A stretch of DNA of 39,184 nt from a virus, in IMG/VR virus record IMGVR_UViG_3300033551_000018, positions 1 to 39,184 of that record, one strand, 5' to 3'. Positions within the stretch are counted from its first letter, which is position 1. Each line of letters opens with the position of its first letter. Shown piece after piece: positions 1 through 39,184 of the stretch. The position numbers were made by a program, and so were the translations under genes. The notes below the pieces were generated by a model that made no database searches, was not told the DNA's origin, and worked only from the letters and a program-made list of their open reading frames with translations.

Positions 1-1403
1 ATCCACTCCTGAAGCGTCGCTATGCAAGCGTCGGTATCTTGCGGCAGCGCCTCGCGGAGGAACTGGAGCCAGCGCGGGCATTGCGCCTCGCGATCGAGCG
101 CGCACGCCACCGAGCGGGTGGCGTAATGCTCCGGCGAGTGCGGCACGATCTGCCCGGTGGCTAGGTCCAGGGCGCCGTTGCTGCCGACGATCACGCCGGC
201 CGCATCCCAGACGACCCCCCGCCGGATCAGCCCCGGGTCTTCCTTGATCCAGCGGAAAGCACCGTTGAGGGTCTTATCCTCGACCACCTTGAGCAGCCGT
301 GCGGCGCCCATGACATGCGTCCGCAGATCGTGCAGCCCGCCATCGTCCAGGTATCGCCAGACCCCACCTTCATAGGTCCATAGCTCGCCCTCGACCGTGA
401 TCAGCGGCCGCCCCCAGCGCTCGAGCGCGACCTTGGCCACCTTCTCGAGGATGGCGCCCTTGCCCTTGGGTGCCAGTGCCGCTCGCTCCTCGCGCTCCTG
501 CTGGAGGTTGATGACCTGGGCGAACTTCTGCTGCGCCCCGCCGATCATGCGCCGGATGCCGGCCTCCTCCTTGCGCCAGTCCCAGCGCCGCCCCTCCTCG
601 CCCGCCGCTAAGCGGGTAGCGGTCATCAGCCGGGTAACGATCTCCTCCTCGGGCACGCCATGCGCGGCGAGCGAGGCCGACACCCGGAGCTGGCGGTCGT
701 GGACGTTGCCCGGCTCCATGCCGGCCAGGGCCTCCTCGACGTCGAGCGGCACCCGCACCCCGACCCGTGCCGCTGCCGCCAGCCACGGGTCCACCGGCTC
801 GCCCCTGAGCTCGCGCTGCCAGGACAGCCACTCCTGGAGGTCGGGGAGCTGGTAGGTCACGTCCGACTGCCACAGCACCGCGCATGGCCGCGGCGGGTCG
901 TATTTGTGGTTCAGCGTCCCCGGCAGCCGCATGATGCGGGCGAGGTCGCACACCGCCGGGTCGCCGCCGAACACCCGCGCCAGCCCGCGCAGGAGCGCCA
1001 CCAGGGCCTCGTCAGGCGGCTCGGCCTCCGGCAGGCGCCACCACAGGTGCAACCCGCCCCCACTGTCGTTGATGGAGCTGGGCGGGCAGTAGCAGCCCCT
1101 GGCGAGCTCCAGGACGGCCGCCTTGTCCTCTACCCTATCCAGGTCCGCCCACAGCGCCGGCACGCGCCAGACGGTCTCCAGGCGCCCTGGCGGGGCACTC
1201 CCTGGTGCTCGGCTGGCAGCGCCATGGTAGATGTCCCGGTCCTGGTTGCGGACCAGCCAGTGCCCGAGCTCGTCAGGATCGCGGGTGGCGAGGAGCCTTG
1301 GCCCGCTCTTGCCCAGCGCCCGAAACTCGATTTCTCCTTCAGCCCATGCAAAAAGCCATTCCAGCCACTTGACTGCGGCTGACGGTTCAACCACAACTGG
1401 CAT
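1..1403 (-). CDS. Phage primase, AEP + D5_N type (C-terminus cut off by left window edge)
   Basis: The frame is open from the ATG at 1403 to the window edge, giving 467 residues without a stop. An AEP-type primase core is visible: DLD at residues 87-89 (metal-binding motif I), SGGGLHLWWR around H119 (motif II), and DLARIMRLPGTLN from D153 (motif III, typical of RepB/D5-associated primases). A D5_N-like region follows at about 330-460, with SNGALDLATGQIVPHSPEHY. The family normally ends in an SF3 helicase, which would lie outside the window, so this is probably the phage primase-helicase that makes primers and unwinds at the fork. An SD, GGAGG, lies 5 nt before the ATG. It is the last visible gene of the leftward early operon. 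Only the helicase half is unproven. Confidence 0.85.
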   Translation of the reverse strand, partial: MPVVVEPSAAVKWLEWLFAWAEGEIEFRALGKSGPRLLATRDPDELGHWLVRNQDRDIYHGAASRAPGSAPPGRLETVWRVPALWADLDRVEDKAAVLELARGCYCPPSSINDSGGGLHLWWRLPEAEPPDEALVALLRGLARVFGGDPAVCDLARIMRLPGTLNHKYDPPRPCAVLWQSDVTYQLPDLQEWLSWQRELRGEPVDPWLAAAARVGVRVPLDVEEALAGMEPGNVHDRQLRVSASLAAHGVPEEEIVTRLMTATRLAAGEEGRRWDWRKEEAGIRRMIGGAQQKFAQVINLQQEREERAALAPKGKGAILEKVAKVALERWGRPLITVEGELWTYEGGVWRYLDDGGLHDLRTHVMGAARLLKVVEDKTLNGAFRWIKEDPGLIRRGVVWDAAGVIVGSNGALDLATGQIVPHSPEHYATRSVACALDREAQCPRWLQFLREALPQDTDACIATLQEW

Positions 1404-1425
1404 TAATGCCTCCGCAGAAGGCAGG

Positions 1426-1450
1426 AGCGGCGCCCTAACCGGGCGCCGCT
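1426..1450. other. GC-rich hairpin between early genes
   Basis: A perfect 10-bp inverted repeat (1426-1435 with 1441-1450) encloses a 5-nt loop. It lies between the stop of the gene at 1457-2044 and the primase start at 1403. In the leftward transcript no U-run follows the stem, so it is not a standard intrinsic terminator for that strand. It may be an attenuator, a pause site or an mRNA-end stabiliser. On the plus strand the stem is followed by TTTGCATTT, a weak terminator at best. Confidence 0.5.
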
Positions 1451-1456
1451 TTGCAT

Positions 1457-2044
1457 TTAGAACTTAGTCAGCTTCTTCGGCTTCGCCTCACCGGTTCGCC
1501 ACTCGACCAGCTCGAGCACCGGCACCTTCACCCGGCCGTACATCTTGTGATCGTAGTGCGAGCCGCCGAGCTTGATCACCGGCGTGCCCTGCCGGCCCTC
1601 CTTCAGGCCCTTGCCGTAGCTCTCGAACAGCGCCTTGCAGCAGCCTTCCCAGCCGCGCGAGCCGCCGGCCATCAGCAGCTCGTCGCCATCCGGGATCCGC
1701 ACCGGGATCTCAATCATCTTCTGCCACGGGTCGCGCTTGTAGCCCTTGTCGTCCAGGTCCCACATGTCCTTGTCCCGGTCGGGCAGCACGTCGCGCGGCT
1801 CGACCTGGTAGCCCTCGGCCAGGAGGCCCATCCGCCGATCGGTCGGGCGGCTGTCCTGCCAGCGCACCCACCCCCACTCGACGCCGGCCATGTTGGCCAG
1901 CAGCAGGGTGCCGAGCTTCAGCTCCTTTTTGTCCTGGCCGACCAGCCAATCGCCTTTCTCGAAGCGCAGGATCGGCTTCTGATCGCCTCCGCTCAGGGTG
2001 GTGGAGGCGATGAGCCACGGGTTTGCTGTTGTTACGAGTTCCAT
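1457..2044 (-). CDS. Conserved-looking early phage protein, function unknown
   Basis: This encodes 195 residues. The start is set at the ATG at 2044 because an AAGGAG Shine-Dalgarno lies just upstream. An in-frame start seven codons earlier would extend the protein further into the preceding nuclease gene and has no better SD. The protein is soluble and rich in W, K and D, with no signal peptide, membrane segment or recognisable catalytic motif. It sits between a Cas4-like exonuclease and the primase, so a role in replication or recombination, such as a DNA-binding accessory protein, is reasonable by position only. It overlaps the exonuclease gene by 13 nt, suggesting translational coupling. 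I do not recognise the family. Confidence 0.75.
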   Translation of the reverse strand: MELVTTANPWLIASTTLSGGDQKPILRFEKGDWLVGQDKKELKLGTLLLANMAGVEWGWVRWQDSRPTDRRMGLLAEGYQVEPRDVLPDRDKDMWDLDDKGYKRDPWQKMIEIPVRIPDGDELLMAGGSRGWEGCCKALFESYGKGLKEGRQGTPVIKLGGSHYDHKMYGRVKVPVLELVEWRTGEAKPKKLTKF

Positions 2045-2853
2045 TTTTCCTTCTCCTTGACCCACCGCAGGACACCGTTGTTCTGCACCGAGACCACCCC
2101 GGGCATGATACTGACGCCGGCCCTGCGCAGGACCTCATGCGCCTGCTCGCGCAGCCGCTCGTTCCGTTCCTTGGCATACTCGACCGTCGCCACCGCTACG
2201 CTGGCGGTATCGCGCAGCGTCCGCAGCTCGGCCTCCTCGGCTAGGCTCAACACACCGTCACCGACGATTGGCTTGCCCAGGCACTCGGTCTGGAAGGGGC
2301 ACCATTGGCAGTCACCTGTCCAGCGCCCTTCCCGCTCGGGCGGATCGGCCGCACGGAGCATGATCCAGGCCCGCTCGCGCATCGCCTCGGCCACCGAGGG
2401 ATCATACTCGAGCTCGACCTCGCGCAGGTCGCTGAAGTCCGAGGCGTTGACGTAGAGCAGCCAGCCCACGGCGGCACCGGTAAGGCGCATCTGCACCTGG
2501 AGTTGCAGCCTATGTTTTTGCCGCACCGGCTCGTGGATGCGGGGGTCGAAGCTCTTAAGGTCGACCGGCATGCCGTCGATCGTCATGTCGAGCGTGGCCG
2601 ACAGCGGCGGGGAGATCAGCGTCCGCTGGACGTTCTCCACCTGGAATCCGGCCGCCCTCAATCGCCCGCGCGCCCACGCCTCGATGACGTTGCCGCGCGT
2701 GGCTGGACCCCACGACTGGGCGCGCTCTTCCGGGTAGCCGTGCTTACTGTACCAGACTTGACGGATACAGTTGCCGACTTCGCTGGCGCCGACGGTTTGC
2801 TTGCGGTCGTGCTTCCAGCGCTTGCGGGTTGGCCTAATGCGTTCAACAAGCAT
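2032..2853 (-). CDS. Cas4-like PD-(D/E)XK exonuclease
   Basis: This 273-residue protein has the hallmarks of the RecB/Cas4 nuclease superfamily. D89 (ATLDMTIDG) and VDLKS with D98 and K100 form the D...DxK core, and QLQVQM at about 117-122 matches the downstream Q motif. A Cys at 29 and a C-terminal C182-x2-C185-x5-C191 set match the four-cysteine iron-sulphur cluster of Cas4/AddB-type nucleases. The family degrades or resects DNA ends. In phages without CRISPR such genes belong to recombination or replication modules, and no CRISPR array is present here. The ATG at 2853 has a GGAG 4 nt upstream. Its 5' end lies inside the preceding VRR-NUC frame for 196 nt, which is unusual. Confidence 0.85.
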   Translation of the reverse strand: MLVERIRPTRKRWKHDRKQTVGASEVGNCIRQVWYSKHGYPEERAQSWGPATRGNVIEAWARGRLRAAGFQVENVQRTLISPPLSATLDMTIDGMPVDLKSFDPRIHEPVRQKHRLQLQVQMRLTGAAVGWLLYVNASDFSDLREVELEYDPSVAEAMRERAWIMLRAADPPEREGRWTGDCQWCPFQTECLGKPIVGDGVLSLAEEAELRTLRDTASVAVATVEYAKERNERLREQAHEVLRRAGVSIMPGVVSVQNNGVLRWVKEKEKWNS

Positions 2854-3146
2854 GTCACTCCATCCTCCACCTCGCTAAACCTTGCGACTACATGCAATCC
2901 ACCGGCTGCCCTGACCGCGGCGGCGAACCGCTGCTGCTCCGGCCGCCAGGCGTCCTTGCCGACCTTGACCTCGATAAAAACCGCCCTCCCGCCAATGCAG
3001 GCGATCAGGTCGCTGGCTCCGGGCGAGCCGAACCGGATCAGCCGTCCGTGCTCGTCCTTCAAAGCACCGCTTTTGTATTCGAGGACGAGACCGCCTATCC
3101 GGCTCACCGCGAGGCGGACGCGGTTGCAACAATCGGCGTGGTTCAA
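2658..3146 (-). CDS. VRR-NUC domain nuclease
   Basis: This encodes 162 residues from a TTG start at 3146, chosen because AGGAG (3155-3159) sits 8 nt upstream. Residues about 1-95 form a VRR-NUC (PD-(D/E)XK) domain: GSPGASDLIACIGG, then FIEVKVG with the ExK pair, then RPEQQRFAAAVRAAGG. Stand-alone phage VRR-NUC proteins are usually about 100 residues and are Holliday-junction or flap-type nucleases. Here the frame continues for about 65 residues of Ala/Ser/Thr/Lys-rich sequence read out of frame from the next gene. That tail is probably either a real long overlap or the result of a lost stop codon. The start overlaps the upstream stop as TTGA. Confidence 0.8.
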   Translation of the reverse strand: MNHADCCNRVRLAVSRIGGLVLEYKSGALKDEHGRLIRFGSPGASDLIACIGGRAVFIEVKVGKDAWRPEQQRFAAAVRAAGGLHVVARFSEVEDGVTCLLNALGQPASAGSTTASKPSAPAKSATVSVKSGTVSTATRKSAPSRGVQPRAATSSRRGRAGD

Positions 3147-3346
3147 AATGGTATCTCCTCTTGGTCGTAATAATCTTCTCTGCTCCCGTCAGTAATCTCA
3201 ACTAACTTTGCCAATTGAGCTGCTGATAGCGTAAAAAACGGGTTGAACGACTGGTCAAAGATACTCTTGACAAAGTTTTCAGGCCACTCTCCGCGCGCCT
3301 CGCGGATTGCATCGAACAATAGCTCGCGCTGATCATCGGTCATCAT
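3143..3346 (-). CDS. 67-residue protein with SSB-like acidic C-terminal tail
   Basis: The start is the ATG at 3346 (or the adjacent ATG at 3343), overlapping the helicase stop as ATGATGA, with AGGGGG upstream. The protein is small, soluble and acidic, and it ends in YDQEEIPF. That end closely resembles the C-terminal peptide of bacterial SSB (DDDIPF), by which SSB recruits primase, exonucleases and helicases. No OB-fold is obvious in the 59 residues before it. Position between an SF2 helicase and a nuclease fits a small adaptor that mimics or extends SSB contacts. This role is inferred from the tail and the neighbours. The stop overlaps the TTG of the VRR-NUC gene, so all three genes are coupled. 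Confidence 0.7.
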   Translation of the reverse strand: MMTDDQRELLFDAIREARGEWPENFVKSIFDQSFNPFFTLSAAQLAKLVEITDGSREDYYDQEEIPF

Positions 3347-4749
3347 GCGATCAACCCCCTTGCCTTCACGCTCCATGCGGCAACCGTTGGATGCACGCCG
3401 CACAGCTCGCAGGCTTCCAGAAACTCACGCCGGGTCGGGCGGACCTCGCCGGCCGCGGCCAGCCATAGGTTGCCGCCCTGCTTGCCGCGCTGGGTCCACT
3501 GATAGGCTGCCCAGCTTGGCAGCTTGCCGTGGAGCTTGGCAAACCGCACATACTCGCTGGGCGTGCCGCAGAGGGCGTGGATGTCGTCCAGTGACGCCCT
3601 GGTGATGACCTCGAGCTCGGCGGCACGCTCCTCGAGCAGGACCAGATGGCGCGGCTTGGCAGCACCGCAGCGCTCGCACTCCGGCCCCTGGTTGACCGCC
3701 CAGCATTCCTCGCAGACCCATACGCTCAGCTCGCCTATCTTGCGCTTGGTCTTGAGCCGGCCTTCTAGGGTCCACTCACGATCATCAGCAGGCAGCCCGT
3801 GCCGAAGCCAATTACCCACGTGATCAAGCACCACGGCGACACCGCTACCACCACGATTGCAGCGGCCAGACTGCTGGAGATAAACAGTAAGGCTAGCAGT
3901 AGGGCGGCAGAGCGAGACCGCTGATAGCCCTGGAACATCCAACCCCTCCCCGATCATGTCCACGGTCGCCAAGCTGTCGAGCGCGCCCGTGCGCAGGGCT
4001 GCCAGCCGGGCTCCGACCTCGGCCCGGGGCAGCTTGGAATGTAGCGTCTGGCATCGCACGCCGCGGGCTCGGAACTGCTCGGCCGCATGCTCGGCGGTAT
4101 CGATCGAGGGCCAGAACGAGGCGTGCCCGCCGCGCGCGTGGCGCAGGTAGTGCTCCACGACGTCGCCGAAGATCCGCGAGTGGCGGATGGCTTGCTTCAC
4201 GTCCTCCCGCGCATACTCGCCGGCCCGCACCCGCACGCCGGTCAGCTCCACGCCACTCGGGATGCTGAGCACCTGGAACGGTTTCAGCCACCCCTGCTCG
4301 ATCAGCTCGCGATAGCTCGGCCCGCAGATCAGCTCGTCGAAGTCCAGCCCGAGCCCATCCAGCCGCTGCGGCGTCGCCGTGAAGCCGAAGAGCCGCGCCT
4401 GCGGCCAGCGCGCCAGGAGCTCCTTATAGGTGGCTCCTGGCGTATGGTGCGCCTCGTCTACAATCACCGTCAGGGGCTCGGGGAGCTCGCGCCGGGCTGC
4501 CGTCTGCACCATGCCGATGGTGGGCCAGCCGTGCCACTGCCCGCCGGCCTTGAGGGTCCAGCCGCCACACAGCGCGTGAAGCTGGTCGATCAGCCACTCG
4601 GCGTGTGCCAGGACGAGGGTGCGGGGACCGATCGCCTCGCGGATCAGGACCGACTTGCCAGCACCGGTCGGGAGCTGGATGCAGACGCGCCGTGCGCTGC
4701 TGGCCCGCCGCTGCCTGTCCAGCTCCCACTGATAGGGGCGGAGCCTCAC
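3343..4749 (-). CDS. SF2 DEAD/DEAH-box helicase with C-terminal zinc ribbon
   Basis: This encodes 468 residues from a GTG start that overlaps the HTH gene stop (GTGA). Helicase motifs run in order: RPYQ near the N-terminus (Q-motif-like), LPTGAGKS at 26-33 (Walker A), VDEAH at 97-101 (Walker B), TAT at 124-126 (III), MIGEGLDVPG near 265 (V) and QQSGRCNR at 292-299 (VI, arginine fingers). This is a complete SF2 core of the RecG/UvsW/type III restriction-like kind. A zinc ribbon follows, C346-x2-C349 and C358-x2-C361. Phage proteins of this type unwind recombination or replication intermediates and may help origin melting. Its place beside two nucleases fits a recombination-dependent replication set. 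Confidence 0.9.
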   Translation of the reverse strand: MRLRPYQWELDRQRRASSARRVCIQLPTGAGKSVLIREAIGPRTLVLAHAEWLIDQLHALCGGWTLKAGGQWHGWPTIGMVQTAARRELPEPLTVIVDEAHHTPGATYKELLARWPQARLFGFTATPQRLDGLGLDFDELICGPSYRELIEQGWLKPFQVLSIPSGVELTGVRVRAGEYAREDVKQAIRHSRIFGDVVEHYLRHARGGHASFWPSIDTAEHAAEQFRARGVRCQTLHSKLPRAEVGARLAALRTGALDSLATVDMIGEGLDVPGLSAVSLCRPTASLTVYLQQSGRCNRGGSGVAVVLDHVGNWLRHGLPADDREWTLEGRLKTKRKIGELSVWVCEECWAVNQGPECERCGAAKPRHLVLLEERAAELEVITRASLDDIHALCGTPSEYVRFAKLHGKLPSWAAYQWTQRGKQGGNLWLAAAGEVRPTRREFLEACELCGVHPTVAAWSVKARGLIA

Positions 4750-4934
4750 CGGGAGAACTCATCGAAGGCCGTTTCCGGTAGCTTAATTTTGCGTTCTCTA
4801 GCCGCTGCCAGGATCGGCAGCCGCCACTTGTGCGGTACTGCCCCACGCCAGCGCCACTGGTGGACCGCGTTGCGTTTGGCCCCCAGTGTGATCGCCAAAG
4901 CCTCGATTAGCGCCTGCTGAAAGATTCGTTCCAT
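4746..4934 (-). CDS. Small helix-turn-helix DNA-binding protein (Cro/carph-isopro-like)
   Basis: This encodes 62 residues. An upstream in-frame ATG at 4946 is rejected because GGAG (4941-4944) sits 6 nt before the ATG at 4934. The sequence ALAITLGAKRNAVHQWRWRG followed by VPHKW and ILAAAR matches the small Cro-like HTH proteins found in phages and alphaproteobacteria (alpha-turn-alpha, then W/RG and IP-x-W). It is the first gene of the leftward early operon and lies beside a region with two palindromes, so it is the natural candidate for the repressor or Cro-like switch acting there. That target is inferred. Confidence 0.75.
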   Translation of the reverse strand: MERIFQQALIEALAITLGAKRNAVHQWRWRGAVPHKWRLPILAAARERKIKLPETAFDEFSR

Positions 4935-4959
4935 GACCCTCTCCATTGTGCGAGAGGTT

Positions 4960-4987
4960 CTTATAAAATGTTATGGCAGCGTCGCAA
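4960..4987 (-). promoter_or_regulatory. Predicted sigma70-type promoter for the leftward early operon
   Basis: On the minus strand a -35-like TTGCGA (4982-4987) and a -10-like TATAAG (4960-4965) are separated by 16 bp, about 25 nt upstream of the HTH start codon. The match is moderate. Its position at the divergent junction supports it. No equally good rightward promoter was found. Confidence 0.5.
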
Positions 4988-5001
4988 GATGTAATAGGGT
5001 G

Positions 5002-5059
5002 GCTCCCGCGGGCAGCCTTTGTCGGTGCCACTTCCGTGATCACAACCGCCCGCGGGAGC
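5002..5059. promoter_or_regulatory. 12-bp inverted repeat in the divergent control region; likely operator or SD-sequestering hairpin
   Basis: Positions 5002-5013 and 5048-5059 are perfect reverse complements, separated by 34 nt. Each arm also contains the 8-bp palindrome CCCGCGGG (5005-5012 and 5049-5056), so two identical palindromes lie 44 bp apart, about four helical turns. The right arm contains the Shine-Dalgarno GGGAG of the gene starting at 5066. The element could be a double operator for the adjacent HTH protein, or an RNA stem that hides that SD in the rightward mRNA, or both. An 8-bp direct repeat, GCAAGATG, also occurs at 4984 and 5061. Confidence 0.6.
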
Positions 5060-5065
5060 TGCAAG

Positions 5066-5371
5066 ATGCAACTGGACGAGCTGTTGATGCAAGGCCGCAG
5101 CTACATGGCCAGCGTCGAAACGGTCTATGACGAGACGCGCGATCCGACGTGGCGGATCGAGGTCGGGCTGCGCGCCCTGCGCCAGCACAGCACCAACATG
5201 CGGTCGGTCGATCGCTACACCTCTGAGGCTTTGCTCGGCGCGCTGATCGGCAGCATCAAATGGGCTGAAAGGCACGACCCCTGCGGCGGGCACCTGGGCG
5301 AGTGCCTGCACCACCTCGAGGACGCCGCCGCCTCGCTGCGGCTGGCCAACATGGAGGAGGAAGAGGCATGA
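5066..5371 (+). CDS. Unknown early protein, first gene of rightward operon
   Basis: This encodes 101 residues from the ATG at 5066, preceded by GGGAG 7 nt upstream. A more upstream in-frame ATG at 4973 would read through the inverted repeat and has no SD. The protein is alpha-helical in character, acidic at the C-terminus (EEEEA), with no membrane segment. Cysteines and histidines near residues 70-82 (DPCGGHLGECLHH) could bind a metal, but the spacing fits no family I know. Its stop overlaps the next start as ATGA. Its SD is buried in the inverted repeat at 5002-5059, so its translation is probably controlled. Confidence 0.7.
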   Translation: MQLDELLMQGRSYMASVETVYDETRDPTWRIEVGLRALRQHSTNMRSVDRYTSEALLGALIGSIKWAERHDPCGGHLGECLHHLEDAAASLRLANMEEEEA

Positions 5372-5601
5372 GCGAGCCCATGCTGCGGACGCACACCGAG
5401 CGCTGCCGCGACCAGAAGCGGATCGAGGGGCTGGAGGCCGAGCTGGCAGCGATGACGCAACAGGCCGATCTTCTGGCCGTGGCTTACACCGATGTCCTGA
5501 CGGCCCTGGTCGAGGCCAAGGAGTGGCGTACCGTCGCCACCCTCATGGCGCTGGCCGGCGGCTTTCTCGCCATCTTCGCTATCCGGGCGTTCGGGCTATG
5601 A
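5368..5601 (+). CDS. Small coiled-coil protein with C-terminal membrane anchor
   Basis: This encodes 77 residues from the ATG at 5368, with GGAGGAAGAGG upstream and an ATGA overlap with the previous gene. The N-terminal 50 residues are charged and helical (EGLEAELAAM, coiled-coil-like). Residues about 55-75 (TVATLMALAGGFLAIFAIRAF) form one membrane helix at the very C-terminus, a tail-anchored layout. It could be a membrane-bound scaffold or a superinfection or defence factor. Its position in an early accessory operon argues against a lysis role. No family is recognised. Confidence 0.7.
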   Translation: MSEPMLRTHTERCRDQKRIEGLEAELAAMTQQADLLAVAYTDVLTALVEAKEWRTVATLMALAGGFLAIFAIRAFGL

Positions 5602-5786
5602 AGGACCAGCCCCTCGACCTCATGGCACCGTGGCGGCTCGTGCTGCTGGCCGCTTATGTCATGCTGATATTCCCGGTGGCGGCGCTGGCGGGGGCGGCAT
5701 GGGGGCGTCTCGCCCCCCCGGCCTCCTGCGGGATCTGCAGGCGGCCCCTGACCCGGGGAGTGTGCTCGAGCTGCGGTGTCGGCTAA
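5598..5786 (+). CDS. Small membrane protein with C-terminal zinc ribbon
   Basis: This encodes 62 residues from the ATG at 5598, again overlapping the previous stop (ATGA). Residues about 12-35 form a membrane helix (WRLVLLAAYVMLIF...). The C-terminal 20 residues contain C-x2-C ... C-x2-C (SCGICRRPLTRG followed by CSSCG), a minimal zinc-ribbon knuckle. A single helix plus a zinc knuckle suggests a membrane-bound adaptor or nucleic-acid contact, but no function can be assigned. A gap of 44 nt separates it from the phosphoesterase gene. Confidence 0.7.
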   Translation: MKDQPLDLMAPWRLVLLAAYVMLIFPVAALAGAAWGRLAPPASCGICRRPLTRGVCSSCGVG

Positions 5787-5830
5787 CAGATGATTCCACG
5801 CCAGTCGTTGAAAACAAAGGAGAAATCGCA

Positions 5831-6745
5831 GTGACGACTTCCAAAGATAGCGCATCTTGCGCGCCTCTAGTCATCTTCCACAGCATGAACGGCACGATGC
5901 ACTGCGACGACGGCTGGGCCGCAGCATGCGTCGCCAAGATGGGAATAAGCGAGGGCGAGCCCGAGTTCTTCCCCGGCATCTACGGGCAGGAGCCACCCAT
6001 CGGCCGCGTCCGCGACCGCACGGTTTACCTGCTCGACTTCTCCTACAAGCGGCAGAAGCTGCTCGACCTCGTGTGGGAGGGGCAGCCGAAGCGGCTCGTG
6101 GTCCTCGACCACCACAAGACAGCCGAGGCCGATTTGCACGGCCTTGAGAAGCAGATCGAGGATGACGCCGCATGGATAACGGGAGGCCATCGCCCGGAGC
6201 TGCATGTCACGTTCGACATGGGGCACAGCGGCGCGATCCTCGCGTGGCGCTATTTCTTCGGCAACTTCAGCGAGCCGCCGGAACTGCTGAAGCGAGTTGA
6301 GGATGGCGACCTGTGGCGCTGGGCCTACCCCGACAGCAAGCTCATCCAGGCCGCTCTGCGCTCCTACCCACAGGACTTCGAGACGTGGCTCGGCCTGTTC
6401 GACCGGCCCGTTGAGGAGCTGGCGGCTGAAGGCGTTGCTGTCCGGCGCTTCATTGAACGAAAGGTTGAAGAGGTCTTGCCGAACGCGCGCAACGACCTTC
6501 TACCCAGCGACGGTCACTGCCCCGTGGTCCCGATGGTCAACTGCCCAGCGTTCCTCGCCTCAGAGGTGGCAGGCGCGCTTGCTGAGCGGTCGGATGATGG
6601 ATGGGCCTGCGCCTACTACGACACCGCCACGCACCGGGTTTACAGCCTCCGCTCACGCGGCAATGGGCCAGACGTGTCGGAGATCGCCAAGGCCCGCGGC
6701 GGCGGCGGACATCGGGGAGCAGCCGGCTTCCAGCATCCGCTCTGA
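5831..6745 (+). CDS. DHH/DHHA1 phosphoesterase (NrnB/oligoribonuclease-like)
   Basis: This encodes 304 residues. The GTG at 5831 is chosen because AAAGGAG (5816-5822) lies 8 nt upstream. The DHH motifs are complete: CDDGWAAA at 25-32, LLDFSY with D69, VLDHHKT with D93-H94-H95, and DMGHSGA with D129. The C-terminal DHHA1 domain ends in GGGGHRGAAGF (290-300). The family is Mn-dependent and hydrolyses short RNA oligomers, pAp or cyclic (di)nucleotides; the FHSMNGTMHCDDG start resembles NrnB-like proteins (COG2404). In a phage this could recycle nanoRNA, or destroy cyclic-oligonucleotide defence signals such as those of CBASS. The second role is speculative. The next gene lies 48 nt downstream. 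Confidence 0.9.
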   Translation: MTTSKDSASCAPLVIFHSMNGTMHCDDGWAAACVAKMGISEGEPEFFPGIYGQEPPIGRVRDRTVYLLDFSYKRQKLLDLVWEGQPKRLVVLDHHKTAEADLHGLEKQIEDDAAWITGGHRPELHVTFDMGHSGAILAWRYFFGNFSEPPELLKRVEDGDLWRWAYPDSKLIQAALRSYPQDFETWLGLFDRPVEELAAEGVAVRRFIERKVEEVLPNARNDLLPSDGHCPVVPMVNCPAFLASEVAGALAERSDDGWACAYYDTATHRVYSLRSRGNGPDVSEIAKARGGGGHRGAAGFQHPL

Positions 6746-6793
6746 GGCGGAGTGTCGGGAAAGATTTGAATTAGGCCATTATTGGAAAATGCC

Positions 6794-7009
6794 ATGAACG
6801 AAGAGCAGCAGGCGTTTCTCGATGCCCTGGCCACCCCCCAGCAGTGGGAGCGCCTGCCAGATACCGTCTACGGGCTCCGCGCCATGCTCGACGATGCCCG
6901 CAGCATGCGTCGCCGCGACGTTGCGATCCTGAGTGATGCCTTTGGTTTCTGCCGCGAACTGCTCAAGCGCCGGCCGGCTGAGTACGGCGGGCCGAAGGAA
7001 TGTAGGTGA
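6794..7009 (+). CDS. Unknown small helical protein
   Basis: This encodes 71 residues from the ATG at 6794; a TTG at 6782 would add four residues and cannot be excluded. The protein is charged and helical (EEQQAFLDALATP, RAMLDDARSMRRRD) with no membrane segment. Its stop overlaps the methyltransferase start (GTGA), so the two are probably translated together. It may be a partner of the methyltransferase. No family is recognised. Confidence 0.6.
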   Translation: MNEEQQAFLDALATPQQWERLPDTVYGLRAMLDDARSMRRRDVAILSDAFGFCRELLKRRPAEYGGPKECR

Positions 7010-7563
7010 AGTTCGCCTATGCCGATCCGCCGTACCTCGGGCAGGGAGCCAAGCTCTATGGCGATTTGCATGCAGAGGCAGCCGACTGCGACACTCTTGA
7101 GTGGCACGCCCAGTTGCTAGAGCGGCTTTCGCAGGAATACCCGGACGGATGGGCTCTCAGCGCCAGCAGCCCGTCCTTGCGCCACATCTTGCCCATGTGC
7201 CCAGAGGACTGTCGCGTGGGGGCATGGGTGAAGCCTTTTTGCGCGTGGAAGCCGAACAGCAACCCAGCTTACGCCTGGGAGCCGGTCATTTTCCGAGGAG
7301 GACGTAAGAGGACATGGCGCAAAGACCGTTCAAGAGAAACAGTCCGCGACTACATCTCTGCTCCCATGATGATGCGTAAGGGTTTTGTCGGCGCCAAGCC
7401 GCCTCAATTCGTGCGCTGGATTATCGAGGTGCTAGGTGTAGAGCCGCAAGACCGCTTCGACGATCTATTCCCCGGCTCTGGGGCCGTCGCCGAGGCGCTC
7501 CAGGCATGGCGAGAAGCGGCGTCGGGGGCATGCCAAGCGCCGCTGTTTGAAGATGCGTGTTAG
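7006..7563 (+). CDS. DNA adenine methyltransferase-like protein (DPPY type)
   Basis: This encodes 185 residues from a GTG start. The catalytic DPPY motif is at residues 7-10, and the AdoMet-binding loop DLFPGSGAV is at 153-161. The order catalytic-then-AdoMet matches beta-class amino-methyltransferases. The intervening 140 residues are short for a target-recognition domain, so specificity may be low. GAKPPQFVRWII (129-140) corresponds to the helix before motif I. Phage orphan methylases of this kind protect genomes from restriction. It ends the rightward operon, 5 nt from the convergent late operon stop. It is small but appears intact. Confidence 0.85.
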   Translation: MKFAYADPPYLGQGAKLYGDLHAEAADCDTLEWHAQLLERLSQEYPDGWALSASSPSLRHILPMCPEDCRVGAWVKPFCAWKPNSNPAYAWEPVIFRGGRKRTWRKDRSRETVRDYISAPMMMRKGFVGAKPPQFVRWIIEVLGVEPQDRFDDLFPGSGAVAEALQAWREAASGACQAPLFEDAC

Positions 7564-7568
7564 CCAGA

Positions 7569-8819
7569 TTATGACTTGAACTCGACCGCGGCCACGGCCC
7601 AGTTCGCTGCCGTCGTGGCCGCCGCCGAGTTGACCGCCATGGTCTCGGTGGCTCCGAGCGTTCCGCCGGTCTTGGTAGCGAAGCTGGCCGCCACATCGGC
7701 GGTGGCGGAGGTCCCGGTCTGGTCCTCGCTCTGCTCCGTCCAGGTGCCGCCGACGTTGAGCGGATCGACCGCCCCGGAGCCGGCGCCGCCCACTCCCAGC
7801 CACAAGGACCCGGCCGCCTGCGACGCCACCCCGGCGCTGTGGCTGGAGATCGCGGCGCCGTTATAGCTGTTGGCGACCGCCGCCCCGACGATGTACGGGC
7901 TCAGGTTGGCCACGTCGTCCACCCGGGCCACGAGCTGCGCCAGGTTGCGGTTGCTGGTGATGACCAAGCTGCCCGCCAGCCCCGGCGTCAACCCGGTGAC
8001 GTAGCCGACGCCGACAAAGCAGCGGCCGATGACGCCGCTCGGGTGGGCCTGGCTGCCCGACGGGAACACCACCGCCTTGCCCTGGAAGGTGGCCGTCAGG
8101 GCATTGTAAGCCTGCGTCACCGTGGTCTGGCAGACGTAGCGGATCACGCAGGAGCGCCCGGCCGGGGTGTGCTGGGTGGCGCCGGTCAGGCTGACCCCTG
8201 TGGCTGAGACTTTGGTCGGCGTCCCCGATCCCAACACCGGGCTGACGGTCGTGGTCTCGACGTCGATCCGGCGGATCAAGATGGTCGAGATGCCATCCCC
8301 TAGATACGAGAGGGTCCAGGCCGTCCCGCCCGTCGCCGCCGGGGCACCATGGAAGGCACTCCAGTCAGCCTCGGCACTCCCATGTCGGGAGATGACTTCC
8401 ACCAGCCGGTCACCATTGCCGAGGTCGGTGATGGCCACGGACAGAAGGTAGGCAGCCGCCTGGACGGCCGCTTCCGTCACTGTCCAGGTCTGGGTGTCGA
8501 TCGTCATCATCACCGCGCTGCTGGCAGTGGATGGCGCGATGACGATGTAGCGCCTGGTGCCGGCCCGCACGTAGGCGCGGGTGCGCACGGTCGGCCCGAT
8601 CGAGCCCACCGCATTGCGCTGGATGCCGTGGCCGCTGGTGGCCGTGTTCTCGGTCAGGGTCACGAGCGGCGGGTTGAGCTCGGAGCCGCCCTCGGTCCTG
8701 GTGACGCCACCGACCAGCCACTCAGCCCCGGTGATCGCCGCCGGCCCATCCGGCACGGCGTCGGGCCCGGCCACGGCTGCCTTCGAGTGCATGGCCGTGA
8801 CACTGAGAAACCCTGGCAT
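7569..8819 (-). CDS. Probable virion surface/tail protein, last gene of late operon
   Basis: This encodes 416 residues from the ATG at 8819, overlapping the tailspike stop (TGATG). The composition is rich in A, G, T, S and V with few charged residues, typical of beta-sandwich virion proteins. The C-terminal end, AANWAVAAVEFKS, is a pattern I associate with repeated phage and prophage surface proteins. No enzyme motif is visible. It follows the tailspike directly, so it may be a receptor-binding or carbohydrate-binding accessory. The next gene to the left is on the opposite strand and convergent. Confidence 0.7.
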   Translation of the reverse strand: MPGFLSVTAMHSKAAVAGPDAVPDGPAAITGAEWLVGGVTRTEGGSELNPPLVTLTENTATSGHGIQRNAVGSIGPTVRTRAYVRAGTRRYIVIAPSTASSAVMMTIDTQTWTVTEAAVQAAAYLLSVAITDLGNGDRLVEVISRHGSAEADWSAFHGAPAATGGTAWTLSYLGDGISTILIRRIDVETTTVSPVLGSGTPTKVSATGVSLTGATQHTPAGRSCVIRYVCQTTVTQAYNALTATFQGKAVVFPSGSQAHPSGVIGRCFVGVGYVTGLTPGLAGSLVITSNRNLAQLVARVDDVANLSPYIVGAAVANSYNGAAISSHSAGVASQAAGSLWLGVGGAGSGAVDPLNVGGTWTEQSEDQTGTSATADVAASFATKTGGTLGATETMAVNSAAATTAANWAVAAVEFKS

Positions 8820-11800
8820 CAAGAGGTCGCCAAGGTGAGGACATCCGCTGCCAGAACCTTGACCGCGCGCACGGTGCCGATCGCGGGGATCGCCACCGAC
8901 AGCATGTCGCCGGTCGCCAGCGACTGGGCGGCCCCGCCAGCCCCGACCGTGTGCGCGCCCCCGGCCACCAAAGTGATGCTGAAGCCCGCCTCGTTGGGGA
9001 TCGTGACATTGCCCGAGGTCGTATACACGCCGCCGCTATAGGCGTTGGTCAGAGCTCCGGTGACGGTGCCGCTCCTCACCTTGACCCCGCCGGTGAGGGT
9101 GCCACCGGCCAGGGCCAGCTTGGCGTCCAGGGCGGTCTGCTGCGCGGTGCTGACCGGCTTGGCCGTGTCGGCGGTATTGTCCACGCTGCCCAGGCCGACG
9201 TCCGCCTTGGTCAGGGCCAGGAGTGTCTTGGTCTGCGCCGCCGTCAGCGCCTGCGGGACACCGGTGCTGGTAATCCGGCCGATCACCGTATCGGCCGCCA
9301 GATTGGCCATCTTGGCGAGCGTCACGGCACCCGGGTCGATCGTCCAGGTGGCCCCTGAGCCGCTGACGGTGATGTCGGTCTTGTCGCCATCGGTGACACC
9401 ACCGCCGCCGAACACCGTGGTCGGCCCGATCGCCACGGCCGTCTGCACCGAGCCGAGGTCACGAGCGAAGAAGCTGGCGCTCGGCATGTTCTCGTAGAGG
9501 GCGCCGATCGGGGTCCAGTCCGTGACGATATCGGCCCCTGCTGTCCGTGTTGCCCCTGACTTCAGCATGAACCGGAGATTGCTGAACTTGATGACGAAGT
9601 CCGGGTTGTTGCCGGCGTAGAGATGGATAAAGCAGTAGACAGCAGTGCCGAGCTTGGCCTGAAAGACGCCATTCCCGATATAAGACTGCTGCACCTCGCG
9701 CAGGAACCTTATACCCTTGATGCTGAAATCTTCGACGTTGCACTTCTCCATGGAGATATTTGGGTAGGATGCGGTATTGAAGCCGGTACCATCATCGATC
9801 TTGTAGGTAGTCGAGCCACCGACCGGGGCCGTCGTCCAGTTGGGGCTCACCGTCGCGACGCGGGCCGCGGTATAGCCGGTGATCAGCCGCCGCTCACCGA
9901 GCACACCTGTGCCGCCGGTGATCTCTGCCCACTGGTCTTCATATTCATTGGCGAAGCCGGCAGCGCTGCCCGCCAGGGTGATGCTGTTGGCAGACCCACC
10001 CGCTGCCGTGCCGGTGATGTCGGCCTTGCCACCGAAGATAGCCCAGTGGGTACCGCTGTTGATGCCGGTGCAGGAGATCAGGTTGGCCGAGCCGGGGATG
10101 CGGAACCCGGCCATGCCGGCCTTTCGGATGTCACCAGCATAGCAGTTGAAGAGAACGACCGAGTTGCCACCGAAGATATTGAAGCCGTTTCCATTGTAGG
10201 AATAGGCACGAACACCGGACATCCTGTGGCTGAAGTGTAATGCTATATCAAGAGCATGACCTCCTGCATCGACCCATAGGTTCTCGAAGAGACTATCGTA
10301 GACAAGAGTGCTAAAACCGGAGGTGATACCTTTACCCGTCCCGCCAGTCGCCTCTATTCCGAAGTCCCGCAGCACGCCGCGCCAGCTAGTGCCTGTCAAT
10401 GTGATGCAATTGACCCCGGTGTCGGGCCGCAGGACGGATTGATAGTCACCCTCGCCGAAGAGCGTTTGACCGCGATTTTGAACTCCAGTGCCACCGATAC
10501 CACCCAGCACGAGGCCGGGAGCGCCGATGCGATAGCCGGCCGTGGTCCGTGGCAGGAAGACCGACCGTCCGCTGTTCCAGGCGGCCTGGATGGCCGCCGT
10601 GTCGTTGGCCGTGTTGTCGCCAACGGCGCCATAGTCCTTGGCCGAGACGACATCACCGAGCTTGGACCCGAGCGTGCGGGACGCCGTGCCGGACCACACC
10701 CCGGTATCGGACGGGGTGGCGCCGCCGCCACCGCCGCCGCCGCCAGGCAGATCGCTGAGCAGCACCTTGCGGATGGCCGTGGCGCTGGCGTCGTAGGTGG
10801 CCACATAGTCAGTGGCCCCGTCCGGCGTGCCGTCCGCCGTGAGGCTGTTGATGTCCAGCGCCAGCGTGCGGTTGGCACTGAGGTCGCCGCCACCGGTGAG
10901 GCCCGCGCCCGCCGTGATGGTGCGCGAGGTCGGCACCCGGTCGGTGAGCTCGCCCTGCACGTAGGCGGTGGTGGCGACCTGGGCGGTACTGGTATCGGCT
11001 CCGGCGGTAGGCGCGGTGGGCGTGCCGGTCAGGGCGGGCGAGGCCAGCGGGGCCTTGGCGTCGAGAGCGCCTTGCAGCCCGGTGGTGTCGGCCACGGCAT
11101 GGGTGTGGACAGTACCGGCATAGCGGCCATCCCCGTCCGCCCGGGTCAGGACGGAGGTGCTGGCCGCCGTGCCCAGCGCCCGTTTCGCGAAGGTGTCGGC
11201 GCCGGTTTGCTCGACCAGCCCCGCCGTGGTCGTCAGCCCGGCCAAGGCGGTCAAGGTGCCGTCCAGCGGCTGCCTGGCCGCCAGGTCGGCCGGAAGATTG
11301 GTGATGTCGCTCTGCGCATGGGCATGGCTGGAGGCAGCCGCACCCAGCGTGGTGAGCTGCGCCGAGGCGCTGGCATCGTCGAGCAGCGCCCGCCCCGCGG
11401 CCGTGCAGACGAGCTCTTGCACCGCGCCGGCGCCTACCGTGCCCAGCACCCGATCGGCCGCTACGTTCTGGATCTTGGCGTAGGTGACGCTGCCGTCGAT
11501 GATGTCGGCGGTGATCGAGGGCGTGGCATCGGTGTAGGTGAAGTCGATCCGGCCGCTATCGATCAGGATATTGCCGACCGCATCCTGCGCGGCTTCATCG
11601 GTGTAGCCGCCGCCGGCGGTGATGGCGGAGCTGACGAAGGCCGTCGTGGCGATCTTGGTGGTGCTGTCGCCGAGCGTCGGGGTGGGCGAGGTCGGGGTGC
11701 CGAGGAAGGCAGGCGAGGTCAGCCCGGCCTTGGCGTCGAGGGCTGGCTGGAGCCCGGCCACGTCGCCGATCGTATGGCCGTGCGCGACCGGGGCCTTGCC

Positions 11801-12550
11801 GTCCAGGGCCACCGAGAGGCCCGTCACCTCACCGATGACGTGGCTGTGGACGGTGGCGGCCTTGCCGTCGAGGGTCGTCTGCAAGCCGGTGACGTCGGCG
11901 ACCACATGGCTGTGGACGGTGTTGGCCTTGCCCGTCAGGGTCGTGGCCAGCCCGGTGATGTCGCTCTGCGCGTGGCCATGCACGGTCGCGGCATAGCGGG
12001 CATCGGCATCGCCCCGGGTCGGGATATCGCTGGTCGTGGCTACGCCGATGCCGCGCTTGTCGAAGACATCCGGCCCGGTCTGCTCGAGGAGACCGGTGAT
12101 GCCGGAAAGGCCACTGAGGGCGGTCAGGGTGGGGTCGAGGGTGGGTGCAGGGACGGTGATGGTCAGGCGGCCCAGGGCGTCGTCATAGGCTACGGTGGCG
12201 CCGCTGTGGCCCGCCGAGAACATGCCGGCTACGATATCTTCGCATTGTTCCTGGGTGAGCCCGGCGCCACTGCCACCCGCCGCCGAGAGCTGGAGGGTGC
12301 CGGCGTCGTCATCATAGGTGACGGTGACGTTGGTGTGCCCGCCCGCGGTGAGCATGGCGGCGACCAGGTCTTGCACCCCTTCGACGTCGAGCTCGCCGCC
12401 GCTGGCCCCGCCATTGGCGAGCTGCATCGGCTGCCACCCCGCGTCGAACAGCTCCTCGAGCGTGGCCACGCCCGCCGCATCATAATCGAAGCGGTAGGCT
12501 CCCAAGACGCGGCCTGTCTTGTGCCAGACGATCGCCCGCTCGGTGGTCAT
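8819..12550 (-). CDS. Tailspike / tail fibre with pectate-lyase-fold beta-helix
   Basis: This encodes 1243 residues. The first 600 residues are fibre repeats of about 20 residues (VTGLQTTLDGKAATVHSHV, VTGLSVALDGKA, VAGLQPALDAKA) ending with a Gly run (about 600-607). At about residue 635 the motif AKDYGAVGDNTANDTAAIQA marks a Pectate_lyase_3 right-handed beta-helix running to about residue 1000. Such trimeric spikes bind and often cleave capsule, LPS or exopolysaccharide. A further fibre segment (GLGSVDNTADTAKPVSTAQQ) lies near 1120-1140, before a short beta domain at the end. The beta-helix DNA (about 9,580-10,400) is clearly less GC-rich than the flanks, suggesting exchange of the receptor-binding module. 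The catalytic residues cannot be named. Confidence 0.88.
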   Translation of the reverse strand: MTTERAIVWHKTGRVLGAYRFDYDAAGVATLEELFDAGWQPMQLANGGASGGELDVEGVQDLVAAMLTAGGHTNVTVTYDDDAGTLQLSAAGGSGAGLTQEQCEDIVAGMFSAGHSGATVAYDDALGRLTITVPAPTLDPTLTALSGLSGITGLLEQTGPDVFDKRGIGVATTSDIPTRGDADARYAATVHGHAQSDITGLATTLTGKANTVHSHVVADVTGLQTTLDGKAATVHSHVIGEVTGLSVALDGKAPVAHGHTIGDVAGLQPALDAKAGLTSPAFLGTPTSPTPTLGDSTTKIATTAFVSSAITAGGGYTDEAAQDAVGNILIDSGRIDFTYTDATPSITADIIDGSVTYAKIQNVAADRVLGTVGAGAVQELVCTAAGRALLDDASASAQLTTLGAAASSHAHAQSDITNLPADLAARQPLDGTLTALAGLTTTAGLVEQTGADTFAKRALGTAASTSVLTRADGDGRYAGTVHTHAVADTTGLQGALDAKAPLASPALTGTPTAPTAGADTSTAQVATTAYVQGELTDRVPTSRTITAGAGLTGGGDLSANRTLALDINSLTADGTPDGATDYVATYDASATAIRKVLLSDLPGGGGGGGGATPSDTGVWSGTASRTLGSKLGDVVSAKDYGAVGDNTANDTAAIQAAWNSGRSVFLPRTTAGYRIGAPGLVLGGIGGTGVQNRGQTLFGEGDYQSVLRPDTGVNCITLTGTSWRGVLRDFGIEATGGTGKGITSGFSTLVYDSLFENLWVDAGGHALDIALHFSHRMSGVRAYSYNGNGFNIFGGNSVVLFNCYAGDIRKAGMAGFRIPGSANLISCTGINSGTHWAIFGGKADITGTAAGGSANSITLAGSAAGFANEYEDQWAEITGGTGVLGERRLITGYTAARVATVSPNWTTAPVGGSTTYKIDDGTGFNTASYPNISMEKCNVEDFSIKGIRFLREVQQSYIGNGVFQAKLGTAVYCFIHLYAGNNPDFVIKFSNLRFMLKSGATRTAGADIVTDWTPIGALYENMPSASFFARDLGSVQTAVAIGPTTVFGGGGVTDGDKTDITVSGSGATWTIDPGAVTLAKMANLAADTVIGRITSTGVPQALTAAQTKTLLALTKADVGLGSVDNTADTAKPVSTAQQTALDAKLALAGGTLTGGVKVRSGTVTGALTNAYSGGVYTTSGNVTIPNEAGFSITLVAGGAHTVGAGGAAQSLATGDMLSVAIPAIGTVRAVKVLAADVLTLATS

Positions 12551-13275
12551 TAGGCAGTCCTTCTGAACCAGGCGGTCACGTACCGCTTGGGCAGGGTAAT
12601 GTCGTGGGTGTGGTCGTCTACATCGTCGATATTGTGGGCGTGACTGCCGCCGCCGCCCGTGCCGCCGATCTGCTGCCCCGGATCGTTGTCACCAGCGCCG
12701 GTATAGCCGGGATAGTTCAGAACATTATCATCGTCTAACATCAACCCGCCGGTGGGATCGGCGGTCCCGGCCGCAGTGCTGATCCTGGTCGGGTGGCCAT
12801 GCAGCGGCATCTGGGCGATGGTCAGGGTATGCGCCCCAGTGACCCCGCCGTGATCATGGCCCCCGGCTAGCCCGGTCTCGGCCGCGGTGTTGGTCCCCAC
12901 CGTAGCACCGGGGGTGTAGAGGCTGCCCGCCGTGACCAGAAAGGCGTCGGTGGCCTGCAGCGTCCACGTCGCCGTGAGCCCGGATGGGGTAAGCCCGGCG
13001 CCGGACGTGCTGTTCCAGCCGCGCTCGGAGCCGACCGGCCAGTAGTCGTCGTAGGCTTGCTGCCGCGTGCGCCCAGCGAACTTGGTACTGTTGTCGGCCA
13101 GGCCGGAGGTGGGTACGCCGCCCTTGATGCTCTCGCGGAGCTCGGCAATGCCGGCCATGACGACTCTAAGCGTGTCGCTCACCCGGCTCCATACCACCCC
13201 GCCTTCGGGCGCACCGAGCGGGGCGGCTGCACTGTTGAGCGCGGGATCGGTGGACCACTGCTCGTTGTAGGTCAC
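12550..13275 (-). CDS. Tail-collar/short tail-fibre tip-like protein with HxH metal motifs
   Basis: This encodes 241 residues. The GTG at 13275 is preferred to one at 13302 because AGGAGG lies 7 nt upstream and the start then overlaps the upstream stop (GTGA). The C-terminal half resembles phage tail-collar or fibre-tip domains: GAHTLTIAQMPLHGHP, GGGGSHAHNIDD, DDHTHDITLP and PKRYVTAWFRR. The paired HxH motifs match the metal-binding tip of T4 gp12-like fibres. It probably forms a trimeric tip or fibre attached beside the tailspike. It ends with TAATG coupling to the tailspike gene. Confidence 0.8.
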   Translation of the reverse strand: MTYNEQWSTDPALNSAAAPLGAPEGGVVWSRVSDTLRVVMAGIAELRESIKGGVPTSGLADNSTKFAGRTRQQAYDDYWPVGSERGWNSTSGAGLTPSGLTATWTLQATDAFLVTAGSLYTPGATVGTNTAAETGLAGGHDHGGVTGAHTLTIAQMPLHGHPTRISTAAGTADPTGGLMLDDDNVLNYPGYTGAGDNDPGQQIGGTGGGGSHAHNIDDVDDHTHDITLPKRYVTAWFRRTA

Positions 13276-15320
13276 TCGCCTTCCTCCTGTATCTTCTGCC
13301 ACTCCTCGGCAGCGCGCCTACTGAGGTCGGCGGTAAAGTTGTTGGGGCTGAAAGATTGTGGCCGGTTGACCGCGTTGCGGAGATTGCCGGTCAGCCAGCG
13401 AACAAAGCCTGGGCGAGTAAAGAGCAGCGAAGAACCGCCCGCACCAACCACTGCGCTGGCGGTAGCCCATGGGGCGTTTACGGCACCCAGGACCAAGCCA
13501 ATGTTTTGCATGACACCCGCAGTGTTGGAGTGATTGGCCAGCTTCTGCACGTTGCGCATATCGCCAGCGATGGTAGACAGATCACGCATCGCCTGCATGG
13601 CTGGTTCGTAGCGGGTGCCGGAAAAGGCGGCGTTCAGCGTGCCCTTCTCGTTCAGCTCATTGAAGTTGGTCAGGAAGGTTGACCACGAGAAGTCGCCGGC
13701 CTCGTTCACCGCCCCCGGCTTGCCGCGTCCAAGGGTGTTCCACAGGCTGGCCGCTACGGCGTCATAGGCTTGCGGGTCGTAGCGGCTGACGGCGCGGCGA
13801 AAGGTACGGAAGCGCCGAGCATCGCCGCGCAGATAGGTCCAAGCGCGGACATCATCGCCGCGATCGACGATCTTGTTCAGCACCTCGGCCGGAGCCTCGG
13901 CACCACGATGCGGCGAGCGGAAGAAACGAATGAAGCGGTCGGTGCGGCGAGCCTCGGCGGCGGCATCCCCGCCAGCCTGCTGGGCTGTGTTCATCAGCCC
14001 GCGGCGCATCTCTCCATAGACCCGCCGCAGCAGTTGCGGTGAGCCGCGCTGCACGTAGCCGGTCACGTCGGGTGTTTCCAGCTCCTGGCCTAGTTCAGTG
14101 CGCAGCCCCCGCGCCGTCTCCCACGAGAGCCCCCCGGTCGTCTGGGCATCCTGTAGGTAGCGGTCGATCCGCTCGATCACCGGGCGATAGGTGGCCGTTC
14201 TGGACTCCGGGGCCTGCCCCATCTCGGCAACGAGCTGCTGCCGCAGGGTCGTCAGCGGCGTCACGTCGTAGGCTTGGCCGCCGACCAGCCCCGCCACCCG
14301 GTCGAGCCGGTCGTTGATCTCGGCATCGAAGTTCTGTCCCCGGCGCCCGGCTCGGGTGGCGCTGAAGCCGGCTGGCGGTGCCGGTGCCCCTGGCCTGGCC
14401 TGGCCTGTTCGCTCGGCCGTCCCACGCGCCAGGATGCCCGCCTGCTGGGGCGTCTCGACCCCGGCCCGGGTTGGCGAGATCAGCCGAGCGGTGTTGGCAA
14501 CGGCCGTCTCGGCTTGCTCGGCCGCGAGCCGATTGCGGGCGATGATCGGCCCGGCCGATGGGGCAAATTGAGCCCCTGCCTGCTCCAGCATCTGCACCGG
14601 CTTGGAGCCGACCATGCCGAGGGTGGGCTCGATCCCAAGTCGGTCTGCTGCCGCTACCGTGGCCGGTGCCTGCGGGCCAAGGGTGACGCCGCCACTCTGG
14701 GCTGCCCGGTTGGTCAGGTAGCCCGCCCCAGCACCCAGCGGGGCTGCAATGGCGGCACTAGTCCCGGCCTTGGTGAGCCGATCCTTCATCCCCTCGCCAG
14801 AGCCGAACCCAGAGAGCGCAGCTGAGACCGCAGACCGGCCCGCCGTGGCCAGAGGCCCGCCGGCAGCGCTCAGTACCGGGTTGACGATGCTGCCGCCGAC
14901 CTCGCCCACCACCTGCGCTGCTTTAGGCATCAGTTTCGCCGCCAGCCGGCGCTCCTCGAGCCCGCGGTCCTTGGCCGTGCTCAGGCTCTCACCACGACGT
15001 AGGGCACGGATCGGCGCCGCCCCATAGGCGCTCACCTCGTCCATTGCGTTGAAGCCAAAGGCGTTGACCACGCCTTGCTCAATCCCTTGGCTGATCCCCG
15101 TAGGGTCGATCCCTCGGCCTGCCCGTTCCTTCGCTCCCTTAACCGCCGCCTTGTACTCGTCCATTTTCCAGCCGCTCTCGCCGAGAAACTCGGTAATGCG
15201 CGGCAGCGGCGTGCGGCTCGCCACCATCTCGCCCACGGCGTCGTAGAGGTCGGTGAGCTTGACCCGTTCCTGAGTGCCGCCGCCGGCCTGCTCGGTCACG
15301 ACCTCGCGGATGGTGGGCAT
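13272..15320 (-). CDS. Internal virion / DNA-ejection protein (large, Ala/Gly-rich)
   Basis: This encodes 682 residues. The composition is helical and Ala/Gly/Arg-rich, with amphipathic or weakly hydrophobic stretches such as AAIAAPLGAGAGYL and VMQNIGLVLGAVN that could insert into membranes. No lytic-transglycosylase motif is visible. Position between a conserved internal protein and fibre genes matches the ejection proteins of podoviruses (P22 gp16/gp20 or T7 gp15/gp16-like), which leave the head with the DNA and form a conduit. The ATG overlaps the upstream stop (TAATG). Function is inferred from order and composition. Confidence 0.65.
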   Translation of the reverse strand: MPTIREVVTEQAGGGTQERVKLTDLYDAVGEMVASRTPLPRITEFLGESGWKMDEYKAAVKGAKERAGRGIDPTGISQGIEQGVVNAFGFNAMDEVSAYGAAPIRALRRGESLSTAKDRGLEERRLAAKLMPKAAQVVGEVGGSIVNPVLSAAGGPLATAGRSAVSAALSGFGSGEGMKDRLTKAGTSAAIAAPLGAGAGYLTNRAAQSGGVTLGPQAPATVAAADRLGIEPTLGMVGSKPVQMLEQAGAQFAPSAGPIIARNRLAAEQAETAVANTARLISPTRAGVETPQQAGILARGTAERTGQARPGAPAPPAGFSATRAGRRGQNFDAEINDRLDRVAGLVGGQAYDVTPLTTLRQQLVAEMGQAPESRTATYRPVIERIDRYLQDAQTTGGLSWETARGLRTELGQELETPDVTGYVQRGSPQLLRRVYGEMRRGLMNTAQQAGGDAAAEARRTDRFIRFFRSPHRGAEAPAEVLNKIVDRGDDVRAWTYLRGDARRFRTFRRAVSRYDPQAYDAVAASLWNTLGRGKPGAVNEAGDFSWSTFLTNFNELNEKGTLNAAFSGTRYEPAMQAMRDLSTIAGDMRNVQKLANHSNTAGVMQNIGLVLGAVNAPWATASAVVGAGGSSLLFTRPGFVRWLTGNLRNAVNRPQSFSPNNFTADLSRRAAEEWQKIQEEGE

Positions 15321-16924
15321 TATTGCAGCCCCTCATAAGGGTCGGGCGCGCCCGGTACGGTTGGCGGTGCCGTCTGATCAGGCGGCGGGAAAGGCGAGCC
15401 AGCGCCCAGCACATCGACGGGATCGACCTGGCCTCGCTTGGCCAGCTCGGCATATTGGCTGGCAAGCCGGTCATAGCGCTCGCGATAAGGACCCATCTGG
15501 CTACCGGCCGCCGCCGTCATTTCCTTGCGCTGCTCATCGGTGAGCTTGTCACCTTCAAGCACCCGATTGTAGGCGGCGATAATGCTCTGATCGACACCAC
15601 CAGCGTTTGCCGCTGTCGCATATTCGCCTTCTCGCACTGCGCTGGTCGGATCTAACATCTTCATGTAGCCGAAGATACCGGCTATATCGCCAGCTCCGGT
15701 TTTTAGAGAAAAGCCGGACTTTATCTTGCCATATGCGGTTACGATCTCCTGCTCGTTTTTGGTTAGTCCCGCAAACTCCTTGCGTAGCTCGCCAGCACGC
15801 TTGAAGACATCGGAAGCACCACTTTGATCACTGCCAGTTTGTGCCGTTTCCTTGGCTATAGCCGCATCCCAAATGCGCCGGTCTGGGTGATCGGGTGGTA
15901 AAGCGTCCCGTGCTGCCATCATCTGCGCCAGCTTGGGCGGTGCCGCTTGCGAGGCTGCGCCAGCCGGCCGTCTGGCCTTGATCCGCTCGATCTCCTCCAT
16001 GGCCTTCTGGTGCTGGCCGCTGGCCCGCAGGTGCTCGATGTAGGCGATGTCCCGCGCGGTCGGCTCGCCCTTCTTGGCCAACTGTTCCAGCGCTAGGGCG
16101 CGCTGCTCAGGCGTTCCGTTCAGGGCTGCGGCCTCGAAAGTAGTCGGGTCTTTCTTTGCTGTCGGCGCCCGCGCCAGCACCTCGCCATTAGGCCCGACCA
16201 GCATGCCGCCCGCACCGAGCACATGCGGCTGCGGCGCCACCTTCTGCTCGAGCGCCTGGCGCTTCAGCTCCATCAACTGCATCTTCTCGGCGCGCTCCTG
16301 CTCGCTCTCGCGCGCCTGCCACATCCCCTTGTTGGCCATCTCCAGTCCGGTGCCGACCCGTCCCGTGCGGCTCAACCCGGCACCGAAGTTGCCCAGCATT
16401 TGGGCCAGCACCATGCCGCGGGACATGCCCTGGTCGGCCGGGAATGCCTCGCCGCCCAGCCAGTCCCGCGCGCGGCCGAGGAAGTTGGGGCGGGCCGGTT
16501 CCGGTCGGCCGGACGGCAGCAGCGGCTGGGGTTGCCTGCCACCGCCCGCCTGCGGCATGGTCTGCGGTGTGGCCGGGCGGTTTCCAGGTGGTGCTGGCTG
16601 CCCGGTCGCAGCCATCGGTGGCGTGACCGGCGCTAGCCTGTCCCTGTCGAGCCGAGCCATCCCCTGCGCTTGTGCCAGCATCGCCGGATCAACCCGCGTA
16701 CGGGCATCGAGCTGTTGCGGGCTGCTCCAGTAGACATCGCTGCGCGTGTCTCCCGGCAGCGGCAGCAGGTCGATCTCGCTAATCCGATCATCGGCCGTGC
16801 GGCCCTGCGTAACCCTGGACGCAGAGCCCGTGCGAGGGGTCACGACCTCGCCAGGACGACCACCGAGAAGATTGGTGCCGCTCGTCGCGCGAGAACTGAA
16901 GTAGTCGAACAGGAAGTCGCGCAT
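15320..16924 (-). CDS. Podovirus internal/structural protein with conserved helical domain
   Basis: This encodes 534 residues. The N-terminal third is Pro/Arg/Gly-rich and disordered in character. The middle is charged and helical (EQERAEKMQLMELKRQALEQ). The C-terminal region at about 375-485 contains IAGIFGYMKMLDPTSAVREG and EYATAANAGGVDQSI, a recurrent pattern in internal virion or ejection proteins of podoviruses (FMKMLDPxSVVREGE). It probably works with the protein encoded at 13272-15320. It is coupled to both neighbours (TGATG and TAATG). The exact role, scaffold of the inner core or ejection channel, is unknown. Confidence 0.75.
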   Translation of the reverse strand: MRDFLFDYFSSRATSGTNLLGGRPGEVVTPRTGSASRVTQGRTADDRISEIDLLPLPGDTRSDVYWSSPQQLDARTRVDPAMLAQAQGMARLDRDRLAPVTPPMAATGQPAPPGNRPATPQTMPQAGGGRQPQPLLPSGRPEPARPNFLGRARDWLGGEAFPADQGMSRGMVLAQMLGNFGAGLSRTGRVGTGLEMANKGMWQARESEQERAEKMQLMELKRQALEQKVAPQPHVLGAGGMLVGPNGEVLARAPTAKKDPTTFEAAALNGTPEQRALALEQLAKKGEPTARDIAYIEHLRASGQHQKAMEEIERIKARRPAGAASQAAPPKLAQMMAARDALPPDHPDRRIWDAAIAKETAQTGSDQSGASDVFKRAGELRKEFAGLTKNEQEIVTAYGKIKSGFSLKTGAGDIAGIFGYMKMLDPTSAVREGEYATAANAGGVDQSIIAAYNRVLEGDKLTDEQRKEMTAAAGSQMGPYRERYDRLASQYAELAKRGQVDPVDVLGAGSPFPPPDQTAPPTVPGAPDPYEGLQ

Positions 16925-17220
16925 CAGTACAGGTCCCCCATCGGTGGCCCGGCCCCGCCAGCCATGACACCCGGGCTCGCCATCCGCCCCATGTCACCGG
17001 CCTGCATGCCCTGGAGCGCGATGCGCTTCTTGAGTGCCTCCCACATCTCCTGTTCACGCTTCTGCTGCATCATCGGCAACATCTGCTGCATGCCGCGGGC
17101 GATCCCGCCGGAGATGCCACCGCCCTGCTTGCCCTGACCCATCTGGCCGAGGCCCATCATCAGGCCCTGCTGCCAGCCCATGCCTCCACCGCCGCCGCCA
17201 CCGAGCAGGTCGACCGGCAT
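16924..17220 (-). CDS. Small Gly/Met-rich virion protein
   Basis: This encodes 98 residues from the ATG at 17220, with GAGGTGG upstream. The N-terminus is a Gly run (DLLGGGGGGGMG), followed by Met/Gln-rich sequence (MQQMLPMMQQKREQEMWEAL). Methionine makes up a strikingly large part of the protein. Such composition is seen in small internal or assembly proteins of podoviruses encoded next to ejection proteins. There is no classical membrane helix. No function can be assigned. Confidence 0.65.
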   Translation of the reverse strand: MPVDLLGGGGGGGMGWQQGLMMGLGQMGQGKQGGGISGGIARGMQQMLPMMQQKREQEMWEALKKRIALQGMQAGDMGRMASPGVMAGGAGPPMGDLY

Positions 17221-18620
17221 CACACCACCTCACGGATCAGGCTGGCAGGGATCATCAGGTAGCCGCCGGGGCCAACGATGGCCACCTCGGGTACATCCTG
17301 CGCCATCGGCCCCTCGTACAGCGGGCCGCCCCAGACGTAGCGCCAGCGGTAGAGGCCGTGCCCGACCTCCTCGACGTCCGTCTTCAGCCGGCGGTCGGAG
17401 CCCATCATCGCCCCCATCGCCGCCATGGACGCGATCTGCGAGATGTTGCCCATCATCTGCGACCCTTGATCAGGGGCCTGCTCGATGGTGCCCTGGTTGC
17501 TGAACAGGTTTTTCACCCCGCCCAGGTTGTTGAGGTACTGCTGTAGCCCCGTCCACCCGGCGTTGTTCTGGTTCTGAAGGTTGTTGCGGGTGTACTCGCC
17601 CGCGCTCATCAACTGCTGGCCGGGTAAAAACCCGGACGTGCCCAGCCCAGGCATCAGTTGCGCCGCCGCCAGCTGCTGCCCGATGTCGCTGCGGTAGCCT
17701 TGGCCGAGCTGCTGCGCCGCGTCCATTCGTTGCTGCTGCTGGAACTGGTCGCCCCCCTGCGCCTGCTGCGCCGCCGCCATCTGCGCCTGGAGCCGCTGGT
17801 AGGCGGCATTGTTCAAAGCGCCGCCAGCGTTGACCATGGCCCCCGTCTCGGTCGCCAGCGCTCCCGGCAGGGCATGCCGGGCCGCTTCCTGATAGCCACG
17901 CTCCTTGCCATAGTCGGCATAGCGCACGTTGGCTTCGTTGCTCGCCAGCTCGCGCGCCAGCCCCTCGTTCTCGCGGCCGCGCAATAGCGCCTCCATGCTG
18001 CCACCCATGCCGCCGGCTCGGGACATCCCGCCCTCGAGCCCGGCGATGGTGTTGCCATAGGCGTCCTTCGTGCCCCGGTTCATGGTGCTGATCACATCGT
18101 TGAGGTACGGGTTGGCCCCCAGGAACTTGCCGCCCGCGGTGTCCTGCAACCACTCCATGCCGCGCGAGCCATCGTCCGCCAGATCGGCCGCCTGGCGCAG
18201 CGTGTCCCAGCCCTCTTTCGGCGTACCACCCTGGCCATAGACGCCCTCGAAGAAGTTCTGGCTCGAGCTGTCGCCCTGCGGCTGGAGCATGGAGCGGAAG
18301 TAGTCGTCGCCTGGCGCATCGCCCGCTCGATTGCCTGCCCCGATGTTGGCAACGTTGCCCATGACATTGTTGAGCTGGCCTCCATACTGCCCGGCCCAAT
18401 CCTCGATCCCCTCGATCCCCTGCCACTCCCGTTGATTCATCTTCGGGACAGAGTACCCCTGCTGGTAAAGCCGGGTGGCGTCAGAAATGGCTCGGAAGGC
18501 GGGATCCCTGAGTTCTGGATAAATCATCGCATTCTTGATTGTATTCTCAGAAGCCCCAGGGTTCTCCCCGCCCTTGCCCTTGGAGGCTACGCTACCGACT
18601 GACTTTGCCACGCCGCCCAT
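17220..18620 (-). CDS. Virion protein ending in a short S74-like intramolecular chaperone segment
   Basis: This encodes 466 residues. Most of the protein is Gln/Ala/Gly/Asn-rich and helical (residues about 270-390), as in internal virion proteins. The last 59 residues (408-466) begin SDRRLKTDVEEVGHG and continue to EGPMAQDVPE, the signature of the Peptidase_S74 intramolecular chaperone. S408 and K413 have the spacing of the catalytic Ser-Lys dyad in that family, so self-cleavage is possible. The segment is shorter than the usual 100-150 residues, so it may be vestigial. It sits amid the ejection-protein genes rather than at the end of a fibre, which is a known phage variant. Confidence 0.75.
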   Translation of the reverse strand: MGGVAKSVGSVASKGKGGENPGASENTIKNAMIYPELRDPAFRAISDATRLYQQGYSVPKMNQREWQGIEGIEDWAGQYGGQLNNVMGNVANIGAGNRAGDAPGDDYFRSMLQPQGDSSSQNFFEGVYGQGGTPKEGWDTLRQAADLADDGSRGMEWLQDTAGGKFLGANPYLNDVISTMNRGTKDAYGNTIAGLEGGMSRAGGMGGSMEALLRGRENEGLARELASNEANVRYADYGKERGYQEAARHALPGALATETGAMVNAGGALNNAAYQRLQAQMAAAQQAQGGDQFQQQQRMDAAQQLGQGYRSDIGQQLAAAQLMPGLGTSGFLPGQQLMSAGEYTRNNLQNQNNAGWTGLQQYLNNLGGVKNLFSNQGTIEQAPDQGSQMMGNISQIASMAAMGAMMGSDRRLKTDVEEVGHGLYRWRYVWGGPLYEGPMAQDVPEVAIVGPGGYLMIPASLIREVV

Positions 18621-18961
18621 TACAGGCTCCTCTCAAACACGGTCGATATCTCGTGATAGCCCTCTAACACCCGACCCCAGCCACGCCTGCCGCCGACCCT
18701 GACCCGGTTGCACCCCTCGGCCTTGGCCCACGCCACGATCTTCTCGTGCAGCTCCAGAAGCTCGCGGATGTCGCCCTCGGCCAGCCAGATCAGGCAGTAG
18801 CGCCCGGCCGGGTCCTCGAGCACCTCGGTGACGACCACGCTACCGTCATCGGCCTTCCAGCGCTGCACCAGCCCCTCGGCCAGCATGGCGCGAATGTGGC
18901 GGATGGTGACGCCGCCCATGCCGGGGCGGGCGAGCACGCGGGCAAGGCTGGCGCCGTGCAT
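18620..18961 (-). CDS. GNAT-fold-like internal virion protein
   Basis: This encodes 113 residues. The pattern SVVVTEVLEDPAGRYCLIWLAEGD, then LHEKIVAWAKAEGCNRVRV and GRRGWGRVLEGYHE, resembles the truncated GNAT-acetyltransferase-like proteins found before internal virion genes in podoviruses (T7 gp13-like position). The acetyl-CoA binding loop is not convincing, so it may be a structural relative, not an active enzyme. It is coupled to both neighbours by TGATG/TAATG overlaps. Confidence 0.65.
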   Translation of the reverse strand: MHGASLARVLARPGMGGVTIRHIRAMLAEGLVQRWKADDGSVVVTEVLEDPAGRYCLIWLAEGDIRELLELHEKIVAWAKAEGCNRVRVGGRRGWGRVLEGYHEISTVFERSL

Positions 18962-19554
18962 CAGCGGTGCCCCCGATTGAACAGGGGCAGGTCTTCGCCG
19001 CCCATGTGCCTCACATAGTCTCTCAACGGCATCGGCGGAGCAGGGTCGAGCAGGTTAAGGTTCCGGTACATGAGCCGGCCATTCTTCAGCTCGCCTATGA
19101 TGTCGTTCTGGTTGAACGCCTGGTTGGTTGACTGCCTCGGCAGCTTAAGATGTTCCCGCACCTCATCATGGATGGCATCGCTGGAAGGCCACGCATATTT
19201 AGCCTTGCCTTCCTTGCCCAGGATGACCCGCACGGTGGGAGATGATGTGTAGAAGTCCCCCTTGGCGAGGTCCAACAACTCGCGAGAGGTCGGCTCCTCC
19301 AGTATCTCGGTCACGGCGCCGGGGCGGCCGTATGCCTTGGGCATGACATGCGAGGCGATGCTGCCCGTGAAGTTGAAGTTGCTGGCCACATCAGCCGCTC
19401 GAGCCGTCACGTCAGGGTCGTTCAGCAGGTCCCGGACGCCTCCCCGCTTGATCGCTGCCCGCTGCGCCTGGTCGAGCCCCTTCATCCGACTGGCCACGGA
19501 TGGCCCGCCGAGCAGGTCCTGCGTGCGCTTGCCCCAGGTGCCGAGGAAGTCCAT
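18961..19554 (-). CDS. Unknown late protein, probably structural
   Basis: This encodes 197 residues with mixed alpha/beta character and no membrane segment or catalytic motif. Features seen are a basic N-terminus (WGKRTQDLLGG) and a central region of charged helices (IHDEVREHLKLPRQ). It lies between the GNAT-like gene and a small virion protein in a fully coupled late operon, so a structural or assembly role is likely by position. I do not recognise the family. Confidence 0.65.
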   Translation of the reverse strand: MDFLGTWGKRTQDLLGGPSVASRMKGLDQAQRAAIKRGGVRDLLNDPDVTARAADVASNFNFTGSIASHVMPKAYGRPGAVTEILEEPTSRELLDLAKGDFYTSSPTVRVILGKEGKAKYAWPSSDAIHDEVREHLKLPRQSTNQAFNQNDIIGELKNGRLMYRNLNLLDPAPPMPLRDYVRHMGGEDLPLFNRGHR

Positions 19555-19844
19555 CAGCCCACGATCCCGATCCTCAGCAGCCGCGCCGGGCCGGGCGCCA
19601 CGCTCAGCATCAGCACCCCGGTGGCCATGGTGTGGCCCGTGATCCCGGCATCGGGCTCGGCCAGCAGCATGGAATAGGGGTGAATTCGGTCGTCCACGAC
19701 CTCGGCGAAGTCCGCGCCCGCCGCCACCTCCACGTCGTAGACCCAGTTCACCGCCCCGCGGCCGGCGGCGTTGTTCACCACCAGCGCCACCTCGGTCGGT
19801 GGGCTCGAGCCGTTGGGGCGCAGCATCGGGTAGTCAGGTCTCAT
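19554..19844 (-). CDS. Small beta-rich late protein (possible decoration or tail accessory)
   Basis: This encodes 96 residues. It has an alternating hydrophobic pattern (TEVALVVNNAAG, VNWVYDVEVAAGAD, VLMLSVAPGPARLLRIGI) suggesting a single beta-sandwich domain. It overlaps the tail-tube-like gene upstream by ATGA and the next gene by TGATG. Position directly after that gene suggests a virion accessory such as a decoration or tail-completion protein, but nothing in the sequence proves it. Confidence 0.6.
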   Translation of the reverse strand: MRPDYPMLRPNGSSPPTEVALVVNNAAGRGAVNWVYDVEVAAGADFAEVVDDRIHPYSMLLAEPDAGITGHTMATGVLMLSVAPGPARLLRIGIVG

Positions 19845-21325
19845 CGGCGCCCCGCCCTGGCCACGGCATAGTCCGCCACCTCGATCCCCTGCGCCTTCGA
19901 CCAGGGGGAACGAACATGCAACCTGAGCCGGTGGTATCTCCCTACTGCATGGGTAGAGAATGAGCCGTCGCGCTCGGGCTGCAGCGGCCCCTTGGTGTGC
20001 AGGCTCTCGCTGCGCTGGTCATCACGCGTCTGGGTATAAAGCCAGGTATCGTCGCTAACCCCATGCACCAGCGGACGTACCCGGCTCAGCAGCGCCCGGC
20101 CGCCTGGGTTGATGTTAGCTTCCGTGGTGGTGAGCTGCGCCGCCAAGCCCGGCTTGGGCTGAAGAACGAAGAGGCTTCCGTTTGTCACCGCCGCCGCGAA
20201 GGGGCGCTCCCCCCCGGCGCTGTCGGTGAGCAGGTCGCTGTCATCGGTGGAGGGGCCGTAGATCTGCGCCAGCCCCGGGTCGTCGGTGAACAAGGACGGG
20301 ACGGCGAGCCTGCCCAGGCAGTCCACCTCCATCTCGATCCGTGACCAGCGGTCCAGCGTCCAGTTATAGGCCAGGGCTTCATCCGGCCTGCCCGTCGTGT
20401 TGTTACGAGACACGAAGGCCCACACAAAGCAGTCCTCGCGCAGCAAAGCGGTCGCCGTCATCAGATGCCCGCGGTCGAAGTCGATCCGGCTCCTCGTAAA
20501 GGAATCGACCTTACCCACCCCGATTCCCTGACTCGGACCTCCACTCGACATGCGCCAGCCCCGGCGCGACCACCAGGCGGTCTTGGTGCCGGCCTGGACG
20601 ACCGACCGGGACAACTCACAGCCGATGTCCGTCTCGAGGTTGCGGAACTGGAAAACGGCCGGCGGGCCAGAATAATCGCAGCGGTCGAGTCCTTCCTCAC
20701 CGAGGATCAGGCCGAACTCACCGCCGGTTAGTCCCCTGATGCGACCAATGCCGGGGCGATCGACAAAGCCGGCCTGCGTCGCAAGGTCGGGGCTGAAGCG
20801 CTCCGGCCGCCCGCGCCCGCTCCACCACACCCGGGCATGGTGCCGCTCGTTGGCGCCGCTGGCGGTGGTGCTGGCCAGCACCAGGAAGTCGCCCACCACC
20901 GCGATGTAGTTGGCGCTCAGCCCGAACGGCGCGTCCGCGATGTCCCGGAAGGCGCCGGCTCCCAGCGGCAGGATGCCCACCGGGTCGCGGCCGTTGACCG
21001 CGAACACCGCATCCCCGTACTGGGTGGCCGACCAGGCTTCCAGCGGCGGTTCGTAGTCGTCCGGGGTTCGGCTCACGTCCAGCCAGCCGGTGGCCTGCGC
21101 CCGAAACGCCCCGACGACCGTGAACGCCAGCGGCACCGTCACCCCGTCGCCCGACGTCACCACCAGGACGCAGGAGGTGAGGCCCCGCAACCCGCCAGGA
21201 CCGCGGAACACCGGCACCGGGGCGGGCACGTAGCCGTCCGCCGCCGGCAGGACGTTGAGACACTGTTCCATACCCTGGCTGAGCGGGGCGAGGTCCGGGC
21301 GCCACTCGTCGAAGGGCAGGATCAT
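19841..21325 (-). CDS. Tail tubular protein B-like / nozzle protein
   Basis: This encodes 494 residues. The ATG at 21325 overlaps the upstream stop (ATGA); a longer in-frame extension to 21454 has out-of-frame composition and is rejected. The N-terminus MILPFDEWRPDLAPLSQG followed by NVLPAADGYVPAPV is characteristic of podovirus tail-nozzle proteins (PDLP...NV.P..gY.P). The rest is beta-rich with many tryptophans, fitting a beta-propeller-like nozzle (P22 gp10/T7 gp12 role). It would form the distal tail tube through which DNA leaves and to which fibres attach. Confidence 0.75.
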   Translation of the reverse strand: MILPFDEWRPDLAPLSQGMEQCLNVLPAADGYVPAPVPVFRGPGGLRGLTSCVLVVTSGDGVTVPLAFTVVGAFRAQATGWLDVSRTPDDYEPPLEAWSATQYGDAVFAVNGRDPVGILPLGAGAFRDIADAPFGLSANYIAVVGDFLVLASTTASGANERHHARVWWSGRGRPERFSPDLATQAGFVDRPGIGRIRGLTGGEFGLILGEEGLDRCDYSGPPAVFQFRNLETDIGCELSRSVVQAGTKTAWWSRRGWRMSSGGPSQGIGVGKVDSFTRSRIDFDRGHLMTATALLREDCFVWAFVSRNNTTGRPDEALAYNWTLDRWSRIEMEVDCLGRLAVPSLFTDDPGLAQIYGPSTDDSDLLTDSAGGERPFAAAVTNGSLFVLQPKPGLAAQLTTTEANINPGGRALLSRVRPLVHGVSDDTWLYTQTRDDQRSESLHTKGPLQPERDGSFSTHAVGRYHRLRLHVRSPWSKAQGIEVADYAVARAGRR

Positions 21326-24210
21326 GGCCGGTAGACCTGGGCAAACTGCGTCCGCCAGCCGCGCGGCCCGACCTTGCTCGTGGTCATCATCACCGGGATG
21401 CGGTCGATGTCGGCATCCGGGAGCTGGGCGGTAAAGCTGTTGCCGCTGCCCCAATCGGACGAGCTGGTGGTGACGCCGCTGTTGCGGCCCTGGCCGGTGT
21501 TGGTGGCGATGCAGTCGGCCGGCTCAATGGTCGGGCTGCCGGTGCTTGGTCTCACTGGTCTGACGGTAAATCCGCGATTGCCGCCCGCCCGGATACCATA
21601 GGCGCTCACCAGGCGGTTGTTGCCCTTCTCTTCACCTTCCGTCTCGGGAAATGTCTTGCCGTTACTTACACCGACATAGAGGCGGATCAGCCCGTTACCA
21701 AGCGGGGTGTCCAGGCTCGGGCTGCCGCTCTTGATGCACCAGTTGTTGCGGTATTCGTGATAAGCACCCCGCACCGTAAGGTCAGGGCCGTTGTTGATCC
21801 ACAGATTTCCCAGAAACAAGTTGCCCTTGGCAGGCCCCTGCACGCCAGGTGCCGAGGCTATCCGGCCATGCCTGACCTTGATCTGGCAAGGGTCGTAGAT
21901 GGTGTTATGCTGGAATATCCAGCCGTTGGTCTTGAGTTCTAGCATATCGGAGCAGTCGAACCTGCTGCTGGTATCCAGCCCATACTGGTAAATACATTGA
22001 CCGTCATGGAGACTATCGTACGGATCACGCCCTGGCTGCAGGAGCTTGCCGACACCCGTGCAACTATCGGTGAAGATATGAGTGAACAGAACCCGATAGG
22101 GCCAATTATCCGCTATCTGATCAAAGAAGGCCATTGAGTTGCGGTCATAGTGGACAAACCCGATCATACAGTTCTGCACTACACGATCTTGGACATCGAT
22201 CCAGGTATCACCGGAATAGGAACCCTCGTCCTCATTGCAAGCGCGGCTGTTGACCATATCGGTGACATGGAAGCGCTCGAACTGGCAGAGCTCGGCCACC
22301 TGCAGCTTCAACGTCTGCCCGGCCTGCCGGATGCCGTTCATCACTAGCCGCCGCGCACCGTCGATGATGATCGCCCCGCCGGTCAGCCGGCAGAAGCTGG
22401 CCTCGTCGTCGCTGTCGGTGTCGGTGGCGATATAATAGGCGTCCTCGCCCGACGCGCGGCGGTCGATCTGCAAGTCGCCGCCGAGGCTGATACTCCCGCC
22501 TGCCGGCAGCAGGATCTGGTCCCCGCTCTGGGCGTTGGCGATACGGGTCCGCAGCTCTGCCCCGGTGCTGACCCGGTAGATGCCCGGCCCGGTGCCGGTC
22601 GCCCGCTGCCACACCCGCCAGGGGCCATAAGGGTAGGTGCCCGCAGGCGTCTCCGGCCCCAGGCCCAGGTCGCGCATGAGAGGATCGCGCAGGATGGCGC
22701 CGCGCCCGCGCCCGAACCGCCAGCCGATCCGTCCCCGTAGGGACAGGGCCGGATCGCTCCACTGGATGGCCTCGCCGCCCGGCGTCTTGGACAGGGTGAC
22801 GTGCTCGCCATCCCGGCGCAGCACCATGCGGTACTTCGTTCCCGTCCCCTCCATCCAGAAGTTAGGCCCCGGCGTGGCCACCGGGCGGTTGCTCTCCCCG
22901 GTATCGAACTCGACCAGCCGGGCCTCGTTGGAATTGTCCGGGTTGGTGCTCTCGGTGTCGTAGCTGATCCGCCAGCTCTGGGAGTGGTCGCCATAGTCCA
23001 GATCGCCGGCATTGCCCCACTGGGCTTCCGTCCAGGTGGTGACGTCGGCCGGCTTGTCGGTGCCGATCAGCGCCCCCCAGACCTGAGCGAAGCGCCCGCC
23101 GGCATCGGCCGCCGGGCTGTCCTCGTTCTTCTCGTATTCCCACGTCAGCTCATAGTTCTGCGGCGGCAGCTCCTCGAACCAGATCGCCACGTTGAGGTCG
23201 TCGGCGTTGGCGGCACCGGCGATCGCCACCGCGCCAGCGCTGAACGTCACCCGGCTGGCCTGCCCCGGCGCCGGCTGCACCGCCATGTTGGCCGGGATGA
23301 ACTGCCAGGGGTCCTGGCTGACCGTGCCGGCGGGAATGGTGAGCGGCCTGGTCTCGCCGCTGGGGTCGATCTTGCAGTCGTCAGGATTGCGCAGCACGAG
23401 CTGGCCGGTCTGCGCCACGGGCGGGCGGGCGGTAGCGGTAAAGCGGAGCAGCGGCTGCCGCAGCGCTTCGTTAGCGGCAAAAGCAGCGAGCCCGGCGGGC
23501 AAGACGCCGCCCGCGAAGCTGCCACCAGTGATCGGGCTGGCGCCGGTGCCCTCGAGCGCCCACGGCACCGAGCAGGGTATGGCCAGGTCGCCGCTGCGAC
23601 GGACGTTGAAGCGATAGCGGGTGTCGATGTCGTAAGCCTCGACCAGGGCAGCCACATCCATCGTCCGCGGCGCCGCCGGGTAGGCTGTCACCCCCGCCCA
23701 ATCGGGGATCATTATGGTCTCGGCGTAAGTCGTGCCGGCCGGTGGATGCTTCAGCCCCAGCGCGTGGCAGAGCTCGTGCATGGCGAGCTGCCCGCCGCGC
23801 GCACCTAGCTCCCAAACATCGGTAGACGCGCTGTTGGGCCGGAAGAACACCGAGCCGTTGGGCGGGTAGAAGGCAGTGCCCTGGGCAACGCCGCCCGTCA
23901 TCACGTTGCTCATGGCAAGCTGTATCTGGGCGGACGCCCCAGCCACCTCGGTCAGGATCAAGCCGGTCTCTGAAGCGATGGTGGCGATGGCCTGCCGGAC
24001 CCCGGCCCGCACGTTATCGGGGCAGGGCGACCAATCGGAGCTCAGCGGCTCGGGGTACAGCGGGCTGGTGCTACTATCCACCCACACATAGCCGGTCTCA
24101 GGAAAGCCAAAGGTCACGGCCGTGCTCGGCCACTGGCGCCCCTCGATCAGGTCTGTGGACGTGATCGCCAGAAGGCTGGGGCCAACTGGATCTTCAACGC
24201 CGCAGGTCAT
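21322..24210 (-). CDS. Multidomain tail protein: metzincin metalloprotease, Calx-beta-like module, beta-helix
   Basis: This encodes 962 residues from the ATG at 24210, which overlaps the GH18 stop (ATGA). Residues about 1-200 contain the metzincin zinc motif MHELCHALGLKHP (H145, E146, H149, H155), then TIMIPDW near 165-171 as a possible Met-turn and RTMDVAALVEAY like the serralysin DIAALQ segment. Residues about 200-310 are a Calx-beta-like module also present in the neighbouring GH18 protein. Residues about 310-550 look like a jelly-roll carbohydrate-binding region, and about 560-960 a right-handed beta-helix (polysaccharide-lyase-like). It probably acts outside the cell at adsorption, cutting surface protein and binding or cutting polysaccharide. 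DNA for the beta-helix (about 21,600-22,250) is less GC-rich. Confidence 0.85.
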   Translation of the reverse strand: MTCGVEDPVGPSLLAITSTDLIEGRQWPSTAVTFGFPETGYVWVDSSTSPLYPEPLSSDWSPCPDNVRAGVRQAIATIASETGLILTEVAGASAQIQLAMSNVMTGGVAQGTAFYPPNGSVFFRPNSASTDVWELGARGGQLAMHELCHALGLKHPPAGTTYAETIMIPDWAGVTAYPAAPRTMDVAALVEAYDIDTRYRFNVRRSGDLAIPCSVPWALEGTGASPITGGSFAGGVLPAGLAAFAANEALRQPLLRFTATARPPVAQTGQLVLRNPDDCKIDPSGETRPLTIPAGTVSQDPWQFIPANMAVQPAPGQASRVTFSAGAVAIAGAANADDLNVAIWFEELPPQNYELTWEYEKNEDSPAADAGGRFAQVWGALIGTDKPADVTTWTEAQWGNAGDLDYGDHSQSWRISYDTESTNPDNSNEARLVEFDTGESNRPVATPGPNFWMEGTGTKYRMVLRRDGEHVTLSKTPGGEAIQWSDPALSLRGRIGWRFGRGRGAILRDPLMRDLGLGPETPAGTYPYGPWRVWQRATGTGPGIYRVSTGAELRTRIANAQSGDQILLPAGGSISLGGDLQIDRRASGEDAYYIATDTDSDDEASFCRLTGGAIIIDGARRLVMNGIRQAGQTLKLQVAELCQFERFHVTDMVNSRACNEDEGSYSGDTWIDVQDRVVQNCMIGFVHYDRNSMAFFDQIADNWPYRVLFTHIFTDSCTGVGKLLQPGRDPYDSLHDGQCIYQYGLDTSSRFDCSDMLELKTNGWIFQHNTIYDPCQIKVRHGRIASAPGVQGPAKGNLFLGNLWINNGPDLTVRGAYHEYRNNWCIKSGSPSLDTPLGNGLIRLYVGVSNGKTFPETEGEEKGNNRLVSAYGIRAGGNRGFTVRPVRPSTGSPTIEPADCIATNTGQGRNSGVTTSSSDWGSGNSFTAQLPDADIDRIPVMMTTSKVGPRGWRTQFAQVYRP
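23496..23517. repeat. Copy 1 of a 22-bp exact repeat shared by two tail genes
   Basis: The same 22 bp occur at 25478-25499 in the same orientation. Both copies encode the conserved FAGGVLP stretch of the Calx-beta-like module, in the protease-bearing gene and in the GH18 gene. The surrounding protein sequence is clearly homologous while the DNA has diverged, so this marks an old intragenic duplication or a recombination site. Confidence 0.8.
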
Positions 24211-25739
24211 ACCGTCACCATCACGGCCAGCAGCGGGTGCCGCGCGCCCGCCACCGCGCCTGGCAGGTATTGCCCATCCGCCTCCCAGGCGATCACCGAG
24301 CCCAGCCCCTCGGCCTCGGCCCACGCCACCTTGGCCGCCACCGTGGCCGTGCTGTCGTAGGGAATGAAGCGGTCGTTGGCGTCGGTGCTGGCGTTGGTGC
24401 TGAGCCAGGCGCCCTCGGTCGCGGTGTCGTAGAAGTCCGGCATGGTCGCCTTCAAAACCAGGATCTCGTGGTAGGGCACCTCCGCGTCGTCCATGGTCGG
24501 CGCGGTCGTCCAGCTCTGTCGGGGCTGGTACACGCCACCGCCGCTCCAGCGCCGGCCGTAGCAGGCGATGCCGATGCCCAGCTTGGCCTTGGGGCAGCCC
24601 GCCGCCAGGAACTCGGCCACCGACAGCTCCGCGCACGGCAGGGGCTCGCCCGTGGATGGGAAAGTAAAGCCACCGTTGTGCAAAGCAGCATTATGCCAGG
24701 ACACAAATCCTGGGTAGGGGCCTGCGAGGTCGTAAGTCATCACGTTGATGTAATCGAGCTCGGCCGCCACCCCGGCCACTACCGCGGCACTCTCGGCGCT
24801 GGCCGGCACCGCGGTGGTCAGCAGCTTGCCCGGCATGGCCGCGCGCAGGGCCGTGACCAGCGCCCGATAGTTCGTCTGATCGGAGCTCGGCAGCGGCTCC
24901 CAGTCGAGGTCCAGGCCGTCATAGCCGTCTGCCGCCACGGCCGCCGCCAAGTTGGCCACGAAGGTGGCCCGGTTGGTGCTGTTGGCCGCCTGCCGCATGG
25001 CGGTGATGCTGCCGGCGCCACCGACGCTCAGCAGGATGGCTTTGCCGCCGCCGTGGACGTGCGCCACGGTGGCCGTCCGGTGGCCGCCGGTCAGCTCGTT
25101 GGTCGTGAAGTCCAGCCCGCCGCTCGAGGTCGGCAGCACCGAGAAATGGATGTAGTGGGTCACGTCCAGCGGCAGCTCGGCCGGCGGCAGCCGGGAGGAG
25201 GTCCACCCGGCGTAATAGACCATCCTGGCCAGCGCCGATGGAGCCTCTTCCGGATCGAGCGTCGTGAAGGGCACGTCCAGCCCCACCACCGCCTCGGTCG
25301 TGATCACCCCGGCGGCAATGGAAAAGGCGAGCTCGCTGTGCCCCGGGGCCAGCCGGCAGCCCTCGGAATCGAACAGCACCACCCGGCCGGTGAGCGGCGA
25401 TGGCGGGGCGGCACCCGCCGTCAGGATGAAGGTGGCGGGGAACTCGGTAGCGGTGGGGGCAAACGATGCCACTCCCTCGGGCAAGACGCCGCCCGCGAAA
25501 TAGTCGGCCGTGACCGGGCTCGAGCCGGTCCCCTCAACCCGCCAGTCCACCGAGCAGGTGGGGCCGGTGGCCCCGGTACGCTGGACCTGGAAGGTGGCCG
25601 ACACCGCCTCGTCCGGCATCCGCACCAGCAGGCCGAGCTCACCGGTCAGCCCGACCACCACCGGCAGGCCAGGCAGCCCGTCCCGCCAGGTCACGCCGAA
25701 GGACCGCGGGTAGCGCGTGGCCTTGCCGGTCGCGGTCAC
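24207..25739 (-). CDS. Virion-associated GH18 glycosidase (chitinase/endo-GlcNAcase fold)
   Basis: This encodes 510 residues from a GTG start overlapping the upstream stop (GTGA). Residues about 40-160 form the Calx-beta-like module. From residue 170 a GH18 TIM barrel follows: VYYAGW at the first strand, ILLSVGGAGS near 236-244 (SxGG), DGYDGLDLDWE at 271-281 with D277, D279 and catalytic E281 (DxxDxDxE), NVMTYDLAG, and VIAWEADGQY near the end. The family cuts beta-1,4 GlcNAc linkages in chitin, glycans or peptidoglycan. In the tail gene block it may degrade exopolysaccharide or help cross the cell wall. No signal peptide is seen, consistent with virion assembly. Confidence 0.9.
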   Translation of the reverse strand: MTATGKATRYPRSFGVTWRDGLPGLPVVVGLTGELGLLVRMPDEAVSATFQVQRTGATGPTCSVDWRVEGTGSSPVTADYFAGGVLPEGVASFAPTATEFPATFILTAGAAPPSPLTGRVVLFDSEGCRLAPGHSELAFSIAAGVITTEAVVGLDVPFTTLDPEEAPSALARMVYYAGWTSSRLPPAELPLDVTHYIHFSVLPTSSGGLDFTTNELTGGHRTATVAHVHGGGKAILLSVGGAGSITAMRQAANSTNRATFVANLAAAVAADGYDGLDLDWEPLPSSDQTNYRALVTALRAAMPGKLLTTAVPASAESAAVVAGVAAELDYINVMTYDLAGPYPGFVSWHNAALHNGGFTFPSTGEPLPCAELSVAEFLAAGCPKAKLGIGIACYGRRWSGGGVYQPRQSWTTAPTMDDAEVPYHEILVLKATMPDFYDTATEGAWLSTNASTDANDRFIPYDSTATVAAKVAWAEAEGLGSVIAWEADGQYLPGAVAGARHPLLAVMVTV

Positions 25740-27322
25740 GTCTCAACCATATCTAATTGATATCTTACACCATCTGACAAAGCCCAAATAACAGCCATGT
25801 TGCCCGGCGCCAATACTGCCGGTGCCGTGCCTTTCCACAGTAATGCTCCGGCTGCGACCGTATCGGTTACTGGCGTGAACACCAGGCCACCGATCACCGC
25901 CGGGGAAGCGTAGCCGCTGCTGCCCGTGTAGCTGAGCGCCGAGGACGGGCGATCGCTCTGCGCCGTCACCGCATAGGCGAAGTCCTTGACGCTGCGGCTG
26001 CCCGTCCGCGACTGCACCAGGCTGTCCCCGGGTGCCACCGTCACCGGATGCGCGGCACCCGAATGATGGACCGCCAGCACTACCGCCATGCTCTGAGTGA
26101 TGGAGGGCACCAAGCCGGTGAAGGTCTCGGAGGTGGCGGCCCCGGCCCGCTGCACGAGGTCGTAGTCCTCGGCCCCGCCGGCGTTCTGCACCACCAGGAC
26201 ATAGTGCCAGACGGCGCACCACGCGCCGGGTACCGCGAAGCTGAAGTCCACCGCGGGCAGGGTGGCCTCGCCGGGGATCGTGCCCGACCAGAGCGTGACC
26301 TTGAGCGGCTGCGAGCCGTTGTGCAGCCCGGTGCCGACCTGATCGCGCTGGGTGACGGTGGCGCCGGCGGCCGAGCAGGCCAGGCTGATCACCTCGGCCG
26401 GCGGCGTGCTGTGATACATGACGACCTGAGCGGCCAAGAACCGGCGGTTGGTGGCGGCCGGGATGTCCCGGGTGATGACCCGGGTGCTGGCCGGCTGCGT
26501 GAGGGTCGTATCCACCGCCTGGTCGATCCCGGTCACGATGATGCCGGGCTCGAGCACGATGCTGCCCGCGGTCGGCCCCTCGATCGTGCAGTCGGCCGCG
26601 CCGATATTGCTCACCACCACCGGCACCATGGACAGATCGGCGCCCTCGGCCGGCGGGCCGTTGTAGAGCCCGGCCACCAGCTTGAGCCGGGACGGGCGGT
26701 TGGTGAGCCGGTTGATGGCGATGCCGCGGCCGAAGTCGCCGACGAGGTTGGCGAAGTCCTGGGTGACGCTGTCCACGCCCTCCTCGCCGGCATGGTCGCC
26801 GATCGTCCTGAATTGCAGGTTGGGTGCCGTCGCCAGCATGCTCTCTTGGATGGCCAGGAAGTGCGGGGCGCCGTACTTGCCGGGCGTGACCTCGATCCCC
26901 GGCGCCTCGTTGGCCCAGCGCTCGGCCAGGGCTGCCGCCTGCTCTGCCTCATCGGCTGCCGTGCCCGCACCATCGGCGGCGGTGGCGGCCTGCTCGGCAA
27001 TGTCCGCCACCTCGTCCACCGTGCCGGCCGCGGCCGCGGCTGCCGTCTGCGCCTGGAGGGCACTGGCCTGGGCCGCACTGTCGATGCCCACCGCCGAGGC
27101 GGCCGCCGTCTCCGCGCGGGTGGCCGAGGCGTTGGCCGACGCCACCGCATCCGGCAGGGCGCTCAGGTCGTCCGGGATGTTGTTGGCGACCTCGACCACC
27201 GCGTCGATGTTGGCGGCGACGATGCTGATCTCGGCGCTGGCCTCGGAGACGACCTCGGCCGCCCCCTCGGTGAGGATCTGGTCGTGAACCGACCCGGTGA
27301 CGCGGTAGACCGTGCCCGTCAT
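25736..27322 (-). CDS. Tail fibre with Ala-rich coiled-coil stalk
   Basis: This encodes 528 residues. The ATG at 27322 has GGAGGG 7 nt upstream and overlaps the upstream stop (ATGA). Residues about 20-150 are an Ala-rich heptad stalk (ETAAASAVGIDSAAQASALQ, AATAADGAGTAADEAEQAA) leading into ALAERWANEAPGIEVTPGKY near 150-170, the AExWA...PG.Y signature that ends many phage fibre stalks. The C-terminal 350 residues are beta-rich and probably form the receptor-binding or shaft part. It probably attaches to the nozzle or adaptor. No enzyme motif is visible. Confidence 0.8.
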   Translation of the reverse strand: MTGTVYRVTGSVHDQILTEGAAEVVSEASAEISIVAANIDAVVEVANNIPDDLSALPDAVASANASATRAETAAASAVGIDSAAQASALQAQTAAAAAAGTVDEVADIAEQAATAADGAGTAADEAEQAAALAERWANEAPGIEVTPGKYGAPHFLAIQESMLATAPNLQFRTIGDHAGEEGVDSVTQDFANLVGDFGRGIAINRLTNRPSRLKLVAGLYNGPPAEGADLSMVPVVVSNIGAADCTIEGPTAGSIVLEPGIIVTGIDQAVDTTLTQPASTRVITRDIPAATNRRFLAAQVVMYHSTPPAEVISLACSAAGATVTQRDQVGTGLHNGSQPLKVTLWSGTIPGEATLPAVDFSFAVPGAWCAVWHYVLVVQNAGGAEDYDLVQRAGAATSETFTGLVPSITQSMAVVLAVHHSGAAHPVTVAPGDSLVQSRTGSRSVKDFAYAVTAQSDRPSSALSYTGSSGYASPAVIGGLVFTPVTDTVAAGALLWKGTAPAVLAPGNMAVIWALSDGVRYQLDMVET

Positions 27323-28017
27323 CCCCGCACCCTCCGGCTCACTAGCCCGGTTCCTTGCCAACCGTACGCCGACTGATTCGCGGACTGCACCGTCGTCAAC
27401 AGCGCCGAGCTCCAGCGCTGCTCGGCTTCCGTATCGCCCGCGAACAGCGCCGCGTGACGCAGCACCCCGTAGTAGTAGGCGCTGGGCAGATGGTGCAGCA
27501 CCTCGTTGCTGTCGTCGTCCTCCACCAGGTCCGACCCTTTGCTGTAGTAGGTGAAGCGGGTGAGGATCGGCCGGTTGGTAGTCGTCCACGGCACCAGGCG
27601 CAGGCGATGGCCCTCGACCGCGTAGCCGCGCGGGGCGGTGCGGTAGCGGCTCACCTCGAAAAGGTGCTCCGGCCCCAGCGGCTCGAGCGGCTGGCCCGGG
27701 TGGGTGGCCAGGGCCAGGATCGCCCCGGTGGTATCCCACTCGTGGAGCTGCTCGTCCGTCAGCCCCTCGTTCACATAGTTGATGCCCACCAGCTCGATCA
27801 GGCTCGGCGGCAGCGCCATTTCGCCCGGCGGGTCCGTCGCCCGTCCCGCCACCGCCTCGCCGCGCCGGATCATCCAGCCGGTACGCAAGTTGCCGTAAAT
27901 GTCGTTGCCGGCGAGTTCGGCCCAGATCGGCACGAGGCCGCGGCGCTCGGTGTCCTGCTCGGCGTTCAGCGTCTTGAGCACAGCGTCGCGGAGGGCGGCG
28001 TAGGTGTCCAGGCTCAC
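27319..28017 (-). CDS. Head-to-tail adaptor / connector protein
   Basis: This encodes 232 residues from the GTG at 28017. The N-terminus (TYAALRDAVLKTLN, then VPIWAELAGNDIYGNLRTG) follows the pattern of phage adaptor proteins of the P22 gp4/SU10 kind, in which a helical bundle sits under the portal. The C-terminal 70 residues are helical and end in a basic tail (SRRVRG). It follows the capsid genes and precedes the fibre genes, the usual place for the adaptor. Three 11-bp tandem repeats lie immediately upstream of its start codon. Confidence 0.75.
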   Translation of the reverse strand: MSLDTYAALRDAVLKTLNAEQDTERRGLVPIWAELAGNDIYGNLRTGWMIRRGEAVAGRATDPPGEMALPPSLIELVGINYVNEGLTDEQLHEWDTTGAILALATHPGQPLEPLGPEHLFEVSRYRTAPRGYAVEGHRLRLVPWTTTNRPILTRFTYYSKGSDLVEDDDSNEVLHHLPSAYYYGVLRHAALFAGDTEAEQRWSSALLTTVQSANQSAYGWQGTGLVSRRVRG

Positions 28018-28027
28018 GAGCGGTCCT

Positions 28028-28060
28028 GCGAGTTTGCGGCGAGTTTGCGGCGAGTTTGCG
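28028..28060. repeat. Three perfect 11-bp tandem repeats before the adaptor gene
   Basis: GCGAGTTTGCG is repeated exactly three times without spacers in the 43-nt gap between the genes at 28061-28417 and 27319-28017. A 9-bp direct repeat (TCACGAGCG, at 28014 and 28061) flanks the array. An 11-bp period is close to one helical turn. It may be a protein-binding iteron array or a product of replication slippage. Confidence 0.85.
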
Positions 28061-28417
28061 TCACGAGCGATAGCCGCTGAGCAAGAGGTGCGGATAGTCC
28101 GCCGCGATCACTGCCTTCCAGCGCGCCTTGTTCTCCTGGTATGGCCCGAGCCGCTGCTCGAGGTGCTTGCGCAGCGCCCACGGCATGGCGTGGTGCGGCA
28201 CCCGGTGGCGCTGGGTGTGGCCGTGCAGGTAGCCGCGCGGGTAGCGCTCGCGGGACAGGGCAGCGTCAGCCTTGAGCCGGTCCACCCCCGCCTCGGGCAA
28301 GGTGCGGCGGATGGCATGGCCGCCACCGTCGAGCAGCGCCACCTCGAGCGGACGCCCGGTGTGGACATCGGTGGCGATGGGGCGGAATACCCCGTCGCGG
28401 CCAGAAGGCAGATCCAT
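28061..28417 (-). CDS. Unknown late protein between capsid and adaptor
   Basis: This encodes 118 residues. The ATG at 28417 is preferred to 28474 because GGAGG lies 7 nt upstream and the longer form would run back through the hairpin at 28430-28473. The protein is basic and His-rich (HGHTQRHRVPHHAMPW), with no membrane segment. Position between the major capsid and adaptor genes suggests a head-completion or decoration role. The His cluster could bind a metal. No family is recognised. Confidence 0.65.
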   Translation of the reverse strand: MDLPSGRDGVFRPIATDVHTGRPLEVALLDGGGHAIRRTLPEAGVDRLKADAALSRERYPRGYLHGHTQRHRVPHHAMPWALRKHLEQRLGPYQENKARWKAVIAADYPHLLLSGYRS

Positions 28418-28429
28418 TACAGTGCCTCC

Positions 28430-28473
28430 TGCCAGCCCGCTGACGTACCCTGTCGGCACCCTGCGGGCTGGCA
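28430..28473 (-). other. 11-bp hairpin after the major capsid gene
   Basis: Positions 28430-28440 and 28463-28473 are perfectly complementary, with a 22-nt loop. The stem lies 10 nt after the capsid stop. In the leftward mRNA it is followed directly by the GGAGG of the next gene, not by a U-run. It is more likely an mRNA-processing or 3'-end stabilising hairpin that allows capsid to exceed downstream genes than a full terminator. Confidence 0.6.
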
Positions 28474-28482
28474 ACTCTAGGT

Positions 28483-29472
28483 TCAGGTGGCCGCGTACCC
28501 CTCGATGAGACCGTGCGCTTTCGGGTTTGTGACCCGCAGCGTGGCCTCGAACTGGATCATCATCTCATCGCCGGAGCCGCGCAGGCCGAGTTTGTCTTCG
28601 CGGAAATCCATTCCCGGGAGCACCGGCATGTCTAGGTAATCATGGTTGATAAGCAGGATGATCGTGTTGGGCGCGTCAATATCGACGGCCACTTCCAGCT
28701 CACCAAAGTCAGACAGGTAGTTCTCGGCCGTACCGATGAAAATAAACGGCTTAACCGTCCCCGCCGTCATGTTGATGCGGTTTTCCGCAATACTGGCGTC
28801 AGGCAGGTGGCTCCAGTTCCGCTTGCGCGCCGGGCTCATGTAGATGAGGTCCGGCATGCCGGCGGTCTGCACCAGCGCCTCGAGCACGTCGTCGATCGGG
28901 TCGATGGTATCGAAGGCTTTCAAGCCAGTCCCCGCGACAAAACTATTAGAACCGTCGCCAGTAGGCGCAGTGCCGGGTGTAGTAGCGACGCTCTTGAAGC
29001 CAGTAACGATGTAAGTATGGATCGTCGCCAACTTGGTCGGCTCGGTGGCCACCTTGGCCTGCGGGGTATGGAGCAGCTTGTTGATCTGCCGCCGCAGCTT
29101 CAGCCCCCAGCGCATCCGCTGGTGCTCGAGCGTGTTGTGGTTGCCAACGGCGTCGATCTGCTCCATCGACATGGAGACGCCGAACTCAACCGCCATAAGC
29201 TGCAGGTAGTTGCTCAGTCGAGCGGGGGTGAACGGCGCCTGCGGGGCCGCCACAAAGCCGCGGTTTCTTGCGGCGGCGGCTGTAATGGCACCGACATCCT
29301 CGGTCCCCCACTCCTCCTTGATCGCGGAGGCGGAGGTTTTGGCCATGTTGCTGAAAAAGGGCGTCTGATCGGCGGTCAGGTCCTCCAGCACATCGCGGAG
29401 GCTTTCCCGCTCCATCGTCGCCCCACCAGGGCCGGAGGGTAGGAAGGTATTGGTGAGAACTGTATCAGGCAC
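28483..29472 (-). CDS. Major capsid protein, SU10/DUF5309-like (HK97 fold)
   Basis: This encodes 329 residues from the GTG at 29472 (N-terminus PDTVLTNTFLP). RESLRDVLEDLTADQTPFFS (23-42) is the conserved N-terminal signature of the SU10/DUF5309 capsid family, followed by KEEWGTEDVGA. The length suits an HK97-fold capsid protein. It follows the scaffold gene, and an alternative Met at residue 20 would remove part of the signature region, so GTG is kept. A GC-rich palindrome (29480-29495) precedes it and a hairpin follows it, suggesting that its mRNA is separately regulated for high output. Confidence 0.88.
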   Translation of the reverse strand: MPDTVLTNTFLPSGPGGATMERESLRDVLEDLTADQTPFFSNMAKTSASAIKEEWGTEDVGAITAAAARNRGFVAAPQAPFTPARLSNYLQLMAVEFGVSMSMEQIDAVGNHNTLEHQRMRWGLKLRRQINKLLHTPQAKVATEPTKLATIHTYIVTGFKSVATTPGTAPTGDGSNSFVAGTGLKAFDTIDPIDDVLEALVQTAGMPDLIYMSPARKRNWSHLPDASIAENRINMTAGTVKPFIFIGTAENYLSDFGELEVAVDIDAPNTIILLINHDYLDMPVLPGMDFREDKLGLRGSGDEMMIQFEATLRVTNPKAHGLIEGYAAT

Positions 29473-29479
29473 AGCGAAA

Positions 29480-29495
29480 GCCCCAAGGTTGGGGC
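29480..29495 (-). terminator. Terminator-like palindrome upstream of the capsid gene
   Basis: GCCCCAA-GG-TTGGGGC forms a 7-bp inverted repeat. In the leftward direction it is followed by TTTCG, a poor U-tract, and lies only 8 nt before the capsid GTG. It could be a weak terminator, or a stem that affects capsid translation because the 3' arm overlaps the only SD-like sequence. Confidence 0.4.
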
Positions 29496-29502
29496 CACGG
29501 AG

Positions 29503-30510
29503 CTAGCGCATCGGTCTGAGGCGGGATGCCCCTGAGTCGATCATGGCGCGCCCTCCCCGTGACCGGGTTGGGACCGCAGGCCCACCACGAGCTTGCTGCT
29601 GCTGACGAAAGGCGCCGGACCCCACGGGCGGGGGCCTGGTTTGCGACTGCGCGATGCTGGGCGAGGGCTGGGCGCGGGCTGCGGCGGATGCCGCTCCACC
29701 CTTGGCTGCCCCGGTAACGACGGGCTTGTGCTTGGCGGCCTGGACAATGGCGCGGATATACCAGGGGTTACTCCTGATCCGCTCCACCTCGGCCGGGGGG
29801 TAGCCCTCGGCCGTCAGGTACTTCCGGGCCAGCTCCTGCTCACGGAGCATGGTGGCGTGGTCATCCCATGCCGGGAGCGCCCGGGGCCGTTCCGCCTCGG
29901 CCTGCTGTCCGTCATGCTCCGCCATCATCCGCCGGTCCTGCTGCGCCTGGGCGTAGAGTTGCCCAACCTCCTGCATGACCTTGTAGCGCTTGATCTGCTG
30001 CGCGCTCCAAAGGGCAGGGTCGGTGTACTCGAGGCTGTCATCCACCTGGGGGATCATGGCCTCGAGCCGCTTGCCGGCCGCCTCCTGCCGCGCTGCCGTC
30101 TCGTTCAGCATCGTCATCAGGGCATCGCGGCCCTGGCTCATCAGCGTCAGCTTGCCGTGGTAGTCCTGCTCGCGCATGTAGCCACGCTGCGCCTCCCGCT
30201 TCGTGACGGGTGCTCCATTCTCATCATGCCAGAGAACAGAATCGTCCGAAGGCAGCGCTGGCTGGTCAGCTAAGCCGGTGTCGCCGGATTCGGCGGCCGT
30301 CTCAGTCCCGTCTAAGGGGGTACTGTCCGGCGGCGGTTCATCCGACTGGGCATAGGCCGCGGTCGGGGCCTGTGCCTGGGGTTGAGCTTGCTGGCCGTTG
30401 GGTGCTGGAGGTGCAGTCTGCTGGGCAGCAAGTCGCCGGGCGCCGGCCTCGATGATCGAGGTCTCGGAGCCGTGGCTAGATCCGGTGGCGGTTGTGCCAG
30501 TATCGGTCAT
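29503..30510 (-). CDS. Capsid scaffolding protein
   Basis: This encodes 335 residues. It lies directly upstream of the capsid gene. The N-terminal 100 residues are Gln/Pro/Ala/Asp-rich and disordered, the centre is helical (VTKREAQRGYMREQDYHGKL, then LMTMLNETAARQEAAGKRLE), and the C-terminus is Arg/Gly/Gln-rich and basic. This acidic-helical-basic layout and the REAQxGYMRExDY motif are typical of phage scaffolds, which guide procapsid assembly and then leave. No SD is obvious before the ATG at 30510. An inverted repeat spans the start. Confidence 0.8.
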   Translation of the reverse strand: MTDTGTTATGSSHGSETSIIEAGARRLAAQQTAPPAPNGQQAQPQAQAPTAAYAQSDEPPPDSTPLDGTETAAESGDTGLADQPALPSDDSVLWHDENGAPVTKREAQRGYMREQDYHGKLTLMSQGRDALMTMLNETAARQEAAGKRLEAMIPQVDDSLEYTDPALWSAQQIKRYKVMQEVGQLYAQAQQDRRMMAEHDGQQAEAERPRALPAWDDHATMLREQELARKYLTAEGYPPAEVERIRSNPWYIRAIVQAAKHKPVVTGAAKGGAASAAARAQPSPSIAQSQTRPPPVGSGAFRQQQQARGGPAVPTRSRGGRAMIDSGASRLRPMR

Positions 30511-30542
30511 GCGACGGGGCGCTAGACCTATCGGATACTGGC
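30496..30542 (-). promoter_or_regulatory. 9-bp inverted repeat spanning the scaffold start codon
   Basis: GCCAGTATC at 30496-30504 (inside codons 3-5) is perfectly complementary to GATACTGGC at 30534-30542 in the 5' leader. In the mRNA this stem would enclose the start codon in its 29-nt loop. It may tune scaffold translation, or be an operator near the predicted promoter. Confidence 0.45.
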
Positions 30543-30567
30543 GTCAAGCATCATTTGTTTGTCTGCA

Positions 30568-30596
30568 ATTATAGTGCGTATCGACTACTATGTGCT
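30568..30596 (-). promoter_or_regulatory. Predicted promoter for the scaffold-capsid unit
   Basis: The minus strand has a perfect -10, TATAAT (30568-30573), in an AT-richer 89-nt gap that is one of the few true intergenic spaces in the late operon. A -35 is weak (AGCACA at 30591-30596, 17-bp spacing), so the promoter may need an activator or a phage factor. The scaffold start is about 50 nt downstream of the expected transcription start. Confidence 0.5.
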
Positions 30597-30599
30597 ATT

Positions 30600-30878
30600 C
30601 TACTCGCGGATAACATCCCGGGCGCCAGGGACGGCGCGACCAAGTTCCGACAGCTGCTGCCGGATTTCCACGATGTCGCGATTGCTGCTCGCCTGGATCA
30701 GCAGGCTTTGCCACCATGTCGTCCACGTCAGTGCCGAAGTCGCGGAGAGCTGCCAGGTATCCGACCACGCCGCCCACCACCCTGCGGCCAGCCACACCAC
30801 CGCCAGCGCCACGTTGACGGCGAAGAACCACCCTGAGCCGGTAACGGCCGCACCCCACTTAGCCAGTCGGTCGAACAC
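30600..30878 (-). CDS. Low-affinity iron permease-like small membrane protein (PF04120-like)
   Basis: This encodes 92 residues from a GTG directly abutting the upstream stop. Residues 17-37 form one membrane helix. SDTWQL (39-44) and SLLIQASSNRDIVEIRQQLSEL (58-79) match the family signature SDTWQL...LIQNTQNRD...KLDEL. In bacteria these short proteins are annotated from similarity to yeast Fet4, but transport has seldom been tested. Their C-terminal helix is amphipathic. In a phage the protein could modify the host envelope, exclude other phages or act as a holin-like factor. The assignment rests on the motif and length. It is the last gene before the scaffold promoter. Confidence 0.75.
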   Translation of the reverse strand: MFDRLAKWGAAVTGSGWFFAVNVALAVVWLAAGWWAAWSDTWQLSATSALTWTTWWQSLLIQASSNRDIVEIRQQLSELGRAVPGARDVIRE

Positions 30879-31040
30879 CTACAGCCGGCCGGTGAGAAGC
30901 AGCACGATCAGGATGATGAGCAGGATGGCCGGAATGCCGGTCACGCCCCACCCCCAGCCGCGGCTATACCCCCAGGTAGGCATGGCCCCCAACAGCAGCA
31001 GGATCACCACCACCAGAAGGATTATCGACAGGGTACTCAC
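30879..31040 (-). CDS. DUF3309 small membrane protein
   Basis: This encodes 53 residues from the GTG at 31040, overlapping the upstream stop (GTGA). It has two hydrophobic helices around a conserved centre, GAMPTWGYSRGWGWG, which is the DUF3309 signature (GALPTWpYSrgWGYgPSG). The second helix ends in LLLTGRL. DUF3309 is widespread in alphaproteobacterial chromosomes and of unknown function; finding it in a late phage operon suggests a host gene captured for an envelope role or a small holin-like protein. Confidence 0.85.
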   Translation of the reverse strand: MSTLSIILLVVVILLLLGAMPTWGYSRGWGWGVTGIPAILLIILIVLLLTGRL

Positions 31041-31264
31041 GGCCTCGCCTCCATCCGCTGCTTGAACAGCTCGAACTCGTGCTCGAGGTCGGCCAGCCGC
31101 TGCATGGTGTCCACGATCGAGCCCCGCGCCACCACCGCCCGCGCCTCGAAGTCCATGAGCTGCTGATCCTGGCGGGCGTCATTGGCGTTGAGCTGCCACA
31201 GCACGCCGCCCACGAAACCCGCCACGCCGATCGCCAGCGCCACCCAGAAGCCATGGCCGTTCAC
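31037..31264 (-). CDS. Membrane-anchored coiled-coil protein (holin/spanin-like layout)
   Basis: This encodes 75 residues from the GTG at 31264, overlapping the upstream stop (GTGA); the longer frame upstream is read-through of the previous gene. Residues about 5-22 form one N-terminal membrane helix (FWVALAIGVAGFVGGVLW), followed by a charged coiled coil (IVDTMQRLADLEHEFELFKQ). This is the layout of an inner-membrane spanin or a class III holin, but no specific motif identifies it. Its neighbours are other tiny membrane proteins. Confidence 0.65.
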   Translation of the reverse strand: MNGHGFWVALAIGVAGFVGGVLWQLNANDARQDQQLMDFEARAVVARGSIVDTMQRLADLEHEFELFKQRMEARP

Positions 31265-31623
31265 CCGCGCCGCGCCCGCCAGCGCTTGCGGCTCACCACC
31301 CCGCGCCCGAACACCCGCACCGCAGCCCAGTAGCCCCAGGCCGTCAGCCGCCAGGTCCACCGCCACAGCGGCCCCTCGGTCTTGGTCTTGGCGAGGATGC
31401 AGTCGCGAAACCCGGCGTCGGCCCGCCGACGCTCCTCCCGTGTCTCACAGAAGTGGTAGGTCACGTCATGCAGGTAGCAGCAGGCCAACACGGTGTCCCG
31501 GGCCAGGGTGCAGCCGTCAAAAGTAGTGACATCGTAAGGCGGCATGTGAGGCTTCTTGGCGGCTGCCTCGCGGGCCACCTCGCCCATCCATACCTGCGCC
31601 GCGTCGTGCAGGTGGGAGATCAT
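31261..31623 (-). CDS. Cys-rich protein with CCxxHD motif (phospholipase A2-like site)
   Basis: This encodes 120 residues. DGCTLARDT then CCYLHDVTY (C48, C49, H52, D53) and RRADAGFRDC (A68-D69, C75) resemble the CCxxHD catalytic signature of secreted phospholipase A2 and a group of bacterial and phage proteins with the same HDxxY...AD layout. The C-terminus has a Trp-rich segment (LWRWTWRLTAWGYWAAV) that could lie on or in the membrane. A phospholipase would suit lysis or DNA delivery. The ATG at 31623 lies 5 nt after a terminator T-run and has no SD, so the true start may be internal or depend on read-through. Enzyme activity is inferred. Confidence 0.6.
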   Translation of the reverse strand: MISHLHDAAQVWMGEVAREAAAKKPHMPPYDVTTFDGCTLARDTVLACCYLHDVTYHFCETREERRRADAGFRDCILAKTKTEGPLWRWTWRLTAWGYWAAVRVFGRGVVSRKRWRARRG

Positions 31624-31628
31624 GGGGC

Positions 31629-31654
31629 AAAAAGAGGCCGGTCGCGTCCCGGCC
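31629..31654 (-). terminator. Intrinsic terminator within the late operon
   Basis: On the minus strand a GGCCGG...CCGGCC stem (31636-31641 with 31649-31654, 7-nt loop) is followed by TCTTTTT (31629-31635). This is a standard Rho-independent terminator. It separates the 28-residue membrane gene from the CCxxHD gene and would reduce transcription of the membrane islet unless antitermination operates. Confidence 0.75.
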
Positions 31655-31720
31655 CTAGGAGGGAGGCTACCCGGCTCGAGCCTCGCGCGGATGCCGCCGG
31701 CCGGGCGCGGCGGGCATGGG
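31655..31720. other. Short non-coding gap
   Basis: Sixty-six bases with several GC-rich palindromes, including GGCTCGAGCC, and no gene. No promoter with a recognisable -10 was seen, so the genes downstream of the terminator seem to depend on read-through. Confidence 0.5.
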
Positions 31721-31807
31721 TTAGGGCTCGGGCCACGGATCGAGCACTTTGTTGATCAGGAACACGATCACCACCACAGCGGCAGCCAGGACCAGCAGCG
31801 TCAGCAT
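31721..31807 (-). CDS. 28-residue single-helix membrane microprotein
   Basis: The frame starts at the ATG at 31807, overlapping the upstream stop (TGATG), and encodes 28 residues. Residues 2-18 are fully hydrophobic (LTLLVLAAAVVVIVFLI), followed by NKVLDPWPEP. Small hydrophobic proteins with an (L/I)N...DP end occur in phage late operons beside virion genes. Its coupled start and terminator-bounded end support it being a real gene. It could be a pinholin-like or lysis-timing peptide, but this is inference from size and topology. Confidence 0.55.
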   Translation of the reverse strand: MLTLLVLAAAVVVIVFLINKVLDPWPEP

Positions 31808-32751
31808 CACCGCCCCATGGCCCACAGGGCCGCCGGGCTGCTCACCGCCTTGCGCTCGTAGCCATCCTGATGGCTGAGCTTCACCGACCGCTGGTCCGGG
31901 TGCGTCATGCAGTTGAGCGCCGGGTACTTTTTGGCCCCCTCGCCCTGCACATGCCCGACCTCGACGCTGCCGCAGCCCTCGGCGTAGCACAACTCCGAGC
32001 ACTGCATGTTGAAGCCCCCGCCGGGCTTGTGCATCGGCTTCCAGTCGTCGTAGCGGCTCGGCAGGTTGCCGGCCCACCAGCACACGTCCGCCCCCGGGTT
32101 GTCCCGCGCATAGTGCAGCCACCCGCGGGCGCTGATCTGCGAGAAGCCCTTGTTGCGCTCGGCCACCAGCTTCTTCCCATGCCGCTGCCGGATCGTCTGC
32201 TTGAGCGATGTCCCCTCGCCCACCTCGCAATCACACACGTACACCAGCGACGCCTTGAACTCGGTGAAGCTGTCCATCTTGCAGCGGACGATCTTGGCCC
32301 GCTGGATCACGAAGCCGATCTCCTCCTCCGCGTGGCCGTTGTTGAGGTAGACGCCGAGGTGGGTGTTGATGCCCTCGAAGGTACAGTCCAAGAACCTGAC
32401 ATTTTTAGGCATCTTGTAGTTATCGATGACGGACTGGTCGCCCGTCTTGAATACGCATTTATAGTAGTCGGTGTTGGCCTGGGCCGGCTTTAGTGTCTTG
32501 GTGTAGACCTTGCCCTCGAACACTACGCGCTTGCCGCTACCGACATCGCCGCCGATCCACTCGCCAGGGTTGCCCGGCCCTGGGTTAGGTGGCTCCGGTG
32601 GCTCAATGGCAGGGTCCGGCGGCTCGACAATGGGGTGCTCGGGATGGGGCTCGCCCTCGAGCATGGCCAGCAAGGCGTCCGCCTCGGAGTCGATTAAGGC
32701 GGCGAAGTCTTTGATGCTGTGCAGTCGCCGCTCAGCCTCGTCCTTATCCAT
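31807..32751 (-). CDS. Probable beta-helix virion protein with Pro-rich linker
   Basis: This encodes 314 residues. A short helical N-terminus (about 1-33) is followed by a Pro/Glu-rich linker (HPIVEPPDPAIEPPEPPNPG), then from about residue 65 a beta-rich domain with coil repeats like NVRFLDCTFEGINTHLGV and KIVRCKMDSF, typical of right-handed beta-helices. It has 10 or more cysteines, many in CxxC-like or paired positions, which is unusual for a cytosolic phage protein. Position between portal-linked small proteins and the membrane islet is unusual for a spike; a head or capsule-binding decoration protein is possible. Confidence 0.65.
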   Translation of the reverse strand: MDKDEAERRLHSIKDFAALIDSEADALLAMLEGEPHPEHPIVEPPDPAIEPPEPPNPGPGNPGEWIGGDVGSGKRVVFEGKVYTKTLKPAQANTDYYKCVFKTGDQSVIDNYKMPKNVRFLDCTFEGINTHLGVYLNNGHAEEEIGFVIQRAKIVRCKMDSFTEFKASLVYVCDCEVGEGTSLKQTIRQRHGKKLVAERNKGFSQISARGWLHYARDNPGADVCWWAGNLPSRYDDWKPMHKPGGGFNMQCSELCYAEGCGSVEVGHVQGEGAKKYPALNCMTHPDQRSVKLSHQDGYERKAVSSPAALWAMGR

Positions 32752-32987
32752 TACGCCGCCTCCTGCGGTGGAAACACCGTCTCGAATGTCCAGACCGGCA
32801 GATCGTTGCGAACCAAGTGCGGCTCGAGCGCCTTGGCCGATGCCGCTACCGCCTCGGCCGTCCGCCTGATCTCGACCAGCAGCTCCCGCTCATTGGGGTG
32901 GGATCGCTTGACCAGCATCTCGGCCATCCAGCGCAGATCGCCGCTCAAGTCACCGATCACCTGCGGATACGGGCGGGGCTGGCTCAT
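32751..32987 (-). CDS. Small unknown late protein
   Basis: This encodes 78 residues from the ATG at 32987, coupled to both neighbours (ATGA, TAATG). It is helical and charged (RWMAEMLVKRSHPNERELLV, then EIRRTAEAVAASAKALEPHL), probably a helical bundle or oligomeric assembly factor. There is no membrane segment, and no family is recognised. Confidence 0.6.
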   Translation of the reverse strand: MSQPRPYPQVIGDLSGDLRWMAEMLVKRSHPNERELLVEIRRTAEAVAASAKALEPHLVRNDLPVWTFETVFPPQEAA

Positions 32988-33262
32988 GCCGCCTCCTGCT
33001 TGGCCCGCTCGGCCTCCATCTCCTGCTCGTGCCCCAGCCGGAACCCGGCCAGCCGCGCCAGCAGGATCGCCCGCACATCGCCGACCGCCAGGTACTTCAG
33101 CCGCGCCGACTCCCGCTGCTCTGCCGTGTCGGCCAGCAGCGCCATGTCGGCAAACTGCCCGGCGAGGTCGTCCAGCGCCCAGCCCAGCTCAGGGTTCTCC
33201 TGGAGCTGCTCAGCGTACCGCAGCCGATCGAGGGGCCTGAGCCTGGCGGGGTCGATGCTCAC
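32984..33262 (-). CDS. Small helical late protein, unknown
   Basis: This encodes 92 residues from the GTG at 33262, overlapping the upstream stop (GTGA). The longer upstream frame is Arg/Gly/Ala-rich out-of-frame sequence and is rejected. The protein is Leu/Ala-rich and helical (DRLRYAEQLQENPELGWALD, LLADTAEQRESARLKY) with a Glu/Lys-rich C-terminus. It lies between a small portal-linked gene and another small gene and may be an assembly or DNA-packaging accessory. No family is recognised. Confidence 0.6.
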   Translation of the reverse strand: MSIDPARLRPLDRLRYAEQLQENPELGWALDDLAGQFADMALLADTAEQRESARLKYLAVGDVRAILLARLAGFRLGHEQEMEAERAKQEAA

Positions 33263-33474
33263 CGCTCGCACGCCTCGGCCGTGCCCCGGGCGTGGTCCTC
33301 CGCGAAGTCCTGCTCCAGCTTGCGCAGCCGCCGTAGCGTCGCGTTGGCTCCCCGCCGCGCCAGCTCCCGCGCCAAGTCGGGGCACGGCAGTGGCCAAGGG
33401 CTGGCAGCCACCTCGCGCCGGATCAGCGGCGGCAAGGCGTCGTAAGCCTCGAGGTCAGGGCTAGCGCTTGACAT
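33259..33474 (-). CDS. Small unknown protein overlapping the portal gene end (DUF6525-like pattern)
   Basis: This encodes 71 residues from the ATG at 33474, overlapping the portal stop by 14 nt. The sequence YDALPPLIRREVAAS followed by a helical, Arg-rich C-terminal half resembles short phage and alphaproteobacterial proteins with a YDxLPxxIRR core (DUF6525-like). Function is unknown. It is basic and helical, so contact with nucleic acid is possible. The assignment is tentative. Confidence 0.55.
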   Translation of the reverse strand: MSSASPDLEAYDALPPLIRREVAASPWPLPCPDLARELARRGANATLRRLRKLEQDFAEDHARGTAEACER

Positions 33475-35590
33475 TAGGGATCTTGCCCTGGCCCTGCCGC
33501 GCCTGCTTGTCGATGGCGTAGCGCTCGAGTGCCGCCTCGCTGGCCAGCTCGATCCGCCCCAGCCGCTCCTGTGAGTTGATCTTGGCCATGGTGGCTTGCA
33601 GATCCATCCAGCTCTTCTGTTGCTTGGCCACGGCGTCGGCCTGGAGCTTCTGGGCGTCGATCGCCAGGCCGGACTGCAGCTTGGCCCCTTGTAGCTGCAT
33701 GTCGGCCTGCGCCTTCTGGCCCTGGATCTGCAACTTGCCCTGCGCCTCGATCATCTTGGGATCGGGCGGCGGCTCCTGTTGCTGCGCCATAGCCTTCTTG
33801 ACCTCATCCTCAGTCGAGTAGTAGCGCCCGGCGCCCAGCCCCTTGAACTCGGCCACGGCGTTCTGGATCAGCAGCGCCGTCTTGTCCGGCGTGGTCAGCG
33901 TGTTGTAGGGCGGCGGGGCTCCGAGCAACTGAGCAGTGAGGCCGATAAGCTCACGATACGCGCCTCTGCGTTCTTCCGCCGCCATCGCCCCCAAGCCCAC
34001 GCGAGCCCTGACACCAAAAGCTGGATCAAGAGCCCGAGGATCAACGGTCTGATACTTGCCATCCTCGCCCACCACCGCTCTGGGTGCCTCGCCCACCATC
34101 AGGCGCAGGAGCTTGGAGAACGCCGGCCGGAGCCCGAGCTCGGCGATGGTGCGGGTGGTCAGTTTGATAGCCCTCTGTGCCGCCGCCTGCGCACCGGCCA
34201 CCGCCACAGCCGCCACCGAGGTGAGGCTGTCGGGCTGCAGCCCCTGCGCCGCCCGGCCAGCGCCAATCCGTTGCTCAGTAAGAGTGTCCAGATATTGTAA
34301 TACCGGCAAAGTTTCTCCGGCCGTCGGAGGCGGCGCAAACCAGCGAACGCTATTAGGTGTGCGCTCATCCACCACCTTCATCTTGCGCCATGTCTGCAAC
34401 GATGCCCAATTGACAGTGCCACTCGCGAGCATCATGGGATTGTTGACGGTATCGACATTGTCGATCAGCCCACGCATCAATTTGGTCTTGGTCTCCTGCA
34501 GGTCCGTCACGAGGTCTGCGATGGATAGTCCCTGAATGGTCTGGGGGGATCGTCGGTAGGGGAAGAGCACATAGGGCTGATCGTCGTGAGCACTCCGCTG
34601 CTCTGCTCGAAGCACTGTCTTATCGTCACCGGCGGCGATGACCTTCCAGCGTTCAAGCAAGCCATCGCCATTAGCGTCCAACAACACATAAACCTCGTAG
34701 AGGGTGACAGGCTGTAGAGCCCAGCTCCCATAGTCTTTAGGCGTCTGCCGGCTCTCATCTGTCTGGCTTGCACGTTCGTCGTCGGCAGTATCGTCATAAC
34801 CCTGGATGTCCTCTAGCTCGTCCAGCTCGAGGCCCATGCTGCGCAGGTCGGCCATCCGCACGGTGCTCTTCTGGCCGATGCATAGCGCGGCGTCGGGGTC
34901 GGAGGTGCTGGTGCAGATGATCTCACCGGGGAATGGCGCATCAATTCTTAGCTCTGCTTCTACATAATACCGCCTTACTTGCCCAACACTGTGCGCCACA
35001 TACGACACTGGCTCGCCCGTCACCGGGTCCTGCGCCTCGGCCTGGATGTCCTCCCGCTCGAGCACGGCATAGCCCGGCGTCTGCTCGTACTGGTCCAGCT
35101 CCTCAGGCTGGCCCGCCACCTCCTGCTCTTCCATGCAGAGCTTCTCGTGGCGGTAGACCTTCAGGCAGCCTAGACGCCCCACCGCAGCATGCATAACCGC
35201 ATCATATAAACTCTGCCACCCGCCACCCTCCCACCAAATGCTAATAGCAAGTAATGTTGCAGCCTTCGTCTGGCCTGCCTTTGCCGGATCATTGCTATAG
35301 TATTCGACCGGCTCTTCTGATCCCGCCAACTGCTCCATGATTTCCGGTAGCAGTTGCTGCACGGCATCACGAACTTCCGCATAAACCGTGCTGTCGCCAC
35401 CGGGCTCCGGCTTCGTGTCAACGTGGCCCCTGTAGCGCTTCCAGCCGTCATCACGGGCGCCCCGCCAGTTGGCGTCCGCATAACGCTCGGCGTCCTCGAT
35501 CAGCTCCTCAACCGACTGCTGGAACTCGTCCTCGCTGAGCGGGCGCGGGGCGTCGGGACGGCCACCGTTGGGGCGGAACTTGACGGTCAC
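33461..35590 (-). CDS. Portal protein
   Basis: This encodes 709 residues from the GTG at 35590, with GAGGG upstream. The layout is that of large podovirus portals (P22/SU10-like): an N-terminal region with AVQQLLPEIMEQLAGSEEPV (about 77-97), a central wing with LYEVYVLLDANGDGLLERWK (a DxNGDGxxE loop common in portals), PYRRSPQTIQGLSIADLVTD and NVDTVNNPMML, then the clip and stem. The C-terminal 130 residues are a long Gln/Ala/Lys coiled coil (GKLQIQGQKAQADMQLQG) forming the barrel that reaches into the capsid. It makes the dodecameric ring for packaging and tail attachment. GC content dips around 34,250-35,000. Confidence 0.88.
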   Translation of the reverse strand: MTVKFRPNGGRPDAPRPLSEDEFQQSVEELIEDAERYADANWRGARDDGWKRYRGHVDTKPEPGGDSTVYAEVRDAVQQLLPEIMEQLAGSEEPVEYYSNDPAKAGQTKAATLLAISIWWEGGGWQSLYDAVMHAAVGRLGCLKVYRHEKLCMEEQEVAGQPEELDQYEQTPGYAVLEREDIQAEAQDPVTGEPVSYVAHSVGQVRRYYVEAELRIDAPFPGEIICTSTSDPDAALCIGQKSTVRMADLRSMGLELDELEDIQGYDDTADDERASQTDESRQTPKDYGSWALQPVTLYEVYVLLDANGDGLLERWKVIAAGDDKTVLRAEQRSAHDDQPYVLFPYRRSPQTIQGLSIADLVTDLQETKTKLMRGLIDNVDTVNNPMMLASGTVNWASLQTWRKMKVVDERTPNSVRWFAPPPTAGETLPVLQYLDTLTEQRIGAGRAAQGLQPDSLTSVAAVAVAGAQAAAQRAIKLTTRTIAELGLRPAFSKLLRLMVGEAPRAVVGEDGKYQTVDPRALDPAFGVRARVGLGAMAAEERRGAYRELIGLTAQLLGAPPPYNTLTTPDKTALLIQNAVAEFKGLGAGRYYSTEDEVKKAMAQQQEPPPDPKMIEAQGKLQIQGQKAQADMQLQGAKLQSGLAIDAQKLQADAVAKQQKSWMDLQATMAKINSQERLGRIELASEAALERYAIDKQARQGQGKIPNVKR

Positions 35591-35593
35591 GGG

Positions 35594-36703
35594 CTAGCCC
35601 TCGGCTTCGACCGGGGCGCTGTCCTCCGGCAGTTGTGCCGCCCGATGCCCGGCCATGTACTGCCGCCAGTTGGCCCGCAGCCGCCGCTGCGCGTAGAGCA
35701 GCGCCTGCTGCAGCGTGCCGTGGTCGGGCGGATCGGAGCCGAAGGCGCCCAGTCCGGTCTCGATCATCTGATCCGCAACGTAGCTGTGCTTGATCTTGCC
35801 CGCTGAGTTACGGCTTGGGTCGGGGTCCGCCTCGTCGGTTGGCTGCCGAAAAGGGGCCTGGCGCGCGACCGCCTCGCCCTCCTTGGCCAGCTTCTCCTCC
35901 TGCGCCTCCCGCTGCTGCTCGGCCGAGGGGCCATAGGTGCCCCTGGCCGCAGCGTCGTGATCGGCAAACTCCACCGGCTGTGGCTCATGCCACTGCTGGC
36001 TGGGCTCCGGCCCCGGCTCGGGCGACGGGCTAGGCGCCGAGCTGGCGGGATCGAGGGGGCCGGGCCACGGCGCGCCCATATGGTGGCGCTGACCCTTCTC
36101 AGCCGGGATCGCCGGCGGCGCCCCCTCGCCAGGGCCACCATACTCGCCGTCGAAGAACCGCTTACCCAAGTCCACGCCGCCCTGCGGGGCATCGATCGCC
36201 CGCACCACCGCGACGGGCTCCTCCTCGATGTTGCGCCCCACCCCCAGCATAGCCGGGTTGTCGCGCCACTGCTCCTCGACCTGGCGCTCAACCTCCTCCT
36301 CGCGGCTGAAGCCCTCGACCTCGGGTGCCCCACCGCGAGCGCGACGAAAGGCATCCAGGCTCTGCTGCTGGTGCTCCTCGATGCTCTCCGGCAACAGCGT
36401 CTCGCCCGTCTCGGGGTCGAGCCGCGTCCGCTCGCGGGCCTTCTCCTCGTCGATCTCCGGGTTGAGCCCGTCCGGCTTGGACTGCTTGCGCTTGAGCTCC
36501 TCCCCCTCGTCCTCCGGCCCCGGATCGGGGCTGGGCGTCAAGAGCTTGGTATGGTCCTGCACCCCATAGTCGGCTTTCTGGTCGTCGGGACGCCCCTCTT
36601 CCTTGCCACTCCTCCAGTCGGCCTTGGCCTCCTGCCTGGCGCGCTTGGCCTCCTCCAGCCCCGCCTTCCAGTCATCCTGCTGCGCCTTGGACTTCCGAGC
36701 CAT
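35594..36703 (-). CDS. Charged, Pro-rich late protein, unknown (possible packaging or portal-linked factor)
   Basis: This encodes 369 residues from the ATG at 36703, preferred to the GTG at 36712 because GGTGG then serves as SD. It is extremely rich in Glu, Pro, Gln, Arg and Lys and largely disordered, with a lysine/arginine-rich N-terminus (KAGLEEAKRARQEAKADWRS) and Pro/Ser linkers (SSAPSPSPEPGPEPS). It overlaps the RNase H-like gene by 32 nt and precedes the portal by 3 nt. A scaffold-like or DNA-packaging accessory role fits the position, but nothing identifies it. Confidence 0.6.
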   Translation of the reverse strand: MARKSKAQQDDWKAGLEEAKRARQEAKADWRSGKEEGRPDDQKADYGVQDHTKLLTPSPDPGPEDEGEELKRKQSKPDGLNPEIDEEKARERTRLDPETGETLLPESIEEHQQQSLDAFRRARGGAPEVEGFSREEEVERQVEEQWRDNPAMLGVGRNIEEEPVAVVRAIDAPQGGVDLGKRFFDGEYGGPGEGAPPAIPAEKGQRHHMGAPWPGPLDPASSAPSPSPEPGPEPSQQWHEPQPVEFADHDAAARGTYGPSAEQQREAQEEKLAKEGEAVARQAPFRQPTDEADPDPSRNSAGKIKHSYVADQMIETGLGAFGSDPPDHGTLQQALLYAQRRLRANWRQYMAGHRAAQLPEDSAPVEAEG

Positions 36704-37262
36704 CGCTGCCACCCCGCGCCAAAACCTGGCTTGACAAATCTCGGGCTAGCGTAGCGAGCGAAAGAGCAAGTGCCAAGTCATCATGTCCTCTTCTAGCTTG
36801 AATAGAAAGGCCACCCCTGCGAGTGAAACTCGCGGTAAGCTCACCCAGCTCTGCTTTCAACTCGTCCCGATTATAGCACCACGGCGCCACCGAAATCTCC
36901 CGGGCATGCACGAGACCCAACAGCCGGCCGAGCATGTGGACTTTGCCGACCGAGATGGCGCGAAGCGGACGGCCGCGACCGGAGCCGTCGCGGATCAATC
37001 GCGGCCCGGCGTTGCCGCCACCGATGATGGTATTGACCACCGGCAGCCCGGCAGCCCGCAGCAGCTCGAGCAGCCCAAGCCCCATGCCGGTGCCGTCCAC
37101 CGCCACCAGATCGAGCCGGGCCATCAGCGGCTCGAGGATCGCCGCCTGCGCCTGGAAGGCCGCGGATGGGAGAATGTGCGCCTCCGTCACCACGGACTTG
37201 TCCATGACGACGAGGGCGGTCCTGTCCGTGTAGCGCCCGATGTCGAGGCCGGCGCACAACAT
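36672..37262 (-). CDS. RNase H-like terminase nuclease domain encoded as a separate protein
   Basis: This encodes 196 residues from the ATG at 37262. It has the order of acidic motifs of large-terminase nucleases: AGLDIGRYTDRTALVV (D7, D13), DLVAVDGTGMGLGLLELL (D56) and RGHDDLALALSLA (D161, D162). These are the RuvC/RNase H-fold metal ligands that cut concatemeric DNA during packaging. In most phages this domain is the C-terminal third of one TerL polypeptide; here it is separate, and the ATPase part ends at 38925 upstream with four genes between. It may act in trans with that ATPase. A recombination nuclease of the same fold is the alternative. Confidence 0.75.
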   Translation of the reverse strand: MLCAGLDIGRYTDRTALVVMDKSVVTEAHILPSAAFQAQAAILEPLMARLDLVAVDGTGMGLGLLELLRAAGLPVVNTIIGGGNAGPRLIRDGSGRGRPLRAISVGKVHMLGRLLGLVHAREISVAPWCYNRDELKAELGELTASFTRRGGLSIQARRGHDDLALALSLATLARDLSSQVLARGGSDGSEVQGAAG

Positions 37263-37546
37263 CAGGGCGGTGGCTCAGGTAACGGGCGCCAATGCGTCAC
37301 CACCCGGATGGTACAGCGATCCTCCTCCTCCACCAGATCGCCGTCGTCCTCGTGCCAGGTCTGCCAGCCCTCCTCACCAGCCCGGCCGGTTGGCCCCCAC
37401 ATGGCGTTAGGGACGCGGAAGCCATGCTCTCGCTTCTCCTCGCCATCGACAACGAGCGCAATCCACGTCTTGGCGATCACCCGCAGCCACAGATCAACTA
37501 TCGTCCCATCCTTGGGCGCGGTGGCGATCGGCTGCCAGTCACTCAC
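37262..37546 (-). CDS. DUF551-like protein
   Basis: This encodes 94 residues from the GTG at 37546, overlapping the previous stop (GTGA). The start WQPIATAPKDGTIVDLWLRV and end VVTHWRPLPEPPP match the DUF551 signature (W.PI.TAP.DG...; HW.PLP.PP) found in many phages and prophages. DUF551 function is unknown. Here it is embedded in the packaging region. The family call is based on both end motifs and the length. Confidence 0.8.
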   Translation of the reverse strand: MSDWQPIATAPKDGTIVDLWLRVIAKTWIALVVDGEEKREHGFRVPNAMWGPTGRAGEEGWQTWHEDDGDLVEEEDRCTIRVVTHWRPLPEPPP

Positions 37547-38007
37547 CCCGCTGCCGTCTCCATGATAATAGGAGGCGAGTAGAACATGCCGGGCTGCGGC
37601 AGCTTCTGCGGCGTGCCTTGCTCCAGCCGCGGCACCGCCATCAGCGCCACGATCAGCGCTGCGAGCGCCTCGCGGGTGGGCACGATCCAGGTTCGCACGT
37701 CGGTGCTGGCCAGCCGATCGCCCTGTGGATAAGCCGGCCTGATGATGTAGCCATTCTCTACCGTGTGGATAAAGAGATTGGGGAATGTAGGACGGACTGG
37801 CAACTTGGGTGGCTCGGCGGGATGGGTGCTCGGCGAGATGCCATCGTCCGTCTCGGATGCCAGCCTTGGATCAAGCGGCTCATAGGCCGCCTCGTCCCGC
37901 CCGTTGCCGGCCAAGTCCACGTTGGGCGCTGCCGCCTTGACCACCCGCGGCGACTTGTCCTTCGCCCCTCGCGGACGGCCGCGAGGCTTGGCCTTCGTCT
38001 CTTCCAT
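37543..38007 (-). CDS. AT-hook-like basic protein, unknown
   Basis: This encodes 154 residues. The ATG at 38007 is chosen for its GGAG 6 nt upstream and because a longer frame would overlap the previous gene heavily. The N-terminus KAKPRGRPRGAKDKSP contains the RGRP core of an AT-hook, a minor-groove DNA-binding motif. The rest is Pro-rich with a hydrophobic helix-like stretch (REALAALIVALMAVPRL). In the packaging gene block it may bind DNA for packaging, but no terminase small-subunit motif is visible. Confidence 0.6.
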   Translation of the reverse strand: MEETKAKPRGRPRGAKDKSPRVVKAAAPNVDLAGNGRDEAAYEPLDPRLASETDDGISPSTHPAEPPKLPVRPTFPNLFIHTVENGYIIRPAYPQGDRLASTDVRTWIVPTREALAALIVALMAVPRLEQGTPQKLPQPGMFYSPPIIMETAAG

Positions 38008-38017
38008 CGACTTCTCC

Positions 38018-38716
38018 TCAGGCTCGATACTCGGGGAGCGAGATCCACGGGTCGGGCGCGCCTGCTTCTCCCATGTGCGCAACTGCTGCGACCGCCAGCG
38101 CGACATCATCTTGCGTGCTTGTGTCGGTGACGTAGGTGTCTGGCTCATCCTTGGGTGGCCTCTCCTGGGCGCTGGCCAGGGCCGCCCTGATCTGGGTGCC
38201 CCGCCATATCCTCGGGTCGTCGGTGGCCGGCTCGAGTGGCTGCAATACTCCGGGGCGGGCCATCAACACGCGCAGCTCTGAAAAAAGTGTTATCCGGCCG
38301 ATTTTCCAACTCTCCACATCGGGCATCAGCCGACCGTGCGTCGTGACCATGATGTACCGATCCGGCGTCAGCTTCTCGCCCATGAGCGCATGCGCGGTCT
38401 GCTGCCGGGTCTGGTCGATGACCAGGATCGCCTTGCCCAGCCCTTCGGCCGCGCGATCGGTAGCGCGGTCCATGATGCGCGCCAGCCGGTCCATCACCAC
38501 CGTGGCGTTGCCCGGCAGCACCTCCACCAGCTCGAGGGCGAGACCGGTGAGCACCATGCGGCCGGACTGGTGGGTATGCTCGCTGCCGGCCACGACCAGC
38601 ACGTTAGGGCGCAGGACGTCGCCGAGCCGGCAAGCCACCGTCACGCCGAGCTTGGTGTGTGCCACCCTGCGCGGCGCGTCCCGATCCCACGGCATGATAG
38701 GGCGAGCGTAGTTCAC
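38018..38716 (-). CDS. Second RNase H-like, terminase-nuclease-related protein (degenerate)
   Basis: This encodes 232 residues from the GTG at 38716, coupled to the RHH gene stop (GTGA). GKAILVIDQTRQQTAHALMG (D101) aligns with the D56 motif of the protein at 36672-37262, and STQDDVALAVAAVAH (D203, D204) with its DDLALALSLA motif. The helix-strand spacing fits the terminase nuclease fold. However the first GxDxG motif is absent, so catalysis may be lost or differently organised. It may be a regulatory paralog of the terminase nuclease. The fold call is inference from motif spacing. Confidence 0.5.
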   Translation of the reverse strand: MNYARPIMPWDRDAPRRVAHTKLGVTVACRLGDVLRPNVLVVAGSEHTHQSGRMVLTGLALELVEVLPGNATVVMDRLARIMDRATDRAAEGLGKAILVIDQTRQQTAHALMGEKLTPDRYIMVTTHGRLMPDVESWKIGRITLFSELRVLMARPGVLQPLEPATDDPRIWRGTQIRAALASAQERPPKDEPDTYVTDTSTQDDVALAVAAVAHMGEAGAPDPWISLPEYRA

Positions 38717-38931
38717 CGGCCGAGCCCCTTGCGTAGTAGCTCCAGGGCCAGGCTCTCCACCGTCCTACCATTCAGCCGGGCGCCTGCCCGCAGGCGCTCC
38801 AGCATGCCGTCATCCAGCCGCACGGTGAGGTAGGCGGCAGGCTTGGTGACAGCCGGCTGGCCCGTGGCCAGCACGTCGCGCACCAGCGGCAGCCACTCGA
38901 GCGGCGCATCGTCAGGGATCGGGCTCACCAT
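38713..38931 (-). CDS. Ribbon-helix-helix DNA-binding protein
   Basis: This encodes 72 residues from the ATG at 38931, overlapping the terminase stop by 7 nt. AYLTVRLDDGMLERLRAG followed by LNGRTVESLALELLRKGL is a ribbon-helix-helix fold of the MetJ/Arc/CopG class: beta strand, then two helices. The N-terminal 20 residues include APLEWLP, a peptide also present at the C-terminal end of the terminase fragment just upstream. It may regulate the late operon or bind DNA in packaging. Its position immediately after the truncated terminase is unusual. Confidence 0.75.
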   Translation of the reverse strand: MVSPIPDDAPLEWLPLVRDVLATGQPAVTKPAAYLTVRLDDGMLERLRAGARLNGRTVESLALELLRKGLGR

Positions 38932-38972
38932 TCGCGCGCCCTCGCCTCGGCCTGCGGCAGCCACTCGAGCGG
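38886..38972. repeat. 19-bp direct repeat at the terminase/RHH junction
   Basis: GCGGCAGCCACTCGAGCGG occurs at 38886-38904 and 38954-38972, same orientation, 68 bp start to start. One copy encodes APLEWLP near the end of the terminase fragment, the other the same peptide near the start of the RHH protein. This looks like a duplication at the junction of the two genes, consistent with a rearrangement that separated the terminase ATPase part from its downstream portion. Confidence 0.75.
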
Positions 38973-39184
38973 GGCGGGGTGGGGCGTGGCGCCGAAGATG
39001 TCGTCCAGCGCGGATGGGTCGAAGATGCCGCCGGGGGCAGCGACGAAGCGCCCATTGTATTCTTGTTCCCACACCTGTGGCCCCAAGCGCACACGTTCAC
39101 GGGCTAGGAAGGCAGGGTCAATCCGCTTGCACTGGTCGGCCGTCACCAGCACCTTGTGCCACCAGTCTTCCTCAGTCCAAGCCC
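38925..39184 (-). CDS. terL: Large terminase, ATPase-domain C-terminal fragment (starts beyond right edge)
   Basis: The frame enters from the right edge and ends at 38925, giving 86 residues. The sequence AWTEEDWWHKVLVTADQCKR followed by IDPAFLARERVRLG and QEYNGRF matches the region just after the large-terminase ATPase core (cpRIdp.fL..E...lG....rqEY...F). In ordinary TerL the nuclease domain follows here; instead the protein stops after about 35 more residues (LEWLPQAEARAREW). The Walker motifs would lie beyond the window. Terminase drives ATP-dependent DNA packaging with the portal. The nuclease domain seems to be supplied by a downstream gene. Confidence 0.8.
   Translation of the reverse strand, partial: AWTEEDWWHKVLVTADQCKRIDPAFLARERVRLGPQVWEQEYNGRFVAAPGGIFDPSALDDIFGATPHPAPLEWLPQAEARAREW

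Follow-up and report, generated by a model that had tools for sequence, protein, structure and literature searches.

How is the large terminase (TerL) of a phage organized when its ATPase gene stops where a nuclease domain should start and a fitting nuclease is encoded only several genes further on? The question is raised by one end of the stretch of DNA analysed here (hereafter the window), a linear 39-kb viral contig (39,184 nt) that is cut at this end inside the ATPase gene. An earlier note on this DNA had proposed that TerL is split between an ATPase gene and a separate gene for an RNase H-like nuclease, with four genes between them. The open reading frames concerned could all be located, with the same coordinates, on the minus strand, where they follow each other in the order ATPase fragment, small ribbon-helix-helix (RHH) protein, a degenerate RNase H-like protein (RNH1), AT-hook-like protein, DUF551 protein, stand-alone nuclease (RNH2), a 372-aa protein and an SU10-type portal protein. 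Neighbouring genes run head to tail, and in most cases their stop and start codons overlap by a few bases, so that the two terminase halves still lie within one compact gene series.

The ATPase half is represented in the window by the last 85 codons of its gene (38925..39182, minus strand), the 5' end being lost at the contig edge. Its stop at 38925 coincides with the boundary between the ATPase and nuclease domains, as the earlier note had read it: the fragment matches the TerL family phrog_7579 (E=3e-4) and the TerL of Thermus phage Riverbug (5e-5), and shares 57% identity with the C-terminal portion of a 281-aa ATPase that ends at the same place in L001, an independent 22-kb viral contig. 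Direct searches of viral contigs with RNH1 or RNH2 alone as query gave no matches; L001 was reached with the portal as search anchor. Its ATPase gene (L001:4883-5728) is complete and encodes the motifs SRQVGKS, LIVDEAS and STP (Walker A, Walker B and coupling, respectively), and the product matches Terminase_6N (5.9e-8) and phrog_7579 (6.7e-32). The Walker motifs are accordingly those of the L001 homologue, since truncation makes them unreadable in the window copy. Profile searches of the 39-kb contig, linear and cut inside the ATPase gene, detected no second ATPase-type TerL elsewhere, nor the unsplit TerL that the earlier note had weighed against its own proposal.

The nuclease half is RNH2, a protein of 196 residues (36672..37262, minus strand) in which the motifs GLDIGRYTD, VDGTGMG and HDDLALALSLA follow each other in the order expected of a terminase nuclease. 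RNH2 aligns over its full length with TerL nuclease domains, which bears out the earlier reading of these motifs; D7, D13, D56 and H160-D161-D162 fall on D294, D300, D347 and H427-D428-D429 of the G20c TerL. Its three catalytic Asp residues (D7, D56 and D162) thereby correspond to D294, D347 and D429, which are indispensable in the G20c enzyme (PMC5389553). Database matches point in the same direction: RNH2 matches phrog_5909 (2.9e-4), its L001 counterpart (55% identical) matches the nuclease end of the MW202711 TerL (E=8e-6), and a profile built from the two homologues matches TerL nuclease structures in the PDB (5m1q, E=0.002). The weaker phage matches of the L001 protein (E<=1) are terminases, with the exception of two entries that represent a single, unnamed phiAsp2 gene. 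Against Pfam Terminase_6C, RNH2 scores 15.8 bits, under the 22.6-bit cut-off, which several of its stand-alone prophage relatives exceed. The AlphaFold model (pLDDT 33) is too poor to use. Judged from its sequence, RNH2 is a TerL nuclease with all catalytic Asp residues, and apparently an active one.

Related phages, in which the earlier note had suggested looking for the same split, do contain it: L001 likewise has separate ATPase and nuclease genes. Together with the motifs and the TerL matches, this upholds the central proposal, and the same split alongside a complete ATPase gene in L001 indicates that the split is not an artefact of the contig edge. The further statement that split terminases are uncommon did not hold. 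In a survey of 80 prophage loci found with this ATPase family in diverse bacterial and archaeal genomes, ATPase and nuclease are encoded by separate, usually adjacent genes at 60, a count biased upward by the choice of seeds, of which three out of four were split; four loci are fused by profile, 11 probably fused (170-366-aa tail) and five unclassifiable. Separate nuclease genes also occur in four contigs (L014, L019, L021 and L050) among 80 viral-contig relatives of the ATPase. The split or fused state is strongly clustered on the ATPase tree (9 changes vs 27 in shuffles), with L001 on a long branch inside a mixed, mainly split clade. L021 and L137 also have a gap between ATPase and nuclease, and the nuclease of L114 is encoded upstream of the ATPase.

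The halves found at the split prophage loci correspond to phrog_7579 (ATPase) and phrog_27743 (nuclease, annotated as of 'unknown function'). The window shares with this clade the ATPase family, the break point, with the ATPase stopping where its domain ends, and a homologous nuclease encoded by a gene of its own. Most members, however, have a single nuclease adjoining the ATPase, whereas the window and L001 lie on a long branch and carry gap genes and RNH1. The closest ATPases from isolated phages (34-36% identity), those of Thermus phage Riverbug and Meiothermus phages MMP7 and MMP17, have the same domain order but, unlike the window, combine ATPase and nuclease in a single protein of 415-417 aa. 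By gene arrangement, the window can be likened to the Arthrobacter cluster AY phages (BillyTP, BlueShadow), for which a TerL divided over two consecutive genes has been published (PMC11920828, PMC12820723); in these phages the halves are consecutive, whereas in the window four genes stand between them, one of which encodes the degenerate nuclease paralogue. The split itself is of a known kind and, in this clade, a common one; what is new is the gap, with its degenerate nuclease paralogue and exchangeable genes.

All four gap genes named in the earlier note are present, with two starts refined. The RHH gene (38713..38931, minus strand; FitA-like RHH, 7.3e-5, below the Pfam cut-off) probably starts at 38931, giving a protein of about 72 aa, rather than at the mechanical ORF start 39072; it shares a few bases with the end of the ATPase gene, which it separates from RNH1 in the window, and is absent from L001. 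The AT-hook-like gene (37543..38007, minus strand; PF02178 at only E=0.52) is likewise given a later probable start, 38007, than the mechanical one, which leaves about 154 aa, because the longer ORF runs into the RNase H-like gene. The DUF551 gene (37262..37546, minus strand; 94 aa) matches PF04448 at 7.4e-5, above the cut-off. Neither of the latter two has a homologue in the L001 gap, where the interval between RNH1 and RNH2 holds three genes, all different from those of the window, and the distance from ATPase to RNH2 is 2.35 kb in L001 against 1.66 kb in the window. Beyond RNH2, the two contigs again correspond, sharing a 355/372-aa gene without assigned function (35594..36712 in the window, minus strand; 55% identical) and the portal gene (33461..35590, minus strand; PF23899, 1.3e-109; phrog_1216; 74% identical). 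The order usual in the clade, nuclease directly after ATPase, is thus not that of RNH2; in L001 the place is taken by RNH1, whose start codon and the ATPase stop overlap (ATGA), an overlap also shown by true nucleases in many relatives.

RNH1 (38018..38716, minus strand; 232 aa) is 55% identical to its L001 counterpart (L001:5725-6432), and neither copy has a family match in Pfam or PHROG searches. A profile of the clade nucleases nevertheless ranks the two RNH1s 159th and 160th of 15,363 ORFs (E 0.17 and 0.20), directly below the TerL and nuclease ORFs, with all unrelated ORFs ranking lower. When the search was reversed, with the two RNH1s as query, nucleases took nine of the ten and 15 of the 20 top ranks, as compared with at most four and five, respectively, in 201 column-shuffled controls. 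Hypergeometric p-values were set aside, since ORFs do not count as independent samples. The alignment with TerL nucleases retains three motifs, VIDQT, W-(I/V)-GR-TL and QDD. The first of these resembles the VIDQTGVG of proteobacterial relatives, with the following G-x-G lost; the second catalytic Asp and the C-terminal DD are kept, HDD having become QDD. At the position aligned with the beta-1 catalytic Asp (D294 in G20c), where the alignment is remote, both phages have Arg; Thr/Ile had been read there by eye, a reading replaced in the multiple alignment with the nearest nucleases. RNH1 is therefore a diverged TerL-nuclease paralogue that, from the residues lost, is probably catalytically dead. 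Identity between RNH1 and RNH2 is only 12%, which counts against the explanation preferred below, and neither pairwise nor profile-profile comparisons of the two gave anything significant. The AlphaFold model of RNH1 (pLDDT 38) is too poor to use. The gene is present in two contigs only, the window and L001. Across 385 genomes from a single bacterial class, the one match to RNH1 was regarded as noise because it lies antisense to a chemotaxis-receptor-like gene. The earlier note was right that the gap carries extra genes, but its 'second RNase H-like protein' is more than cargo, being a diverged, probably inactive TerL-nuclease paralogue that stands in the canonical nuclease position in L001.

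How could such a pair have arisen? Three other loci, L126, L128 and L172, carry two nuclease genes after a split ATPase. Both copies are canonical in L128, whereas in L172 only the second is, the three N-terminal Asp of the first being replaced by E, R and N. Tandem nucleases with a decayed first copy make duplication followed by decay the simplest origin of RNH1 and RNH2. By analogy with these loci, it is likely that the stand-alone nuclease was duplicated in a phage whose TerL was already split and that the ATPase-proximal copy decayed; the boundary between the halves would then have gathered unrelated small genes. In L127, L144, L157 and L173 the nuclease frame is broken in two, by real decay or sequencing error, and these loci were left out of the double-nuclease count.

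Taken together, these observations are best explained by a large terminase made of three gene products, namely a motor, the degenerate nuclease RNH1 and the active nuclease RNH2, a reading we consider probable from the sequences compared. The division between motor and cutter is well supported by the families to which the two proteins are assigned: the separate ATPase protein would be the DNA-translocating motor, and RNH2 would cut the packaged DNA, docking in trans on the motor or the portal. For RNH1, the most likely role would be to fill the nuclease seat without cutting, in contact with DNA, portal or ATPase, by analogy with phi29 gp16, whose vestigial nuclease domain has kept DNA binding and does not cut (PMC7672431). 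As in gp16, a TerL-type nuclease fold would have lost catalysis and been retained, in the case of RNH1 to judge by its sequence. In gp16, however, the nuclease domain is fused to the ATPase of a motor without active nuclease, whereas RNH1 is encoded by a separate gene beside the apparently active RNH2. It is a tentative extension of this reading that the dead nuclease-fold subunit might replace the nuclease domain during translocation, with the active nuclease joining only to cut.

The alternative that survives best, although we regard it as unlikely, is a chimera in which the ATPase and RNH1 form a split-type cassette and RNH2 is the nuclease remnant of an older, intact TerL that stood beside the SU10-type portal. 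One nuclease tree joins RNH2 with the intact TerLs of Manatee Spring phages, which carry a related portal, a grouping that, if right, would imply a different origin for RNH2; the best BLAST match of the L001 RNH2 is, moreover, the TerL of one Manatee Spring phage. Yet the node in question (support 92) is less than strong, with long branches coming together there, and once RNH1 is included in the tree, RNH2 moves nearest to the split nucleases. The nuclease trees are weakly supported overall and do not separate the possible origins of RNH1 and RNH2. Profile searches with RNH2 also argue against the chimera, most of the top matches being stand-alone nucleases of alphaproteobacterial or related type (L153, L145, L144 and L137).

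It is also improbable, and more so, that we are dealing with a simple split TerL, consisting of the ATPase and RNH2, in which RNH1 is a mere gap gene without a role in packaging. Such a reading would agree with the turnover of gap genes between the window and L001, and with most split loci of the clade, which do without an extra protein. RNH1, however, is alone among the gap genes in having been kept in both phages, at a level of constraint resembling that of RNH2 and the ATPase (for RNH1, dN 0.43, dS 1.41 and dN/dS about 0.3, with dS near saturation), and these rates indicate that it is kept under purifying selection. Its homology to TerL nucleases and its position in L001 weigh in the same direction, towards RNH1 as part of the three-gene terminase.

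Far less credible is an exchange of roles, with RNH2 a RuvC-type Holliday-junction or recombination nuclease and RNH1 the true terminase nuclease. TerL and RuvC nucleases do have a common fold and catalytic residues (PMC5389553), and RNH1 lies nearer to the ATPase; but RNH1 is without the essential beta-1 Asp, and the matches of RNH2 are to terminase families and proteins, with none to RuvC families, so that the better match to a recombination nuclease foreseen in the earlier note as counter-evidence did not materialize, every clear database match being a terminase. Least probable of all is that the split is artefactual or is reversed at the RNA or protein level (a frameshift error, a group I intron or an intein): intron-split TerLs, such as those of Jug phages (PMC12363816), and intein-carrying TerLs (PMC7156551) exist, but the same break recurs in an independent contig, the gap consists of complete, differing genes with starts of their own, Rfam detected no intron signal between the halves, and no gap gene matched a homing endonuclease or intein.

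Motor and nuclease are parts of one protein in most studied terminases, so the question of how the nuclease is kept from cutting while DNA is being packaged is difficult to approach. A naturally split system with inactive and active nuclease genes would allow motor, docking and cutting to be removed singly and, if the three-polypeptide motor is true, motor, clamp and cutter would be genetically separable. The survey further suggests that prophages of bacteria and archaea widely encode the stand-alone terminase nuclease, which carries the PHROGs label quoted above and, in the members tested, has no NCBIfam match; many genomes thus probably hold an unrecognised half of a terminase.

Prophage-like loci in which the terminase ATPase and nuclease are separate genes occur in many bacterial phyla and in methanogenic archaea (Methanothrix and Methanoregula) among the loci collected from cellular genomes with the ATPase family of the split terminase (L094–L173). 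The stand-alone nuclease is annotated in PHROGs as ‘unknown function’, and the members tested had no NCBIfam match. At two of the archaeal loci, L101 and L106, the ATPase continues in-frame into an unusually long tail of ~360–370 aa, which matches the nuclease poorly and possibly represents an insert or a different nuclease.

At three loci, the split ATPase is followed by two terminase nuclease genes in tandem (7285–7926 and 7926–8600 in L172, 6733–7299 and 7302–7970 in L128, 1616–2233 and 2233–2946 in L126); the first copy of the L172 pair has lost catalytic Asp residues. The usual gene order is reversed in L114, where the nuclease lies upstream of the ATPase (5846–6493 and 6812–7777), with another gene separating them.

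In L001, the related viral contig with the same split, the genes lying between the two halves include matches to two families of unknown function, phrog_4652 (6904–7470; E = 1e-46) and phrog_5926 (7599–8069; E = 6e-15). Between the nuclease and portal genes of the window sits a 372-aa gene of unknown function (35594–36712), with a 55% identical counterpart in L001. Among the cellular loci, several small unrelated genes, spanning ~1.9 kb, separate the ATPase from the nuclease in L137 (7700–9555), apparently a further site of gene insertion between the terminase halves.
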